From Nitrospira sp. (GTDB lineage: Bacteria > Nitrospirota > Nitrospiria > Nitrospirales > Nitrospiraceae), in NCBI GenBank assembly GCA_024760545.1, contig CP060501.1, forward strand, positions 806,001-870,000: a stretch of DNA of 64,000 nt, in the 5' to 3' direction. This document shows positions 1 to 64,000 of the stretch, one piece after another. Every line of letters starts with the position of its first letter. Position 1 is the first letter of the stretch. The notes under the pieces were generated by a model. That model was not told the DNA's origin. It made no database searches and saw nothing but the letters and a program-made list of their open reading frames with translations. The position numbers and the translations under genes are program-made.

Positions 1-1098
1 GGCAACCGTGGGCAGCGGCCCTTCCCCCACCACATGTCGCATGACCTCGACGATGGAGTCGATCGGCAAACGGTCCTTACAGGCGTGGTGCGGACAGACC
101 TGGTCGAACCCGCAGGGGGCACAGTCCAAATCCGGTTGCACAACCCAGTGCCCCGTTCCATACGGGCCGGTTTCCTGAAAATCCACGTGGCCGACAGACA
201 GATCGATCACCGGAGTCTGGACGCCGACGGCCAAGTGCATCGGTCCTGTGTCGTTCGTGAGCAGCAGCCGGCACCGCGCCAGGAGGGCGGCGAGTTGCGC
301 CAGCGTCGTCTGACCCACGGCATTCTTGATCGAGCTGCGCCCACCCGCCTCTCGATACGTCCTGATGACATGAGCAACGGTTTCCCGCTCCGATGCGGCT
401 CCGACAAACAGAATGCCGCCGTTCCAGCGTGCGCTGAAACGGGCCAGCGTCTCGCCGAAATGCTGTGGGCGCCATGCCTTCATGACGTCGCTCGCTCCGG
501 CTTGTACCGCAATCCATTTGGCGTCCGGTCGTTCCGGGTTGGACAAAAAGCGCTGCGCCCAGTCTCCGCTTTCGGCCGGTGCCGTCACATGCAGCGGCGC
601 AAACGAGCCGGGCCGGCTCCCAGCCAGCGCATAGACATCGACGAGGTTGAATCGATTGATCCGGCGGATCTGGTGAATGTCGGTAAAGTAGGCCATCCAG
701 GGATTGTCGATGACCGTGCCCCCATCCCACGCGCTCCGCGCCCCACGGATATCCGGAGCGCCGACGTAGTCAGCCAGCAGCGCGCTCGGACGGTTGAACG
801 TGAGGTTGATGATGCGGTCATAGCGGCGCTCGTGCAGATCTCCGGCCCATGCCGCGACTTCTCGATACAGCGCGACGGTATCTTTGACGCAGGCGCGGCT
901 TTCGTCGATTAACGCATGGAAATCATAGGCGATGATGTCGCGCAATCCATTCAGCATGGAGGCCACCGGCGCGAATTGCCGATCCACCACCAGGTCCACT
1001 GCCACACCCGGCCATTCTTCTCGAAGGCGAGCCAACAGCGTGCCCATTTGCACGAGATCTCCCATGCGGGTGATGTTTACAATCAACACTTGCTTCAT
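1..1098 (-). CDS. Glycosyltransferase family 9 (heptosyltransferase-like), 3' end cut by window
   Basis: The frame is open from an ATG at 1098 to base 1 (366 codons, no stop), so the C-terminus lies outside. The N-terminus VLIVNITRMGDLVQ and the later TNDTGPMHLA stretch are the donor-fold hallmarks of GT9 (WaaC/WaaF/RfaF type), which move ADP-heptose or similar sugars onto lipid A-core or other glycans at the cytoplasmic face of the inner membrane. It follows the CgeB-like gene by 75 bases, last in view of a run of minus-strand glycan genes. The acceptor and sugar cannot be told from sequence; a role in flagellar glycosylation rather than LPS core is possible given the flagellar neighbourhood. 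Confidence 0.85.
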   Translation of the reverse strand, partial: MKQVLIVNITRMGDLVQMGTLLARLREEWPGVAVDLVVDRQFAPVASMLNGLRDIIAYDFHALIDESRACVKDTVALYREVAAWAGDLHERRYDRIINLTFNRPSALLADYVGAPDIRGARSAWDGGTVIDNPWMAYFTDIHQIRRINRFNLVDVYALAGSRPGSFAPLHVTAPAESGDWAQRFLSNPERPDAKWIAVQAGASDVMKAWRPQHFGETLARFSARWNGGILFVGAASERETVAHVIRTYREAGGRSSIKNAVGQTTLAQLAALLARCRLLLTNDTGPMHLAVGVQTPVIDLSVGHVDFQETGPYGTGHWVVQPDLDCAPCGFDQVCPHHACKDRLPIDSIVEVMRHVVGEGPLPTVA

Positions 1099-1173
1099 GT
1101 TCAAGCCCTAGAAAGACGAGCTTCGAACTTCCGTTTCATGATCACCGAGAAACCCGAGACGAGAAACGTTGAT

Positions 1174-2991
1174 TCAGACAAGGTCCCTCGTTTCAGCGCG
1201 ATAACAATCCAACATCAGGATCAACAGCTCTTCCCTCGCCAACTTGTGGCCTGCGCCTTTCGCCTTGATCTGGGCCGCCACTTCTTTGAGCTCCACACGT
1301 TGACCTGGCGGAAAGCTGCGAAGCAGCGCCGCAAGCTCAGGAGGCGCGTCTCCCCGCTGCGCCAATGCGCCGGCGTCACGCCCTCCACGCATGATCGTCC
1401 CGATCCGGTCAGGCTGCTGCAGACCGATCGCAGCCAACAACTCTCTCATACGATGTCCATACGTATGGTGCGCAAGCACCCGGCGGCGCGCCGCCTCGGC
1501 AATCGCGCGCCGCCCGGATGCATCAGCGAGCCACGTGCGGATGAGTGACGGGACCTCAGCCAGAGTGGTAAACCGGGCCATCTCGTGGGGAGCGAAGAGG
1601 TCGGGAAAGAGTGCCCGCTCATCAACCAGTTGAAACGCGCCGCACGCCGCCAATTCAAACGTCCGTGGATTGACAAAGTCGGCCTCCGGATCGAGCCCAT
1701 CACCCGCACAGGAATGAAGGTTCAAATTGATGGCTGTGGCATTGAAGACCTTCATACAGGTCTCGGTATCGATGCGGGCGCCGCCGCGCTGGAGAACCGG
1801 CGCGAGATCATCCGCTCCTTCCCATTCATTACCCCAAAGCTTGAACGACCAATCCTTCGACAGCCATGTGGGAAGGACCGCGCGACGATTGGCATATCCT
1901 GCGCCGACGAACGACACGTCTGCGCCATATTCACTCTGTTCGGCTGGGGTGAGCGTACGCGGCCGATGCAGCGCAGGGTCAGCCGCCATCGGCAGATAGC
2001 TGACCTGGCGCGCTCCGGCCCGCTTCAACGCCTCAAAACACCGAGCTTGCTGGATCACGAACCAATAGTCGTAGCCGCCGGCCAATTGCTGCCAATACGT
2101 CAGATGCCGATAGTTTTCAACGAACCACATCGCCGTGAGAAATTTCTTTTTACGCAGATGCTCGAGCACCGGGAGATTCAACGGCGCCTGCGCGAGCGCC
2201 AGCACAAGATCCGGCGGATCCTCGGCGAGATGCGCCATCACCCCCAGGCTCAGGCTATCTGCGAACCGGCTTTGCATCGTCAGACGATGCCGCGGCTCGC
2301 GATACGATCCGAACAGCTCATAGCTCGCCTGATGGCGGCTCTGATCCAGCCAACTGACGCGATGCCCCAGCGACTCGAGCGCCGCCACGGTGTGATGGGC
2401 AATGGGAAGCGAGCCGCCGTAGATCGGCCCGACGACGGCGACATGGAGCCGGCCACCCTGCTTGCTCGCAACCAGCTGGCGAAGTTTCGCGTCCAAGTCG
2501 CGATGCGCATCGGTGTGCAGACAGGCGGCCGACGCAAACGTCATGAAACGGAGCGGCACCGAATTCGTGACGAGTCGCTCGGCCATCACTTCCGGTGTCC
2601 CCCAAATCCAGTCAACTGTGTTGACCCACGCATCCATGGGTCTGGCCGACAGAGCGTTCTTGAGCACCGCCAGATCGGGCACGACGACCGCCAGTCTCGC
2701 TTCTCTCGGCTTCAGAGCAACCAAGGCTTCGACGTGATAGAGCAGTCCGACCCCGAGCACAACGCCGAGTTCGTCCGTCTTCCATTCGAGCAATCGGGCT
2801 TCGGCCCACACACGGGCTTCTTTGCGCGGATCATACCCGCTGTGTACCCATCGTCCATCATACGTCGCCGACGGACTTCCTTCGCGCGACGGCACGATCG
2901 TCAACAACCCGTCCGGACTATCCTGAGCCGCCTGGACAAGCGCCGGAGAGAGCCGTCGAAGGCCTTCGAGATTTTTCGCCAGATAGCTCAT
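1174..2991 (-). CDS. CgeB-family glycosyltransferase-like protein
   Basis: A 605-residue protein. The C-terminal half (VSFVGAGYANRRAVL, KLWGNEW, NPRTFELAACGAFQLVDER) matches the CgeB/DUF3880-plus-Glyco_trans_1_2 family (COG4641), GT-B-fold proteins found in spore-coat and surface-glycan loci. The N-terminal 150 residues resemble the extra domain often seen in motility-linked glycan proteins. I chose the ATG at 2991 because it overlaps the stop of the upstream GT9 gene as ATGA; an in-frame GTG at 2997 would add two residues. No signal peptide or membrane segment is apparent, so it is probably cytoplasmic. The sugar and acceptor are unknown. Confidence 0.8.
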   Translation of the reverse strand: MSYLAKNLEGLRRLSPALVQAAQDSPDGLLTIVPSREGSPSATYDGRWVHSGYDPRKEARVWAEARLLEWKTDELGVVLGVGLLYHVEALVALKPREARLAVVVPDLAVLKNALSARPMDAWVNTVDWIWGTPEVMAERLVTNSVPLRFMTFASAACLHTDAHRDLDAKLRQLVASKQGGRLHVAVVGPIYGGSLPIAHHTVAALESLGHRVSWLDQSRHQASYELFGSYREPRHRLTMQSRFADSLSLGVMAHLAEDPPDLVLALAQAPLNLPVLEHLRKKKFLTAMWFVENYRHLTYWQQLAGGYDYWFVIQQARCFEALKRAGARQVSYLPMAADPALHRPRTLTPAEQSEYGADVSFVGAGYANRRAVLPTWLSKDWSFKLWGNEWEGADDLAPVLQRGGARIDTETCMKVFNATAINLNLHSCAGDGLDPEADFVNPRTFELAACGAFQLVDERALFPDLFAPHEMARFTTLAEVPSLIRTWLADASGRRAIAEAARRRVLAHHTYGHRMRELLAAIGLQQPDRIGTIMRGGRDAGALAQRGDAPPELAALLRSFPPGQRVELKEVAAQIKAKGAGHKLAREELLILMLDCYRAETRDLV

Positions 2992-4139
2992 GCGCACGCC
3001 GGCTCCAATTCACGCCAGAGCGCCTCCCGCTCATGCGGCGGAACGGCTGGTTGCCCGACTGGGGAATAATACGCGCCCCATCTGTCGCAGTGACTCGTCC
3101 ATACGCTCCAGCCGGCCGGCGCATGGAGACCCTGCTCCAATACTGCCGCGAGGGTTTCATCGACCGGCCACGTTCCGTCCCGCGCCTCTTCGGCTTGCCA
3201 CACGAGGTGGTGGAAACCATACGGTCCCGTTTCATGCACCCGCGCCCGCGCGAAATACCAGCCGATGACCGGCCTGCCGAGCGCTGAAGCAAGATGCAGT
3301 GGGCCTGTATCGGAGCCGATAATTCGATGACAGCGCATGAGAATCACAGCCAGCTGAGCCAGCGACGTACGGCCCGTCGTATCCCAAATCCGACCCAACG
3401 CTGTTGGGGACAGAGGTGCCTGAATCTCGGCCGCTCGCTCCTGCTCTGTTCCAACAAGTACAACGCGGCCTTGTGGTGCCGCGGCGAGAAAAGAGGTAAT
3501 CCACCGGCGCCAAACCTGTGTAGGCACGACCCGCTCAGTCTCCCCTGCCCCCACAATGAGCGCGACCCACGGAGCCCCTTGCTTCCCGATGCAGTCCAGA
3601 TCGTCCGATAGTTGAACCGTCGGCGGATTCAGCATAACAATCCGTTCCGGCGGAGAGACTCCGCAGAGCCCACAAAACGCATCGGCAAGGTGCACCCGCT
3701 GGCCCCGGCGCCGCTGCGCTACATCGCGCACGTAAGCTGCCCAGGGTGTCAGCGCCTCGTCGAGCGGTCCATGTTGTAACGGCCCCTTCACTTCCCGGCC
3801 AAGCAAGGACGCAGCCACCAGTGCGCGACGGTGTTGATTGAGGACGTACGCACAGTCGTACCGCTCCGGCGCCAACGTTTTGAACGCTGCTTCGACTTCA
3901 ATCAGATGTTCCGCACGCAAGTCCTGCCGGGCAATTTCAGCACGCTGTTGCCAGGCTGCTCCATCCCACTCAAGGACGTTTTGAATCCCCGGGATCAGAC
4001 GTCCCACGCCAGCGAGATGCGACGGGCAGAGCAGATCAAGTTGTGTTTCGGGAAAACGAACGCGGAGTCCAGTGATTGCTGGAAGGGTTTGCAGGAGATC
4101 GCCCAATCGAGCCAGTTGTATGACCAGTGCGCGTGGCAT
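2988..4139 (-). CDS. Glycosyltransferase family 9 (heptosyltransferase-like)
   Basis: A 383-residue protein beginning MPRALVIQLARLGDLLQTLPAI, the typical GT9 N-terminal Rossmann motif, with GSDTGPLHLASALG near residue 290, the conserved GT9 donor-site signature. The frame extends upstream to 4382, but that extension is basic, low-complexity and overlaps nothing useful; the ATG at 4139 aligns with the family N-terminus and has AGGCG upstream. It likely transfers a heptose-type or hexose residue on a cytoplasmic lipid-linked or protein acceptor. Two GT9 proteins plus a CgeB-like protein in one cluster suggest stepwise glycan building. Specificity is not predictable. Confidence 0.85.
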   Translation of the reverse strand: MPRALVIQLARLGDLLQTLPAITGLRVRFPETQLDLLCPSHLAGVGRLIPGIQNVLEWDGAAWQQRAEIARQDLRAEHLIEVEAAFKTLAPERYDCAYVLNQHRRALVAASLLGREVKGPLQHGPLDEALTPWAAYVRDVAQRRRGQRVHLADAFCGLCGVSPPERIVMLNPPTVQLSDDLDCIGKQGAPWVALIVGAGETERVVPTQVWRRWITSFLAAAPQGRVVLVGTEQERAAEIQAPLSPTALGRIWDTTGRTSLAQLAVILMRCHRIIGSDTGPLHLASALGRPVIGWYFARARVHETGPYGFHHLVWQAEEARDGTWPVDETLAAVLEQGLHAPAGWSVWTSHCDRWGAYYSPVGQPAVPPHEREALWRELEPACA

Positions 4140-4230
4140 TCGTTCATGCTTTCGCCTGACCGACATGATCGAAGAGCTCGATCGGGTCAGAGGTTTGGGT
4201 AGACTCAAGCAAGCGGTATGCTGAGTCGCT

Positions 4231-7200
4231 TTAGAGATGCGCTGCTTCCACGGCAAACGCCGCTTCCTTTCCTGCGATCGCTTGCTCGAGTTCGGCCAAA
4301 CCATCATACGTCGGGGCAAGCGCGCGAAGCGTTTCATACTCTTGGCGTGCGCCCACGATCTGTTCCCCTCGGACCAGTACACCGGTCAGCGCAAAGCGAA
4401 CCGACAGGTCGGCCGGATTCCGCGAGAGATAATGACGCAAGCGCTCACCCACCTCTTGCCAGCGGTTTTGTGCCGTACCGGCCCGCAGCAACCAATGGAT
4501 CGCTTCGGCATCATCAGGATGCTCGGCGAGCACTTGACGGAACCGTTCCCAGGCGCCTTGTGCATAGGCCCTTCCCATCGCCGCCATCCCCATGCCCATC
4601 AAACATTTCTTACGGTCCGCTCCTTGCCGCAGAGCCGAGGCAAATGCGGCTTCAGCCTGCTGATACTGCTCCCGCTGCATGGACAGAATGCCGCTCAGCA
4701 AAAGCCCCTCCGCATGATCGGGGGCGGCGTCCAGCAACATTCTCAGATGACTCTCCGCATCCGTGAAATTCTTCTGCTCAAGCAACGTGCGGACCAATGC
4801 GGCCCGCTCGGCAGGCGCATCCACCAATGCCAAATAGCGGGAGAGGAACCTCACACGTAAGACCGGCTCTTTCATCTTCTCGGCGACCATGGCACCCCAC
4901 GACAAGACGAATCGGTCGTTCGGCCAATCGTCGACCATCCGGAGTTCCCACTTGACCGCCGCCCAATCCTTTTTCAACGCAGCCGCTTGCAGCGCCGCAA
5001 CATGCGCCCAGGCAGCTCGATCATGGACGTCGCTCATCGGCTCCAATTGTGTCGGGAATTTTACGTCTCGAGGGCCGCTGACTAATTTGAAGCCGTCGGT
5101 GTGATAGTGCAGATCTTCGTCTGCCAGCCACCAATGAGCGCCCCATCGTTCCTCAAGCAGCCGACTATTGTGCTCGTCATGACTGTTCCTGCCGGAGGTC
5201 TGGCTTTCCAGATGATACAACACACTGCGCGGCTGATAGATGATGTGATAGCCTTTCTCCCGAATCTTCAGACAGAGATCCACATCCTCGAAGCCATTGA
5301 TGAAGCTTTCGTCGAAACCCAACGCTTCCTCGAAAACATCCCGACGAATCAGCATGCAAGCCGCCGTGACTGCCAGGAATTCTCGTCGCTGATTGACGGC
5401 CGGGACGGTACTCGAAGCCGCTCGATAGATGTGATAGGCGCTTCGAAACGACCGCATAAACACGACGCCGGCATGCTGAACGGATCCGTCCGCAAACAGC
5501 AGCTTGCTGCCGACCGCGCCGACTTCCGGATGCTTTTCCACCTCGTCCACTAACGGATTGAGCCAGTGTGGTTGTGGGACGGTGTCGTTATTCAGAAACA
5601 CCAGATACTTACCGCGTGCCACCCGTGCGCCCTGGTTGCATCCCTTGGCAAATCCAAGGTTCTGCTCGTTGCTGACGATTTGCACATTGCCTTTAAGCCC
5701 TGCCAAAAACTCCTTGGTCCCATCCACGGATCCGTTGTCGACGATGATCACTTCGAACGTGACATCGGTCGCCGCAGCAGCCAATGCGGACAGGCATTGC
5801 CTGGTCAAGTCGAGTTTGTTCCAAACAGGGATGATGATGGAGCAGGTACACGACGGCGCCGGCTGCAAAAGCGCGTGATATTCCTGCAAAGCCCGATCCT
5901 GCATCTCCCGGACCCCGGGGATTGATTTCGAAACTTCACGATGCTTTTCGTAGATCATCGCGGCCGTTCTCGCAAAGTCAGGACGGCGGCTGCTGGTCAT
6001 GGACGAGCCGTCGGTCCGCCAAGTGAACTCCGCAGTCACCTTCTTGAGATGCTTAAAGGGATACCGGCGTGAAATCCTGATCCAGAGATCCCAGTCTTCG
6101 TGGGAGGTGAGCGCTTCATCGAACAGACCTGCCGCTTCAAGACAGACCCGTTCATGCATCACGCTCAAGACAGGAAAATAATTGGAGATCAGCAATCGCG
6201 CAGCGTCGAAGTCGTAGGAATAGGGGATATCTCGGCTGGTTTCGACGTACCGGTCTCCCTGCATTTTTTCATGTACCCGCCAGGCATCGGTGTACGCAAC
6301 ACACTCATCATGCGTCTCTAAGTAATTGACCAGGGTCTCCAGATGATCGGGAAAAAATCGATCGTCATCGTCCAGATAGGCGATATATTTGCCGCGCGCG
6401 AGCTTGAGTCCCGTGTTGCGGGCGGCAGCCAGTCCCCGGTTGGCCGCATGCCGGACGTAGGTGATCCGCCCACCGGTGTTCATGTCGCTCAGCTCGGATT
6501 CCGCACTGGACCCCGCGTCGTTGACCACAATGATCTCAAAATCCTGGTACGTTTGGGCCAGGACACTTGCGATGGCACACCGTAGTTGTTGGATGCGGTT
6601 ATGCGTCGGCATGATAACCGACACCATCGGGAATTCTCGATTTGGTGTCTCCGATACCTTTACTGGAGAGACACCAGAGGGAGCATTCGACCGAGAGCTC
6701 TCTCCACTGATCCGTTCGGTCTTGTGCTCGACAATCGAGGCGATCTTGCCGCCGTAGTACTGCGCATTGAAGACCATATCTGGAACAGGATCGAGCCTGC
6801 GCAACAGTTCCTGATCATCCGCTGTTTGCCTGAGAAGAATAAACCCCTCACTCGCACCGGTCTGCCCCGTTGCAAGGCGCCGCATGACTTGAAGATTATG
6901 ATCGAATGCGCGCGGCATCTTGATCGTCTCGTGGACGAACCGAAAGCACATCTCCGCCTTGTCATGGAGGCCGAACAAGGCCAGCAGGACCCCAAGATTG
7001 TTGATCGCTTCGAGGCCATCGCCACGCTCCACAAGTGCCTGACGGAATTCCTCCACCGCGAGCTGGGGACACGGAATATTGGCCGTCAGCAAAAGCAGAC
7101 CGAAATCCACATGCGCGCCATACCGGGCCGCTTGCTGGTCCGCACACTCCGACAATTCCGGATACAACTCTTGGATCTCGACTCGCGCTCGCATGGCGCT

Positions 7201-7959
7201 AAGGAGTGTGACGGTTTCCGGCCCAGTCTTGCTGGCAGGACCGGTGGAAATACCTTGTGGATGAATGCGGTATTGGACCAACTTTTCGTCCATATATTTG
7301 AAGCGGACGCGGGCGCCGGCCGCTTTGAGCCAGAATTGATAATCCGGACAGAAGCCAGTTTCGAAACCACCCAGGTCTTCGATCACCCGCCGCCGGACGA
7401 GCACCGTCGGATGCGGCACGATGTTTTTGCGAAACAGGGTGCGGAGCAAATTCCTCGACGTGAACGCCAAGGATTCTTGAAACCGAAAGTCGGTAGCGAG
7501 TATCCGTCCTTCCGCATCGATGTGAGACCCGTCCGAAAACAGGATATCGGCGGCAGGATCGTCCTTCAACGCGGCCATTTGCGCCGAGAGCTTCCTAGGC
7601 ATGAAGACATCGTCGGCCCCGATGAACGCGACATACTCTCCGGTGACATAACCCATGCAGGTGTTCAGCAACTGGTCGAAGGCCGCCCCAGACTGCGCAA
7701 TATTGCCGTGGTAAATGTATCGGATTCGCGGATCACGCGCGTACATCATGACGATGTCCCGCGTCCGATCGGTGGACCCGTCGTCGAACAGCACCAATTC
7801 CCAATCGGTGAACTCCTGGCCCAGCACCGATTGAATGGTCTGATCGAGATAGCGTTCACCGTTGAACACGGTGCAGATGACTGAAACCGTCGGCCGTTTG
7901 GTCGACAACCGTTCCGTGTCCCGATGATCCGGTTTCTGGACGGGCCGCATCATAGTCAT
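4231..7959 (-). CDS. Large multidomain protein with three GT2 domains and TPR-like repeats
   Basis: 1242 residues from the ATG at 7959, which overlaps the upstream aminotransferase stop as ATGA. Three family-2 glycosyltransferase domains are visible: roughly residues 22-240 (VSVICTVFNG, acidic motif GADD near 114), 442-660 (VSVIMPTHNR, LDDDD near 530) and 705-925 (CSIIIPVWNK, LNNDT near 791). A helical TPR-like region lies at 270-370 between the first two domains, and a longer one fills about 1000-1230. Each GT2 domain keeps its nucleotide-binding acidic motif, so all may be active. Such fusions can polymerise or sequentially extend a glycan in the cytoplasm, and the TPR parts may hold a protein acceptor. 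Product unknown. Confidence 0.85.
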   Translation of the reverse strand: MTMMRPVQKPDHRDTERLSTKRPTVSVICTVFNGERYLDQTIQSVLGQEFTDWELVLFDDGSTDRTRDIVMMYARDPRIRYIYHGNIAQSGAAFDQLLNTCMGYVTGEYVAFIGADDVFMPRKLSAQMAALKDDPAADILFSDGSHIDAEGRILATDFRFQESLAFTSRNLLRTLFRKNIVPHPTVLVRRRVIEDLGGFETGFCPDYQFWLKAAGARVRFKYMDEKLVQYRIHPQGISTGPASKTGPETVTLLSAMRARVEIQELYPELSECADQQAARYGAHVDFGLLLLTANIPCPQLAVEEFRQALVERGDGLEAINNLGVLLALFGLHDKAEMCFRFVHETIKMPRAFDHNLQVMRRLATGQTGASEGFILLRQTADDQELLRRLDPVPDMVFNAQYYGGKIASIVEHKTERISGESSRSNAPSGVSPVKVSETPNREFPMVSVIMPTHNRIQQLRCAIASVLAQTYQDFEIIVVNDAGSSAESELSDMNTGGRITYVRHAANRGLAAARNTGLKLARGKYIAYLDDDDRFFPDHLETLVNYLETHDECVAYTDAWRVHEKMQGDRYVETSRDIPYSYDFDAARLLISNYFPVLSVMHERVCLEAAGLFDEALTSHEDWDLWIRISRRYPFKHLKKVTAEFTWRTDGSSMTSSRRPDFARTAAMIYEKHREVSKSIPGVREMQDRALQEYHALLQPAPSCTCSIIIPVWNKLDLTRQCLSALAAAATDVTFEVIIVDNGSVDGTKEFLAGLKGNVQIVSNEQNLGFAKGCNQGARVARGKYLVFLNNDTVPQPHWLNPLVDEVEKHPEVGAVGSKLLFADGSVQHAGVVFMRSFRSAYHIYRAASSTVPAVNQRREFLAVTAACMLIRRDVFEEALGFDESFINGFEDVDLCLKIREKGYHIIYQPRSVLYHLESQTSGRNSHDEHNSRLLEERWGAHWWLADEDLHYHTDGFKLVSGPRDVKFPTQLEPMSDVHDRAAWAHVAALQAAALKKDWAAVKWELRMVDDWPNDRFVLSWGAMVAEKMKEPVLRVRFLSRYLALVDAPAERAALVRTLLEQKNFTDAESHLRMLLDAAPDHAEGLLLSGILSMQREQYQQAEAAFASALRQGADRKKCLMGMGMAAMGRAYAQGAWERFRQVLAEHPDDAEAIHWLLRAGTAQNRWQEVGERLRHYLSRNPADLSVRFALTGVLVRGEQIVGARQEYETLRALAPTYDGLAELEQAIAGKEAAFAVEAAHL

Positions 7960-9131
7960 CGTCCAGTCCTCACCGGCTGTGCATGGAGCATGGTGGCTTC
8001 GCGCAGACCGGTCGCCACCTGTTGTTGTTCCTCCACCGTCATACCGGGAAATATAGGAAGCAGCACCGAACGATCCCGCCTCCGTTCCGTGTACTCCAGT
8101 TCGCTTCCCTTTCGCCACGGCTGTTTCTCGTACGCCGGTTCTCGATGCGCGCACATGATCCCTCTCCTTGTCGTAATGCCGCGGTTCAAGAGTGACTCCA
8201 TAATACGTTCCTGATCACCATGTTCCGGCAGCCCGACACAATAGCTTTGCCAGTTGCTGCGAGCCCAGGCCGGTTCATGTGGTGGCACACAGTCCGTTCC
8301 TTCGGCAAGGAGATGACGATAGTGCGCGGCCAGCATGCGCCGTTGGCGAACAATCTCCGACAATTTGGCAAGTTGCACCCGCCCGATTGCCGCCTGCAGA
8401 TCCGTCATCCGGTAATTGAAGCCAAGCTCGTCATACGTTTCGAACACCACCCGGCTTGCGTCATGCCGCTGGCGATCCGTGACCGTCATGCCGTGCTGGC
8501 GCCATAGTCTGAATAACCGGTCATACTCCGGATTGGCGGTGGTCAACATGCCGCCTTCCCCTGCCGTGATCACTTTTCGGGGATGAAACGAAAAGCTGGC
8601 GATATCTCCGTGCGGCCGGCCGACACGTTCCCACCGTCCGTCCAACCAGATTTCGCTGCCGATTGCGCAAGCAGCGTCTTCAATCAACGCCAGTCGGTGG
8701 GAACGAACGATCGGGAGAATCGCGCCAAGATCGCACGGCATACCCATCTGATGCACGCAGAGCACCGCCTTCGTCCGCGGAGTGATCGCGGCAGCGATCA
8801 AAGTCGGATCGATATTGAAGCCGTCTTTTTCGATGTCGATAAAGACCGGCACGGCGCCGCAGTACCGGATGCTGTTGGCGGTGGCGATGAACGAATGGCT
8901 GACGGTGATGACCTCGTCACCCTCGCCGACCCCGACTGCGCGGAGAGCCAGATGCAACGCGGCGGTACAGTTGGAGACGGCACACGCATAGGGAGCCGAA
9001 ACGGCTGCGGCGAATTCCTGCTCGAAGGCTTCCACTTGAGGTCCTTGCGTGAGCCATCCGGAGCGAAGGACGGCCTCGATCGCCGCGTGCTCCTCCTGAG
9101 TGATAGACAATTTGGTCAAGGGAATCGGCAT
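7956..9131 (-). CDS. DegT/DnrJ/EryC1/StrS-family sugar aminotransferase
   Basis: A 391-residue PLP-dependent aminotransferase that makes amino sugars from nucleotide keto-sugars. The PLP lysine is K186 in SFHPRKVITAGEGGML, and EDAACAIG is the expected aspartate strand. The ATG at 9131 has GAGGAG nine bases upstream and gives the usual N-terminus MPIPLTKLSI; an in-frame start at 9185 would overlap the epimerase gene. It sits directly between an epimerase/dehydratase and the triple-GT2 gene. Its keto-sugar substrate is not identifiable; it is distinct from the second DegT enzyme at 12306-13445. Confidence 0.88.
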   Translation of the reverse strand: MPIPLTKLSITQEEHAAIEAVLRSGWLTQGPQVEAFEQEFAAAVSAPYACAVSNCTAALHLALRAVGVGEGDEVITVSHSFIATANSIRYCGAVPVFIDIEKDGFNIDPTLIAAAITPRTKAVLCVHQMGMPCDLGAILPIVRSHRLALIEDAACAIGSEIWLDGRWERVGRPHGDIASFSFHPRKVITAGEGGMLTTANPEYDRLFRLWRQHGMTVTDRQRHDASRVVFETYDELGFNYRMTDLQAAIGRVQLAKLSEIVRQRRMLAAHYRHLLAEGTDCVPPHEPAWARSNWQSYCVGLPEHGDQERIMESLLNRGITTRRGIMCAHREPAYEKQPWRKGSELEYTERRRDRSVLLPIFPGMTVEEQQQVATGLREATMLHAQPVRTGR

Positions 9132-9148
9132 CGTCGCGAACTCCTCGG

Positions 9149-10114
9149 TTAGGCAGCAGCCTGTGTGAGCGTACTCTGCCACCAATCGACTAAGTGACGC
9201 AGGCCGGTTTCCAAGTCTGTCTCGGCATGGAACTTGAGCAGCCGGGCCGCTTTCTCTGTGGACGCCAGTCGGCGAGGCACAGGATTGACCGCTCGTGCAG
9301 GACCATGCTCGGGCCGTAGCTGAGAACCCATCACGGCGAGGAGTTGCTTCGCCAGATCGTTCAAGCTGGTTTCGACACCGGTGGCAACGTTGAACACCTC
9401 ATCCGTCACGTCGGCTTGGGCGGCCAGGATATTGGCGCGGGCAATGTCCTCGACGTACACGAAGTCCATTGTTTGTTTCCCATCACCCAGAATCAGCGGC
9501 GACTGTCCTTGGGCGATCCGCTCCATCCATCGGATCAAGACCTCCGTATACGCGCCATACACATCCATGCGGGGTCCATAGACGTTGAAATAGCGAAGCG
9601 CGACATAGTTGAGCCCGTGCATCTCGTGAAAGCTGCGCAACAGGCCTTCATTGAAGGCTTTGGCCGCTCCATACAATGTCCGGTTATTGTAGGGATGGTG
9701 AGCTTCGGTCGTCGGAAAGTCGTCGGCCAATCCATAGATCGATGCCGACGAAGCCGCGACCACCTTCTTCACGCGGGCTTGGACGGCGGCTTCCAACACA
9801 TTGAACGTACCGTCGGCGAGCACTTCCAACGCCAACCTGGGATCCTGGGCACAGTGAGTGATGCGAATGGCCGCTTGGTGGAAGACGAGATCGATACCCT
9901 GCATCGCGGATGCGACGGTCGCACGATCCCTGATGTCTCCCTCAATGACCTTGACGCTGCCATGTTGCAGAGCCCACGAGAGGTTGTCCCGTCTGCCACG
10001 GGAGAAATTATCCAGCACGACAATCTCCCTGGCACCCAAACGAATCGCATGGTCGGCGATATGTGAACCGATCAACCCCGCCCCGCCCGTAATCAGCACT
10101 CTTCCCAAGTTCAT
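9149..10114 (-). CDS. NAD-dependent epimerase/dehydratase (extended SDR)
   Basis: A 321-residue extended short-chain dehydrogenase. The NAD-binding glycine motif GGAGLIGSH is at residues 10-18, the catalytic pair is Y148 and K152 (YGAAK), and the serine lies in ASSASIYG near 123. This is the fold of UDP-glucose 4-epimerases and NDP-sugar 4,6-dehydratases; the motif RYFNVYGPRMD favours the GalE/WbpP-like group acting on UDP-sugars. The neighbouring aminotransferase could act on a keto product of it. Start ATG at 10114 with a weak upstream TGGAAC; a 13-base gap separates it from the radical SAM gene stop. Confidence 0.85.
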   Translation of the reverse strand: MNLGRVLITGGAGLIGSHIADHAIRLGAREIVVLDNFSRGRRDNLSWALQHGSVKVIEGDIRDRATVASAMQGIDLVFHQAAIRITHCAQDPRLALEVLADGTFNVLEAAVQARVKKVVAASSASIYGLADDFPTTEAHHPYNNRTLYGAAKAFNEGLLRSFHEMHGLNYVALRYFNVYGPRMDVYGAYTEVLIRWMERIAQGQSPLILGDGKQTMDFVYVEDIARANILAAQADVTDEVFNVATGVETSLNDLAKQLLAVMGSQLRPEHGPARAVNPVPRRLASTEKAARLLKFHAETDLETGLRHLVDWWQSTLTQAAA

Positions 10115-10127
10115 GATTGTTCCAGCC

Positions 10128-11219
10128 TTAGGCCGCCCGCCGGCCGATTGAGGTCAAGGGAATGATCCCGCCGCTCGCCGCAGTACTGGGCAGTGGTGGA
10201 GGCTGATCGGCGACCTTTCGCTTCCCCATCACCGCATCCACGGCTAGCTCGAAGCCCCATTCCCATCGCATACCCATCCAATCGGTGCATGGCCCGCACA
10301 GGTCGTGTGCGTCGGCATAGCGTTTCTCCAAATGTGCCTTTCGCAAACGCGCGTACTCTTCACTGTGCCAGAGCTCTCGAATCGAATGGGTCCCGATGCT
10401 GCCTATGACTGTCTTTTCAAGCCAGTCCACGACGCAGAAGCGGATGGATCCATCGCTGCCGATGGTAATGCGCTTCCAAAATTGCGGACATGCCCAACGC
10501 TCGACACCGCTCATTTGATCCACGACCGTCCCGGGTTTGCTGGGAGTAAGTCCAAGATTCGTCAGATAGCCGCGAACGATCACGCGGTCCACCAACGGTG
10601 TCCAGTACTTCACGAACTCATCCACCTCTTCCTGCGTGATATCAGGCTGCACGATGATGCTGAGCATGATCTTCGTCGGTGCTTTCATCTTGTCGCGGTG
10701 ATACAAGAGCCGATGGATGTTCGACCAGACTCGATGATAGTCGGCTCCGACACGAACCCGTTCGTAGGATTCTTTCCGCGCCGCATCCAGGCTGATGTCG
10801 ATGAGATCGATCCCGATCTCCAGCAATCGCTCCATCATGGTTTTGCGCGGCAGCCGCTTCCCCTTCTCGATCGCCGGATTGTCCAGCAACACCCCGTTGG
10901 TCGTGAGACCGACCGGCTTCACACCCTTGGCCTTGGCGTATGCCGTCTGATCCAGAAACTGCGGATGGATCAGCGCCTCGCCGTCCGGCGAATAGCGCAG
11001 CAGCGTGATCGGATACTGCGAAATCTCATCGATCGCCTTGGTGTACACATCCCACGACATGTAGGTGGCATGAAAATCGGGGCGATCCGGAAACCCCTGC
11101 CCTTGAGGACAGTGGATACAACGGAGATTGCACACGTTCGTGTTCTCCAGCGTAATGATGGAAGGGAATTCCTCCGCGGCTGGAGTGGCGAAATCATAGA
11201 CGGGAAGGGTTCGCGACAT
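10128..11219 (-). CDS. Radical SAM protein with SPASM-like C-terminal region
   Basis: A 363-residue protein with the radical SAM motif CNLRCIHC (C30, C34, C37), which binds the 4Fe-4S cluster that cleaves S-adenosylmethionine. The C-terminal part carries further cysteines in CPQFW, RFCVVDW and CGPCTDW, consistent with a SPASM/twitch auxiliary cluster domain. The ATG at 11219 is preceded by AAAGGAGA, a strong ribosome site; an in-frame start at 11249 would overlap the FemAB-like gene. In glycan clusters such proteins may modify sugars or peptides. The substrate cannot be predicted from this sequence. Confidence 0.82.
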   Translation of the reverse strand: MSRTLPVYDFATPAAEEFPSIITLENTNVCNLRCIHCPQGQGFPDRPDFHATYMSWDVYTKAIDEISQYPITLLRYSPDGEALIHPQFLDQTAYAKAKGVKPVGLTTNGVLLDNPAIEKGKRLPRKTMMERLLEIGIDLIDISLDAARKESYERVRVGADYHRVWSNIHRLLYHRDKMKAPTKIMLSIIVQPDITQEEVDEFVKYWTPLVDRVIVRGYLTNLGLTPSKPGTVVDQMSGVERWACPQFWKRITIGSDGSIRFCVVDWLEKTVIGSIGTHSIRELWHSEEYARLRKAHLEKRYADAHDLCGPCTDWMGMRWEWGFELAVDAVMGKRKVADQPPPLPSTAASGGIIPLTSIGRRAA

Positions 11220-11242
11220 GACGCATCTCCTTTCAGTTCTAC

Positions 11243-12322
11243 TCAGCACTTCTGAAAACGCTTTTGCTCGAATCCGGTCTCAAACACCCCGAACGGCACC
11301 ACGTAATGCCCGCTGTAGTGCGTACGGAGTCCGTCTGAACCGAGTGCGGCAAGACGGCCTCGGTCGCCAATTATGCGCGTGACGAAATAATACGGGAGTT
11401 CGATGCTGCCCCACTGCCGCTTGTACTCGTACACACCGCAACGCTTGTTCGCGGAAGACTGCCAGTTATAGACCGTCACTCCCTGTCCTCTCGCCCACTC
11501 CATGGAATAGTCCGTATTGAGGAAATTGGGCGCCAGCTTCTCAAGCGCGCTGTCGAAGCTGAGCATGAACACGTCCATAATTCGCCGGTGGTACACGTAG
11601 AAGCCGCCTGAGACCACCGCATCATTCATTTTGAGCAAGACGAGTTGTGCACGTCCTTTGGCCACCAAGCTACGAAACAAGTTCTCAAACAACCGGTAGT
11701 CCAGTGGTATTGCCCCGATCTCCCGGTGCCGTTTCTGATGGATGCGGTACCACTGCTCCAATTCCGCCTCGTTCTTGCAGAAACCGGCCGTAAAACCCGC
11801 CTTGCGGCCGCGGTTGACGTTGTTTCGATGGCCGTGATTGCGATGCGCCGGACGGTCGAGCGGCACGTACTGCGTGAAGTTTTCAAAGATGAAGTCGGGC
11901 GACAAATACCGCTCATACCACTCAAGGTCATCGGTGAACGGATTCGTGATGACGCTGAGGGTGAGGCAGTGGTGAAGTTCCGCCAGCGCAAGCGCCCGTT
12001 CGAGCAGGGCTCGGTAAGTCTCTCCAATTAGCGCGTGAGACAGGCCGGGACGATGAAAGACCCCGCCCAACGGTCCCGGTTGAGGAACGGACGTCAGCAC
12101 GTTCCCCGTGTCCGCCTCATACAGATAGAGCGGCAGCCCGGCCAGGTCCTGTGTTCCGTCCGTGCAGATAAGAAAGAGAGGCCTGTCCGGCCCGAGACAT
12201 GCGATCGCCCGGCACCAGTCCATCGACTGTTGAATGCAGGCATCGGGACACTCGTCGAACAACCGCTCATAGCGGGCAACCGACGAGGGATCTGCCGGGT
12301 CGATGTCAATGACCTGCAGCAT
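11243..12322 (-). CDS. FemAB/GNAT-like acyltransferase (BioF2-like domain)
   Basis: A 359-residue protein whose C-terminal half (HRNNVNRGRKAGF, VVSGGFYVYHRRIMDVF, LNTDYSMEWARGQGVTVYNW) matches the Acetyltransf_6/FemAB-related GNAT family, which transfers acyl or aminoacyl groups to amino sugars and cell-surface precursors. It may N-acylate the amino sugar made by the neighbouring aminotransferases. The ATG at 12322 has GGGGAGG just upstream and overlaps the preceding WbpE-like gene by 17 bases. No signal peptide is seen. The assignment rests on the C-terminal motifs; the acyl donor is unknown. Confidence 0.7.
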   Translation of the reverse strand: MLQVIDIDPADPSSVARYERLFDECPDACIQQSMDWCRAIACLGPDRPLFLICTDGTQDLAGLPLYLYEADTGNVLTSVPQPGPLGGVFHRPGLSHALIGETYRALLERALALAELHHCLTLSVITNPFTDDLEWYERYLSPDFIFENFTQYVPLDRPAHRNHGHRNNVNRGRKAGFTAGFCKNEAELEQWYRIHQKRHREIGAIPLDYRLFENLFRSLVAKGRAQLVLLKMNDAVVSGGFYVYHRRIMDVFMLSFDSALEKLAPNFLNTDYSMEWARGQGVTVYNWQSSANKRCGVYEYKRQWGSIELPYYFVTRIIGDRGRLAALGSDGLRTHYSGHYVVPFGVFETGFEQKRFQKC

Positions 12323-13445
12323 GGACCTCCCCAGCCGGCTGATGCGGTCCGCTCACCAAGCGATGCAGCGCGTCGGCTACCTCATCAACATGGCCGTCGG
12401 GCATCTCCGGATATAATGGCAATGACAGCACGGTGGCTGCCGCCTGTTCCGTGATCGGAAATGCTCCGAGCCGGTAACCAAGTGACGACGCCCATGGTTG
12501 CAGATGGACGGGAACCGGATAGTGGATACCGGTCTGAATACCGGCTTCCTGCAGCTGCGATTGCAGCCGGTCTCGATCCCGTACCCTGATCACGTACAGA
12601 TGGTAGACGTGGTCGCCATGCGCCAGACGTTCCACACGGCCGGCGGAACATTTCTTTAGCTTGGCATCATACCGGGCTGCGAGCTCGCGACGCCGCTTGC
12701 TCCAGGACTCAAGATGGCGCAGTTTGACACGAAGGATCGCGCCTTGAATCCCATCCATGCGGTAGTTGAACCCCAAATACTCGTGATGGTATTTCCGTTC
12801 GGCGCCCCAGTCGCGAAGGATCCGCAGCTGACGGTCCGCCTCATCATGGCGAGCCGTGACGAGGCCACCTTCTCCGCACGCCCCGAGATTCTTGCCCGGA
12901 TAAAAACTGAAGCAACCGAAATCGCCGATAGAACCAACCGGCTTTCCCTTATAGCGGGCTCCATGCGCCTGACACGCATCCTCAATGACGGTGAGTCGAT
13001 GGGCTCGCGCGATATCTAGAATGGGATCAAGATCCGCCGGCTGCCCATAGAGATGGACGGGGATCACGGCCTTGGTCTTCCCCGTAACGGCCGCCGCCAA
13101 TCGATTGGGATCCATCGTGAGCGTACCGGGATCGACATCCACGAACCGAGGGATCGCGCCGGCGTATCGGATGGCGGCCGCAGTGGCGACAAAGGTAAAC
13201 GGTACAGTGATCACTTCGTCGCCCGGTTGTATGCCGGCGGCCAAGAGAGCCAGATGCAACGCGCTGGTACCGGAGTTCACGGCAACGGCATGGCGCGATT
13301 CGATATATCGCGCGAAGTCCTGCTCGAACGACATGACTTCCTGCCCCAGCACATACTGGCCGCTTTGGAGAACCGCCAGGACGGCGGGTTCCAACTCTCC
13401 CTTCAAGAAGCGGTACTGCGCCGGCAAATCGGAAAATGGAATCAT
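12306..13445 (-). CDS. DegT/DnrJ/EryC1/StrS aminotransferase, WbpE-like
   Basis: A 379-residue PLP enzyme with catalytic lysine K185 in CFSFYPGKNLGACGEGG and the EDACQAHGA aspartate motif. The sequence style (MIPFSDLPAQY, GPHRTA-type end region, HLYGQPADLDPI) fits the group containing WbpE/WlbC, which aminates UDP-3-keto-GlcNAcA at C3. The ATG at 13445 overlaps the stop of the oxidoreductase gene as ATGA. With the WbpB-like oxidoreductase and WbpD-like acetyltransferase directly upstream, it completes the three-step 3-amino branch of UDP-2,3-diacetamido-2,3-dideoxyglucuronate synthesis. Exact substrate is inference from this context. Confidence 0.85.
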   Translation of the reverse strand: MIPFSDLPAQYRFLKGELEPAVLAVLQSGQYVLGQEVMSFEQDFARYIESRHAVAVNSGTSALHLALLAAGIQPGDEVITVPFTFVATAAAIRYAGAIPRFVDVDPGTLTMDPNRLAAAVTGKTKAVIPVHLYGQPADLDPILDIARAHRLTVIEDACQAHGARYKGKPVGSIGDFGCFSFYPGKNLGACGEGGLVTARHDEADRQLRILRDWGAERKYHHEYLGFNYRMDGIQGAILRVKLRHLESWSKRRRELAARYDAKLKKCSAGRVERLAHGDHVYHLYVIRVRDRDRLQSQLQEAGIQTGIHYPVPVHLQPWASSLGYRLGAFPITEQAAATVLSLPLYPEMPDGHVDEVADALHRLVSGPHQPAGEVHAAGH

Positions 13446-14479
13446 GCCGCGACCTTCATGTGGTGCAATTCGATCGGTGTCCCCCGCTGTGCCAGCGACA
13501 ACGTGGCAGCCTCGAGAATCTCCACGACGCGGGCACCGGCCTCGCCGTTTGTGATCGGCGTCCGCGACTGCCCGATGCAATCAAGAAAATGCCGCGCCTC
13601 ATGCCGGAGCGCTTCCGTGTTATCCAGCTGTGGAGCCCACATGTCGCCCGCGCGATAGCCGACCATCATCTGATAGACTTTTTCGCTGTGCTTGCTCTGA
13701 GGCTGGCGCGTCACACCCTTGTCGTACACCTTCACCTTTTCGCTGGGCTCCACGTCGTCGTACATGATCATTTTCCTGCTGCCGCCGATCAACGTGCGAC
13801 GGACTTTGACGGGAGCCAGCCAATTGACGTGTACGTGAGCCAAGAGGCTGGAATCGTAGAAGAGGGTCAGATAGGCGATGTTGTCCGGCTGTCCGGGGAA
13901 GTGGGTGATCCCGGTGGCCGATACGGCGCGCGGTTTGATCGGAAGCAGGTGCTCCATGATGGAAAGATCATGCACAGCGAGGTCCCACAGCACGTTGACA
14001 TCGTGTTGAAATAGTCCGAGGTTCACCCGGACCGAATCGTAGTAGTACAAGTCTCCCACTTCACCGCCATCGATGAGTTCCTTCATCTTCCGGACGCTGC
14101 CGGTATAGACGAACGTGTGGTCGACCATGAGCACGAGCCGGCGTTTCTCCGCCTCTTCGATCAATTGCCAAGCCTGCTCGCTCGTGATGGCCAACGGCTT
14201 CTCGACGAGCACGTGCTTGCCCGCCTTGAGCGCTTCCATGGCTAACTGGAAATGCGAAGAAACAGGGGTCGCGATGACGACGGCATCGACGGCCGGAGAC
14301 CGGATCAGCTCACTGGGGTTTTGCATGATGCCGATTCCCGGATAGCGCGAGGCGGCGAGCGCCAGACGATCCATGCGCAGGTCGCTCACCGCCAGAACGC
14401 GCGAGTCCGCCATCTCATGGAAGTTGCGCACGAGGTTAGGTCCCCAGTATCCAAACCCGATGACTCCGATGCCGATCAT
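13442..14479 (-). CDS. Gfo/Idh/MocA-family oxidoreductase, WbpB-like
   Basis: A 345-residue NAD(P)-dependent oxidoreductase. The nucleotide-binding motif GVIGFGYWG begins at residue 5, and the catalytic EKPLA motif is near residue 95. In the WbpB/WlbA branch the enzyme oxidises C3 of UDP-GlcNAcA to the 3-keto sugar; the adjacent WbpE- and WbpD-like genes support this use. The ATG at 14479 overlaps the hexapeptide transferase stop as ATGA; a longer in-frame extension to 14611 is arginine-rich and lies fully inside the upstream gene. Cytoplasmic. Confidence 0.85.
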   Translation of the reverse strand: MIGIGVIGFGYWGPNLVRNFHEMADSRVLAVSDLRMDRLALAASRYPGIGIMQNPSELIRSPAVDAVVIATPVSSHFQLAMEALKAGKHVLVEKPLAITSEQAWQLIEEAEKRRLVLMVDHTFVYTGSVRKMKELIDGGEVGDLYYYDSVRVNLGLFQHDVNVLWDLAVHDLSIMEHLLPIKPRAVSATGITHFPGQPDNIAYLTLFYDSSLLAHVHVNWLAPVKVRRTLIGGSRKMIMYDDVEPSEKVKVYDKGVTRQPQSKHSEKVYQMMVGYRAGDMWAPQLDNTEALRHEARHFLDCIGQSRTPITNGEAGARVVEILEAATLSLAQRGTPIELHHMKVAA

Positions 14480-14958
14480 GCCGACTGCTCCTTCCGATTC
14501 AATGCCGCAAATCGCGCAGGCACGCCCATGACAGTGGCCCGAGGCGGCACGTCGTGTGTGACGACTGCACCGGCGCCGATCTGAGCATCTTCTCCGATGG
14601 TGACTCCGCAAAGAATGACCGCTCCGCTACCGATCGAGGCGCCACGTTTGACGGTGGTCTCGATGACACTCCAGTCCTGGTCCGTTTGAAGACGGCCGCC
14701 GGTTGTGGCGCGCGGATGGCGATCATTGATGAATATGACGCCGTGGCCTACGAAGACTTCATCCTCGATCATGACGCCTTCGCAGATGAACGAATGCGAA
14801 GAAATCTTGCATCGACGGCCGATGCGCGCCCGTTTTTGAATCTCGACAAATGCGCCGATTTTTGTCTCTGCTCCAATGCGGCACCCGTAGAGATTGACCA
14901 GCTCCGGGTGGTGGATCACGACTCCCTCAGCAAGCAGCGTACTGGGACTGATAGGCAT
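14476..14958 (-). CDS. Hexapeptide-repeat N-acetyltransferase, WbpD-like
   Basis: A 160-residue left-handed beta-helix protein with tandem hexapeptides (IGAETKIGAFVEIQKRA, ISSHSFICEGVMIEDEV, IGSGAVILCGVTIGEDAQIGAGAVV). This is the WbpD/WlbB/QdtC family, which acetylates a 3-amino group of a UDP-sugar, the last step after WbpB and WbpE. The family is typically a trimer using acetyl-CoA. The ATG at 14958 has AGAGGAG five bases upstream; that site is inside the alternative upstream start at 14973, so the shorter form is preferred. It is the first gene of the first glycan cluster. Confidence 0.85.
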   Translation of the reverse strand: MPISPSTLLAEGVVIHHPELVNLYGCRIGAETKIGAFVEIQKRARIGRRCKISSHSFICEGVMIEDEVFVGHGVIFINDRHPRATTGGRLQTDQDWSVIETTVKRGASIGSGAVILCGVTIGEDAQIGAGAVVTHDVPPRATVMGVPARFAALNRKEQSA

Positions 14959-14982
14959 ACCGGCTCCTCTCATTCTCTACAT

Positions 14983-14998
14983 AACAAGTTGTGTGCCA
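14983..14998 (-). promoter_or_regulatory. Imperfect sigma-54-like promoter before the first glycan cluster
   Basis: On the minus strand TGGCACACAACTTGTT has a consensus -24 element (TGGCAC) and TTG at -12, with GG and the -12 dinucleotide ten bases apart as in sigma-54 promoters, but the usual GC at -12 is GT. A start would fall near 14973, 15 bases before the WbpD-like ATG. No good -35/-10 pair is seen in the same stretch. The changed -12 base lowers confidence. Confidence 0.35.
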
Positions 14999-15174
14999 GA
15001 GTCAGCAGACCAATCCGGCGGCTATTCCGGCAAAAGCGAGAATTTATGTGAGTGGCACAGGCTCGACCGGCAAGATTTGCCGAGGCCCATGTGGAAGGAA
15101 CTGCCGTCTCATGGTGCGTCGTGGCCATGGACCAGTTCGAGCGATAGCTGCCCCAGGCAGCAGCACAAGTCCAT
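14999..15174. other. Intergenic region with a short hairpin
   Basis: Between the PilZ gene stop and the WbpD-like gene. A perfect hairpin at 15147-15161 (stem GCTGCC, 3-base loop) could help end the PilZ transcript, but it has no T-run on the minus strand. Nothing else recognisable. Confidence 0.35.
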
Positions 15175-15900
15175 CTATGGGGTGAGAAACGGGGTGCTCG
15201 CCTTCTGCGACACACATTGCTCGATGGCGTTTCGGACGGATCCGCCCCACCCCCGATATTCGATGTACTCCAATTCGTTGAAGCGAAACTCCACGCCGAT
15301 TATGTCGCCGCCGTTTCGCACTTCCGCGCTTTTGACGATGCCCGTCAGATTGGTAATATGCCCTAGTCCCGGAAGCTCGAACTCCAAGCGGACCGTAATT
15401 CCCGAACGCAACCATGAAGGTCTTTGGGCCAACAATACGCTGCAGCCTCCCTCACTGAGGTCTTTGAGCAAACCCCCAAGATAGTCCCCGGTGGACAGCG
15501 TGGACGCGGACGCATTGCCTGCTCCGGTTCGCATCAATAGGATTGGCTCATTGGACGACACGCGTTCATGCTTACGCAGATGCATTTCCTCCACGAGCTT
15601 CGGATAGGCGATGAACATCAATGGGACCGGCGAAAGAGTCAGATCGCGTATCTCGCTGTGGTATCCGACCAGCTTCCCGTCATGAAGATAGCTGACAATG
15701 CATGGCGTACCTGCGGGGACTTGCTGATCATAACCAAGTTGTAGCGGTCGTTCGCAGACCAGCCAAGCATGATCCTTCCATCCAAGAAGCGTTGAGCCGT
15801 AGGTCACCTTTTCCTGATCAATGGTGAGGGATATTTTCAGCGACAATCCGACCGACAAGAAGGAACCCGCTGGGGGAACGGATACGACAACGTCATTCAT
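15175..15900 (-). CDS. PilZ-domain c-di-GMP receptor, YcgR-like flagellar brake
   Basis: A 241-residue protein. The PilZ c-di-GMP site is intact: R109-x3-R113 in LRKHERVSSN and D147-L-S149-E-G-G152 (DxSxxG). The N-terminal 100 residues have the beta-rich YcgR-N layout (GTPCIVSYLHDGKLVGYHSEI). YcgR-type proteins bind c-di-GMP and slow or bias the flagellar motor by contacting the stator or the FliG/FliM rotor. The ATG at 15900 has AGGA upstream; an in-frame GTG at 15930 is less likely because that site lies within it. A sigma-28-like promoter lies 42-77 bases upstream, and the gene diverges from the HD-GYP phosphodiesterase. Confidence 0.85.
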   Translation of the reverse strand: MNDVVVSVPPAGSFLSVGLSLKISLTIDQEKVTYGSTLLGWKDHAWLVCERPLQLGYDQQVPAGTPCIVSYLHDGKLVGYHSEIRDLTLSPVPLMFIAYPKLVEEMHLRKHERVSSNEPILLMRTGAGNASASTLSTGDYLGGLLKDLSEGGCSVLLAQRPSWLRSGITVRLEFELPGLGHITNLTGIVKSAEVRNGGDIIGVEFRFNELEYIEYRGWGGSVRNAIEQCVSQKASTPFLTP

Positions 15901-15949
15901 GATGATCGTTCCTGAGCTCTCAGTCGACACAAACCGACTCTGATGGACT

Positions 15950-15977
15950 CTATCGGAACGTTCCGGGCCGATCTTGA
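15950..15977 (-). promoter_or_regulatory. Sigma-28 (FliA)-like promoter for the PilZ gene
   Basis: Minus strand: -35 TCAAGATC, 12-base spacer, -10 TCCGATAG. Six of eight bases match in each element compared with the csrA promoter of this window, and the spacer is the same 12 bases. The predicted start is near 15942, about 40 bases before the ATG. Confidence 0.55.
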
Positions 15978-16041
15978 GGAACCAGGATCGATCACACCAG
16001 CTCAGAACCGATCACAACACATCTCGATGCAAGGATAACGA

Positions 16042-16069
16042 TCAAGTTCGACGCATCCTTCGCCGATAA
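16042..16069 (+). promoter_or_regulatory. Sigma-28 (FliA)-like promoter for the HD-GYP/hybrid kinase pair
   Basis: Plus strand: -35 TCAAGTTC, 12-base spacer, -10 GCCGATAA, the -10 being a perfect FliA consensus. A start near 16077 would leave a leader of about 60 bases before the ATG at 16138. It is back to back with the PilZ promoter. Confidence 0.7.
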
Positions 16070-16137
16070 CGCACACGAGGCCTCTCTTCTGTCGGCACGC
16101 CCGACCGGAGACACTTCTGACTCGGAGTCCAAGACAT

Positions 16138-17400
16138 ATGGCGATAAAGCGCATTCCGATCGAGCAGCTGATTCCAGGCATGTACATCATCGAGATGGAT
16201 GTCCCTTGGTATCGAACCCCATTCCTCTCCCATAAAAGAATGATCAAGGATCTCCAGACCATCGAACTCATGAAGCAACATGGGATTAGGATGGTGACGA
16301 TCGATACCAGTAAAGGATGCGATCTTTCATCAGAGGCTCCGGCGAATACACCGCCCACGGCAGACCGGCAACAGGCCACCCCGGACGCATCCACTCCTCC
16401 GAACCCCAGTACCGAACGTCCATCGGAGTCGAAGCAGCCTGACGATCATACCGTGACGATCGTCTATGCACAGGCTCACGAAGCTGTCGAACGCATTTTT
16501 GAGGAGCTTGAACGCGGAGTTCCTCCGACTTTCGAGACTACCAAGGCGATCGTCTCGAATGTGCTAGCACAAATCCTCAGCGACCGCACCGCCATGGCCA
16601 CACAGGTCGCCATTCAGAAAATCAAACAGTTCGATCGGTCATTGACGGCCCATGCGCTGGATACTTGCGTCCTGTCCCTCGTCGTGGCCATTGAAAGTGG
16701 GGTGGAGCAACCGCTGCTCGAACAAATCGGTATCGGCGCGTTACTCCACGACGCAGGGTATGTTCGCCTGCCACGAAATCTTGTTCGCAAACGGGAAGAA
16801 TGCACCGGACAAGACAAGACACTTCTGGAACAGCATTGTAAATTGGGGGTGACGCTTCTCTCCGAGCATCCCGGCATGCCCGAGGACGTCTTGCGCATCG
16901 TCAGGGAGCATCATGAGCGCGCCGATGGAAGCGGATATCCGGCCGGCCTAGGCAACGATCAGATCTCACGCCACGCGCAGATCGTCGGCATCGTCAATTA
17001 CTATGATGGCATGGTCAGTCGACACGGATCTCGTCCCGCCATGATTCCACACGATGCCGTGCGGCAACTCTTCCTAGCCGGCGAAAAAGGACAGTTCGAA
17101 AAATCTCTCGTGGAACTTATGATTCGGAGCATCGGCGTCTACCCGGTCGGAAGTCTGGTCAAGCTGAATACCGGCGAACAGGCAGTCGTAATCGGAGCCA
17201 ACCCTCAGCAACGGCTCAAGCCTCTTGTGAAAATCACGACCGACCCACAAGGGGGATCCTATACGACGCCCCTTGAGGTTGACTTGGCCGTGCCGTCCCC
17301 CGACCGCACGGTGCGAACGGTGCTGCGCGTCCTCGACCCGGCCAAAGAACGCATGAACATCGGTATACATCTGGACCAAACTCTGTCACGAGCCGCTTGA
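16138..17400 (+). CDS. HD-GYP c-di-GMP phosphodiesterase with DUF3391 N-terminus
   Basis: A 420-residue protein. Residues 1-60 resemble DUF3391 (IPIEQLIPGMYIIEMD), then a linker rich in T, P and S, then an HD-GYP domain from about 165 to 310. Ligands visible: H172, H204-D205, H233, H258-H259 in REHHERADGSGYPAG, and D290. The GYP signature is intact. The usual HDIGK motif reads HDAGY, so the conserved lysine is replaced. The family hydrolyses c-di-GMP to pGpG or GMP. ATG at 16138 has CGGAG upstream. It is directly followed by the hybrid kinase with a TGATG junction, so both are probably one transcript from the sigma-28-like promoter. Confidence 0.88.
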   Translation: MAIKRIPIEQLIPGMYIIEMDVPWYRTPFLSHKRMIKDLQTIELMKQHGIRMVTIDTSKGCDLSSEAPANTPPTADRQQATPDASTPPNPSTERPSESKQPDDHTVTIVYAQAHEAVERIFEELERGVPPTFETTKAIVSNVLAQILSDRTAMATQVAIQKIKQFDRSLTAHALDTCVLSLVVAIESGVEQPLLEQIGIGALLHDAGYVRLPRNLVRKREECTGQDKTLLEQHCKLGVTLLSEHPGMPEDVLRIVREHHERADGSGYPAGLGNDQISRHAQIVGIVNYYDGMVSRHGSRPAMIPHDAVRQLFLAGEKGQFEKSLVELMIRSIGVYPVGSLVKLNTGEQAVVIGANPQQRLKPLVKITTDPQGGSYTTPLEVDLAVPSPDRTVRTVLRVLDPAKERMNIGIHLDQTLSRAA

Positions 17401-20285
17401 TGAAACGGTCTGGACGGAAGCGAGGACCATATCAACGTCGAATCGCAGTCGCTCCGCCGGGTGTGTTCCCCATGGTGGATCTATTCGAAGGACTGCCTCT
17501 CGCCTGCATCGTCCTCAACGCCGATCTCACGATTCAGACCGCCAACCGAGAGGGGCTTCGGTTGCTCGGGCCACGGTCAACTTCCCGCATCGCGAAATCA
17601 TTTCCGGCTCTGTGGTCCAGGCTCACCCGATCCGATGCCGCGACGATTACGTCACAGCTGACCGGAGCGCTCAAAGGCCGTCCCGCCTCGGCGACACAAC
17701 AACTCTTTTTGAGAGGGAGGATCGCCCCTGTTCCGGTGGAGTGGACTTGCGCCCCGGCCATGCACGACGGGATGAGTGTTCTGGTTGTCAGTCTGCGAGA
17801 CCTGTCGTATGAAGTGGAACTGGAACACGACCGTGATCGCTTGGCCGCCATTGCCGAGGAAAGCCCCTCTCCGATCATCGAGCTGGATCGGCACGCGAGC
17901 TTGTCGTATGCCAACCCGGCGATGATCTCGTTGCTCTCCCGATTCGGATACAGTCCCGAAGGGTTTCCCAATGTGGTGCCCGGTCGGCTTCCAGACATCG
18001 TGCAGCGCTGTCTCACGACTCGGCACATCCTGCACGGCGAAGAAGTCGTCCTCCCGGGTGCCAGCTTTGTATGGACCTTTTGTCCGGTTCCAATCTTTGG
18101 AGTCGTTCGAGGCTACGCCACCGACATGACGAGCGTCCGTGAGACACAGCAGGCGCTCCAACTGTCGGCCGAGGAGCTTCGCCATAGCAACCAACGCCTC
18201 GACCGGGCTCTCGATGAGGCAAAAGAATCCGCACGGGTCAAAACGGCGTTCCTCGCAACGGTCAGCCACGAACTGCGAACCCCCATGAACGGCGTCATCG
18301 GAATGACGAGTCTGTTGATGGAAACAAACTTGACGCCTGAACAGCAATCCTACGCGGAAACCATCCGGCTGTGCGGTGAGGCGCTGCTTGAGTTGATCAA
18401 CGATGTGCTGGAATGCAGCAAGATCGAGGCGGGTAAGCTGGAGTTGGAGTGCCTCGATTTCAACTTGCGGACGACGGTCGAGCAAGTATTGGCGCAATTT
18501 GCCGAACGGGCCGAGACGAAAGGGCTGGAACTGACCGGACTCGTGCACGCGGCGGTTCCGACCGGGCTCAAAGGCGACCCAGGACGGCTGCGCCAGATAC
18601 TGACCAACCTTGTGGCCAACGCCGTGAAGTTTACCGACAAAGGCGAAGTGACCCTGCAGGCTTACCTCGAGGAAGACCTCACCGATGCTGCCGTCATCCG
18701 TTTTGAAGTCACGGATAGCGGTATCGGCATCAGTCCGGATACACAAGCCAAGCTGTTCCGCCCATTTGTCCAAGCAGACAGCTCGACGACGAGGAAGTAC
18801 GGCGGGACCGGCCTCGGCCTTTCGATTTCCAAGCAACTCGTGGAATTGATGGGAGGACAAATCGGAGTCCGTAGCGTTGCAGGACAGGGAAGCACCTTCT
18901 GGTGCACCGCGCGCCTCTCGAAACAAGCCGGCTCTCCGCATGCTATTCTGCCGACCGGAGATCTTGCCGGAAAGCGAGTCTTGATCGTCGATGACAACGA
19001 ATCGAATCGTTTGATTCTGCACCATTTGGTCTCAGGTTGGGGCATGATTGACGACCTTGCGGAAGACGCCGAAGCAGGCTTGCAACGGATCACGCAGTCA
19101 ACGCAGCGAGGAGAGCCCTACGATCTCGCCATCTTGGATGTGGTCATGCCGGGAAAAGACGGGTTGCAGCTCGCGCGAGAACTGCAATATCACCCTGAAG
19201 GTTCAGGAATACGCCTTGTGGTCATGACCTCAATACTGCAACGGGGCCACGCAGAACAGGCTCGCCAGGCCGGTGCGATGGGCTACCTGCCGAAGCCGGT
19301 CCGCCATGACGAACTGCGCGACTGTCTAAAAACCGTGCTCGGCATACCCGAGAGCCAAGAACAGAGAGACACCCAGACCCTGGCAGTCGTCCCGCAACTC
19401 ATTACGAGGCATACGGTCGCGGAAAATGTCCAGCATCGGCGTGTGCTGGTGGTGGAAGACAATCTCGTGAACCAGAAACTCGCGGTGCGCATGGTGGAGA
19501 AACTTGGATACCAGCCGGACGTCGTCGACAATGGCCAAGAGGCTTTGGTAGCGCTGGCAAAGGGAGACTATGCCGCCATCCTGATGGATTGTCAGATGCC
19601 GATTCTGGATGGATTTGAAACAACCCGAAGCATTCGAGAACGTGAACAGTCGGTCAAGGCTCCTCACACGCTCGATGAGGGCGTCGCTCGTTCAACCGCT
19701 ACGCCGTATGCGATCCCGCATATTCCGATCATCGCGGTGACGGCAAATGCAATGCAAGGGGATCGCGAGCGCTGCTTGGCGGCCGGGATGGACGATTATC
19801 TCTCCAAACCGATCAAATTGAACGAACTGCGGGCTGCTCTTTCACGTTGGATCCCCACATCGTCCGATATGAGTGTCTGTCTATCGGAGGAGCCCCGTTC
19901 TCCCACGAACGACCCCGTACGAGGCATTTTTGATCCCGCGAAGATGTACCAGAATATCGGGCGCGACAACGAATTGTTCGCTCAACTCGTCTGCCTGTTT
20001 CTCGATCGCCACCAAACGATGCTGGCCGACATCAGAACGGCGCTGACCAATGCCGACTCGACCGCCGTTGAGCGGGCGGCGCATTCCTTCAAGGGAACAG
20101 CGGGAAATCTATGCGCCTCCGAGGTGGGACTCACCGCCGGCCGCCTCGAAGCAGTCGGGCGTCTGAATACACTTCATGATGCGCCACCAGTCTACGCGCA
20201 ACTTGAGCTCGAAGTCGCTCGGCTCGTCCGTGTGCTTGAATCCTACCGGCAGGGATACCAGCCTCTCCCCCGAGCAGCCGCGTAA
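17400..20285 (+). CDS. Hybrid histidine kinase: PAS-HisKA-HATPase-REC-REC-HPt
   Basis: A 961-residue soluble-looking protein (no clear membrane segment). PAS-like regions span about 25-135 and 145-245; HisKA has phospho-acceptor H290 in VSHELRTPMNGVIGM; the HATPase has NLVANAVKF, DSGIGI and GGTGLGLSI; two receiver domains follow (VLIVDDNESN with LDVVMPGKDG, and VLVVEDNLVNQ with MDCQMPILDG); the C-terminal HPt has AHSFKGTAGNL. Both receivers keep aspartate and lysine. The layout is the BarA/GacS-type tripartite relay but without the periplasmic sensor. ATG at 17400 overlaps the HD-GYP stop by one base. Its signal is unknown; its PAS domains point to an internal cue. Confidence 0.9.
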   Translation: MKRSGRKRGPYQRRIAVAPPGVFPMVDLFEGLPLACIVLNADLTIQTANREGLRLLGPRSTSRIAKSFPALWSRLTRSDAATITSQLTGALKGRPASATQQLFLRGRIAPVPVEWTCAPAMHDGMSVLVVSLRDLSYEVELEHDRDRLAAIAEESPSPIIELDRHASLSYANPAMISLLSRFGYSPEGFPNVVPGRLPDIVQRCLTTRHILHGEEVVLPGASFVWTFCPVPIFGVVRGYATDMTSVRETQQALQLSAEELRHSNQRLDRALDEAKESARVKTAFLATVSHELRTPMNGVIGMTSLLMETNLTPEQQSYAETIRLCGEALLELINDVLECSKIEAGKLELECLDFNLRTTVEQVLAQFAERAETKGLELTGLVHAAVPTGLKGDPGRLRQILTNLVANAVKFTDKGEVTLQAYLEEDLTDAAVIRFEVTDSGIGISPDTQAKLFRPFVQADSSTTRKYGGTGLGLSISKQLVELMGGQIGVRSVAGQGSTFWCTARLSKQAGSPHAILPTGDLAGKRVLIVDDNESNRLILHHLVSGWGMIDDLAEDAEAGLQRITQSTQRGEPYDLAILDVVMPGKDGLQLARELQYHPEGSGIRLVVMTSILQRGHAEQARQAGAMGYLPKPVRHDELRDCLKTVLGIPESQEQRDTQTLAVVPQLITRHTVAENVQHRRVLVVEDNLVNQKLAVRMVEKLGYQPDVVDNGQEALVALAKGDYAAILMDCQMPILDGFETTRSIREREQSVKAPHTLDEGVARSTATPYAIPHIPIIAVTANAMQGDRERCLAAGMDDYLSKPIKLNELRAALSRWIPTSSDMSVCLSEEPRSPTNDPVRGIFDPAKMYQNIGRDNELFAQLVCLFLDRHQTMLADIRTALTNADSTAVERAAHSFKGTAGNLCASEVGLTAGRLEAVGRLNTLHDAPPVYAQLELEVARLVRVLESYRQGYQPLPRAAA

Positions 20286-20335
20286 GTTAACCGCCCTTCC
20301 CGACCATACATTACCTTCTCTGGCTCATCGCCAAC

Positions 20336-21622
20336 TCAATTATCTGCGCTGGTCGGATCGGAAGCAGGTGGATTCAGCGCGCGTAATTCCAACCCTTCTA
20401 TTTCCTGAATCGTCTTTCCCGCAATCCCCTGCAGGTCTCCATACATCCCGGCCGTGGCCTGCATGACGCGATCAATCTGCTCTTCTCGTTTGGCCCATTG
20501 TTTGATGATCGCCTTCCTCTCCTTATCGAGATCCTCCTGCATGGTGGAGAAGGCTTCGACGATCGCTTCAACCCGATGCCGGAAACGGGGTCCCGTTAGA
20601 TACTGATAGATCATCTCGGTCTTGGTCTGCTGCCCTTCCGATGCTTGGCGCGCTGAGGCGACTTCGATCAGGGTATGACGGAGGGTGTACGCCAGCGGAA
20701 GCACGGTCTTTGGATGTGTCACCCATACATTCTCGACCACTCCGAATGTTTCTACCTCTTTAGGAAGCGAGTGACTCACGATGACCGCGATCTCCGCTTT
20801 GGCAGCCCGTTGATCTTCTCGTAGCTTGGCAAGCCAGCCGTCACTCCAATTCTTGGTCCGTTTCGATTCCCAGATGATCGTGCCGCACGGCTGCCCGCTC
20901 GATCCCACGACACGCTGAAGCGCGTCCCCACCGTATTCACCTTTGGGTACGGGCTCAATCGTATCCCGAGGGAACTTGGCCCGGAGCAACGCTTCCAACT
21001 CCAATTCCTGCACCTCGCCCTGAAGCTGCTGCGAGCCCTGTTCGGCCTTTCGTTTGAGATCCTCAATCTGCTTTTGCATCGAAGCGATCGTTTGCTCTGC
21101 CTCCATCACCTTGAGCTTGAGACTTTCCTCCGCTTCTTTCTTGGCCTGCTCTCTCGTCACGGCGAGTCCTTCCTGGACTCGCGTTTCGATTGTCAGTTCC
21201 AGTTCACGTTTAGCATCGTCCAGCTCTCGCTGTTTCCTGATCAGGTCGGCCTGTACCTTCTGCGCCTCAGCCAGTTTCGTGTCGCGCTGCCTCAGAATGT
21301 CATTCAGCTCAGCAACTTCTTTGGCCTTCTGGTCGAGGTCGTTTTGTAAAGCGAGCTTGGCCTTCTTCCCTTCTTCAACCGCAATCTTGCCTCGCTCAAG
21401 CTTGAGTTTCTCAGCCACCTGTTCATCGAGTGCCTGCTGCGCCTTGGATAGGGCTTCTTCCCGCTCCCGTAGGACGGTATCGCGTTTTTCCACATCGGCA
21501 TCCTTCTGAGCAAGGCGCTTTTCGTAATCGCGGCGTGTGGATTCGATCAGCGGAGCAGCAAGGGACTCAGTCAGCTTGATTTCCGTTTTACAGGAGGGGC
21601 AGATGATGGTTGGCTCGCTCAT
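20336..21622 (-). CDS. DUF2130 family coiled-coil protein
   Basis: A 428-residue protein matching DUF2130 (COG4487). It starts with a CPSCKTEIKL zinc-ribbon-like knuckle at residues 9-12, has a long coiled coil at about 25-215 rich in E, K, A and Q, and ends with the DUF2130 domain (KFPRDTIEPVPKGEYGGDALQRV, CGTIIWESKRTKNWSDGWLAKLREDQRAAKAEIAVIVS), which resembles a PD-(D/E)xK nuclease core (E...K in WESKRTKNW). No experimentally known role that I can name. It is convergent with the hybrid kinase and separated from fliW by 304 bases, so it is probably its own unit and not part of the flagellar system. Confidence 0.85.
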   Translation of the reverse strand: MSEPTIICPSCKTEIKLTESLAAPLIESTRRDYEKRLAQKDADVEKRDTVLREREEALSKAQQALDEQVAEKLKLERGKIAVEEGKKAKLALQNDLDQKAKEVAELNDILRQRDTKLAEAQKVQADLIRKQRELDDAKRELELTIETRVQEGLAVTREQAKKEAEESLKLKVMEAEQTIASMQKQIEDLKRKAEQGSQQLQGEVQELELEALLRAKFPRDTIEPVPKGEYGGDALQRVVGSSGQPCGTIIWESKRTKNWSDGWLAKLREDQRAAKAEIAVIVSHSLPKEVETFGVVENVWVTHPKTVLPLAYTLRHTLIEVASARQASEGQQTKTEMIYQYLTGPRFRHRVEAIVEAFSTMQEDLDKERKAIIKQWAKREEQIDRVMQATAGMYGDLQGIAGKTIQEIEGLELRALNPPASDPTSADN

Positions 21623-21926
21623 ACTGAATTCGCCCTCAGTGTATCCTCAATCGACCAACTGCCGCAGTGGTCAGGTGAATTCTTATTCGACGTGCGTGTT
21701 GTGGGAGCAAGTTCCCACACCCTTGCCTACCTTTAAGGCCGGCGAATTGACCTAAAACTGGCGAAAAGGCTTACCGGTTTTTGCTGGAGAAAGCAATCGG
21801 CTCTGAGACGGGCAAATCAAGTGGAGGGGAAACCCTCGGTGTCAGGAGATCGGAAACTGCCATGATCACGGGGAGAAACGCTTTGGCTGGCAGCGTGTCA
21901 GAAGAGTCAGAGTGGGTGCTTATTCG
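21623..21926. other. Intergenic region with several hairpins and GGA motifs
   Basis: No coding frame is convincing. Three hairpins are visible: TGTGGGA/TCCCACA (21700-21719), TTGCT/AGCAA with loop GGAGAA (21781-21796), and GAGGG/CCCTC with GAAA loop (21824-21837). The plus strand has seven GGA triplets between 21700 and 21875. It may hold the fliW terminator, the DUF2130 promoter, or a small RNA. Confidence 0.4.
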
Positions 21927-22415
21927 CTAGACCCGACATTCGGCGGCAACGCCGGCCTGCGTCGTTTCCGGTGTCGGACGCTCGGAGATCGGAAACAACG
22001 GGTGTCTGGTGGGATATTCCTCTGAAAGAACCAGCTGCTTCCCGAGTTTGGTCTTCTGGCTCATGACGAGCGGGCCTCGCAGATTGGCCGTGATCCGACC
22101 CGGATCGTCCGACGGAATCGTTAGGACTACAACCAGCGCAAGGTCCTCGCCTTCTTCACCTTTGATTTCGGCCAAGGCATCGACAGGAACATCCACGTGA
22201 TAGTCGGAATAGAACGTGGTTGGATCCAGGATAACAAAAGCCAGCCCCGGTTCTTCAACCGACTGAAGCCACCGGAACGGGGCTTCGGTATCATGATCCA
22301 ACATCACGTACCGTTGTTGGTCAGGGAAACCAAGGAGCCCGGAAGGAAAGCGTATGACGCTTTCGTCAGGAACCTCGAACGATCCAAAGCGGGTCGATGT
22401 GCACTTCACAGGCAT
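21927..22415 (-). CDS. fliW: FliW, CsrA antagonist and flagellar assembly factor
   Basis: A 162-residue FliW (FGSFEVPDESVIRFPSGLLGFPDQQRYVMLDH, SVEEPGLAFVILDP, NLRGPLVMSQKTKLGKQLVLSEEYPTRHPL). FliW binds CsrA allosterically and is itself bound by flagellin, so flagellin translation is matched to export. It lies four bases after csrA and is almost surely co-translated with it. Length is slightly above the usual 130-150 because of a C-terminal tail after residue 145. No flagellin gene is in the window, so its partner protein lies elsewhere. Confidence 0.95.
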   Translation of the reverse strand: MPVKCTSTRFGSFEVPDESVIRFPSGLLGFPDQQRYVMLDHDTEAPFRWLQSVEEPGLAFVILDPTTFYSDYHVDVPVDALAEIKGEEGEDLALVVVLTIPSDDPGRITANLRGPLVMSQKTKLGKQLVLSEEYPTRHPLFPISERPTPETTQAGVAAECRV

Positions 22416-22419
22416 ATCC

Positions 22420-22665
22420 TCACGAGGCGATTCGGCGTTTTGCAGGAATCAATCGGCGAAACGCGTCGAGCGGCACGGCTTGAGTCTTTGCCGCCAATCG
22501 ATTTTCGTCTTGAATCCTTGCATAGACTTCTTCCCGATGAACCGCAACCTCCCGCGGCGCTTCGATGCCGAGACGGACTTGTCCGCTTTTCAAACCAAGC
22601 ACGACCACGCGGATATCGGGACCGATCGTGACACTTTCTCCACACCGTCGTGTGAGTACCAGCAT
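22420..22665 (-). CDS. csrA: CsrA, carbon storage/translation regulator
   Basis: An 81-residue CsrA beginning [48 protein letters not shown], with the RNA-binding L4 and R44-region residues present. It binds ANGGA sites near ribosome-binding sites, typically on the flagellin message, and is sequestered by FliW. Its own ribosome site (CATGGAAGGCTGGT before the ATG) contains an ATGGA core, so self-control is plausible. It has its own sigma-28-like promoter at 22703-22730 and is separated from flgL by 140 bases. Confidence 0.96.
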
Positions 22666-22702
22666 ACCAGCCTTCCATGGCGCGAGATACGAGTCCTCAC
22701 CC

Positions 22703-22730
22703 TTATCGGCCTACCGGGACGGAAACTTGA
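22703..22730 (-). promoter_or_regulatory. Sigma-28 (FliA)-like promoter for csrA-fliW
   Basis: Minus strand: -35 TCAAGTTT, 12-base spacer, -10 GCCGATAA (perfect). The start would be near 22695, about 30 bases before the csrA ATG. It lies in the 140-base gap between flgL and csrA, so csrA-fliW can be transcribed apart from flgMNKL. Confidence 0.75.
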
Positions 22731-22805
22731 TGTCGCAAAGAGCAGACTCAATATATTGAAATGACTTCCAGAACGTCGTCGGCATCATGCCTGTCCGTTC
22801 CCTGC

Positions 22806-24569
22806 TCACAGATAATTCAACAACGAGTTTTCAAATACCTTCGTCAATGTCCTGCTCGCCGCTTCGATCGCAAACTGTTGCAGAGTCAAGTCTGAGATGG
22901 CTTTGGCCAGATCGACATCCTCGGTTTGCGAGAGCGATTGGAGGAAGAACCCTTTGGTGTCTTCAAGCTGCGCGGCGCTTGTGGTCAGACGATTGGATGT
23001 TGCGCCTACTTCTCCCTGAACCGCTGCCATCTGCGACACCCCGCGATTCAGGTCGCCCAGGGCCTCGGTGATGCCCTGCCCGTCATTGCCGCGCAATGCG
23101 CTGATCAGCTGTTTGACCCCCGCGAATATATCCACCCCACCCGAAGTGAAAGCCCGATCGCCGGCAACGTTGGTCGGCACAGTCTGGCCGGTTCCGATTT
23201 CGATGGCATGGCTTCCTGCGTCTCCTTGGTACTGTAAGCCCGAGACGATGGAGAACAGATCGCCGTTTGCCGGCGCCCCTGTCCCGTTGCTGAGCGTCAC
23301 CCGGATGCCGTCGAAGCTGATCTCGCTTCCTGAGGCATACGTCTGGTTGGTAAGGATGTTCCTCGGCGACACATTGAAGGAGAAGGTATCGCCGGTTTGA
23401 GGCCCTCCTTGCTGGCCGTTTGCCAGCACGACACGCAATCCGGCGAATGAAATCGACTCGCCCGACACATACGTGTTGCCGGACGACAGAGTGGTGCTGG
23501 TCGTCTGGTCGATCACCGAGTACTGTGTCGAGGACGTAAACTGAATTTGATAGTCGTGCAATGTGAGGCCCGGCGCATTCACCATTCCGGCGTTCTGCAC
23601 AGCGGCGCCACCGGTGTTGGATGAGCCGCGCGTTGCGGTCACGGGAGCCGTCACGTTCAGCACATCGTAGGTCGTCGCTGACGTGAACCGGATCAGATAA
23701 TCGTCCAGGGTGGCGGCGTTTTCATCCACCACTCGCCCGTGTCCGGCCACAGCCCCGCCTGTGTTGCCGGCGGCAGATGCGACGGTGGCGGTGAGTGCGA
23801 ACGGCGTACCTCCGGTTGTCTCGCTGCCACCCGTGAGTCCAAGTGTGGTTCGGGCCGAGCCTCCGGTTACACGCACCGCGGACTGCGAACCGTTCGAATC
23901 GGATGCGATGACGAGATGATCGCCGTCAAACGTGACGGTCACGCTCTTCCCGGCATTGGCCAGAGCCGTATCGGCGTTGATGCGGCTTTGCAGGCGTGCC
24001 GCAAGTTGGGTTCCGGACAAAGATTCCGTCCCGGATGTCAGATCGATCGTGCCCGACGTGGCCCCGTCCACCGTCACGCTGAGAGCATCGTTGGTGCCGT
24101 TTGTCAGCGTCACGGGTGTCGTCAAGGCAAGTCCGGTTACCCGTCCATGCGTGCTGGTGCCGGTGAAGATCGGCTGGTCGTTCAGCACGGTATTGGCCGA
24201 CTGTTGGAGTTGCGCGAATAATTGTCGCACTTCTTTAGCGCCGATGGTCCGCTCCACCGCACCGTTCGAATCGTTGCGAAACTGTACCGCGAGCTGCTGC
24301 ACACGGGACAGCGAGTTCATCGCTTGACTGAGGGCGTTGTCTGAAAGATCCAGCCTGGTCTGCCCAAATTGGATATTTCGTCCCCGTTGCTCGATCACGG
24401 CAAGCGAGGCCTTGTCCAACGCGATGTGATTGAACGCGCTGGGATCATCGGACGGTTGTCGCACCTGCTTACCGGTCGACACCTGCTGCTGCAGTTCCAG
24501 CATTCTCGCGCGTGAGCGGGTCAGATTATTTGTGAGCACGCCGAAGGTCTGTAGCTCTGTCACCCGCAT
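22806..24569 (-). CDS. flgL: FlgL, hook-filament junction protein, with long insert
   Basis: 587 residues, about twice the size of enteric FlgL. The D0/D1 parts are clear: N-terminal RVTELQTFGVLTNNLTRSRARMLELQQQVSTGKQVRQPSDDP and C-terminal VDLAKAISDLTLQQFAIEAASRTLTKVFENSLLNYL. Between about 150 and 450 is an S/T/G-rich insert with a Flagellin_IN-like unit (VTVDGATSGTIDL ... VTGGSARTTLGLTG) and repeated LHDYQIQFTSSTQYSVIDQTT and ISFAGLRVVLANG units. The ATG at 24569 has GAGGATTC upstream. It follows flgK by 13 bases. FlgL joins FlgK to the filament and is exported by the type III system. Confidence 0.92.
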   Translation of the reverse strand: MRVTELQTFGVLTNNLTRSRARMLELQQQVSTGKQVRQPSDDPSAFNHIALDKASLAVIEQRGRNIQFGQTRLDLSDNALSQAMNSLSRVQQLAVQFRNDSNGAVERTIGAKEVRQLFAQLQQSANTVLNDQPIFTGTSTHGRVTGLALTTPVTLTNGTNDALSVTVDGATSGTIDLTSGTESLSGTQLAARLQSRINADTALANAGKSVTVTFDGDHLVIASDSNGSQSAVRVTGGSARTTLGLTGGSETTGGTPFALTATVASAAGNTGGAVAGHGRVVDENAATLDDYLIRFTSATTYDVLNVTAPVTATRGSSNTGGAAVQNAGMVNAPGLTLHDYQIQFTSSTQYSVIDQTTSTTLSSGNTYVSGESISFAGLRVVLANGQQGGPQTGDTFSFNVSPRNILTNQTYASGSEISFDGIRVTLSNGTGAPANGDLFSIVSGLQYQGDAGSHAIEIGTGQTVPTNVAGDRAFTSGGVDIFAGVKQLISALRGNDGQGITEALGDLNRGVSQMAAVQGEVGATSNRLTTSAAQLEDTKGFFLQSLSQTEDVDLAKAISDLTLQQFAIEAASRTLTKVFENSLLNYL

Positions 24570-24582
24570 AGAATCCTCGATG

Positions 24583-26610
24583 CTAGGGTTTGATCGCCAA
24601 CAGCGTTTGGAACATCTCATCGGTGAGACGCACAAGGCGCGACGCGGCTTCGAATCCTCGTTGGAACTTGATGAGGTTCACCAATTCTTCGTCGAGGGAC
24701 ACGCCGGATACCTGCGCCCGCAAGGTCTCAATCTGATCCTTCAGAATCTCTTTCGCTTGCAGGTCACGGTCGGCCGTCTGCGCGGCAACACCCAGCTCCG
24801 CCGCGACGGTCCGATAGGCGTCGTTCAACGTGCCGTCATCCAGACTCGCGAATCGTCGCTGCTGAAGGGCGACCAGCGAAAGGAGATTGGTATTGTTTCC
24901 TGGAATTCCGGTTCGCGTGGATGAAGCCGCGACGGACGAGGGATTCGTGAGCGCAACCGTCAGATCACGCGCCGCGTGATTGTACGAATCGACTTCGAAG
25001 ACGTCTCCGGCCGCCGCCGCGCCGGTCAACGTCACACTCAGACCATCGAACGTAAGGGTCGTCGGGCTCGCGTATGTGCCCGAGGCGGCCGTACTGGTGC
25101 CGGCAATCAACCCAAGCGAGGTTCGAGCCGTGCCGCCGGTCACGTTGACGGCCGACGAGGCTGTCGTACTGTTCGACGTGATGACCAGGCGATTGGTGGT
25201 GGTGTCATAGGTGACCGCTACGGTTTTCCCGGCTGCCTGCAGCGTGGCATCTCCATTGATCTTGCTCTGAACTTCCTGCGCGAGGGCCGCACCGGAGGTA
25301 TACGATAGACCCGGACTCGCGGCGCCTGCCAACGTGATCGTCCCGGATGCCACACCATCAACAGACACCGCGAGTGTATCGTTCGTCCCGGTCACGATGG
25401 ACAGCGGACTGTTCGCAGAAGGCGCCGTGATCGCCGTGCCGGTATGGTTGCCGCGAATCGTGGCCCCGGTGGTGGCATCCACGATGGAATAGGCGGTCGC
25501 CGAGGAGAAGCGGATCTCGTAGTCATGAAACGTCAGTAGCTCGTTTGCGGTGACTGCACCGCCGTTGATCGCCGCGGCTCCCTGATTGGCCGTCATAGCC
25601 CGCGAGGTCACCGTCGCGGGACCGAAAAAATCTTGTCCCGTCGATCCGTCGAGTCCATACCCTTGTCGATGGATGACGTTCACGGCGTTCGCCAACGTCG
25701 CTGCCATCCGGTCGAACGAGGTTTCCAAGCCTCGAACCGTGGTGTCGCGAACATCCAACAGGCTACGCAGGCGGCCGTTCGAAATCAGTGCGTCGATGCT
25801 CAAGGGGCGTGTGCCGCCGGTGGAATAGCCGACCGAGAACAGCCCGTCGTTGTCTGGATCCTCGACAGCCGTCAATTCCCGAATCGAGCCGTTCTCCACC
25901 AAAACCTGTCCCCGCGCAGCGAAGACCGTCAGCGCCCCGGTTCCTGACTCCACGGTTGTAATATCGATGCGCGTCGCCAGCTCGTTCAACGCTAATTCAC
26001 GCTGATCCCGTAGATCGTTGGCATTCTGACCCGACACCTCTGCCCTGACGATCTGACTGTTCAGCTCGGCGATTTGCTTCGACAGGCTGTTGACCTCTCC
26101 GACCGTCTGCTTGACTTGGAAATTCAGTGATTGTCGCGACGTGACCAGGTCGGTGGAGACCTGATTGATACTCGACGCCAACTGTTTCGCGTTCGCCAAT
26201 ACGACAGAGCGGGCCGCCAGCTCACCCGGATTGGTAGACACATCTTGCAGGCCGCTGAAAAAATCATTCATTCGCGCGGCGATACCTTGATTGTTGCTGT
26301 CTCCGAACAAGTTCTGCAGGCGGAACAACTCGTCTTTCGACGAGGTCAGGCGTCCAAGATCCTGCTGGGAGGTGGTGAGTTGCCGGTTGATGAATTGATC
26401 CGTGTACCGCCTGATGGACGTGGCCATCACGCCGGTCCCCGCCATGCCGGGCTGTCCGTCCAGCGGAGGCCGCTCGGTGAGCACCGCTTCCTGTCGGGAA
26501 TATCCCGGAGTATTCACGTTGGCGACGTTATGTCCGGTGACGGCGAGGGCTTGTTGCGAGGTGGTCAGTGCGCTTCGCGCGATGTCGAAGAGCGACGATA
26601 GGCCGATCAT
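24583..26610 (-). CDS. flgK: FlgK, hook-associated protein 1
   Basis: 675 residues. N-terminal MIGLSSLFDIARSALTTSQQALAVTGHNVANVNTPGYSRQ and C-terminal VSLDEELVNLIKFQRGFEAASRLVRLTDEMFQTLLAIKP are the D0 helices of FlgK; the latter is the family's export and polymerisation signature. An insert at about 350-550 resembles the one in FlgL (LTFHDYEIRFSSATAYSIVD, VSVDGVASGTITL, VNVTGGTARTSLGL). It caps the hook and lies two bases after flgN, its chaperone, with flgL following. Confidence 0.95.
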   Translation of the reverse strand: MIGLSSLFDIARSALTTSQQALAVTGHNVANVNTPGYSRQEAVLTERPPLDGQPGMAGTGVMATSIRRYTDQFINRQLTTSQQDLGRLTSSKDELFRLQNLFGDSNNQGIAARMNDFFSGLQDVSTNPGELAARSVVLANAKQLASSINQVSTDLVTSRQSLNFQVKQTVGEVNSLSKQIAELNSQIVRAEVSGQNANDLRDQRELALNELATRIDITTVESGTGALTVFAARGQVLVENGSIRELTAVEDPDNDGLFSVGYSTGGTRPLSIDALISNGRLRSLLDVRDTTVRGLETSFDRMAATLANAVNVIHRQGYGLDGSTGQDFFGPATVTSRAMTANQGAAAINGGAVTANELLTFHDYEIRFSSATAYSIVDATTGATIRGNHTGTAITAPSANSPLSIVTGTNDTLAVSVDGVASGTITLAGAASPGLSYTSGAALAQEVQSKINGDATLQAAGKTVAVTYDTTTNRLVITSNSTTASSAVNVTGGTARTSLGLIAGTSTAASGTYASPTTLTFDGLSVTLTGAAAAGDVFEVDSYNHAARDLTVALTNPSSVAASSTRTGIPGNNTNLLSLVALQQRRFASLDDGTLNDAYRTVAAELGVAAQTADRDLQAKEILKDQIETLRAQVSGVSLDEELVNLIKFQRGFEAASRLVRLTDEMFQTLLAIKP

Positions 26611-26612
26611 GA

Positions 26613-27125
26613 TTAGCCTTGCTGATGAATGAGTACGTTGACGTGAGACGCGACGAACGATTGCCCGTCGGCGGTATACAGCTCCCGACCCGGCAAGACG
26701 GGTGTGCCGGCCGAAAGAGCTTGATCGACCACACCGCGAATGCCTTCGATGAGCACGACATTCTGTTTGATTTCGTCACGGACGGTTTTGGCTACCGTCA
26801 TGTAGCTTCGGTAGCCCTCCCGCAAGTCGTCCGACGCGGCGCTTCGTACCTGGTCGATAAGGTCCTGGATCGATACCCCCTCCGGCAAACCGTGATGTAA
26901 CGACAGTTCTCGAACAAGTTGCTGCCGTTCGTCGGCAAGAGACTGCAGCGACTCCAGAATCGCCAGCCGGCGGCAATTGATGGGGTGAAATTCGGTGATG
27001 GCCATCGTCCGGATGGCGGCTCGTTCTGTGTGAATCGTCTCAAGCAGCTGCAGGCAGGTCGCTTTTTCCTGGTCCAACAAGCGGCAGAGCTGGGTGATCG
27101 CCGGCGAGAACGTAGACGCGGGCAT
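26613..27125 (-). CDS. flgN: FlgN-like export chaperone for FlgK/FlgL
   Basis: 170 residues, mostly helical and rich in L, R, Q and E; small acidic-basic cytoplasmic protein of the right length for FlgN (138-170). Conserved-looking features are the leucine-rich N-terminal helix (LLDQEKATCLQLLETIHTERAAI), EFHPINCRRLAILESLQSLADERQQLVREL and C-terminal helix. FlgN keeps FlgK and FlgL soluble and delivers them to FlhA/FliI. Position immediately before flgK, as in many genomes, supports the call; sequence similarity is modest by eye. Confidence 0.8.
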   Translation of the reverse strand: MPASTFSPAITQLCRLLDQEKATCLQLLETIHTERAAIRTMAITEFHPINCRRLAILESLQSLADERQQLVRELSLHHGLPEGVSIQDLIDQVRSAASDDLREGYRSYMTVAKTVRDEIKQNVVLIEGIRGVVDQALSAGTPVLPGRELYTADGQSFVASHVNVLIHQQG

Positions 27126-27219
27126 ACAGACTCCTTGTGATCATAGGCGTGCGCTGTGTTCCGCCATCTGTCTCTTTGGACCGAGAGCAGAGTGTGTTCA
27201 GACTCTGGAACGGCGGATG

Positions 27220-27525
27220 CTAGAGCACGGCGTCGGTCAGCACCTGCTTGATGAGCGCGTCTCCAACCGCACGTCCGGAGACATCATACGTGCCGCTATC
27301 AAGAGAGCGTTTGATTCGCTCCACATGTTCCGTCCGCCCAGGGTCAGGTTGATTGGCCAGTTCTCGAATCCGTTGAAGCTCCTTTGCCTGTGCGGAAATC
27401 TGAACTTGATCCTTACCCGCTTGGGTCGGGACAGCCGTTTGTCGAGCACCAGATTTGTCCGCCTCATGAACCCCAAGCAATAGCTTTGCAAGATGATCGA
27501 CTTTGCCATGATCTGATATCTGCAT
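27220..27525 (-). CDS. flgM: FlgM, anti-sigma-28 factor
   Basis: 101 residues. N-terminal MQISDHGKVDHLAKLLL, central QVQISAQAKELQRIRELANQPD and C-terminal VERIKRSLDSGTYDVSGRAVGDALIKQVLTDAVL form the FlgM pattern (DxVxLS..A..., then a helix that holds FliA). FlgM binds FliA until the hook-basal body is done and it is exported. The ATG at 27525 has AAGGAG upstream; the upstream in-frame start at 27549 is weaker. A sigma-28-like promoter precedes it, consistent with feedback on FliA. It starts the flgM-flgN-flgK-flgL transcript. Confidence 0.88.
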   Translation of the reverse strand: MQISDHGKVDHLAKLLLGVHEADKSGARQTAVPTQAGKDQVQISAQAKELQRIRELANQPDPGRTEHVERIKRSLDSGTYDVSGRAVGDALIKQVLTDAVL

Positions 27526-27602
27526 ATCGCCGCTCCTTCCCCCGCTCACTTCTCCCAGCTACCATCCCCCTAGAATTGTGGACTTTACCCCGGTCGTGCC
27601 TC

Positions 27603-27630
27603 TTATCGGTTTCTACCCAGAAAAACTTGA
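27603..27630 (-). promoter_or_regulatory. Sigma-28 (FliA)-like promoter for flgM-N-K-L
   Basis: Minus strand: -35 TCAAGTTT, 12-base spacer, -10 ACCGATAA. The promoter straddles the 3' end and stop of flgJ (stop at 27613). The start would be near 27595, leaving a 70-base leader before flgM. Confidence 0.7.
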
Positions 27631-27999
27631 GTGCCCCATTGGAGCTGATGAGAAATACTTATCCGTATATTCCTGGACCATCTTGGCAATGCCGATCCCT
27701 CCGGCTTCTGCCGCCCGTTTCCCGATCTCTTCATCATAAAATGAGTGGAAGTAGGCCCCTTGCTTATTCGAAATGGTCCCCTCAGGAACCGTTTCCCGCA
27801 TCACCTTCAGTAAGTACGAGATAAAATAGGCCTCAAACTGCTGTCCGGCTTTGACCAGCTGCCGGCGTGCTTCAGCGGGGTTTTGCACCTTTTGCGCATT
27901 CACCTGAGGGTCGAGCTGACCGGAGGGGAGAGTGAAACCCGGATCGACATATAATGGTGAAGATGCTACAGAATGACTGCCTAATGACTCATTATACAT
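27613..27999 (-). CDS. flgJ: FlgJ, rod-binding domain only
   Basis: 128 residues. It holds the Rod-binding domain (VKAGQQFEAYFISYLLKVMRETVP, YFHSFYDEEIGKRAAEAGGIGIAKMVQEY) and lacks the C-terminal muramidase of enteric FlgJ, so another enzyme must open the peptidoglycan for rod passage. FlgJ caps the growing rod in the periplasm. The ATG at 27999 lies in an AT-rich stretch with no ribosome site; a TTGAAA/TATATA pair sits just upstream. It is 20 bases after flgI. Confidence 0.9.
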   Translation of the reverse strand: MYNESLGSHSVASSPLYVDPGFTLPSGQLDPQVNAQKVQNPAEARRQLVKAGQQFEAYFISYLLKVMRETVPEGTISNKQGAYFHSFYDEEIGKRAAEAGGIGIAKMVQEYTDKYFSSAPMGHSSFSG

Positions 28000-28003
28000 T
28001 ATA

Positions 28004-28033
28004 TATATAAATCACTTATCTATATTATTTCAA
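28004..28033 (-). promoter_or_regulatory. Possible sigma-70-like promoter at the flgI-flgJ junction
   Basis: Minus strand TTGAAA (28028-28033) and TATATA (28004-28009) with 18 bases between, in an AT-rich island of about 45 bases. A start would fall on or next to the flgJ ATG, so transcripts could be leaderless. The pattern could also be chance in AT-rich DNA. Confidence 0.3.
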
Positions 28034-29177
28034 GATTAGCTTGAAGTGCACCAGCCGACCTAAGCGCCGATAGAATGGCCACAAGATCGCGAGGTGTCAC
28101 CCCCACAGAGTTGAGGGCCCGGACAACCTCCCCCAAAGTCACTGTTTCATCGACAACCATCAGACGCGACTCCTGTTCCTTGATTTCAGTCTGCACATCC
28201 GGCGTGACGGTCGTTTGCCCCGCGGTCGAACCGATAAGCGGCGCCGGCGGCTGGGAGACATTCAAGGTGTTCTTGACCGAGATGGTGAGATTGCCGTGAG
28301 AGATCGCACACGTTGAAATCCGTACATGCTCACCCAACACGACCGTTCCGGTCCGCTCGTTGACGACGACTTTCGCGACGGCATCGACGGCCACATCCAG
28401 GCCCTCGATTGAGGCAATGTATTCGACGACGCGACCGTGGAACTCTGTTGGAATCGTCGCCTTGACATATCCGGCATTGACGGCTGACGCGCTTCCTTTC
28501 CCGAAGGCGCTCTCGATAGCTTCGGAAGTTCTGATGGCGGTGGTAAAGTCGGGCTGCCGCAACAGGACGGAAACTGTCTCCCACGAATCGATGTTGACGG
28601 GCAGCTCCTTCTCAATGATGGCTCCCCCGGGAACCACACCGGCCGCTTGATGATTCTTCGTGACCGTGGCTCCACCTGCGCCGCCGGTCCCTCCGAGAAA
28701 CCCGCCGATTGAAACCGGTCCCTGCGCCACCGCAAACACTTGCTGGTTTGCAGCTTTTAACGGCGTCAGCAACAGCGTGCCGCCTTGCAGACTTTTGGCA
28801 TTCGCCATCGACGACACCACGGCATCCAGTGTCATACCCGGCTTGGAGAACGGAGGAAGCTTGGCGGTCACCATGACCGAGGCGATGTTTCTGGTGAGCA
28901 ACTGAATGGGGTCGATGACCAGATTGACGCCCATCTTGTTCAACATGGACATCATCGCCTGAATCGTAAACTGTCCGCCGATGACCCGATCGCCGGTACT
29001 ATCCAGCCCGACCACCAGCCCATAGCCGATCAACTGGTTTTCGCGCACGCCTTCGATCGCGCCGATATCCTTGATTCTCACTGCATCGGCGTTTGAAGGA
29101 GAGAACAGATAGCCTGTCAGGACCAGTAAACATAATAGCGAGTGAGTCCGTGAGCGCATGCGTCGAGTATCCTTCAT
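28020..29177 (-). CDS. flgI: FlgI, flagellar P-ring protein
   Basis: 385 residues with a Sec signal peptide (SLLCLLVLTGYLFSPSNADA, cleavage before VRIKDI), then the P-ring sequence: VRIKDIGAIEGVRENQLIGYGLVVGLDSTGDR, PPFSKPGMTLDAVVSSMANAKSLQGGTLLLTPLKAA. FlgI forms the ring around the rod in the peptidoglycan layer. The ATG at 29177 is two bases after the small orf's stop; an alternative at 29159 has AAGGA upstream and would be a shorter n-region. It has the standard length and ends DLVAILSALRSAGALQANLEII. Confidence 0.95.
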   Translation of the reverse strand: MKDTRRMRSRTHSLLCLLVLTGYLFSPSNADAVRIKDIGAIEGVRENQLIGYGLVVGLDSTGDRVIGGQFTIQAMMSMLNKMGVNLVIDPIQLLTRNIASVMVTAKLPPFSKPGMTLDAVVSSMANAKSLQGGTLLLTPLKAANQQVFAVAQGPVSIGGFLGGTGGAGGATVTKNHQAAGVVPGGAIIEKELPVNIDSWETVSVLLRQPDFTTAIRTSEAIESAFGKGSASAVNAGYVKATIPTEFHGRVVEYIASIEGLDVAVDAVAKVVVNERTGTVVLGEHVRISTCAISHGNLTISVKNTLNVSQPPAPLIGSTAGQTTVTPDVQTEIKEQESRLMVVDETVTLGEVVRALNSVGVTPRDLVAILSALRSAGALQANLEII

Positions 29178-29179
29178 GG

Positions 29180-29446
29180 TTATGAACGTCTTGAAGCCAG
29201 AGCAAGCGCCTTCCGGCCGAGTATGACCCGCGCCAGCCAACCTTGCGCAGAAGCCGTTCCTCTCATGGAGTCACGATCGGCTTCATCCGCCACCTGAAAT
29301 TGTTTCAGACTCACGGTGGGAGGAGGATCAAAATCAGCTCGTCGGACCACCCCGCTCTGCACCATCATTTCGAGAGTCTGGAGATTCAACGCCAGCTTCT
29401 TGCGAACTGCCCTCAGAATCGGCCTTCGTCTCACCGGAGCCTGCAT
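29180..29446 (-). CDS. Small hypothetical protein between flgH and flgI
   Basis: 88 residues from the ATG at 29446, which has GGAGGGG seven bases upstream, among the strongest ribosome sites in the region. The product is basic at both ends (QAPVRRRPILRAVRKKLALN and ILGRKALALASRRS), with a helical middle and no signal peptide. It fits exactly between flgH (14-base gap) and flgI (two-base gap), so it is translated as part of the operon. I do not recognise the family. It may be a cytoplasmic accessory to LP-ring or rod formation; a fortuitous ORF is possible but the packing argues against it. Confidence 0.6.
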   Translation of the reverse strand: MQAPVRRRPILRAVRKKLALNLQTLEMMVQSGVVRRADFDPPPTVSLKQFQVADEADRDSMRGTASAQGWLARVILGRKALALASRRS

Positions 29447-29460
29447 AGAATATCCCCTCC

Positions 29461-30192
29461 TCAGAATGGATAGACCCAATCAAGAATTCGAACAAACCAT
29501 CCGGGTCGCTGCACATCGTCCAGGACGCCGAGACCGGAATATTCGATTCTGGCATCGGCGATGGCGGAGGACAGCACGGTATTTTTCGTATCCACGTCCA
29601 CGCGACGCACAATCCCACCGATGCTCATGAGCTGTTTCTCACTGTTCACGCTGACCTCGCGGCGGCCTTCGATACGAAGGTCTCCGTTCGGAAGCACTTC
29701 GGTGACGATCACGGAGATGGTACCGGTCAGAGTTCCTTCCCGGCTGGTGGCGCCTTTTCCGCCGAATTTATTCGCGGCGCTGGCGTCGATCCCCATTCCA
29801 CGACGTGTTTCATCGCTGAACCGGATTCCCGGTATTCCGATGTACCCCATCGCGCTGCCGACAAGACTGTTTTTAATTGTCGACTCACGTTGAGCCGCCG
29901 TGTCAGCGGACTTGGATCCTTTGTGGTTTTCCACAATTTTAACGGTAAGGATATCGCCCATACGCATGGCGCGGAGATCCTCATAGAGATAGGCCCGCCC
30001 GTTTTCCTCCTGCCACAGCGAACCCACTGTCTTCGGTGGAGGCAATGGGGTCAGGGCGATCTTGCTTGAGACACTGGGCGGACTGGAACATCCCTGCAGC
30101 AGAAGCGCGGCGACTATACAGACGCAGCCGACTGCCGTTCCGAGGCGCGGTCTAACGTCGATTCCTTTCTCGCTGATGACATCCATCGACAT
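29461..30192 (-). CDS. flgH: FlgH, flagellar L-ring lipoprotein
   Basis: 243 residues. A lipoprotein signal ends LLLQGCSS (cysteine 35), so it is anchored in the outer membrane. FlgH motifs follow: GSLWQEENGRAYLYEDLRAMRMGDILTVKIVE, TLTGTISVIVTEVLPNGDLRIEGRREVSVNSEKQ, VRRVDVDTKNTVLSS. It makes the L-ring bushing. Five bases separate it from flgA. Possible alternative ATG at 30186 would remove two residues. Confidence 0.95.
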   Translation of the reverse strand: MSMDVISEKGIDVRPRLGTAVGCVCIVAALLLQGCSSPPSVSSKIALTPLPPPKTVGSLWQEENGRAYLYEDLRAMRMGDILTVKIVENHKGSKSADTAAQRESTIKNSLVGSAMGYIGIPGIRFSDETRRGMGIDASAANKFGGKGATSREGTLTGTISVIVTEVLPNGDLRIEGRREVSVNSEKQLMSIGGIVRRVDVDTKNTVLSSAIADARIEYSGLGVLDDVQRPGWFVRILDWVYPF

Positions 30193-30196
30193 CCCG

Positions 30197-30997
30197 TTAG
30201 AACTCCACTTGAACGATACTGGGAGCGACGACCGTGGCTCTCAGCTCACGACCAGAATCCAGATTGGCAACCATGATGCTCTGCCCCACCTGCCCGCTCG
30301 ACTTGGTAATGCCATACGCCCGGATCGACAGGCCTCCCCGTTGCGCTTGGATGAGGACTCGATCCCCTTTCTTCACAACCAAAGGGAGCTTGACGAATGC
30401 GGAACGCAGTGGGGCATCGGGAGGAAGGGGTCTGGTCGCGCTCCTCCCTATGACTTCACTTTGATCCGTCACGAACGGATGATTCACCTGGTACACACGA
30501 GTTCGGGCGGTTTTGAGATCACCGGCTTCGATCACTTCGTCTGTTCTGAGGAAACGGCCGGGAACGACCGCATCGATCATCGCCGTCACATCGGCAAGAA
30601 CTTGGACGGTTTTCCGCAGCTTGCTGTTCGTCACCGCTTCCACCTGGAATATGCGTCGCCCCGGAATTTCCTCAGCCGACCCTGGAATGACGCGCAGTTC
30701 CACCAGGCTACCGGAGACTTGAATCGGATCTGAAGGTTCCAACACCGACACAGAGACCGTCTTAATCTTGTGGGCCCATTCGTCCTCCAAGTATTTCTGA
30801 ACCACCTGCTTCATCTGCTCGGGAGTCACCTCACTGCCGGCGACACGGCCCGCCGCCGGTTCAATCTGTTGATGAACCGAGCCTCTGTTTTGAGGAGCGA
30901 CCGGGCGGGCATCGCCACTGGATGCCCCTGTGGCCGCCGAAACGGCCTCCAAGAGTCCGGTCGACATGAGCAGGATCAGGCTCAGGATTCTAAACAT
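30197..30997 (-). CDS. flgA: FlgA, P-ring assembly chaperone
   Basis: 266 residues with a Sec signal (FRILSLILLMSTGLLEAVSA), then the SAF domain typical of FlgA (PGRFLRTDEVIEAGDLKTARTRVYQVNHPFV) and the ChapFlgA part (VVKKGDRVLIQAQRGGLSIRAYGITKSSGQVGQSIMVANLDSGRELRATVV). FlgA is periplasmic and chaperones FlgI. The ATG at 30997 has AAGGAG upstream. It overlaps nothing and sits between flgG and flgH, a common order. Confidence 0.92.
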   Translation of the reverse strand: MFRILSLILLMSTGLLEAVSAATGASSGDARPVAPQNRGSVHQQIEPAAGRVAGSEVTPEQMKQVVQKYLEDEWAHKIKTVSVSVLEPSDPIQVSGSLVELRVIPGSAEEIPGRRIFQVEAVTNSKLRKTVQVLADVTAMIDAVVPGRFLRTDEVIEAGDLKTARTRVYQVNHPFVTDQSEVIGRSATRPLPPDAPLRSAFVKLPLVVKKGDRVLIQAQRGGLSIRAYGITKSSGQVGQSIMVANLDSGRELRATVVAPSIVQVEF

Positions 30998-31007
30998 GGA
31001 CTGCTCC

Positions 31008-31799
31008 TTATCGTCGGAGATTGTTCGCAATGGCCATCATTTCATCGGAGGCCTGAATCGTCTTGGAATTGATCTCGTAACTTCGCTGGGCGATGATCAT
31101 GTTGACCATTTCTTCAGCGAGGTTGACGTTCGAACTCTCCAAGAATCCCTGCTGGATCGTGCCGAACCCGGTGGTGAAACCGCCGGTCCCCTGTGTCGGA
31201 GGTCCCGAAGCGAAGCTGTCGATAAAGAGATTGTTCCCCATCGCGACTAAGCCCGAAGGATTGTCAAACCTGGTGAGCTGAATTTGCCCTACTTGCGAGG
31301 CCTGCGTAACGCCGGGAAGCAGAACTGAGACGGTTCCGTCCTGGCCGATATCCACCTTGAGCGCGCCGGAAGGAATCGTAATGACGGGATTCAGAAGGTC
31401 GCCGTCTCCGGTCACCACGTTACCCACGTTGTCACGCTTGAAGGACCCGTTTCTCGTGTACATGATCGTCCCGTCCGGGCGGGATACTTGAAAAAACCCC
31501 GGCCCATCGATCGCCAGGTCCAGTTCGTTGTTTGTTTGACGCATATTGCCCTGCAGCCATTCTTTCGCCACCGTTGTCGGACGCACACCGGCGCCGACCT
31601 GGATGCCGACCGGAAAGACGCCGACGTTGGAGGCATTCGTGCCCGGGAGCCGTTGGATCTGATACAGCAGGTCCGCGAATTCAGCGCGACTGCGCTTGAA
31701 CGAGTTCGTATTGACGTTCGCGAGGTTGTGCGCGACGGTGTCGACATTGATCTGTTGAGCCGTCATTCCGGTCGCTGCTGTCCACATGGCTCGAATCAT
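31008..31799 (-). CDS. flgG: FlgG, distal rod protein
   Basis: 263 residues, length and ends as in FlgG: MIRAMWTAATGMTAQQINVDTVAHNLANVNTNSFKRSRAEFADLLYQ and ESSNVNLAEEMVNMIIAQRSYEINSKTIQASDEMMAIANNLRR. It forms the distal rod. Ribosome site GAGGAGGA just before the ATG at 31799. It follows flgF after 81 bases holding an inverted repeat. Confidence 0.96.
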   Translation of the reverse strand: MIRAMWTAATGMTAQQINVDTVAHNLANVNTNSFKRSRAEFADLLYQIQRLPGTNASNVGVFPVGIQVGAGVRPTTVAKEWLQGNMRQTNNELDLAIDGPGFFQVSRPDGTIMYTRNGSFKRDNVGNVVTGDGDLLNPVITIPSGALKVDIGQDGTVSVLLPGVTQASQVGQIQLTRFDNPSGLVAMGNNLFIDSFASGPPTQGTGGFTTGFGTIQQGFLESSNVNLAEEMVNMIIAQRSYEINSKTIQASDEMMAIANNLRR

Positions 31800-31825
31800 G
31801 GAAATCCTCCTCGTCTCTCGTCATT

Positions 31826-31863
31826 CGTGAAGCGTATCTCGTCCCGATTTCGGACGCTTCACG
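31826..31863. repeat. Inverted repeat between flgF and flgG
   Basis: CGTGAAGCG at 31826-31834 and CGCTTCACG at 31855-31863 form a perfect nine-base stem with a 20-base loop. The same core CGTGAAGCGTATC recurs inverted at 40651-40663 between fliP and fliQ, so this may be part of a small interspersed family. Confidence 0.5.
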
Positions 31864-31880
31864 AGATATGATTCACGGCG

Positions 31881-32651
31881 CTACAACACTCGACCCACAT
31901 CTTGAATCGCGATCTCGGCCATTCGATCGAGCGACTGAATCAGTTTTTGCGTTGACTCATAGGTGCGCATGCCCTGAATCATCTTCACCATCTCGCCGAT
32001 TGCATTGACGTTGGATTCTTCGATGTGCCCGACCTGAATTTGCGGATGTTTGTTGATACTCCCCTTCTCCGAAAAGAAGAGACCTTCCGAGGACTTCTGC
32101 GGCATGTCATTCTCGGCAAATTCCATAATCTTGATCGTCGCCACAGGTTTGTCCTCGACCTTAATGTCCCCCTGTGTCGTAATCTCGAGCTTCCCCGGAG
32201 GAACCTTAATCTCGCCTTTCGTTCCCATAATCGGATAGCCCAGACCGTTCACCAACCGACGTTCACGGTCGAGCGACAGCATGCCATTGCGTGAGTACCG
32301 AGCCCCTTGCGGTGTGTCCACCTCAAAAAACCCACGGCCTTGAATCGCGACGTCCAGGGGATTGCCGGTGAGCCGGATCCGGCCCGCCTCGAATGTGGTC
32401 TTGATTTGGTGCGGTGCCACAAATGCCCGTTCAGACGGGCCAGAGGGCCTGGCCATGATCTGCTGCGCCAACCCCATGTTCAGACCGCTCGATGGCGCCA
32501 CCGCATGGTACCGGGGAAAGATTGCCTTGAAGGCTTGCTCGTCCTGCTTGAAACCAGCCGTATTCACATTCGCCATGTTATTGGCAAATACTTGCATCCG
32601 CCGCTCGTGGGCCAGCGCTCCGGACAAGATAGGATAGATTCCACGGTTCAT
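31881..32651 (-). CDS. flgF: FlgF, proximal rod protein
   Basis: 256 residues. MNRGIYPILSGALAHERRMQVFANNMANVNTAGFKQDEQAF at the N-terminus and ESNVNAIGEMVKMIQGMRTYESTQKLIQSLDRMAEIAIQDVGRV at the C-terminus are the rod D0 helices, and FlgF/FlgG-type core DVAIQGRGFFEVDTPQGARYSRNGMLSL is intact. ATG at 32651 has AAAAGGAG upstream; an in-frame start at 32690 would be longer by 13 residues and lacks a site. It begins the flgF-G-A-H-orf-I-J operon after a sigma-54-type promoter. Confidence 0.93.
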   Translation of the reverse strand: MNRGIYPILSGALAHERRMQVFANNMANVNTAGFKQDEQAFKAIFPRYHAVAPSSGLNMGLAQQIMARPSGPSERAFVAPHQIKTTFEAGRIRLTGNPLDVAIQGRGFFEVDTPQGARYSRNGMLSLDRERRLVNGLGYPIMGTKGEIKVPPGKLEITTQGDIKVEDKPVATIKIMEFAENDMPQKSSEGLFFSEKGSINKHPQIQVGHIEESNVNAIGEMVKMIQGMRTYESTQKLIQSLDRMAEIAIQDVGRVL

Positions 32652-32684
32652 GCTTCCGACTCCTTTTGATGTCCCACAGAGTGA

Positions 32685-32702
32685 CAGCAACCCTTATGCC
32701 AG
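32685..32702 (-). promoter_or_regulatory. Sigma-54 (-24/-12) promoter for flgF operon
   Basis: Minus strand CTGGCATAAGGGTTGCTG has GG and GC exactly ten bases apart. The start would be near 32675, 24 bases before flgF. It matches the fliL and flgB promoters closely. Confidence 0.72.
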
Positions 32703-33063
32703 GATCGTCCGCCCAATAGTTGTGTCCCGTCGTATTCGAAATCAGCCAAATGCAGGGAAAACCTGACGGCCGACAAGGTGGACCTGAATGGGAATCAAGC
32801 GCACAGGCGATCCCGAGAGGGCGGATTCTACCCATCGAGGTGAAAATTCTTCCTAGCAGCGATAGTGGGAAACTCTCCAGCGTCGTTCTCGTCGCTCCCA
32901 GGAGTTCCTTGGCGAATGGTGGATGAGAAGGGCGGTGCGTACGGCCGAAGACTGAAGGGTGAAGGTCTGCGTCGGGAAACAGCAGCGACGATCGTGGATG
33001 ATCGCCAGCGGTATTCGAGCAGAACTGAAGGGCGAGCGGGCTCGCCCCCACCGGTCGGCACGA
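32703..33063. other. Intergenic region between fliA and flgF
   Basis: About 360 bases without a credible gene: frames on both strands lack ribosome sites and recognisable families. It contains the fliA-side hairpin at 33030-33047; the rest may hold activator sites for the flgF sigma-54 promoter. Confidence 0.4.
33030..33047 (-). terminator. Likely terminator after fliA
   Basis: Perfect seven-base stem GGGCGAG/CTCGCCC with four-base loop, then TTCAGTTCT on the minus strand; 17 bases after the fliA stop. The T-run is weak, so it may act partly. Confidence 0.5.
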
Positions 33064-33810
33064 TCAACTGACCGCTTGTAGATGCGCTTTGAGTCGGATG
33101 ATCGCCTTCGTATGAATTTGACACACTCTCGACTCGGTCACCTTCATGAGCTCCCCGATCTCTTTCATCGTGAGCTCTTCATAGTAGTACAGCGTGAGGA
33201 CAAGACGTTCTTTTTCCGGTAAGGCTTGGATGGCCCCGGTGATCAATTCACGTTCGCGCTCGTTGACCAACGACGACAAGGGATCAGGCGTATGCGTGTC
33301 GGCCAACATCTTCACCACTTTATGCCCGTCCGGTTCTTGGAGACTCAAATCGTCCACGCTGATCATCACCGCGCCTCTGGCCCGCGTAATGAACTCGTCA
33401 AGTTCCTCTAAGGACATCTTCAGTTCCGTCGCCACTTCGTCATCATGCGGCGGTCGGCCGAATCGGCTCATGAGCGTCACATGCGCCTTTTGGAGCAGAC
33501 CGATTCGTTCGTGGACCGATCGTGGAACCCAATCCATCGAACGGATTTCATCGAGCATGGCCCCGCGAATACGGAACTCCGCGTAGGTCTTGAACTTCGC
33601 TTCCCGGGTGGGATCATACTTGTCCATGGCATCCATGAGTCCAATGGTGCCGACCGAGATCAAGTCCTCCGCATCCAAGTAAGCTGGAAGGCGGAAGGCC
33701 AGCCGATGCGCCATCGCGCGAATCACGTGGGCAAACTCTTTGATGAGTTCCTCACGTCTCGTTCCCTGCGAAAAGGATTTCCGCTCGTGTGACAATGCTG
33801 TTTTGCTCAT
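33064..33810 (-). CDS. fliA: FliA, sigma-28 factor
   Basis: 248 residues with the sigma-70 regions in order: region 2 (DAEDLISVGTIGLMDAMDKYDPTREAKFKTYAEFRIRGAMLDEIRSMDWVPRSV), region 3 (KAHVTLMSRFGRPPHDDEVATELKMS) and region 4 (LPEKERLVLTLYYYEELTMKEIGELMKVTESRVCQIHTKAIIRLKAHL). FliA drives late flagellar genes and is held by FlgM. It is the last gene of the fliL operon, 24 bases after flhG. Confidence 0.97.
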   Translation of the reverse strand: MSKTALSHERKSFSQGTRREELIKEFAHVIRAMAHRLAFRLPAYLDAEDLISVGTIGLMDAMDKYDPTREAKFKTYAEFRIRGAMLDEIRSMDWVPRSVHERIGLLQKAHVTLMSRFGRPPHDDEVATELKMSLEELDEFITRARGAVMISVDDLSLQEPDGHKVVKMLADTHTPDPLSSLVNERERELITGAIQALPEKERLVLTLYYYEELTMKEIGELMKVTESRVCQIHTKAIIRLKAHLQAVS

Positions 33811-33834
33811 GATTGTTCCACGTATGACCTGTTC

Positions 33835-34704
33835 TCAGTTGCCGGCGTGTATGGCTGATCGTTGCCAGATGAGCTGCACGGAACTTTTCGGAAGACCGGG
33901 TTTGGGCCATTGGACTATCTGTTGAGCGATCTTCCTGAAGGCTTGGGAAGCCGGTGCATCAGGGAATGCTTCGAAGACCGCTTTCTGCTGCATGACTGCC
34001 ATATGCACATAATCGTCATAGGGAATAGACCCGACGAATTCGATGGCCACATGAAGAAAACGGTCCACCGCCACGTCGAGCTTGCCGAACACCTCGGAGG
34101 CTTCACGGGGACTCTTGGCTTGATTGACCAGAACTTTAAAGCGGCGCTCTCGATATTGACGTGCCAACACTTTGATCAGCGCGTAAGCATCCGTGAGCGA
34201 CGTCGGCTCCGGCGATACGATGACCATCGTCTCATCCGCCGAGGATGCGAAAAACGTCACGGTCGGGGAGATGCCGGCGCCGGTGTCGATCAACAGCACG
34301 TCCATTTCACCGGCCAACTGTGCCAGCTGCTCTTGGATCACCACCTGTTGGGATTCCGTCAAGGCCGTAAGCTGCGGGACCCCGGAACTTGCCGGCAGCA
34401 CATGGATGCCCGCCGGACCTTTAAGCACGATCTCGTCGAGCGTATGCGTGCCCGCCAGTACGTTTTCAATCGTGTACTGCGGGACGAGCCCAAGAAGGAC
34501 ATCGAGATTGCCTAAGCCCAGGTCGGCATCCAGAATCAGCACCCGTTTTCCTGCTTTTGTGAGCGCAATGGCTAGATTCGCCACCACATTGGTCTTCCCG
34601 ACTCCTCCTTTGCCGCTGGAGACGGCAATGACCTGAGTGGACGACTCACCTGCCGGACGGGCTTCATCCGGCATGAGGACGGACTGTTTCGTTCTGGGCT
34701 GCAT
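33835..34704 (-). CDS. flhG: FlhG (FleN/YlxH), MinD-like ATPase
   Basis: 289 residues. Deviant Walker A SSGKGGVGKTN with both lysines, DADLGLGNLDVLLG and DTGAGIS. FlhG counts flagella by working with FlhF and the FliA/FleQ regulators. ATG at 34704 has GGAGGT six bases upstream and is preferred over an ATG at 34731, which would overlap flhF. No DQAxxLR motif, the FlhF-activating motif, is evident in the N-terminal 30 residues, so the FlhF interaction may differ. Confidence 0.9.
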   Translation of the reverse strand: MQPRTKQSVLMPDEARPAGESSTQVIAVSSGKGGVGKTNVVANLAIALTKAGKRVLILDADLGLGNLDVLLGLVPQYTIENVLAGTHTLDEIVLKGPAGIHVLPASSGVPQLTALTESQQVVIQEQLAQLAGEMDVLLIDTGAGISPTVTFFASSADETMVIVSPEPTSLTDAYALIKVLARQYRERRFKVLVNQAKSPREASEVFGKLDVAVDRFLHVAIEFVGSIPYDDYVHMAVMQQKAVFEAFPDAPASQAFRKIAQQIVQWPKPGLPKSSVQLIWQRSAIHAGN

Positions 34705-34723
34705 ATCGCGACCTCCAAGCAAG

Positions 34724-36061
34724 TTATCCATGATGTGTTCCAGTTCCTGTCAACTCAGGGGCTGCCCCCGATGATCGAACCGATTGACCGACGGACCCAC
34801 GCAAACCTTCTGCGGTGATGAGCGCCGCCAGGCGATCTGCTGAGGCGATTTCGATATCTCCGGGAACTCGTCGCCCGACACTCCAATAGGAGAGCGGTAC
34901 CCCGGATCGATGGGCCACTTCGAAGATAGATCCATAAGACTCCGTCTCATCGAGCTTCGTAAACAACAGACTCAGCTTCGGCAGATCGTGGAGACGCTCG
35001 GTGATCCGGCGAGCCTCACGTTCCGCGATGGACGCCGGAAGGACAAGGTGAGTCGTCACGGTCTCCTTTGCCAACAGATGACGCAATTCTTTGGCCAACG
35101 TCAGATCATCCGGTCCGACTCCCGGCATATCGACCAGCACAAGATCGACCTGCGCATGACGGCGGAGCCCTTCAGACAGCTGTCGGGCCGATAGCGCGCA
35201 CGCGAACGGCGCTCCAATCAGCTTGGCGTACCGACGCAACTCCTCCACCGCGGCCTCCCGATGATTGTCAAAGGTAATGATGGCCACGGATTTTCGTTGC
35301 TCAAGACGGTAGTGTGCCGCCAGCTTGGCCACCGCAGAGGTCTTTCCGGTACCACTGGGCCCGATGAAGAGACCGATGGCGGAATGCCCATCCCCGTTGA
35401 TCAATGGCCCGCTGGTTCGGATTCGCTGCGAGATCTCTCGCTGGACCGCGCGCTTGGCCGACTCATTGCCGCCCACACCCACGGCTTTCATGGTTTCGCA
35501 GACATCGTTGATGAGCAATTCGGCAGTGGACGGGTTCATCCCCTGCTCGACCAAGGAGCAGCGTAACCTCGCAAACACGGGCGACAGCGCGCGCTCCGGC
35601 GGCTGACTCTCTTCGTGCGACAAGTCTTGCAACAATCGGCTTAACTCGCCCACCACAGTATGCAGATGCCGCAGCCGGCTCGGCTTCTCATTGTCCAGAG
35701 ATGGTTTCAACGATGAGGGCCGCCTCCCGGCAACCGGTGCGCTCGCCTCACCATTCGGTTGCAGCATGGTTGCCAGCGTCTGTTGAAAGGTTTGTGCGGC
35801 CAGAGGCGACGGGGGCGCGGCATCGGGCCGAGGCATTGGTGGAACGGATTTGGGGGCCGGTTCCTTGACCTGAACGGATGGCTGTGCATCCTGATCAGAG
35901 GCTGCCATGACTTCCAGCACCGGGCGATTGAACGCGCGGAGCAGTCGTCCCCCTTCGCGTACTTCTTTCGATGACAGGATGATGGCGTCCGGTCCAAGTT
36001 CTTCCTTAATGGCCCGCATGGCGTCCTGCATGGTGAGTGCGTGAAACGTCTTTACTTTCAT
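34724..36061 (-). CDS. flhF: FlhF, SRP-type GTPase for flagellar placement
   Basis: 445 residues. N-terminal B domain (MKVKTFHALTMQDAMRAIKEELGPDAIILSSKEVREGG), a P-rich linker, helical N domain and NG GTPase domain. P-loop GPSGTGKT at 234-241 and TKLD at 368-371 are normal. The SRP-type DTYR motif reads DNHR (265-268) and DTAGR reads DMPGV (311-315), so the catalytic region is changed. FlhF localises at the pole and places FliF. It sits between flhA and flhG. Confidence 0.93.
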   Translation of the reverse strand: MKVKTFHALTMQDAMRAIKEELGPDAIILSSKEVREGGRLLRAFNRPVLEVMAASDQDAQPSVQVKEPAPKSVPPMPRPDAAPPSPLAAQTFQQTLATMLQPNGEASAPVAGRRPSSLKPSLDNEKPSRLRHLHTVVGELSRLLQDLSHEESQPPERALSPVFARLRCSLVEQGMNPSTAELLINDVCETMKAVGVGGNESAKRAVQREISQRIRTSGPLINGDGHSAIGLFIGPSGTGKTSAVAKLAAHYRLEQRKSVAIITFDNHREAAVEELRRYAKLIGAPFACALSARQLSEGLRRHAQVDLVLVDMPGVGPDDLTLAKELRHLLAKETVTTHLVLPASIAEREARRITERLHDLPKLSLLFTKLDETESYGSIFEVAHRSGVPLSYWSVGRRVPGDIEIASADRLAALITAEGLRGSVGQSVRSSGAAPELTGTGTHHG

Positions 36062-36069
36062 GGACTACC

Positions 36070-38166
36070 CTAAGATGGTTGCGCCAATTCCAAGTCGATC
36101 CGAACCGTATCGAGTGATTGCAGGCGAACGAAGGCATCGACTTCGTTCAGTCCCATGACGGGAACTGAATGAAGAAGGCGATCGCTGTGTCGCCGGAGAT
36201 GGCGGCGCACGGCCTGTGAACAAAGAACGATCGGCTGCTGTCCCCGCGCGGCGACCCTCTCGGCGGCCTGCTTCAGGTTGCTCAAGAGCTTATGCGAAAG
36301 TGCGGGATCAAGGTTCAAACTGGCGCCGGGCGGCAAGGCTGCCACCTGTTCCGCCAACGAACGATCGAGCCGAGGGTCCAACGTAATCACCAGTAGGCTG
36401 CCGTCGGGCGCCTGATACTGCTTGGTGATGGTCCGGGCTAATGCCTGCCGCGCATACTCCGTGAGCACGTCGGCATCCTTGGTGCTCGTCGCCTGGTCGG
36501 AAATCGCTTCAAGGACCGACCTCAAGTCCCGGATCGGAATGCCTTCCTTGAGCAGATTGCCGAGAACCCGCACGACCGTTCCAAGGGGCAACAGCGTCGG
36601 GATAAGTTCCTCCACCAGTTTGGGATGCGATTTTCCGACTTCGTCCAATAACGCTTGCACCTCCTGCCTTCCCAACAGTTCATGGCCGTGACGTTTGATC
36701 AACTCGGACAGATGGGTGGCAATGGCGGAACTCGCATCGACTACGGTATAGCCGGCAATCTGCGCTTGTTCTCGGGTATCCTCGGTGATCCACAGCGCGG
36801 GCAACCCGAACGCAGGCTCCTTGGTCGTAATTCCTTTCACCAATCCTCGTTGGCCGGTCCCAGGATCGATCGCCAGCAGATGGCCGGGCAATACCTCCGC
36901 CTTCGCAACCTCCACTCCCTTTAAAATGATGGCATACTCGTTCGGACGCAGCTGGAGATTGTCGCGGATATGGATCGGAGGCACCACAAAGCCCATCGAT
37001 TCCGCAAACTGGCGCCGCAACGCTTTGATCCGATCCAACAGTGCCGTGCCTTGCGTCCCTTCGACGAGTCCGATCAGTCCATAGCCCACCTGCACCTCCA
37101 TAAGGTCGAGCGGGATCACTCGGGTGACTCCCTCATCCGCCTTCGGTGCCACCGGACTCGGCGCCGGAGTTTCTTGAACCTGTTCCTGCTTGTGGAGATG
37201 ATAAGCCATCCATCCGACAGCGCTGCCCAACACGAGGAACGCCAGATGCGGAAGACCAGGTACCAATCCAAGCGCGAGGAGAATACCTGCCGCGATGCCC
37301 ACCGTTTTTGAGGATGTCAACAGCTGTCGCGCCATTTCTCCGCCTAGGTCCGTGTCTGAGGCGGCGCGAGTCACGACGATACCCGCCGCGGTCGAGACGA
37401 TCAGGGCCGGAATCTGCGCCACCAACCCCTCGCCGACCGTAAGAATGGTATAGGTCTGCGCCGCGAGGGCCGGACTCATGCCTTGTTGCAGAATACCGAT
37501 CGCCAATCCACCCAGAATGTTGACCAGCACGATAATGACGGCCGCGATCGCATCTCCCCGTACGAACTTGCTGGCCCCGTCCATAGCCCCGTAAAAATCC
37601 GCCTCTTCCGTGATCTCCCGTCTTCGGCGGCGCGCATCCGCTTCATTGATCAGACCGGCGTTGAGGTCGGCATCGATGCTCATCTGTTTCCCGGGCATGG
37701 CATCCAACGTAAAGCGAGCGGCCACCTCGGCCACACGTCCTGCGCCCTTCGTCACCACGACGAAATTGATGATGACGAGAATGGAAAACACCACCAGGCC
37801 GACCGTGTAATTGCCCCCGACGATAAAGTTTCCGAACGCCCGAATCACCTCGCCGGCCGCTCCGGCACCCTCGTTGCCGTGCAGGAGAATGAGACGCGTG
37901 GAGGCGATATTCAGAGACAACCTGAAGAGCGTAATCATCAAGAGCACCGAGGGAAACACCGAGAACTCGATCGGTCGCCGGACTTGCAGTCCGACCAGCA
38001 GAACAATGACCGACAAGGTGATGTCGAAGCTCAACAACAAATCGAGCAGAAACCGCGGCAATGGCAACAACATCACCATGATGACGGCCACAACCCCGAC
38101 GGACATCACGACGTCCGGATGCTTGATCAGCTGGTTTCGTCCCGCTGGTTCTATTGCTGTCGCCAT
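36070..38166 (-). CDS. flhA: FlhA, export gate protein
   Basis: 698 residues with eight membrane segments in the first 330 residues, the FHIPEP-like loop region ([70 protein letters not shown]) and the cytosolic ring domain. FlhA forms the nonameric gate that receives chaperone-substrate complexes. ATG at 38166 has GGGG just upstream. Separated from flhB by a 38-base gap that carries a repeat remnant. Confidence 0.97.
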   Translation of the reverse strand: [698 protein letters not shown]

Positions 38167-38178
38167 AATCCCCTAGCA

Positions 38179-38205
38179 GCTGGTGGACTTTTTCATCATC
38201 CTGTT
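38179..38205. repeat. Remnant end of the interspersed repeat between flhB and flhA
   Basis: The 27 bases here match the right end of the larger element at 40294-40320 at 24 of 27 positions. Both lie right after a stop codon on the minus strand (flhB here, fliQ there). Confidence 0.7.
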
Positions 38206-39281
38206 CATGGCGTCATGCCCCTGGCGCGATACACAAACGCCAGAATCTCCGCCACGACGCGATACAGATCACTGGGAATCTCCCTGCCGATATCGACGAG
38301 CTTGAAGATCGTTCTCGCGACGAACTTGTTTTCGACGACCGGCACGCCGTGATGGCGCGCCAGCTCTCGGATGCGTTCCGCGATCAGACCGGCACCTTTG
38401 GCGACGACCACCGGAGCTCCCATCGTGGCGGTATCGTATTTCAGCGCGACGGCCAAATGGGTTGGGTTGGTGATCACCACGTCCGCCGTCTTGACGGCCG
38501 CCATCATCCGTTTCTTCGTGAGTTCCCGCTGGACGGTCCGCACACGGCTCTTGACGAGCGGATCGCCTTCCGCCGCCTTGTGCTCTTCCTTGATTTCGTC
38601 CTTCGACATGCGGAGGCTTCGTTCCCATTCGTAACGTTGATAGAAATAGTCGAGCACGGCCAGAACGGCGATCGCTCCAGCAACGGCTAACCCGACTTTT
38701 AAGGACAGTTGTCCGGTCACTTGCAAGACGGACCCCATATCGAACTCAATCAACCCCGGAATCCGTAGAACGTCGTGGCGGGCGACCCAGAGACCGACGC
38801 CCGTGACAATGGCAATCTTGAGAAGCCCCTTGATGAGCTCCATCACGGACCGAAACGAAAACAGCCGGGACAGTCCCTTTATCGGGCTGATCCGTGAGAC
38901 ATCCGGCTGGAGCGCATTCGCGCGCCACAACAAACCTGTTTGCAAGAGCGCTGTGCCGCTTCCCATCACGAGAATCCCCACCACGATCGGAAGACTGAGC
39001 GCAAAAACGGTGATGCCGGCGTGAATGATGATCGAAGACACCTGTTCGATCGACATCCCTTCGTAGAACTCCTGGGGAAACGAGAGGGTGAGACCTTGGC
39101 GGGTCATTTCAGTCATTTTCACCATGCCAACCGGCAACATAGCCGCCAAGAGACCGACGCCTCCCAAAAGGATAGCCGCCGTCGATACGTCGCGACTGAT
39201 GGCGATCTGTCCTTTGCGGCGTGCCTCCTCTTTACGTTTCGGGGTCGCCGGTTCTGTTTTATTGCTCCGGTCTTCAGCCAT
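38205..39281 (-). CDS. flhB: FlhB, export switch protein
   Basis: 358 residues: four membrane segments, then the cytosolic switch domain with the autocleavage motif N272-P-T-H in VVITNPTHLAVALKYD. After cleavage, FlhB changes substrate from hook to filament class, with FliK as the ruler. ATG at 39281 overlaps the fliR stop by eight bases. N-terminal SNKTEPATPKRKEEARRKGQ is typical. Confidence 0.97.
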   Translation of the reverse strand: MAEDRSNKTEPATPKRKEEARRKGQIAISRDVSTAAILLGGVGLLAAMLPVGMVKMTEMTRQGLTLSFPQEFYEGMSIEQVSSIIIHAGITVFALSLPIVVGILVMGSGTALLQTGLLWRANALQPDVSRISPIKGLSRLFSFRSVMELIKGLLKIAIVTGVGLWVARHDVLRIPGLIEFDMGSVLQVTGQLSLKVGLAVAGAIAVLAVLDYFYQRYEWERSLRMSKDEIKEEHKAAEGDPLVKSRVRTVQRELTKKRMMAAVKTADVVITNPTHLAVALKYDTATMGAPVVVAKGAGLIAERIRELARHHGVPVVENKFVARTIFKLVDIGREIPSDLYRVVAEILAFVYRARGMTP

Positions 39282-40062
39282 GACCCAACACTTTCATCAG
39301 CCCGTCGATTGTCAGCTGCAGCCGCTCGATCTCACGCACCAGGAGTTCCACCGTAAACGGCAAGGACAAACCCAGCACGGCCAAGCCTGCGGCGATGGTG
39401 AGTGGGAAACTCAGCACAAACACATTGATCTGAACGACCGCTCGTCCAAGGATCGCCAGGAGAATATTGATCAGGAGAATGATGACGAGCACGGGCGCCG
39501 CCAATTTCAATCCGACGACGAACATGGATTGAGAGAGGCGCAGGACATCGTCCCCCGTTCCTGCCGGAAGTGACGCTCCAAACGCCGGAATGGCGTCAAA
39601 GCTGGAAAGAATCGTCGCGACCAGGAGCATGTGTCCGTTCAGCGAGAGAAAGACGAGTGATGCCAACAGTGTGAAGTATTGGCCGATGATGGAGGTCTGA
39701 TGCGCGGTGGCGGGATCGAACAGTTGCACCACCCCGAATCCCATCTGGACGCCGATCAACTCTCCGGCCACTTCAAGAGCGCTGAAGAACAATCGGACGG
39801 CCAGTCCTATCGTGAGGCCGATGACCATTTCGCTCACGAGTCCGGCCGCCAGGCCCAGTGGATCGTAGGGCAGGATCGGGAGCCGAACCATTGGAGCCAA
39901 CAGCACCCCCAACGCCAGAACGAGGATCACTTTGATTTTCATTGGAACCGCTCGGCCGCTTAAGACGGGTAACGCCGCCACAAGCCCCCCAATGCGGGAA
40001 ATCAGGACCAAGAAGGCTTGGAACTCAGGAAGAAGAATCTGGAAGGTCTGCGTCAGCGCCAT
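39274..40062 (-). CDS. fliR: FliR, export gate membrane protein
   Basis: 262 residues with several hydrophobic segments (LILPEFQAFLVLISRIGGLVAALPVL, VILVLALGVLLAPMV, LVSEMVIGLTIGLAVRLFFSALEVAGELIGVQMGFGVVQLFDPAT). FliR, with FliP and FliQ, forms the core export channel. ATG at 40062 has no strong ribosome site. It lies after fliQ but a 256-base gap holds a repeat element. Confidence 0.95.
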   Translation of the reverse strand: MALTQTFQILLPEFQAFLVLISRIGGLVAALPVLSGRAVPMKIKVILVLALGVLLAPMVRLPILPYDPLGLAAGLVSEMVIGLTIGLAVRLFFSALEVAGELIGVQMGFGVVQLFDPATAHQTSIIGQYFTLLASLVFLSLNGHMLLVATILSSFDAIPAFGASLPAGTGDDVLRLSQSMFVVGLKLAAPVLVIILLINILLAILGRAVVQINVFVLSFPLTIAAGLAVLGLSLPFTVELLVREIERLQLTIDGLMKVLGHG

Positions 40063-40077
40063 CGTTAGGTACTAGCG

Positions 40078-40318
40078 TGCTGTTGAAAAACTATTTGAAC
40101 ACTCGCAGACTCTCGACATCTGAAAGATCGCGGGTGAAACCAGAATGGTCCCCAGGATGTTCAAAAGGGCTTTCGTTTTCACCCGCCCACCCCAGCGCGC
40201 CGAGCGCGCCTTCACCGAGCAAGGCCGCAGCGAGCGAAGAGGCGAGGCATACTCCACTCCGTATGTTGAGCCTCTGAGCGATGCGAGAACGAAGCTGGAA
40301 GACTTTTTCAACATCCTG
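40078..40318. mobile_element. MITE-like interspersed repeat with inverted ends between fliQ and fliR
   Basis: Terminal inverted core TGTTGAAAAA at 40081-40090 and TTTTTCAACA at 40304-40313 flank a roughly 240-base body without a credible gene. The body has a further GGATGTTCAAAAGG motif near 40154, close to the end sequence. I recall similar intergenic sequence in Nitrospira genomes. It interrupts an otherwise tight operon. Confidence 0.65.
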
Positions 40319-40588
40319 TTAGTGCACATAGTTGGGAATATTGATGAGCAAATTCGCCGTGAATGTGGTCATGACGTTCAACATCCACGGCAGAAACAGC
40401 AACAGCGCACCAAAGAGAGCCAGTATTTTCGGGACGAATGTGAGCGTGGCTTCATTCAGCTGGGTCATCGCCTGGAGAATGCTGATCGTCAGGCCGACAA
40501 ACAGACTAAGCCCCAAAATCGGTGAGGACACCAGCAGTGTCGTCTCTAGCGCTTGTCTGCCCAGTTCGGTCACCAATTCAGGCGTCAT
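40319..40588 (-). CDS. fliQ: FliQ, export gate membrane protein
   Basis: 89 residues, two membrane helices (TTLLVSSPILGLSLFVGLTISILQAMTQLNEATLTFVPKILALFGALLLFLPWMLNVM), exactly FliQ length and pattern. It associates with FliP and FliR. ATG at 40588 has GAGGAG upstream. The repeat element begins right at its stop codon. Confidence 0.95.
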   Translation of the reverse strand: MTPELVTELGRQALETTLLVSSPILGLSLFVGLTISILQAMTQLNEATLTFVPKILALFGALLLFLPWMLNVMTTFTANLLINIPNYVH

Positions 40589-40622
40589 GTCATTTCTCCT
40601 CGTTGCGCGCATCTCGTCTTGC

Positions 40623-40663
40623 GTGACGCGTCACCGGTTGAGTCTTGCGCGATACGCTTCACG
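40623..40663. repeat. Palindrome and repeat-related motif between fliP and fliQ
   Basis: Perfect 12-base palindrome GTGACGCGTCAC at 40623-40634, and GATACGCTTCACG at 40651-40663 inverted relative to the 31826 motif. Non-coding. Confidence 0.4.
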
Positions 40664-40685
40664 GATACGAACGACACGCGACCGG

Positions 40686-41453
40686 TCACTGAAAACTACG
40701 CACCATCGAACCGACCACCAGATACCAGCCGTCGGCCAGCACGAATAAGATCAGCTTGAACGGGAGGGAAATCACGACAGGAGGCAGGAGCATCATACCC
40801 ATCGACATCAGGATACTGGCGACCACCATGTCGACGATCAGAAACGGGATGTAGATCAAGAACCCGATTTGGAATGCAATTCGCAGCTCGCTCAGGATGA
40901 AGGCCGGGATAATGGCATGGGTGGGAACATCATCAAGCCGCTCGGGCTTTGGGATGTGACTCAGCGTGATGAACAGTTCAAGGTCCTTGTCCCTCACCTG
41001 GTGCAGCATGAATGTTCGCACCGGCTCGATACCCCTTTTCCACGCATCCTCATAAGAAATCTGCTCGGCGATCAACGGTTGCATGGCATTGCTGTAGACG
41101 GCCTGACCCACGGGAGCCATGATAAACATCGTCAAGAACAGCGCCAAAGCCAGCAACACTTGGTTCGGCGGAACCGTGGGCGTTCCGAGCGCTTGCCGAA
41201 GAAACGACAACACGATCACGATTCTCGTAAAGGACGTGACCATGATGAAGAGGGCCGGCGCCAGGGACAGGACCGTCAGAAGAATCAAGATCTGGATGAC
41301 CACCGCAGTTTGTTGGGGGCCGTTTGCTCCGAAATCAATGCTGACCGAAGGACCGCTCGCTGCCGAACCTGACGACGGCATCAAGAGGATCGCCATTGTC
41401 CCGACCATGATCGCCCACATGATGATCCGGCCGGCGTCGTGACGGTTAGCCAT
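40686..41453 (-). CDS. fliP: FliP, export gate membrane protein
   Basis: 255 residues with an N-terminal signal sequence ([32 protein letters not shown]) and the FliP core [47 protein letters not shown] and [63 protein letters not shown]. FliP is the main channel subunit. The ATG at 41453 has AAGGAATCC upstream; an ATG at 41468 would add five residues. Overlaps fliO by eight bases. Confidence 0.96.
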
Positions 41454-41847
41454 GGATTCCTTTGTCATGATTAAAAGAGCTCAACGGCAGACGTCGAAGC
41501 CATGAGGCCAAGACCGACTGCGGTGCTGGGCTTTCGGTGGAAGGATTCTGGATGGGTGAAGCGAGCAACTCACGCAATTGAGCGGAATCGCTGACGCGTC
41601 CCAATGGGACCAGATCGGTTGCCGTCGTCCCGATGATCAGATATTCACCCGCGACCGACACCAGGCTGACCGTCTTACGCGGAGCGATATAGCCGCTGGC
41701 GAGTACCTGGACAAGCGGGCGGCCGCCGGTGATTCCCAGTCGATGCCCCATCAATCGCCGGACCGCTAATGCCGCGACCCCCATGAGAACCAATACGACA
41801 GCCAGAGCCGAGACGGTGCGGAACAAGCTTTCCCATAGATCAATCAC
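41446..41847 (-). CDS. fliO: FliO, export gate accessory protein
   Basis: 133 residues from a GTG at 41847, which has AGAGGGAG upstream. One membrane helix ([29 protein letters not shown]), then a cytosolic domain with [39 protein letters not shown], the FliO/MopB pattern. FliO stabilises FliP. The longer frame to 41907 runs into fliN. It is the least conserved gate component; the call rests on the motif and position. Confidence 0.88.
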
Positions 41848-41866
41848 GATCGCTCCCTCTGACCGT

Positions 41867-42235
41867 TCAACGCAGCTGCTGCACGCGTTCCGCCGCGCTG
41901 ACCACATCCGTCAATCGAATGCCGAACTTTTCATTCACGACCACCACTTCGCCGCGAGCAACCAGTTTGTTGTTCACCATCACTTCCATCGGTTCGCCCG
42001 CCAACTTGTCCAGTTCGATCACCGACCCTTGCGCCAACTGCAACAGATCGCGAATCGCCATCTTGGTCGATCCGACGTAAACCGAGACGCTCATCGGAAT
42101 GTCCAGGATGAAATCGATGTTCTTCGGAGTGCCTCCGGTTTCCGTGTTTTGGACGGACGGAAACGAAGCGGGTTGCGGAGTAGGACTTCCGGTCGTCTGA
42201 GGGTCGGTGCGTGTCGCGGATTCTGATTCAGCCAT
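41867..42235 (-). CDS. fliN: FliN, motor switch C-ring protein
   Basis: 122 residues: a disordered P/T/S-rich 35-residue N-terminus, then the SpoA domain (FILDIPMSVSVYVGSTKMAIRDLLQLAQGSVIELDKLAGEPMEVMVNNKLVARGEVVVVNEKFGIRLTDVV). FliN forms the lower C-ring and is the dock for FliH through tryptophan residues. ATG at 42235 has GAGAG upstream; 25 bases after fliM. Confidence 0.96.
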   Translation of the reverse strand: MAESESATRTDPQTTGSPTPQPASFPSVQNTETGGTPKNIDFILDIPMSVSVYVGSTKMAIRDLLQLAQGSVIELDKLAGEPMEVMVNNKLVARGEVVVVNEKFGIRLTDVVSAAERVQQLR

Positions 42236-42260
42236 AGTTACTCTCTCGGTGCTGTTCCGA

Positions 42261-43235
42261 CTAGCTCAATACTTTGGTTACGCGGCAAGCGTGATTGCCT
42301 TTGAAGATCCCTGGACTGCCCTGAATTTTGTGATGGCCCTCTATATAACAGTCGAGGAGGTCACCCGGACGCTGGTCAAGCAAGATGACGTCTCCCGGGG
42401 TAAAATTCATGACATCTTTCACCGTCACCGTCGCCGTTCCCAGCCGCACCGCAATAGGGAGGGGACAGTCCTGCAGCCGGTCACGAAATCGCTGATTCCA
42501 CTCTCCGTTCTGATCGACATGATCGGAGACGAGGCCGGAATAGAGCTTCTCTTTGATCGGTTCAAGCATGCTATAGGGATACACGATGTACAGCTCGCGG
42601 GCGGTTTCTCCCAGAATGACTTGGAGAGTCACGACCACCACGATTTCCGAGGCAGTGACCACCATCGCGAACTGAGGGTTACTTTCAGAGCGGAGGTACT
42701 CCACCTTGACCGGCACGACTGCCTGCCAAGCTTTTTCGAGGTCGACGAGCGCTTGCAGCAACAATCGTTTAATGATACGCAGCTGGACGGACGTGAAGTC
42801 CCGTCCCTCAGGCTTCACATGAGTCTGTCCCTTTCCGCCGAAGAAATAATCCACGACCAGATACACCAGAAACGCATCCATCACGAAGAGGGCGTTCCCC
42901 CGTAACGGATGCATATGAAACACGTTCAGCGACGACGGCATCGGAACTTTCTTCAAGAACTCGCCGAACTTGACGACTTGCGTTCCGACCACGGCGAAAT
43001 CGACGGCCTCCCGAAACATGCTGGTCCAGATAATCGATTGGCGGCGGATAAACCGGTCGTTGACCATCTCCATGGTCGGCATCCGCCCGCGGATGATCCG
43101 CTCCTGATTGAACAGATCGTATCGCGTCACACCTTTTGCATCTTGTGTATTGTCCTTCGGAGCGGTTTCTACCTCTCCTGAAACGACTCCCTTGAGGAGC
43201 GCATCGATTTCATCCTGTGACAGGATCTTTTCCAT
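42261..43235 (-). CDS. fliM: FliM, motor switch protein
   Basis: 324 residues. N-terminal EKILSQDEIDALLKGVVSG is the CheY-P binding peptide, then the CheC-like middle domain (DRFIRRQSIIWTSMFREAV, GRDFTSVQLRIIKRLL) and the SpoA-like C-terminus. Phospho-CheY binding here switches rotation. CheY genes are not in the window. Confidence 0.97.
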   Translation of the reverse strand: MEKILSQDEIDALLKGVVSGEVETAPKDNTQDAKGVTRYDLFNQERIIRGRMPTMEMVNDRFIRRQSIIWTSMFREAVDFAVVGTQVVKFGEFLKKVPMPSSLNVFHMHPLRGNALFVMDAFLVYLVVDYFFGGKGQTHVKPEGRDFTSVQLRIIKRLLLQALVDLEKAWQAVVPVKVEYLRSESNPQFAMVVTASEIVVVVTLQVILGETARELYIVYPYSMLEPIKEKLYSGLVSDHVDQNGEWNQRFRDRLQDCPLPIAVRLGTATVTVKDVMNFTPGDVILLDQRPGDLLDCYIEGHHKIQGSPGIFKGNHACRVTKVLS

Positions 43236-43244
43236 AACACCAGT

Positions 43245-43796
43245 CTATTGAACGACGAATTCAGTGAAATAGGCGGAGCGGACGCCGGGCTTTCTCAGGA
43301 CGGCGCTGATGCGTTGGGTAATTTCATCACGCAGTTGCAATTTTCCTTGAGTCGTTCTCACCGCATTGACATCCTTGCTGCTCAGCAGGACGAGCACCGC
43401 ATCTCGAATCTGGGGAACCCGCGCCGACAGCTCGGTGGAGACGGCTTCGCTCTCCACCTCGAGCTTGATGGTGATCTTCAAGTAACGAACGTCCGGTGTA
43501 TCCGCGAGGTTGACGATGAAGGGTTCTAAGTCGAACATGGCTCCCGGCACGGCAGCCTGGCCTTGCTTTCCGTTGACTTCGCTCGCAGGTTCGGGCTTGG
43601 CCTCCGCTTCAGCCTTATGCTCTTCCGCACTTTCCGAACCTTTATTGGATCCTCCCAGGAATTTGATGACCACAAATGCCCCACCCACACCGAACAGTAA
43701 GGCAACGACCGACACAATAATCAGTAGTTTGACCGGGAACGCCGAAGCGGGGGCCGCTACCGGAGCTTTTTCGTCTGCCGCTGCTGCATCTGCCAT
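43245..43796 (-). CDS. fliL: FliL, basal-body membrane protein
   Basis: 183 residues. One membrane helix (AFPVKLLIIVSVVALLFGVGGAFVVIKFLGG) and a periplasmic FliL domain (MFDLEPFIVNLADTPDVRYLKITIKLEVES...LQLRDEITQRISAVLRKPGVRSAYFTEFVVQ). ATG at 43796 has GAGGAGGA upstream; the extended frame to 43979 is not conserved. FliL stabilises stator function. First gene of the fliL-to-fliA operon. Confidence 0.93.
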   Translation of the reverse strand: MADAAAADEKAPVAAPASAFPVKLLIIVSVVALLFGVGGAFVVIKFLGGSNKGSESAEEHKAEAEAKPEPASEVNGKQGQAAVPGAMFDLEPFIVNLADTPDVRYLKITIKLEVESEAVSTELSARVPQIRDAVLVLLSSKDVNAVRTTQGKLQLRDEITQRISAVLRKPGVRSAYFTEFVVQ

Positions 43797-43835
43797 GGCT
43801 CCTCCTCGAGTGACTCGTTGGCCAGGTGCGGAGAC

Positions 43836-43851
43836 TGCAATGCATATGCCA
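43836..43851 (-). promoter_or_regulatory. Sigma-54 (-24/-12) promoter for fliL operon
   Basis: Minus strand TGGCATATGCATTGCA has GG and GC ten bases apart and both flanking TGGCA and TTGCA consensus cores. The start would be near 43826, about 30 bases before fliL. Confidence 0.78.
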
Positions 43852-43949
43852 CTACCGGTTGATCCCAACGGCCATCTGCCATCGCGAATCAACACACTTT
43901 TCGCATGATTCAATGGGACGCTCGCTGCGGGGTGGCCGGAGGATGGGCT

Positions 43950-43975
43950 CGCTGTCAGCCAACCGCTTGACAGCG
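43950..43975. promoter_or_regulatory. Inverted repeat upstream of fliL promoter
   Basis: CGCTGTCA (43950-43957) and TGACAGCG (43968-43975) are perfectly inverted, ten bases apart. They lie about 125-150 bases upstream of the predicted fliL start, a usual distance for a sigma-54 activator site. Confidence 0.35.
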
Positions 43976-44025
43976 TCAATAAGCTGACGGGAATAACGAC
44001 GGATACCGGACGCGGGGAATAGAGA

Positions 44026-44067
44026 GGGGTTGGGCCGAGAGTATGACTTCACTCCCCGCCCAACCCC
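44026..44067. terminator. Long-loop hairpin after flgE
   Basis: GGGGTTGGGC at 44026-44035 pairs with GCCCAACCCC at 44058-44067 (perfect ten-base stem, 22-base loop), 12 bases after the flgE stop on the minus strand. No T-run follows, so it may stabilise or pause the message. Confidence 0.4.
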
Positions 44068-44079
44068 AAGTCAACGGGC

Positions 44080-45816
44080 CTACCGTTTCAGGTTGACCAG
44101 TTCCTGAAGAATTTCATCGGATGTGGTGATTACCCGAGAGTTCGCCTGGAAACCGCGCTGCGCGGCGATCATATCGATAAAGCTTTCGCCGAGATCGACA
44201 TTCGACAACTCCAGTGAGTTGGACAGAACCCGCCCAAGGCCTGCGCTGTCCGGCGTGCCCGTGACCGGCTGGCCGGAGTTACCGGATTGTGCAAAAGTGT
44301 TCTTCCCGGTCCGCGTGAGTCCAATGGGGTCCGGGAAACGCGCCAGCACGACCTGCGCGAGTGCCCGCAGTTGCCCGTTGGAGAAACGTCCGTTGATGAT
44401 CCCGTTCGCATCCACCGAAAAGGCTTGGAGCGAGCCGGCGGCAAAACCATCCTGTGTCTGCTGCACGAGAGCCGACGTCGACCCGAATTGCGTGGTCCCG
44501 TCGAGTCCGCTCCCGCCGTCGGTCGTCACGCTGGAGCCGAAATTCAGCGCAATCAACTGGTCCGGCGTGGCCCCGACAAAGTCGATCTGCAGCTCTCCCG
44601 GCACCGTGCCCGACGTACCGGTCGCCGTGCCGGTGTCGTATCGAATCACCGTACTCTCTCGATCCAGCGTACCGTCCGTCCCGAACGTCAAGGTACCGGA
44701 TCCGACCCGGACAATACCCAGACTGGCGTCGATGTTGCTGGAATCATAATTCGCCGTCACGACGTCGGACATGCCCGCCACGGTATTATAGTTCCAACTG
44801 TTGGCGCCGATCTTCGTGAAGTAGGTCGTCAGCAGATGGCTGTTGCCGAGTGAATCGAACACCGTCATCGACGTCGAAAAATTCGACGTGGCAGGCGGAT
44901 CGGATAGTTGGAAGTCCGTGCCGGTCGTCGAGGTGGGCGCCACCATATTGAGGTTGGCCGCCAGCGTATCGCCTCCGTTTGCCGTCACCACAACTGTCCC
45001 GGTACCGGTGGTGGAATTGTTCGTCGTGCCGGTCATGCCCGAGGCGAAAGTGTAAATATTCGCCGCGTTGACCGACGCAGTGAACCCCGCATAGGCGGCG
45101 GCCTTGAAGGGATCGTTCGGAACCAGCGCGCGCACGGCGTTTTGAACCGCAGTGGCCAGCGCCGAGCCTGTCAACCCGTTCGCCACAGTGACCGTCTGAG
45201 CCCCGTCACCGTTCAAATCGATCACGAAAGAATTGTTGCCCCCCGCGGTCGTGGTCGTCGACGCCGCCGAAGCCACGATATTCCCCAAAACACCGTTCGG
45301 TGTGGTTGCTGAGTTCAAGTTGGCTGCGACCAACGCCGTGGTCGTGGCTCGCGGCGAAGCGGTAGTCGACGGCAGCGCGATATCGCCGATCGTCCCGGTA
45401 ATGGTGCCGGTCGTGTCGGCGAGGAATCCCTGCAGCTTGAATCCCGTAGGGTCTACGACGTTGTTGTTCTTATCGAGACGGAACAGGCCGGCTCGGGAAT
45501 AGAAGGTCCCGCCCTGCGCGTCCTCAACGATGAAAAATCCGTTGCCATCGATCGCAAGATCCAATACGTTCGATGACGTCGCCAGCGACCCTTGGGAGAA
45601 GTTCCCCTGGACGGATGTGAGTGCCACGCCGATGCCGGTTTGAATCGCGCCGGCGCCGCCTGAAATCGATGAACTGATCAAATCGGCGAACGACGCTTTG
45701 CTCCCCTTGAAGCCGACCGTACTGAGGTTCGCGATGTTGTTGCCGATGACGGAGAGTGCTGTGCCGTTCGCATTGAGCCCGCTGACTCCGGCAAACAATG
45801 ACGACAGAATTCCCAT
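44080..45816 (-). CDS. flgE: FlgE, flagellar hook protein
   Basis: 578 residues, larger than the enteric protein (about 400). MGILSSLFAGVSGLNANGTALSVIGNNIANLSTVGFKGSKASFADLIS and LSNSLELSNVDLGESFIDMIAAQRGFQANSRVITTSDEILQELVNLKR are the hook D0 helices. The middle (about 130-330) is rich in T, G, N and A and makes the outer domains. ATG at 45816 has AAGGAGG upstream. It follows flgD by 42 bases. Confidence 0.96.
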   Translation of the reverse strand: MGILSSLFAGVSGLNANGTALSVIGNNIANLSTVGFKGSKASFADLISSSISGGAGAIQTGIGVALTSVQGNFSQGSLATSSNVLDLAIDGNGFFIVEDAQGGTFYSRAGLFRLDKNNNVVDPTGFKLQGFLADTTGTITGTIGDIALPSTTASPRATTTALVAANLNSATTPNGVLGNIVASAASTTTTAGGNNSFVIDLNGDGAQTVTVANGLTGSALATAVQNAVRALVPNDPFKAAAYAGFTASVNAANIYTFASGMTGTTNNSTTGTGTVVVTANGGDTLAANLNMVAPTSTTGTDFQLSDPPATSNFSTSMTVFDSLGNSHLLTTYFTKIGANSWNYNTVAGMSDVVTANYDSSNIDASLGIVRVGSGTLTFGTDGTLDRESTVIRYDTGTATGTSGTVPGELQIDFVGATPDQLIALNFGSSVTTDGGSGLDGTTQFGSTSALVQQTQDGFAAGSLQAFSVDANGIINGRFSNGQLRALAQVVLARFPDPIGLTRTGKNTFAQSGNSGQPVTGTPDSAGLGRVLSNSLELSNVDLGESFIDMIAAQRGFQANSRVITTSDEILQELVNLKR

Positions 45817-45858
45817 GGGTGCATGCCTCCTTCTTCAGCCTGTTCGGACAGTTTCCTG

Positions 45859-46512
45859 TTACTGCACTTCCACAATCTCCGACGGATCCACAGCTATCGG
45901 GCCGATAGCCAACTTGGGTTGCCCATCTTCCATACGCACGCCTGTCACGGTGAGTTGCGCACGCCCTTTAGAGACCACTGCTGCGCCCTGACTATCAACG
46001 GCAGAGATGGCATATTCATAGATGCCGGCCGGCAGGGCGACGCCATTGCTGTCCTTTCCATCCCACTGTGCCTGGTTGAGCCCGGCCCCGCGGCCGGTGT
46101 ACTCCAACGATCGCACAGCCTGCCGATTCTGATCGAGAATCGTAATGTTCACGCGAGCCGCGCTCTTTTCGAGCGCGTATGTCAACGATGCCGAACCGTT
46201 CTCCAATTGAGTCAGAGGGCGATCGACGCTGACGTTGCGGCCGACCATGGGCAGCAGCGTGAACTGCAGCGAAGCGGTCTGCGCGTCGAGACTCTTCTGC
46301 ATCAGCTGTGCTTGCTTCGCGGTCTGCTCCAACTGGCTGAATTGCGCGAGCTGTGAGACGAATTCGGTGTTGTTGGTTGGGTTCAGAGGATCCTGGCTTT
46401 TCAATTGCGTGATCAGGAGTTTGAGAAAATCGTCCTGCCCCAGCTGTCGAGGTCCGGTTTTATCAGACGTCGATGGGGTTCCAGTCGAAGTGATTTGTGA
46501 TACATCAACCAT
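45859..46512 (-). CDS. flgD: FlgD, hook cap protein
   Basis: 217 residues. N-terminal QLGQDDFLKLLITQLKSQDPLNPTNNTEFVSQLAQFSQLEQ is the FlgD signature; the C-terminal part has the FlgD Ig-like domain (VNITILDQNRQAVRSLEYTGRGAGLNQAQWDGKDSNGVALPAGIYEYAISA). FlgD caps the growing hook. ATG at 46512 has AAGGGGA upstream. Confidence 0.95.
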   Translation of the reverse strand: MVDVSQITSTGTPSTSDKTGPRQLGQDDFLKLLITQLKSQDPLNPTNNTEFVSQLAQFSQLEQTAKQAQLMQKSLDAQTASLQFTLLPMVGRNVSVDRPLTQLENGSASLTYALEKSAARVNITILDQNRQAVRSLEYTGRGAGLNQAQWDGKDSNGVALPAGIYEYAISAVDSQGAAVVSKGRAQLTVTGVRMEDGQPKLAIGPIAVDPSEIVEVQ

Positions 46513-46532
46513 TGCCGTATCCCCTTTCCAAT

Positions 46533-48212
46533 CTACGCGACCAAATTCAAGAGACCGTGCAGTGACCCGCGCGGTTCGTCCCGCCTATCGTGGCCATGCT
46601 CATGCTCCATTCCATGTGAACCTTGATTCCATGCATAACCTTGTTCCTGAAACGAACCTTGTTGAAACGAACGGCCAGTGCCCTGGCGGTCGATGTCGAC
46701 GCGGAACTGTCCCATTTCCAGTCCGTTCGTCTGCAAGACGGCTTGAAGACGATCCTGCCCGTTCATGAGGTATTGACCAACCTCCGGTCTGTCGGCTGAC
46801 ATATGGGTATGAACCACATCATTCATCATTGCGACACGAACATTCACATGACCCAGATCAGGTTGAGCCAAGTCGAGCACCACCGATCGGGTCATCAAGC
46901 GCGCAGAGTGTTCCATCGTATCGTGGGCCGGCAGGGCCGGTGGTGGGCTCACGAAAGAAGCAGTGGAAGGCGGCGGCGTTGGACCGGAGCCGGAATGGGC
47001 CTGGACTCCGGCCGCCATCGGCCCGGCAGACTGTCCGTTTGCAAGCTGAAGATCGACCACAGCTGCCTGCGGGAGTTTGGCGACCACGTGATCAGATTGT
47101 GGACCATTGTGATCCACCCACAACTCGTTGAACTGCTCTCCTGCCTCGGCACCCGGCTGCTGCCCATGTGGGAAGGCCCACCGTACCCTCGCTCCGATGT
47201 CCTCAGGATTCCCGAGAGCTCGCCCATAGTAGTTGACCTGCGTGGAAACGGAATGGTCTTGCGGGGCCTCTTCGAGCTGAACTGAATCCGGCTTGGGGGT
47301 TTCAGGTTTTCCGTTTGACGACACGGCACCGAGGTAGGCGTGAAACGCCCGCCGAACAACCGAGTCTTGATGTGGAAGGGGCGAGGTAGGCTGCGGCTCC
47401 ACAGACACCGGCTGAGTTTTCCCACTATCCGTCACGGCTGCGCCGCTGTTATCCACAACGACATACGGAGTCTGCCTTACGACTTGATCCGCTTGTGATC
47501 CATTTTTCACTTGAATCGACGAAGCTTCCAACTCCTGCTTTGCCAGATCGTGCGACGGAGTGCTGACCGTATTGGGAGAAGGATGATCTTCAGAGGGGTG
47601 GGACTCCGTCACCGGAGCATTCACTGTCGCCACCGATATCAGCGGAGACTTTGGGAGATCACCGGAAGCCTCAGTGTCCTTCCGAGATGAGTGAATCTCT
47701 TCTCCGACCTCAACCTTGTCTTCTAGGTGACTCTCTCCCTCCGTGTGAGCCTCGGTCTCATCGATCGCTTCGGGTGCCGGCTGAAAAGGAATGACGGCCA
47801 CGACAGGCGCAGATTCTTGTCCTTGACTGTCGGAGCCTGCGCTGCTCTCCTGTCCGGAAGATTCCACGTCTGTCTTTGAAACTTCAGTGTTGCTCTCATT
47901 GTCACTCGATCGGCTGTCGTCCGTTGCCTGAGCGGGTGATGTATCCGCCCGCTCCGTACGAGTCGAGGAACCACTCAGACCTCTCGTCTCCTTCGACGGG
48001 GAACCAGCATCGGACTTCGTCGCCGGTCGACTGTCATCCGCTTCGCGAGCGTCTCCCCTCTCCTCTTCTCCACGAGCTCTCTGAAGAACCGTGGAAAAAC
48101 TCTTCCGAACGCTGCTGGAGTTTGGAGACGTCGTTGCCCGGACCGGCTTGGGACTCCCATCCACAGGGCGACCGGATGGAGCGGAGGGCATATTAGGAGC
48201 GATGAAATCCAT
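46533..48212 (-). CDS. fliK: FliK, hook-length control protein
   Basis: 559 residues from the ATG at 48212. The first 370 residues are disordered, rich in S, E, D, T and P. The C-terminal Flg_hook domain has LDLAQPDLGHVNVRVAMMNDVVHTHMSADRPEVGQYLMNGQDRLQAVLQTNGLEMGQFRVDID. FliK is exported and measures hook length, then triggers the FlhB switch. It ends with a histidine-rich tail. Alternative starts lie upstream at 48299. First gene of the fliK-flgD-flgE group. Confidence 0.87.
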   Translation of the reverse strand: MDFIAPNMPSAPSGRPVDGSPKPVRATTSPNSSSVRKSFSTVLQRARGEEERGDAREADDSRPATKSDAGSPSKETRGLSGSSTRTERADTSPAQATDDSRSSDNESNTEVSKTDVESSGQESSAGSDSQGQESAPVVAVIPFQPAPEAIDETEAHTEGESHLEDKVEVGEEIHSSRKDTEASGDLPKSPLISVATVNAPVTESHPSEDHPSPNTVSTPSHDLAKQELEASSIQVKNGSQADQVVRQTPYVVVDNSGAAVTDSGKTQPVSVEPQPTSPLPHQDSVVRRAFHAYLGAVSSNGKPETPKPDSVQLEEAPQDHSVSTQVNYYGRALGNPEDIGARVRWAFPHGQQPGAEAGEQFNELWVDHNGPQSDHVVAKLPQAAVVDLQLANGQSAGPMAAGVQAHSGSGPTPPPSTASFVSPPPALPAHDTMEHSARLMTRSVVLDLAQPDLGHVNVRVAMMNDVVHTHMSADRPEVGQYLMNGQDRLQAVLQTNGLEMGQFRVDIDRQGTGRSFQQGSFQEQGYAWNQGSHGMEHEHGHDRRDEPRGSLHGLLNLVA

Positions 48213-48402
48213 AATAGGTCGGTCTCGTATGATCCGTGGCGAAAGAATACAAGCCCCATGCCACTCGAGCGGGTTAGCAAGATCAATAAATACGGGCAAT
48301 TGTAACGAAGAGTCCTACAACTCGATGCTGGGAGGGAAAAACTTTACTGGGTACTAGGCAAAAGTGACCCGCGAAACGATAAACGGATCGTTCTTTGTCC
48401 TA
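48213..48402. other. Intergenic region upstream of fliK
   Basis: No gene. A TAAAGTTT element lies on the minus strand (48339-48346) but the -10 downstream (GCATCGAG) does not match FliA. No GG-N10-GC sigma-54 pattern was found. Confidence 0.35.
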
Positions 48403-48795
48403 TTACAACGGAGATTCAAACTGTAGCGGGAGTTTCTTGGAGCGATCGTCAGGCAACTTGAACCTGAAATGCCAATCACGCTGCCCGGTCTCCGGTGAGG
48501 AGCGAAACCAGCCCTCAGCGGTAAGATGCTGATCCGATTTCGACTTGCCTTCGGGATAGAACTTGAAGCGCAAAGGGTTGTCTTTCCCGCCCGGTGACGA
48601 ATCCGGGTTTAGCCGGCCGGTGATTTCCACGTGGTCTTCCAGCGTATCAAGCGCCTGATCCAGGAGCGACCGAAGCAGAGTTGTGGTGAGGGCCTCCTCG
48701 AAGGGTTGATCGGGGTTGAACGGTTCCGTTTCAGCCGCCCACAGAGGAGCGGCCATACACATCAAGAACAGCGCGGGCACCATAGTTCGTAACAT
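48403..48795 (-). CDS. Secreted hypothetical protein
   Basis: 130 residues with a Sec signal (LRTMVPALFLMCMAAPLWA, cut before AETEPF). The mature part (about 110 residues) is acidic-basic mixed and predicted mostly beta, with DHVEITGRLNPDSS and DWHFRFKLPDDRSKKLPLQFESPL. I do not recognise the family. It lies upstream of fliK, transcribed in the same direction, with a 190-base gap. A periplasmic role, perhaps with flagella, is a guess. Confidence 0.6.
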   Translation of the reverse strand: MLRTMVPALFLMCMAAPLWAAETEPFNPDQPFEEALTTTLLRSLLDQALDTLEDHVEITGRLNPDSSPGGKDNPLRFKFYPEGKSKSDQHLTAEGWFRSSPETGQRDWHFRFKLPDDRSKKLPLQFESPL

Positions 48796-48927
48796 GCGAT
48801 CACTCTATCGCCCCCTCGCCGCCTGGTCAAGGCCGAGTCGGAAGGATGACAGGATCGAATGGCTAACCTTCCGAATACGGATGGTGGTATCGTCACTTCG
48901 AGTAAATCATTTCCCGTCTGAACAACG

Positions 48928-49953
48928 CTATTTAGCGATTTCCGAAGTTCCGATGCCTGCGTTCTCCGGATCGCCCATGAACTTGTTGGCGATCATCTGA
49001 GTCGCCTTGAGCGGATTCAGCGCCAGATCAAGCCACCTAGCTGCCGCAGATTTGGCAACCTCTCCATAGCGGAACCGATAGCCGAGCCTGGCTAGTTCCT
49101 TTTTGTGGAAGGTCCACAATCCCTTGTCGGAATGATCAAATATTTTGGCGCCCAGGAATGCGTAATACTCCCGCCATCGTTGCCTGAAACATTGTTCAAA
49201 TTCCTCGTCGCTCAAATAGGCCCGTCCATACTTGGTCAAGTGTTCAAGCATCCCCAAATAGTCGGTGCCAAAGCGCTTACAAAAATGACTTTGCGCCGCC
49301 ACATGCACTCTCGTGAACGTCAATACCTGATGGACAAAGCCGAAATCTCGACTCCTGAGAATATCGAAACACGCCTCAATATCGCAGTGGAAGTTGGCTT
49401 CGTTGTAAAACGTGGGACGCTTTCTCACTTCATCGGCGCCAATCAACGTCGACGTCGATCCCCCGAACACGTACGGGTCGTCCAGGAAAGCATGTCGGCC
49501 GATCTCTCGGCCGGCCATGATACTCGTCTCATACGGTGGAGTTCCATCCCAGAACATAAAATCATTGCGCAACCTATGTGCGCCGACAATGGCGACTGTC
49601 GGATGAGCTTCGGCAAGTGCAACCATGCGCTCGATACACTCCTGAAACAGCCAGTCATCTGCATCTACCAGTTTGCAGTATTTCGCCGCTGGGGACATCA
49701 GCCGAAATGCCACATTATGGTTCTGAAGGCTGCTGACGAATTTCGAGTTGTTATGGATACGAATCCTCGTATCCTTGCTGGCGTAGCTTTGAGCAATTTC
49801 AAGAGTTCGATCGGTACTGCAATTATTGACAATGCAATACTCCCAATTGTGGTAGGTCTGCGCCAACACGCTTTCGATGCATTCGGCCAGGTATTGCTCG
49901 CCGTTGTAGACGGGCGTGAGGACACTCACGAACGGCTGTGATTGTGGCTTCAT
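48928..49953 (-). CDS. Glycosyltransferase family 2
   Basis: 341 residues. GT2 core: VSVLTPVYNGEQYLAECIESVLAQTYHNWEYCIVNNCSTDRT, and the acidic motif LVDADDW near residue 98. C-terminal 100 residues are helical. It transfers a sugar from a nucleotide donor on the cytosolic side. It is last of the second glycan group, 61 bases after the PIG-L gene. Donor and acceptor unknown. Confidence 0.85.
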   Translation of the reverse strand: MKPQSQPFVSVLTPVYNGEQYLAECIESVLAQTYHNWEYCIVNNCSTDRTLEIAQSYASKDTRIRIHNNSKFVSSLQNHNVAFRLMSPAAKYCKLVDADDWLFQECIERMVALAEAHPTVAIVGAHRLRNDFMFWDGTPPYETSIMAGREIGRHAFLDDPYVFGGSTSTLIGADEVRKRPTFYNEANFHCDIEACFDILRSRDFGFVHQVLTFTRVHVAAQSHFCKRFGTDYLGMLEHLTKYGRAYLSDEEFEQCFRQRWREYYAFLGAKIFDHSDKGLWTFHKKELARLGYRFRYGEVAKSAAARWLDLALNPLKATQMIANKFMGDPENAGIGTSEIAK

Positions 49954-50014
49954 CCGCTTCGCCTCGAGTGATTATCGAATCGCTAAGCTCACAGAACGGA
50001 ACGGAAGTCGCGCC

Positions 50015-50671
50015 TTAGCCGAGGACGATTTTACGACCGTAAAAAGCCTCCGCATAGTTGCTTGGCGCATTCGATTCGATACCGCGAAGACGCAATATGG
50101 AATGGAAGGTCTCTCGGGAAAACCATTGCCTGCTTCGCTGGCTGGGAAATTCATCCATAAGATAACCGACCTTTTCGTTGCATATGGACTGAGTCAAAGG
50201 AACAAAGACATTCGGCTGCCCGAGATCTCCGTCATACTTCGGAATTTCAAATTCGAGTATCTGATGATGACGAAAGGTATTCCACGTCAGGTCAGATACC
50301 ACTCGATGATCCTGATGCAGGTCGTGCCTATAGTGCGTGAAGATCAAATCAGGGCTTACCCGCTTTTTAAGACGTTCAAAGAAACCCTTGATCTCTTCAC
50401 CCCGGTAGGGAAAGAAGCTTTCTTTGAATTGTTTCGTGACAACGGTCTTCTTCCGCGCGTTTCCGAGAAATCGCCTTGCGCTGGACAGCGCCTCACGCCT
50501 CCGCTGCCCCGCCGCGCTCAATACCACCCACGTGACGTGGCAATTCTCGCAGGTGCTCAGGAGACGAAGGATCGTGCCACCACAACCAATTTCGATGTCG
50601 TCGGAGTGCGCCCCCAGACACAACACCGACAGCGCCTCGTTCCGGGGACAAAGGGCGTTCAATTGGAGCAT
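50015..50671 (-). CDS. PIG-L family deacetylase
   Basis: 218 residues from ATG at 50671. LCLGAHSDDIEIGCGGTILRL contains the metal-binding AHxDDxE motif, and HYRHDLHQDHRVVSDL supplies the third ligand. The family removes acetyl from GlcNAc-type sugars. Upstream in-frame codons to 50797 lack an ATG; a ribosome-site-like GGAG lies 16 bases upstream, so the start is uncertain. Position in a sugar cluster suggests an N-acetyl sugar substrate. Confidence 0.8.
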   Translation of the reverse strand: MLQLNALCPRNEALSVLCLGAHSDDIEIGCGGTILRLLSTCENCHVTWVVLSAAGQRRREALSSARRFLGNARKKTVVTKQFKESFFPYRGEEIKGFFERLKKRVSPDLIFTHYRHDLHQDHRVVSDLTWNTFRHHQILEFEIPKYDGDLGQPNVFVPLTQSICNEKVGYLMDEFPSQRSRQWFSRETFHSILRLRGIESNAPSNYAEAFYGRKIVLG

Positions 50672-50904
50672 GTCGAGATCGTATCCGCTCCATGAGCACG
50701 CCCCCAACCAAGACTCGGTGTCACTCGCTGCATCATTTTGCTCCTCGTTAAGTAAATTCCTGACATCAGCAGGATCGTCGCCGCACAATGGATGCAATAA
50801 GAATTGAGAGCGAGTTCCTTATGATCGTCTCGAAATCATGACAGCCGACACCGACGTTGACCGCGGCACAATCTCTGACCATTCGGTGGAGTGCAGACAT
50901 CCGC

Positions 50905-51702
50905 CTAATCCGGTTTCTTAGCAAAGTGATTCTTCCATATCATCCATGGGCAATTTCCACGTGCCTCCATGCGATCGAATGCGATCTTGTCCTTGAACGT
51001 ATCCATGCATTGCCAAAAACCGTCCCACTGGAATGCCGCAAGTCCGCCTTCGTCGACAAGACGCCTAAACGGCTTCTCCACCAACTCTTCACCGTCATGT
51101 ATGTATTTGAATATCTCGGGCTTCATCACGAAAAACCCGGCGTTAATCCAAAATTCTTGATCGCCCATTGCACCGATACTGGTGACGATACCGTCACGCC
51201 CGGTCTGCACGGCATGAACACTTTGCCGACTTCGCACTGCAACGAGACTCGCAATTACGTTCCGCGACTTAAATTCGGTGAGTTGCCGGTCGAGCGGAAG
51301 ATCAGTCAGCGCGTCCGCATAATTGGCGAGAAACGCCTCTTCGTCTTCAACAAACTTGCGCACATGAAGAAGCCGTTGCCCGATGTTGTTGTGCAGGCCG
51401 GTATCCACGAAGGTGATTTTCCAGTCGGCGAGATCTCGCGAGTGCAGTTCTCTGCGGCCATCCTTGCCGTACATGGTAAAGTCATTCGTCAGCTCTTCAT
51501 CGTAATCAAGAAAATACCTTCGTATGAGATCTCCCCGATAACCCAAACACAGAATGAACTCATTGTGGCCATAGTGAGCATAGTAGCGCATGAGATGCCA
51601 GACGATCGGTCGAGCCCCGATATTGACCAGCGGCTTCGGGATCGTCTCCGAGTGTTCCCGGAGTCGTGTTCCCATCCCACCACAAAACAGCACCACTTTC
51701 AT
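50905..51702 (-). CDS. Sugar-1-phosphate nucleotidyltransferase, RfbF-like
   Basis: 265 residues. MKVVLFCGGMGTRLREHSETIPKPLVNIGARPIVWHLMRYYAHYG is the glucose-1-phosphate cytidylyltransferase pattern; YFLDYDEELTNDF and GFFVMKPEIFKYI, GLAAFQWDGFWQCMDTFKDK are also typical. RfbF activates glucose to CDP-glucose. The usual partner RfbG dehydratase is not in the window. The other neighbours are a C-methyltransferase upstream and PIG-L downstream. The donor nucleotide is inferred, not proven. Confidence 0.85.
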   Translation of the reverse strand: MKVVLFCGGMGTRLREHSETIPKPLVNIGARPIVWHLMRYYAHYGHNEFILCLGYRGDLIRRYFLDYDEELTNDFTMYGKDGRRELHSRDLADWKITFVDTGLHNNIGQRLLHVRKFVEDEEAFLANYADALTDLPLDRQLTEFKSRNVIASLVAVRSRQSVHAVQTGRDGIVTSIGAMGDQEFWINAGFFVMKPEIFKYIHDGEELVEKPFRRLVDEGGLAAFQWDGFWQCMDTFKDKIAFDRMEARGNCPWMIWKNHFAKKPD

Positions 51703-51882
51703 CGTGACCCACTTCTGAATTGTCGCCCGATGGCTTTATGACGATCGGCAATCCCCATCAAAGTCACAATCCTTCAAGAACACTTCATGAATGGACGAAG
51801 ATGACTATCCGTACCTTCTGCCCTAAACGGCAGCGTCAGTTCGTTGCCCCTCAGCCACACATTACTGCCTAAATGTTTTGGC

Positions 51883-53127
51883 CTAAGAGTATACTCGAAC
51901 TTCTGGGATCGGCACAACAAATTGTCCGCCCCACTCCCGAATCCAGCATAGCTGCTCCATAATTTCGTCTCGTATATTCCACGGAAGAATCAACACGTAA
52001 TCCGGTTTTGTTTCTCGAATCTTGCCGGGATGATGGATGGGGATATGCGTTCCCGGCAGAACTTTCCCTTGCTTATACGGATTACGGTCGACAGTGTAGT
52101 CAACAAAATCCGTTCTGATCCCGCAGTAGTTCAGAAGCGTGTTACCTTTTCCCGGCGCTCCATAGCCAACAACCGTTTTCCCCTTACGCTTTGCCTGGAT
52201 CAAGAACTCCAGGAGCTTCCGTTTCGTTTCCTTGACCTGCTCTGAAAATGCCGCATATGTATCCAGCTGATCGAGCGCGACCGTCTTCTCGTGGTCTATC
52301 AGCGCCCGGTATCGAGTCGTCGTTTCATTGCCGGCATACTCCCCATGGCAGCCGTAGATCCGCAACGATCCCCCATGCGTCGGCAATTCCTCGACATCGA
52401 ACAGTCGCACCCCGTGAGCGGCAAAGATTCGCTCAGCGGTCATCAGTGTGAAGTAGAAAAAGTGTTCATGATAAATCGTATCAAACTGGTTTTCCTGCAT
52501 AAGCTTCATCAAATGAGGGAATTCGATCGTCATGACCCCGGCAGGAGCTAGGAGAATTTTTATCCCGGCCACAAAATCGTTGATGTCAGGGACCTGAGCC
52601 AACACGTTGTTCCCAACGATCAAGTCGGCGGTCTTCCCCTCTGCTCTCAACAATTGAGCCGTATCTTTCCCGAAGAACTTTATCAGCGTTGGAATATTCT
52701 TCTGCCGCGCCACTTCCCCCACATTTGCGGCGGGCTCAATCCCCAATACCGGAATGCCGGCCGCGACAAAATGCTGCAGTAAGTAGCCGTCGTTACTGGC
52801 CAGTTCCACCACGAAGCTTTCCGGCGAGAGGCCAAAGCGTCGACAAATCATTTCTTGGTACCGCTTGGCATGTTGCACCCAACTGTCCGAGTAGGAAGAA
52901 AAATACGCATATTCGGTAAAAATCTCGTCCGGCTTGACATACTCGTGCAGCTGCACCAAAAAGCATCGGTCGCATACCAATACATGGAGCGGATAGAACG
53001 GCTCCATGCTGTTAATCCGCTCCGGAGGCACGAAGCTCTCACAGAGCGGGTGCATGCCAAGATCCACGAATGTCATGCCTAACGGCGCATGACAGAACAA
53101 ACAGCCGCGGACATCCGTCATCTTCAC
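51883..53127 (-). CDS. SAM-dependent sugar C-methyltransferase, TylC3/NovU-like
   Basis: 414 residues. Zinc ribbon C9-x2-C12 and C52-x2-C55 at the N-terminus, SAM motif VVELASNDGYLLQHF near 107, YHEHFFYFTL near 219 (the family catalytic His/Tyr region), and the C-terminal GYGAPGKGNTLLNYC domain. It methylates a C3 position of a keto-sugar, as in deoxysugar synthesis. GTG at 53127 has GGGAG nine bases upstream; ATG at 53121 is an alternative. Begins the second glycan group. Confidence 0.88.
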   Translation of the reverse strand: MKMTDVRGCLFCHAPLGMTFVDLGMHPLCESFVPPERINSMEPFYPLHVLVCDRCFLVQLHEYVKPDEIFTEYAYFSSYSDSWVQHAKRYQEMICRRFGLSPESFVVELASNDGYLLQHFVAAGIPVLGIEPAANVGEVARQKNIPTLIKFFGKDTAQLLRAEGKTADLIVGNNVLAQVPDINDFVAGIKILLAPAGVMTIEFPHLMKLMQENQFDTIYHEHFFYFTLMTAERIFAAHGVRLFDVEELPTHGGSLRIYGCHGEYAGNETTTRYRALIDHEKTVALDQLDTYAAFSEQVKETKRKLLEFLIQAKRKGKTVVGYGAPGKGNTLLNYCGIRTDFVDYTVDRNPYKQGKVLPGTHIPIHHPGKIRETKPDYVLILPWNIRDEIMEQLCWIREWGGQFVVPIPEVRVYS

Positions 53128-53156
53128 CGCACAAATCTCCCTTAAAGGTGGCGCAG

Positions 53157-53186
53157 AATATCAACTACTTATACTCATAAAGTCAA
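53157..53186 (-). promoter_or_regulatory. Possible sigma-70-like promoter for second glycan group
   Basis: Minus strand TTGACT (53181-53186) and GATATT (53157-53162) with 18 bases between; start near 53150, about 23 bases before the GTG. The -35 is good and the -10 fair. Confidence 0.35.
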
Positions 53187-53385
53187 TGACGGTTCCGGTA
53201 CAATACTATGGTTTCTCACTCTACATGAACTATCTGGGGCGCGCGCCGGCTATGACTTGGTAGACGACCCCAAACTGTGCGGGCATATCGCGGTAACGAA
53301 GCAAATGGCCATAGATGAGAATTGCCAACGCGGCCATCTCCGTTGGACAAGCACGGGCAGAGATCAAGGAAGACCTGAAACGTCT

Positions 53386-54144
53386 CTACGGTGTTTGCGC
53401 CAACAGCTGTTCGGTGAGTTTTGCGGCCCGGTCCGCTTTGACCTGGGCCAGGATCGCTCCGGCGGTTTTGGATTTGACCATCCGGAGAATCTCGATCGCT
53501 TTGCGGTCCGGCATACGTTCCAGGCGTGCGGCGGCGTCCTCTGACGCCATGGCTTCATAGATTTTGGCGAGTTGCATCCGCTGATCCTGTCCCGCACGGT
53601 CCTTCTCTGCGCGGATTTTGGCGAGTTGAGCCGGTGAACGGTCGTCTTTGCCCTGCGCGCTCTGAATTCGCTTTTCCAAGGCTTCGTTCTGGTCCAAGAG
53701 TTGCTCGACCTGACTCCTCACGATCATGAGCCGTTCTTCGTTTTCCCGGATCGCGTCCTCGCGCCGGTCCAAATCGCGCTTTCGCTGTTCCAGCATCTCG
53801 ATCACTTCGCGGGGCAGATTGATTGCCGGCCCCTGCGTCACGGGGGGTGCCAACAGCTTGGCATCGTCGCGGGATTCGCCTTCGGTGCTTTCCCCCTCTT
53901 GCATAGGCTGTGGCTGACTTTGTTTCACTGAACTTTGCGGCAGAGGCAGCGTCTTTGGTTTGGGTCCGGATGAGGCTTGTCCCAATTGCACCATCACCCA
54001 CAGGAGGATGGTCGAGCCGATGATCCCGCCGACCATCGTCCACAGCGACGACCGCCGGTTCCTCCTCGGCATATTCACAGCAAGATGTCCAATGCCGCCG
54101 AGACGAAATGGATTTACCCTGACCTGCGTAGATCGTACCTTCAT
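53386..54144 (-). CDS. MotE-like/FliJ-linked membrane coiled-coil protein
   Basis: 252 residues. Short basic N-terminus, one membrane helix (LWTMVGGIIGSTILLWVMVQLG, about 34-55), P/Q-rich linker, coiled coil (LPREVIEMLEQRKRDLDRREDAIRENEERLMIVRSQVEQLLDQNEALEKRI), and MgtE-N-like tail (IYEAMASEDAAARLERMPDRKAIEILRMVKSKTAGAILAQV). This is the layout of MotE, a chaperone for MotC in alphaproteobacteria, and related proteins in flagellar operons of other phyla. ATG at 54144 overlaps the fliJ stop as ATGA. Last gene of the flgB operon. Confidence 0.8.
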   Translation of the reverse strand: MKVRSTQVRVNPFRLGGIGHLAVNMPRRNRRSSLWTMVGGIIGSTILLWVMVQLGQASSGPKPKTLPLPQSSVKQSQPQPMQEGESTEGESRDDAKLLAPPVTQGPAINLPREVIEMLEQRKRDLDRREDAIRENEERLMIVRSQVEQLLDQNEALEKRIQSAQGKDDRSPAQLAKIRAEKDRAGQDQRMQLAKIYEAMASEDAAARLERMPDRKAIEILRMVKSKTAGAILAQVKADRAAKLTEQLLAQTP

Positions 54145-54581
54145 GACCTATTCTCGCTTCCGCTGGAATACCGGCGGCTCGCGGCATCATCCGTGATCCG
54201 CTGCTCTTGACGCCCCATGTCCGCCCGCTTCGCTTCCTGGCGCTTTTCCGCCACCAGCTCAAGCAGCTTGCACTCCTGACTGGCTTCGACAAGGAGAGAC
54301 TTGGTATGCTGCCATGCCGAAGCGGCCTGGTTGATCTCGCTACGCGCGTGCCGCAGTGCGGTTTGTTGGGAATCCATGCGTGCTTGCCATTCCAACAAGG
54401 CTTCGATCGTCAGCCCTTGCTTCGTGTGTCGTTCATAGTCCGCGGAATCCGTTTGAATCTGAGCTTCAATGTTGCGATGGCGTTCCTCGCTGCGGGCGAG
54501 AGTTTGGGTGATCTGCGCCAATTCCATCATCAAGGCCTCTACGGTCTGGGCGCGCAGCTTCTGCAACGAATCGAGACTCAT
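54141..54581 (-). CDS. fliJ: FliJ, export apparatus stalk protein
   Basis: 146 residues, almost wholly helical coiled coil (LQKLRAQTVEALMMELAQITQTLARSEERHRNIEAQIQ, QQTALRHARSEINQAASAWQHTKSLLVEASQECKLLELVAEKRQEAKRADMGRQEQR). FliJ is the central stalk in the FliI hexamer and links to FlhA. It overlaps fliI by four bases, as expected. Low sequence conservation, so position matters. Confidence 0.85.
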   Translation of the reverse strand: MSLDSLQKLRAQTVEALMMELAQITQTLARSEERHRNIEAQIQTDSADYERHTKQGLTIEALLEWQARMDSQQTALRHARSEINQAASAWQHTKSLLVEASQECKLLELVAEKRQEAKRADMGRQEQRITDDAASRRYSSGSENRS

Positions 54582-55885
54582 GCCGTCTTCTGGGCCAGCG
54601 CCTCAAGCTGCTGCACCGACGCGGCTAAACTCGAGGGCTCCTCAATGTCCTGCCTCAAATACGAGTTGATCGCCTCTTGCGCCTGAACGGCGCGGTCGAG
54701 TCCGGCATTCATCCCCGACTTGTAGGCTCCCAACAGTACCAGATCTTCGGATTGGCGATACCGGGCCACTAATTCGAGAAGACGCCTGGCGGCATCGTAC
54801 TGCGGTCGCCCGACGATATCCCGCATCACACGGCTGGCGCTCTGGAGAAGATCGATCGCAGGAAAATGATTGCGCGCGGCCAGCGCGCGTGACAGGACGA
54901 TATGGCCGTCCAAGATCGAACGGACCGAATCCGCGATCGGATCACTGAGATCATCGCCATCCACCAGCACGGTATACAATCCCGTAATGGTTCCCGGTCC
55001 CGGTCCGGTTCCGACGCGTTCCAGGAGCTTGGGCAACAGCGCGAACACAGACGGCGTATACCCTTTGGTCGTCGGAGGTTCGCCGATCGCCAGCCCGACT
55101 TCTCGCTGGCCGTAGGCCAATCTGGTCAGCGAATCCATCAACAGCAAGACCTGTTTCCCGGCGTCACGAAAATACTCCGCAATGGTCGTGGCGACCAGCG
55201 CCGCGCGTATCCGCACGAGCGGGGCTTGGTCGGAAGTCGCCACGACGACGACCGAGCGTCCGAGTGCCTCCGCGCCGAGATCGCGTTCCAAGAACTCGTT
55301 GACCTCACGGCCTCGTTCTCCTATGAGGGCGATGACGTTGACCTCCGCTTTCGTATAGCGGCTGATCATCCCCAACAACACACTCTTTCCGACCCCCGAT
55401 CCGGAAAAAATACCCATTTTCTGCCCGCGCCCGCACGTCAGAAAGCCGTTGATCGCCCGAACGCCGAGATCGAGGGGAACCTGGACGCGGGCTCGTTGAA
55501 GCGGATTCGGCGCACCGGCATGAAGCGGATAGCGTTCTTCGGTCCTCAGCGGCCCTTTGCCGTCCATCGGGTTTCCACAACCATCGAGCACCCTTCCCAA
55601 CAAACCCGGTCCGACGGCGAGATCCGCCACGTGGCCCGTCATCGTAATTCGGCTGCCCGGCCCGATGCCCTGCATGTCGCCCAGCGGCATCAGCAAGACA
55701 CGATCCCCACGGAATCCCACCACCTCCGCCGCGATCGGTCCCCCACAGGCTTCTCTTGTAATCCGGCACAGTTCTCCGACGGTCGTCATCGGCCCATACC
55801 CTTCCACAACGATCCCGACAGCTTGGGCAACTCTTCCGGAGATTTCGATCGGCTCGACCTGCTCGATGAGCTGACTAAGACTCAT
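54578..55885 (-). CDS. fliI: FliI, flagellar export ATPase
   Basis: 435 residues. Walker A GSGVGKSVLLGM near 170, Walker B QVLLLMDSLTRLAYGQREVGLAIGEPP, and the export ATPase features of the F1-beta-like fold. FliI forms a hexamer beneath the gate and is controlled by FliH. ATG at 55885 overlaps the REC-FliH gene by 11 bases. Confidence 0.97.
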   Translation of the reverse strand: MSLSQLIEQVEPIEISGRVAQAVGIVVEGYGPMTTVGELCRITREACGGPIAAEVVGFRGDRVLLMPLGDMQGIGPGSRITMTGHVADLAVGPGLLGRVLDGCGNPMDGKGPLRTEERYPLHAGAPNPLQRARVQVPLDLGVRAINGFLTCGRGQKMGIFSGSGVGKSVLLGMISRYTKAEVNVIALIGERGREVNEFLERDLGAEALGRSVVVVATSDQAPLVRIRAALVATTIAEYFRDAGKQVLLLMDSLTRLAYGQREVGLAIGEPPTTKGYTPSVFALLPKLLERVGTGPGPGTITGLYTVLVDGDDLSDPIADSVRSILDGHIVLSRALAARNHFPAIDLLQSASRVMRDIVGRPQYDAARRLLELVARYRQSEDLVLLGAYKSGMNAGLDRAVQAQEAINSYLRQDIEEPSSLAASVQQLEALAQKTA

Positions 55886-56900
55886 GATGAGGCCTGTTCT
55901 TCAAGACATCGCCCAAACGGAACAGTTGGGTATCGAGAGAAGCATCGACTTGTCGAGTTGCGGTGTGCAGCAGGCAGCTTCCCCGTGGAAGAGACGGCAC
56001 CGGTTCGATGGTGATCGTCAACGCAATATCCTGCTGCCCCGTGAGTTCCGTCCGAACAGCCTCGAGCACCGCTGCATCCGCCGGATGGACCCGTATCACG
56101 ACGCCGCCTGACTCTCGAATGACGCCCAACGCGGCTTTGACCTGCACAACGATCTGTTCCCGGCGCGACTCGGCCGACTCGTGAAGAATCTTGGACACAA
56201 TCTGAAGCGCGAGTGCGATGACTTCGTCGTCGACCGTCTGTCGGAGCAGTGACCGGGCGGCATCGAACTTTCTGACGGCATCGGTCAGCACCGTGATATC
56301 GTGCCGGCGCTGCTCTTCCGTCTGTCGCCGGCCGTCCGCCAGACCTCGCTCGTATTCCGTCGGATCGTCCTCTCTTCGGAGCGCCTCTCCGTCTCCGAAG
56401 GTCTGGAAGGGTGCGCTCTGCAGACGTATCGCGCCGGATCGCACGGCGGCATGTTTCAAGACCGTATTTTCGGTGCGCAGCCGATGGAGTTCCAGTAGGC
56501 GGCGCACGGTTGCCAGGACGACTTCGTTTTGAAAGGGCTTCATCAAAAAATCGGTGGCGCCGGCCTTCATCGCGCGGACGGCGAGTTCCACCGTCGCCGC
56601 TCCGGTCATCGCCACGCCGATAATCCGATTGTCGATCCGCTGTGCTTCTTCGAGCACTGCAATCCCGTCTTGATCCGGCAGTAAGACATCGACGATCAGC
56701 AACGCCGGCGCCATCTGCTTCACCATCGATAGCGCCTCCTGGCCCGAACCGGAGACTCGAATGGGCACTCGCTCCGGCTTGAACAGTTCGACGAACAAAT
56801 TGCGAACTCCCTCGTCATCGTCAACGACTAGGATGCTGCCCTGAAGTCGTGGAACCCCTCGTTCGCGCGCGGTCATCCACGGGATGGTCATACCCGTCAC
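55875..56900 (-). CDS. fliH: Receiver-domain FliH fusion (REC-FliH), export ATPase regulator
   Basis: 341 residues from GTG at 56900, which has AGGAGA seven bases upstream and overlaps the fliG stop by one base. Residues 22-125 are a complete CheY-like receiver: D27-D28-D29 in ILVVDDDEG, phospho-acceptor D71 in IVDVLLPDQDG, T99 in AMTG, K121 in LMKPF. Residues 180-341 are FliH: YERGLADGRRQ, helical VDDEVIALALQIVSKILHESAESRREQIVVQV, then VIRVHPADAAVLEAVRTEL and PRGSCLLHTATRQVDASLDTQLFRLGDVL. Trp8 in IPWMT resembles the N-terminal LPWKT of Salmonella FliH that docks on FliN. No kinase partner is adjacent. FliH controls FliI and anchors it to the C-ring. Confidence 0.92.
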   Translation of the reverse strand: MTGMTIPWMTARERGVPRLQGSILVVDDDEGVRNLFVELFKPERVPIRVSGSGQEALSMVKQMAPALLIVDVLLPDQDGIAVLEEAQRIDNRIIGVAMTGAATVELAVRAMKAGATDFLMKPFQNEVVLATVRRLLELHRLRTENTVLKHAAVRSGAIRLQSAPFQTFGDGEALRREDDPTEYERGLADGRRQTEEQRRHDITVLTDAVRKFDAARSLLRQTVDDEVIALALQIVSKILHESAESRREQIVVQVKAALGVIRESGGVVIRVHPADAAVLEAVRTELTGQQDIALTITIEPVPSLPRGSCLLHTATRQVDASLDTQLFRLGDVLKNRPHHES

Positions 56901-57892
56901 TACAGCATCTCCTCTCCCGGTCCGGCGATGACGATGCGGCTTTCCTCCTCCAGCTTGCGGCATACTTTAAGGATATTCTGCTGAGCCTTCTCGATATCGG
57001 ATACCTTGACCGGTCCCTTGGACTCCATATCGTCCTTCAACATTTCCGAAGCACGGCTCGACATGTTCTTGAAGAATTTCTCCTTGACCTCCGGATTGGC
57101 GCCGCGGAGGGCCAACGGAAGGTCTTCCTTGCTGATCTCCTTCATCAATTCCTGCATGCCGCGGTCGTCGACTTTGATAAGGTCGTCGAACACGAACATG
57201 AGCGCCCGGATGGCGTCGGCCAGCGGCTGGCTCTTCTCGGCGATCCTGACCATAATGCCGCCTTCGTTGGCCTTGTCCATTCTTGTCAGAATGTCGGCCA
57301 TCACTTCAGGCCCTCCGATGCTCTGCGATCCCATTCCTTTACTGGTCAATAACGCCTCTTGCATACTTTGGCTGAGTTCCTCCAAGACCTCCGGCTGCAC
57401 TTCCTCCATGGTCGCGAGCCGAAGCGCCACGTCCCCGCGCATCGATTCCGGAAGCCCGGCCAGCACCTGCCCGGCTTGTTCACTTTCAAGGTGGGCGAGC
57501 ACCACCGCCACCGTCTGGGCATGCTCGATTCTCAGCATTTGAACCAGGCTCCTCACATCAACCCATTTCAGCGCTTCCAGGCCGGGATAGGTTTTTCGGG
57601 CCATCGATTCGATGATCCGTGCCGCCTTTTCCGGACCCAACGCCTTATTGAGGACGGTCCTGATAAACTCTTTTCCATGGAACTGGACTTGTCCCGTCGC
57701 GCTCTGGGCGCGAAAGTCCGAGATGACCGCATCTTCCTCGTCTCGCGAGATTTGCGCCGTGCCGTCCATGAAGCTTCCCAACTTTTTGATTTCTTTGGGG
57801 TCGAGTTGCTTCAAGACCTGGGCAGCCGCCTCTTCCCCGATGGCGCGAAGAAGAATGGCTGCTTTCTGCTCACCCGTCAGGTTCTTCGTCAT
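56900..57892 (-). CDS. fliG: FliG, motor switch protein
   Basis: 330 residues. N-terminal TKNLTGEQKAAILLRAIGEEAAAQVLKQLDPKEIKKLG, middle EHAQTVAVVLAHLESEQAGQVLAGLPESMRGDVALRLATME and C-terminal torque helix region (MFVFDDLIKVDDRGMQELMKEISKEDLPLALRGANPEVKEKFFKNMSSRASEMLKDDME) with the charged residues facing MotA. Nine bases after fliF. Confidence 0.97.
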   Translation of the reverse strand: MTKNLTGEQKAAILLRAIGEEAAAQVLKQLDPKEIKKLGSFMDGTAQISRDEEDAVISDFRAQSATGQVQFHGKEFIRTVLNKALGPEKAARIIESMARKTYPGLEALKWVDVRSLVQMLRIEHAQTVAVVLAHLESEQAGQVLAGLPESMRGDVALRLATMEEVQPEVLEELSQSMQEALLTSKGMGSQSIGGPEVMADILTRMDKANEGGIMVRIAEKSQPLADAIRALMFVFDDLIKVDDRGMQELMKEISKEDLPLALRGANPEVKEKFFKNMSSRASEMLKDDMESKGPVKVSDIEKAQQNILKVCRKLEEESRIVIAGPGEEML

Positions 57893-57901
57893 CTCAACGT
57901 A

Positions 57902-59476
57902 CTAGGTTGGATTCTTGAGCCACTGTTTGACGACAACCGCCGTCGTGTCTGGATTCTTTCTGGCCATGTCGATGATCTGAGCTCGATCCGGCGCGTTCGG
58001 CAAGGAAGCTTCCCCCATTCCCACAGCGCCGGGTAATGCAGAGGCGACCGCCTCGGCCGGCATCTGCTCCGTCGTCGAACCCAGCATGGCCAGCAACGGA
58101 CGGACGACGAAGAGGAGAATCACCGTAAACAGCAGAATTCCGACCCCGTAGCGGAGATACGGCAGCCACGGCCTTGGGCCTTCCGCCATGGCCTCTGCCG
58201 TCGCACCCTGTGCTTCTTCCGGCTCCGTGCCGAATTGGACATTGACGACTTCAACTTGATCTTGCCGCTCGGCCGAAAAGCCCATCGCCTTCTTGACGAT
58301 TTCCTCAATCCGTTTTAAATCTTCCTCCGAACGCGGAGTGTATTTTCGTGCGACGACCGGCGTGTCCGCCGATTGCCCCTCACCGGCTTTTGCGGTTTCA
58401 TAGATGCCGTCGACCAGCACCGCGACCGACAATTGCTTGATGACCCCCACCGGCTCCACGATTTTTGAGACTGTTCGGCTGATTTCATAGTTCACCGTCT
58501 CGTTTTTCGTCTGGCTGCTGCTCGAACTGGTCTGAGGCGGTTCCAGATCCGTTCCCGGCGGTACATTCGACTGCACACCGGGAACCCCGCCGCCGACCCC
58601 GTTGGAGCCATTGGCTTTTTCCTGCCCGCGCTGCTCGCTCCTCACCACCTGGCTGTTCGGATCATAGCGCTCTTCCGTCGTCTCGACCTTGCGGAAATCG
58701 ACCAGGCTGGACACACGGACCACCGCCTTGTTGGGCCCGACGATTCGCTCCAACATCGTTTGAATGCGGGTCTCCACATCCTTTTCGATACTGCGTTGGT
58801 ATTCGAGCTGCGAGTTGGTCAACCCCGACGTCTCGTCCGTCGCCGTGGACGACAACATGCGGCCGTGTCCATCCACCACCGTGACATCTCGGGCCTGCAG
58901 CCCTTCGATACTGCTGGAGACCAGATGGATCACCCCTTGCACCTGCGACTGAGTCAGCTGTTGTCCGCTGCGGAGCGAAAGAATGACCGACGCGCGCGCT
59001 TTTTCCTGTTCGCTGGCGAAAAGACGACGCTCCGGAATGGCCAGATGCACACGGGCCCGTTCGACTTCCGGCAGCTGCGCGATGGTTCTCGCCAACTCTC
59101 CCTGTAGGGCGCGACGATAGTTCAGCTTCTGGACGAATTCGGACATGCCGATCGATGTTCGATCGAAAATTTCAAACCCGACCCCGCCGCCGTGGGGAAG
59201 CCCTTGGGTCGCCAGTTGAAGCCGCAGATCGTGAACCTGAGCGGTCGGAACGAGCACCGTCGATCCGCCGCCGGTCGTTTCGTACGGCACCTTTGTTTCT
59301 TTGAGCTTGTCGACGATGGCGGCTGCGTCTTCAGTGCTGAGGTTGGTGAACAGCACCTGCATGTCCGGTTGCTGCGTCCATAGAGTAAGGGCAATGAGAC
59401 CCGCAACGGACCCGGCCAACGCAATGAGGATGATCATCCGCTGATTGATGGAGAATTTTGAAAATATACCGGCCAC
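57902..59476 (-). CDS. fliF: FliF, MS-ring protein
   Basis: 524 residues from GTG at 59476. Two membrane helices (MIILIALAGSVAGLIALTLW and YGVGILLFTVILLFVVRPLLAML) flank the periplasmic ring-building motifs, with YscJ/FliF core (LFTNLSTEDAAAIVDKLKETKVPYE, LPEVERARVHLAIPERRLFA). The C-terminus binds FliG. Base of the flagellum. Confidence 0.96.
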   Translation of the reverse strand: MAGIFSKFSINQRMIILIALAGSVAGLIALTLWTQQPDMQVLFTNLSTEDAAAIVDKLKETKVPYETTGGGSTVLVPTAQVHDLRLQLATQGLPHGGGVGFEIFDRTSIGMSEFVQKLNYRRALQGELARTIAQLPEVERARVHLAIPERRLFASEQEKARASVILSLRSGQQLTQSQVQGVIHLVSSSIEGLQARDVTVVDGHGRMLSSTATDETSGLTNSQLEYQRSIEKDVETRIQTMLERIVGPNKAVVRVSSLVDFRKVETTEERYDPNSQVVRSEQRGQEKANGSNGVGGGVPGVQSNVPPGTDLEPPQTSSSSSQTKNETVNYEISRTVSKIVEPVGVIKQLSVAVLVDGIYETAKAGEGQSADTPVVARKYTPRSEEDLKRIEEIVKKAMGFSAERQDQVEVVNVQFGTEPEEAQGATAEAMAEGPRPWLPYLRYGVGILLFTVILLFVVRPLLAMLGSTTEQMPAEAVASALPGAVGMGEASLPNAPDRAQIIDMARKNPDTTAVVVKQWLKNPT

Positions 59477-59499
59477 GTTCCCTCACTCCTTCCGGTTGA

Positions 59500-59811
59500 T
59501 CAGAGCTGCATCCGTTGAATCTCTTCATATGCTGCGACCAGCTTGTTCCGGATCTGCATCATCAATTGGAACGACACGTCCGCCTCCTGCAGGGCGACCA
59601 TCGTGCGATGAAGATCCTGCGATTCACCCGTCATGAGGGCATCCACCGCCCGGTTGGATTCTATTCTCGCCTCGTTGACTTTTCCGATGGCGGACTTGAG
59701 AGAGTCCACGAACCCGGAGGTACCCGAGGTTTCGGCGGGGCCTGCCGTCCCAATCTTCGCCACATCGGCGATGGGAGCGATACCGGATGTCACGCCGTAA
59801 ATCTGACTCAT
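59500..59811 (-). CDS. fliE: FliE, MS-ring/rod junction protein
   Basis: 103 residues. C-terminal VNEARIESNRAVDALMTGESQDLHRTMVALQEADVSFQLMMQIRNKLVAAYEEIQRMQL is the FliE signature. The second ATG (59811) has GGGAGG five bases upstream; the first, at 59814, overlaps the flgC stop. Adapts the rod to FliF. Confidence 0.95.
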   Translation of the reverse strand: MSQIYGVTSGIAPIADVAKIGTAGPAETSGTSGFVDSLKSAIGKVNEARIESNRAVDALMTGESQDLHRTMVALQEADVSFQLMMQIRNKLVAAYEEIQRMQL

Positions 59812-59813
59812 CA

Positions 59814-60263
59814 TTACCTCCCGATCTCGAGCGCCTTATTCCACATGGCGCGTGTCGCGTTGATCGCCTGGACATTGGCTTCATAGGCGCGCGATGCCCC
59901 GATCATGTTCACCATTTCTTCCATGACGTTCACATTGGGCAGACGGACAAACCCTTTTTTGTCGGCATCCGGGTGATGCGGGTCATAAATCAGTTGCCCG
60001 GGTTTGGGATCTTCCACGACCTTTGCCACGGAAACCCCTTCGAGCGCATGCGCCGATGGTCCAAGGGCGACTTGGCGGAAGGCCCGCTGAAACGCGCTGG
60101 GGACCGCCGTCGAGCGAAAGACGACGTCACGTCGCTTGTACGGACCACCCGTCGGCGTCTTGGTCGATTGCGCGTTCGCAAGATTGCTGGCAATGACATT
60201 GAGTCGTCGCCGTTGGGCGTCTAAACCGGAAACCGATACGGCCATACTGTCGGACATTTCCAT
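59814..60263 (-). CDS. flgC: FlgC, proximal rod protein
   Basis: 149 residues. SVSGLDAQRRRLNVIASNLANAQSTKTPTGGPYKRRDVVF and PNVNVMEEMVNMIGASRAYEANVQAINATRAMWNKALEIGR are the FlgC ends. ATG at 60263 has AGGAGG six bases upstream. Seventy-four bases after flgB. Confidence 0.96.
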   Translation of the reverse strand: MEMSDSMAVSVSGLDAQRRRLNVIASNLANAQSTKTPTGGPYKRRDVVFRSTAVPSAFQRAFRQVALGPSAHALEGVSVAKVVEDPKPGQLIYDPHHPDADKKGFVRLPNVNVMEEMVNMIGASRAYEANVQAINATRAMWNKALEIGR

Positions 60264-60337
60264 ACACAACCTCCTCGATGGCAGTCAGCTCTCGGCAACC
60301 ATCTGTCGGACGTCAATTGTTTGTTGACGGTGATTCG

Positions 60338-60748
60338 TCATCGCGCATCTCGTATGGCGCTCAACAACCCCCGGAACCTGGCGGCCAGTATCGTGGTCGC
60401 CGCGTTGTACTGCATCGCGTTCTCAGATAACTTCGCCATCTCCAACTCGAGATTCACGGAGTTCGCGTCGAGAGGGAGATCCCCTGCCGGCATTTCGCTG
60501 AGCTTCCCTGTGACGGCTTGCACCCCTTGCGGCCCATGGACGCCGAAATGCCCGGACTGAGTGGCCGCCAGCATGATCGGCAGGCGCCCCTTGTGCGCAG
60601 AATGCAATTGGTCCATAAAGTTCAGCTCTGATGCGCGATAGCCTGGTGTTTCTTCGTTGGCCAGGTTCGAGGCGATCACACGTTGCCGCGCACTGCGAAG
60701 ATCAAGTGTCCGTTCCAACAGTCGCATGGTTCGATCAAAAATCGTCAT
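60338..60748 (-). CDS. flgB: FlgB, proximal rod protein
   Basis: 136 residues. TMRLLERTLDLRSARQRVIASNLANEETPGYRASELNFMDQL and LEMAKLSENAMQYNAATTILAARFRGLLSAIRD are FlgB features. First gene of the flgB-C-fliE-F-G-H-I-J-motE operon; AAGGGAG upstream of the ATG. Confidence 0.95.
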   Translation of the reverse strand: MTIFDRTMRLLERTLDLRSARQRVIASNLANEETPGYRASELNFMDQLHSAHKGRLPIMLAATQSGHFGVHGPQGVQAVTGKLSEMPAGDLPLDANSVNLELEMAKLSENAMQYNAATTILAARFRGLLSAIRDAR

Positions 60749-60797
60749 AGCCTTGTGCTCCCTTCAGTATGCGTCGGCGTACCGTTTGCACTTTGAT

Positions 60798-60814
60798 TGC
60801 AACCCTAATGCCTG
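60798..60814 (-). promoter_or_regulatory. Sigma-54 (-24/-12) promoter for flgB operon
   Basis: Minus strand CAGGCATTAGGGTTGCA has GG and GC ten bases apart, close to the flgF promoter. Start near 60787, about 39 bases before flgB. Confidence 0.72.
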
Positions 60815-60923
60815 CTTAAACCATCCGGTTATGGCCGAGACCCCAGCTTCGTCCCTATCACACGGCTTGTCGCAGCACGTGTTGTGGTTCTCTGTTTGGC
60901 GCGAGCCGTGGCTCGGGACGAAC

Positions 60924-60937
60924 TTGCCGACCGGCAA
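60924..60937. promoter_or_regulatory. Palindrome upstream of flgB promoter
   Basis: TTGCCG and CGGCAA flank a two-base centre, about 137-150 bases upstream of the predicted flgB start. It could be an activator site, but it differs in sequence from the fliL-upstream repeat. Confidence 0.25.
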
Positions 60938-60949
60938 TTCTTGCCTCCC

Positions 60950-62362
60950 TCATGGCGTGATGATCGACAAGGGCTGCTCGCTCTCCCGATACTCCCGCAG
61001 CTTGTTTCGTAACGTGCGGATGCTGATGCCCAATTCTTTCGCGGCGTGTGTGCGATTGTCTTTCACACGCGCCAGCGTCTTAAAGATCAATTCCCGTTCC
61101 ATCTCCCACAGAGATCCGTTGGCCGGCTGTTGCGGACGGACGGGCTGCGCCGCCGTCTCATCGCTTCGCTCCGGAGGACAATGATCGGGAAGGATGGGAC
61201 TCTGCCCGGCCAACAGCACCGCCCGTTCCATCACATTCTCCAACTCGCGCACGTTTCCCTTCCACGCCAGCCGTTGCAAGTGCGCGATGGCGCTCTCCGA
61301 CAAGGACGGCGGAGTCAGGCCGTTCCTCGTGGCCGATTGGTTCACAAAATGCCGCGCGAGGAGAGGAATATCGGCGATGCGCTCGCGTAGCGGCGGGACG
61401 GTGATGGGAAATACGTTCAAACGATAGTAGAGATCCTCGCGAAAGCGGCCTTGTTCGACCTCGCGATAGAGCGCCCGATTCGTCGTTGCGATCACGCGGA
61501 TGTTGACGGGAACCGGATCGCGGCCTCCGATCCGATCCACCTCGCGTTCTTGCAAGACACGCAGCAGCTTCGCTTGGAGGGTCAGGTTCATTTCGCTGAT
61601 TTCGTCCAAGAGCAGCGTTCCGGAATGCGCCATCTCAAACTTCCCGATTTTTCTGATCAAGGCGCCGGTAAACGCGCCGCGCTCGTGGCCGAAGAGTTCG
61701 CTCTCGAGTAGTCCGTCCGGCAATGCGGCACAATTGACCGCAATGAACGGTCGATGCGCCCGTGGGCTCCTATTGTGGATGAACCGAGCCAGGAGCTCTT
61801 TTCCCGTACCGCTCTCTCCATGGATCAGCACGGTCGCTTGACTGGAAGCCACCCCTTCGATTGTGCTTAAGAGCCTGACCATGCCCGGGTCTTGAGTTAA
61901 TATCGCCCGGGTGTCCGTCGGTTGGGTCGGCAGGTCTGTTCCCGCCCCTTCTTCCCGTCCCACTTTGAGGTTCACGACGACTCGCTCCAGCAAGTCCATT
62001 GAAAACGGTTTCAAGAGGTACTCGCTGGCGCCCAGCTTCATCGCCTCGACCGCCGTTTCGATCGTGCCATACGCCGTCATGAGCACGATCGTGACCTGCG
62101 GAGCGCGCGACTTGATCTCTTTGATCAAGTCCAGGCCGTTCAGGCGCGGCATCCTGAGGTCGGTCAGCACCATCCAAGGACGAAACCGGACGATCCGTTC
62201 CATGGCATCGACGCCGTCGGACGCCCCTTGCACGGAATACCCAAGCCGCCTGACGGTTTCCATCAGCGCTGCTCGCATCGACGGGTCATCGTCCACAATC
62301 AGAACGCGTTCGTTTTCCTCGGCACTCTCCGGAAGAGGGCTGTTTTTATCGCGATCACTCAT
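60950..62362 (-). CDS. fleR: FleR/FlrC-like sigma-54 response regulator
   Basis: 470 residues: receiver (DDD 24-26, D68, K118), AAA+ domain with Walker A GESGTGKE (182-189), sigma-54 contact loop GAFTGA (229-234), DE at 253-254, and a Fis-type HTH at the C-terminus (TLARVKDNRTHAAKELGISIRTLRNKLREYRESEQP). It activates sigma-54 promoters for rod, hook and basal-body genes after phosphorylation by FleS. ATG at 62362 has GGAGG upstream. Next to flgB, diverging from nothing. Confidence 0.95.
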   Translation of the reverse strand: MSDRDKNSPLPESAEENERVLIVDDDPSMRAALMETVRRLGYSVQGASDGVDAMERIVRFRPWMVLTDLRMPRLNGLDLIKEIKSRAPQVTIVLMTAYGTIETAVEAMKLGASEYLLKPFSMDLLERVVVNLKVGREEGAGTDLPTQPTDTRAILTQDPGMVRLLSTIEGVASSQATVLIHGESGTGKELLARFIHNRSPRAHRPFIAVNCAALPDGLLESELFGHERGAFTGALIRKIGKFEMAHSGTLLLDEISEMNLTLQAKLLRVLQEREVDRIGGRDPVPVNIRVIATTNRALYREVEQGRFREDLYYRLNVFPITVPPLRERIADIPLLARHFVNQSATRNGLTPPSLSESAIAHLQRLAWKGNVRELENVMERAVLLAGQSPILPDHCPPERSDETAAQPVRPQQPANGSLWEMERELIFKTLARVKDNRTHAAKELGISIRTLRNKLREYRESEQPLSIITP

Positions 62363-62378
62363 GAGACCAATCCTCCAG

Positions 62379-63656
62379 TCACATCACATTGCTTTCCACA
62401 GGGTCCGTTACATCGGATGCATTCCCGTTCCGCGCCATGACCGGACCCTCACTCTGATTCGAGGACGCCGATGGGTGCGGCAGAATGATCGAACAGGAGG
62501 TGCCTTGCCCGACTGTGCTTTCGACATCGATCCGTCCTTGATGGGCTTCGATGATTGAATGGACGATAGCAAGGCCGAGGCCGGTTCCCTCGTCTTTCGT
62601 CGTGAAGAAGGGATCAAATATGCGCGAGCGAAGAGCCGGGTCGATGCCGGTACCGGAATCGCGCACGGTCAGCCGAACGGCGGGCATGCCGAGTGTGTGC
62701 GCCGGTTCTTGTTGAAGACCGACCACCAAGATGCCTCCGTTAGGCATCGCCTGCACGGCGTTCACGACCAGATTCAAGACGACCTGTTTCAACTGCCCCT
62801 CATGGCACCAGATCGACGGGGTCTCTCGATCGATGTCGACTCGAATCTCCACCGGCGCTTTGGCGATCGTATGGGCGGCCAGCTTGATGGAATTACGGAT
62901 CAACGGGTCAACCGGGTACCAGCCACGAGCCATGCGTACCGGTGTTGTGTACAGCAAGAGATTGGCCAACAAGCGGTCCATCGATTGGACAGCCTGCGAA
63001 ATCTGTTCGGCATAGCGTTTGGCAGACGGGTGCTCATCGAGATCGCGCTGGAGCATGGATGCAAAGAGCTCCACGCTGCCCAACGGATTTCTGATTTCAT
63101 GTGCGATCCGTCCGATGAGCTCCCCCATGGCCGCCAGTCGTTCCTTGCGCTGTAATTGCTCTTCAAGCTGATACACCCGAGTGATGTCCTGAATCAGGAC
63201 GAGGTGACCGGAGGCATCTCCGGAATCGTTGTGCAACGGTACCCGACTGATTGAGACCAACGCCTGCCCGATGCGTTGCGGCCGATCGCACACGCTGAGG
63301 CCCGCACGTGCCAAGACGTCGGATGCGCGACGATTCCGCAGTTCGGCATCCGTCGCCCCGAGCAACGTTCCGGCGGCTCGGTTGCTCCGGCTGATGATCT
63401 CGGAATCGTCCACCACCAAGACCCCGGTCGATAAGGACTCGAGGATGCCGTCCAGATGCACGCGCATGGCCTCGTTCTGACCGAGCTGCCGGCGCAGCGC
63501 CTCGTTGCTGTGAGCCAATTCCACATCCATCTGCTCCACACGCGCCGTGAGCGCGTGATACGATTGCTGCAGGGTATGGGCGGCTTCATCAAAACTTTTG
63601 AATGCCGCGCAAAGCAGTTCCCGTTCCTCAGGACGCCCTGTGGTCGCGCTGGTCAT
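62379..63656 (-). CDS. fleS: FleS/FlrB-like sensor histidine kinase
   Basis: 425 residues. Coiled N-terminus, PAS domain (about 65-165), HisKA with H186 in GRIAHEIRNPLGSVELF, HATPase with NLVVNAVQAMPNGG, DSGTGI and GTGLGLAI. No membrane segment, as in FleS/FlrB. It phosphorylates FleR. ATG at 63656 overlaps the TPR gene stop as ATGA. The 16-base gap before fleR suggests one operon. Confidence 0.95.
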   Translation of the reverse strand: MTSATTGRPEERELLCAAFKSFDEAAHTLQQSYHALTARVEQMDVELAHSNEALRRQLGQNEAMRVHLDGILESLSTGVLVVDDSEIISRSNRAAGTLLGATDAELRNRRASDVLARAGLSVCDRPQRIGQALVSISRVPLHNDSGDASGHLVLIQDITRVYQLEEQLQRKERLAAMGELIGRIAHEIRNPLGSVELFASMLQRDLDEHPSAKRYAEQISQAVQSMDRLLANLLLYTTPVRMARGWYPVDPLIRNSIKLAAHTIAKAPVEIRVDIDRETPSIWCHEGQLKQVVLNLVVNAVQAMPNGGILVVGLQQEPAHTLGMPAVRLTVRDSGTGIDPALRSRIFDPFFTTKDEGTGLGLAIVHSIIEAHQGRIDVESTVGQGTSCSIILPHPSASSNQSEGPVMARNGNASDVTDPVESNVM

Positions 63657-64000
63657 AATCCCTCCGCATTCGCCGAACGACGGACGACTTGCAAGCTGGC
63701 TTTCAGCGATGCCGCCAACCGGTTGACCGTCTGATCACCGGCCACATCGAGCTCCGCCAGCGCGACGGTGGCGCGATCGTACTGCTTCAACGCCGTCCAA
63801 TGCTGGGCGGTTTGGAGATGCGCCCATTCGGCTTGGCTCGCCTTCGGTTTCTTTTCCAACACCGCCAGATAAGCCGTGATGGCTCGTTCATGCCGATTCA
63901 ATCGAGACAAGGTATCCGCGTAAGCCAGGAGTGTATCGGGCGATTTCCCCGCGCCGGCTTTGAACGCTTCTTCGTACGCCAGCGCGGACTCGTCGAGCTT
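63653..64000 (-). CDS. TPR-repeat protein, 5' end cut by window
   Basis: 115 residues are visible at the C-terminus; the start lies beyond 64000. The repeats (DTLLAYADTLSRLNRHERAITAYLAVLEKKPK, AEWAHLQTAQHWTALKQYDRATVALAEL) have the TPR helix-turn-helix pattern. It is translationally coupled to fleS, so it may belong with motility control. The function is not known. Confidence 0.75.
   Translation of the reverse strand, partial: KLDESALAYEEAFKAGAGKSPDTLLAYADTLSRLNRHERAITAYLAVLEKKPKASQAEWAHLQTAQHWTALKQYDRATVALAELDVAGDQTVNRLAASLKASLQVVRRSANAEGL

Follow-up and report, generated by a model that had tools for sequence, protein, structure and literature searches.

REC-FliH, a conserved variant of the flagellar export protein FliH with an NtrC-type receiver domain in Nitrospira and its relatives

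Flagellar export machines contain FliH as a conserved component, and the Nitrospira group is important for nitrification. In the window, by which we mean the whole stretch of 64,000 nucleotides of Nitrospira sp. DNA analyzed here, the gene in the fliH position encodes a protein, here called REC-FliH, in which a two-component receiver domain appears to precede FliH. The locus raises the question of whether this is a genuine fusion, where its receiver came from, and whether it could place the export ATPase complex under phosphorylation control. The gene is flanked by fliF and fliG upstream and by fliI and fliJ downstream (Pfam), and its surroundings and parts are as follows.

56900..57892, minus strand: fliG (Pfam FliG_N, FliG_M, FliG_C)
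55875..56900, minus strand: REC-FliH gene, GTG start, 341 aa, single open frame
56505..56837, minus strand: NtrC-type receiver, residues 22-132 (Pfam Response_reg, AlphaFold2)
56391..56465, minus strand: segment corresponding to the N terminus of ordinary FliH and presumed to dock to the C-ring, residues ~146-170 (profile-profile alignment, two-block motif)
55920..56297, minus strand: C-terminal half of FliH, residues 202-327 (PF02108)
54578..55885, minus strand: fliI, export ATPase (Pfam ATP-synt_ab, T3SS_ATPase_C)

The original prediction, made from the sequence alone, held that a complete receiver and a genuine FliH half are translated as one protein from a gene with its own ribosome site and a one-base overlap with fliG. 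The translation signals were found as described, with AGGAG upstream of the GTG codon, which shares one base with the stop codon of fliG (TAGTG). A profile search matched both halves above the Pfam cut-offs, Response_reg at residues 23-132 (E=1.1e-21) and FliH (PF02108; E=1.5e-17, 64.1 bits against a cut-off of 24.1), and no second PF02108 match was found elsewhere in the genome. These were the only two Pfam domains in the protein, which carries neither an AAA+ sigma-54 domain nor a DNA-binding domain. Among the best 25 of 103 NCBIfam models listed, none reached its own cut-off for REC-FliH (NtrX 95.2 against 600; FliH models 62.3 against 180 and 58.5 against 148.9). A profile of the FliH half built from 24 relatives matched the FliH chain 5b0o_E (E=7.8e-9), which by sequence comparison points to the FliI-binding C-terminal domain, 5b0o being a FliI complex.

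The receiver of the window protein contains D27, D28, D29, D71, T99 and K121, the full set of a canonical phospho-receiver, and is thus intact in this species. Its fold was predicted with confidence by AlphaFold2, run with 36 relatives (ten-residue means of 89-98 over residues 21-140; mean pLDDT of 82.3 for the whole protein), and a Foldseek search with the model matched receivers from E=1.0e-10. A single predicted helix (residues 125-154) joins the receiver to the N-terminal FliH segment, followed by a stretch of low confidence (156-177), a long helix (182-245) and the C-terminal domain of FliH; with a pTM of 0.44, the mutual placement of the domains is not given by the model.

The fusion was found to be widespread in the family. 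FliH is encoded by 68 of 79 genomes of the genus, 129 of 175 of the family and 220 of 395 in a sample of the phylum. One fliH locus sequence per genome was taken, in 91 of the 129 family genomes with FliH, and 86 of these, from Nitrospira and relatives, carry the fused gene, two of the fused loci being cut by contig ends (L096 within the receiver, L080 within FliH). The other five (G132, G270, G204, G455 and G456) encode an unfused FliH. In the remaining 38 family genomes the FliH open frames measure 338-352 aa, which is the size of the fused genes. One genome (G428) gave two FliH matches, on C33 and C47, each in a 349-aa frame, and one of them was read. Outside the family, none of the 46 distinct FliH loci from other Nitrospirota families was fused. 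In a second scan of named genomes, which overlaps the first genome set and of which the best 80 of 94 matches were kept (79 loci), all 53 loci titled Nitrospira or Nitrospiraceae were fused, among them that of N. moscoviensis NSP M-1 and those of entries labelled N. defluvii and N. lenta, while none of the 26 other FliH loci was, phyla other than Nitrospirota being lightly sampled among them. The closest named relative among the matches listed was Nitrospira sp. BO4, with 99% identity in the FliH half.

An assembly error, raised at the outset as a possible flaw, or a chance open frame would not recur: because the same architecture is present in 86 genomes, and again at all 53 Nitrospira and Nitrospiraceae loci of the overlapping second collection, chance and frameshift are excluded and we give this explanation a negligible probability. 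With a single open frame, both domains above the Pfam cut-offs and the same fusion at 86 loci, REC-FliH is one protein, an NtrC-type receiver followed by FliH, and it is a real, conserved variant of FliH. In a FliI+FliG tree of 51 taxa the fused genomes sampled formed one clade with an ultrafast bootstrap of 100, and the unfused family members a separate one (100), the grouping of the two clades having a support of only 54. The simplest reading is one gain of the fusion, with no loss seen.

The source of the receiver was sought among the receivers of the same genome. The regulatory genes upstream in the flagellar locus are as follows.

60950..62362, minus strand: REC-AAA+-Fis response regulator, FleR-type by position (Pfam)
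62379..63656, minus strand: PAS histidine kinase, FleS-type by position, candidate phosphoryl donor (Pfam PAS, HisKA, HATPase_c)
63653..64000, minus strand: 3' part of a TPR-repeat protein that continues past the window edge (L171:7653-9833)
~65952-67466, outside the window, same strand as the kinase: 504-aa REC-AAA+-Fis sigma-54 regulator (L171:9952-11466)

For the FleR-type and FleS-type genes, no NCBIfam model scored above its cut-off among the matches listed. The 504-aa regulator heads the flagellar locus about 10 kb upstream of REC-FliH, the TPR gene lying between it and the kinase. The order of 504-aa regulator, kinase and FleR-type regulator on one strand was conserved in all 19 genomes examined (13 fused, 2 unfused family members and 4 of the next family), and in the 15 family genomes the TPR gene separates regulator and kinase, with no match to it in the 4 next-family genomes. 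The TPR-repeat gene overlaps the kinase gene, and its product might serve as a sensor partner for the kinase.

The genome contains 135 PF00072 matches. When it was searched with the REC-FliH receiver alone, the nearest was the receiver of the 504-aa regulator (41% identity, E=3.7e-28), the next following at E=6.4e-19. Two trees were built, for which a midpoint root and a FleR-type root were chosen, respectively. The REC-FliH receivers formed one group in both (support 96 and 82), and joined those of the 504-aa regulator with support of 93 and 99 in the midpoint-rooted tree; in the FleR-type-rooted tree they fell within the group of the family's copies of the 504-aa regulator (82). Pairwise identity to the 504-aa regulator was 36-45% (8 pairs) and to the FleR-type regulator 27-31% (3 pairs). 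Since the receivers of the two regulators are themselves 38% identical (one genome), identity alone would not settle the source. The FleR-type regulator at 60950-62362 was rejected as the donor on its 27-31% identity together with its separate branch. Judged by sequence comparison, the receiver and its outgoing helix most likely derive from the 504-aa sigma-54 regulator, and the simplest history would be a single copying of that regulator's receiver with the helix, ending near ...LRTEN. In four lineages (L173, L262, L264 and L270) the receiver of the 504-aa regulator lies nearer to the REC-FliH receivers than the species tree predicts, a grouping that may possibly reflect gene conversion or a long-branch effect.

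A fusion of two genes already adjacent was not supported as the origin, as a general receiver profile matched only 1 of the 46 non-family loci (28 of which span at most ~1.5 kb either side of FliH), and at this one, L158, the receiver match lay ~3.4 kb from FliH. Passages of a published study describe homologues of FleQ and FleSR in Nitrospira strain ND1 and N. defluvii, and FliH does not occur in its main text (PMC5767232). Our guess would be that the FleQ of that study is the 504-aa regulator.

A receiver in front of FliH raises the question of how the protein could still dock to the flagellar base. In Salmonella, residues 1-18 of FliH bind FliM-FliN, according to passages of PMC4443714, and the original prediction proposed that Trp8, shortly before the receiver, retains the FliN-docking role. 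This was not borne out as a general feature, as the residue is unconserved. In a second genome of this species the residue is Gly, and across 29 other loci of the genus it is variously A, G, T, K or E. A Trp anywhere within the 20 residues before the receiver occurs at just 6 of 85 loci, and its position varies among them. These are the window locus (L001), L077, L078 and the basal L069, L054 and L074; as the last three have a Trp, an old Trp site before the receiver may have been lost later.

A different candidate for docking was found behind the receiver. Unfused FliH proteins of other Nitrospirota often start with a sequence like SKILK...IRIESVTMDTF (L059; 20 of 46 loci by pattern), and in the fused proteins TVLK...IRLQSAPFQTF or a similar sequence immediately follows the receiver. 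A two-block motif was trained on the 20 unfused non-family proteins, with set and blocks chosen by eye and pattern and three of the sequences (L151, L057 and L155) probably out of register. Its best site lay at the same offset in all 27 fused representatives and reached p<0.05 by shuffling in 23 of these related sequences (missed in L087, L105, L075 and L077), compared to none of 16 linkers from the genome's other response regulators (lowest p 0.050 and 0.060). Furthermore, a local profile-profile alignment of the 27 fused sequences from residue 126 onwards with the 20 unfused ones, trimmed to the pattern, started unforced at residue 146, on the motif, with a probability of 99.9; this comparison covered the 20 of 46 non-family loci that contain the pattern, many of the other 26 having a different N terminus. 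A plain HMM of the unfused N-terminal motif counts against the motif when taken alone, since it located the motif correctly in just two fused proteins (L074 and L054), with poor E-values, and misplaced it in several others. The motif test and the profile-profile alignment together suggest that the receiver precedes an otherwise complete FliH, with the presumed docking peptide located where the receiver's outgoing helix ends. By analogy with ordinary FliH, this N-terminal segment, which here follows the receiver, is a more likely means of docking than Trp8. As this segment is internal and not at the extreme N terminus, we refer to REC-FliH as a variant FliH.

The residues expected of a phosphorylation switch are retained to a high degree. 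D71 is invariant at all 86 loci (codons 34 GAC and 52 GAT), as is K121 (45 AAA and 41 AAG), and T99 is Thr at 82 loci, Ser at 3 and Ala at 1, compared to a mean column identity of 56% in an alignment of 36 relatives. D27 is Glu at two loci. D28 is retained in the window protein, but of the 85 loci that cover this residue 14 have A, H or G in its place (L012, L016, L019, L025, L030, L065, L082, L083, L084, L091, L100, L104, L114 and L118). All of these keep D71 and K121, and the losses amount to 3 parsimony steps on 84 tips. By analogy with CheY and PhoB we take D28 to be the main metal ligand of the Mg site, with D13 as its counterpart in CheY. Its loss should then impair metal binding, so that the receivers of those lineages may be altered as switches. 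The invariance of D71 and K121 makes phosphorylation control of REC-FliH plausible, as far as can be judged from the sequences. Alternatively, the receiver could be a non-signalling structural module, a pseudo-receiver serving dimerization or spacing, in which D71 and K121 are kept for fold and dimer stability. The loss of D28 at 14 loci and the exchanges of D27 and T99 would fit such a role, whereas pseudo-receivers usually lose the phosphoryl acceptor and here D71 and K121 stand invariant against the 56% column mean, with T99 being Thr or Ser at 85 of 86 loci. We therefore regard a purely structural role as possible, though rather unlikely.

The reading that we favor, with a probability of roughly 0.5, is that REC-FliH is a phosphorylation-responsive FliH, possibly served by a local kinase, that controls the docking or geometry of FliH-FliI. 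Asp71 would be phosphorylated by a histidine kinase, most simply that of the locus (62379-63656), and phosphorylation would alter the receiver dimer, as in NtrC-type regulators. Through the helix, this would alter how far the two docking peptides of a FliH dimer are exposed or how they are spaced, and with it the docking of FliH-FliI at the FliM-FliN ring, so that export could be adjusted without new transcription. The loss of D28 at 14 loci and the divergence of the receiver from that of the 504-aa regulator over the 8 pairs count against this reading. A more far-reaching version, which we consider doubtful, is that a single flagellar kinase acts on the sigma-54 regulators and, owing to its copied receiver, on REC-FliH as well; this would give transcription and export a shared signal and make docked REC-FliH the kinase's sensor of an export ATPase in place.

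The flow of information might also be the reverse, with the receiver turning the export complex into an acceptor or sink of the kinase, so that the arrival of FliH-FliI at the basal body signals the readiness of the export machine to the sigma-54 regulators. The receiver indeed has its closest relative in a regulator of this locus, and the stretch from fliH to the 504-aa regulator encodes one kinase and three receivers. Moreover, passages of PMC7064773 describe that FleSR and FlrBC are active only with the export core, FliF and FliG, the authors leaving open indirect monitoring via an unidentified factor; REC-FliH could be such a monitoring link in the fused clade. Against this, the binding of the kinase to REC-FliH is hypothetical, and the five unfused family genomes do without the fusion, the two examined having the same regulator, TPR and kinase genes; we consider a reverse flow improbable. 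Still less probable is that the receiver acts as a second CheY that binds the N terminus of FliM, thereby coupling FliH with the C-ring or the state of rotation. FliM (42261-43235) retains the N-terminal sequence MEKILSQDEIDALL, presumably the CheY-binding motif, but the receiver is of NtrC type and not of CheY type according to NCBIfam (best 25 of 103 models), to the search of its own genome and to the trees, and two short stand-alone receiver frames (128 and 131 aa) are found at contig positions 792064 and 795810.

A hybrid kinase with PAS, HisKA, HATPase, receiver (three stretches) and Hpt domains is encoded at 17397-20285 (plus strand) and could be another phosphoryl donor. It adjoins a DUF3391-HD protein (16138-17400, plus strand), both being encoded on the opposite strand, to the left of the flagellar genes.

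When compared to known systems, REC-FliH shares with FliH (PF02108; 5b0o) the C-terminal half, the single copy between fliG and fliI and a recognizable N-terminal segment, but it differs in the additional receiver at its N terminus, in the internal position of the FliH segment and in having no conserved Trp. Its receiver and outgoing helix are related to those of NtrC-type sigma-54 regulators such as the 504-aa protein, while the AAA+ and Fis-type DNA-binding domains of these regulators are missing, and the receiver is closer to the NtrC type than to CheY. A signalling domain on a basal-body protein is also known from FliY, in which FliN is fused to a CheC-type phosphatase; that domain is a different one, however, and FliY is part of the C-ring, whereas REC-FliH belongs to the export ATPase complex. 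To our knowledge, no FliH with a built-in signalling domain is known. The FlgSR, FlrBC and FleSR checkpoints link a two-component system to the assembly of export apparatus or rotor, and genes with the same domains are present in this locus; these checkpoints are described as transcriptional, with no receiver on an export protein mentioned in the passages concerned (PMC7064773). The view that no system of this design had been described agrees with our literature search, in which no description of REC-FliH was found among the matches listed, judged from titles and the starts of abstracts, with preprints (bioRxiv) and most subscription papers outside its scope. REC-FliH thus appears to be undescribed.

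If phosphorylation does change docking or export, REC-FliH would place the export ATPase complex directly under the post-translational control of a two-component receiver, which suggests that the building of the flagellum could be controlled at the machine itself besides gene expression. It would also provide a natural handle on the question of how an assembled export apparatus is recognized by flagellar kinases. Its likely origin is the spread of a signalling domain from gene control to a machine part of the same locus.

Two further observations concern other genes of the window. Between the flagellar genes, at 48928-53127 (minus strand), lies a block of glycosyltransferase-, sugar-nucleotide- and methyltransferase-like genes, recognized from their translations only, which possibly serves flagellar glycosylation. 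The gene after fliJ (53386-54144, minus strand) gave a weak MgtE_N match, at 22.6 against a cut-off of 25.9, and we assume that it is perhaps MotE-like.
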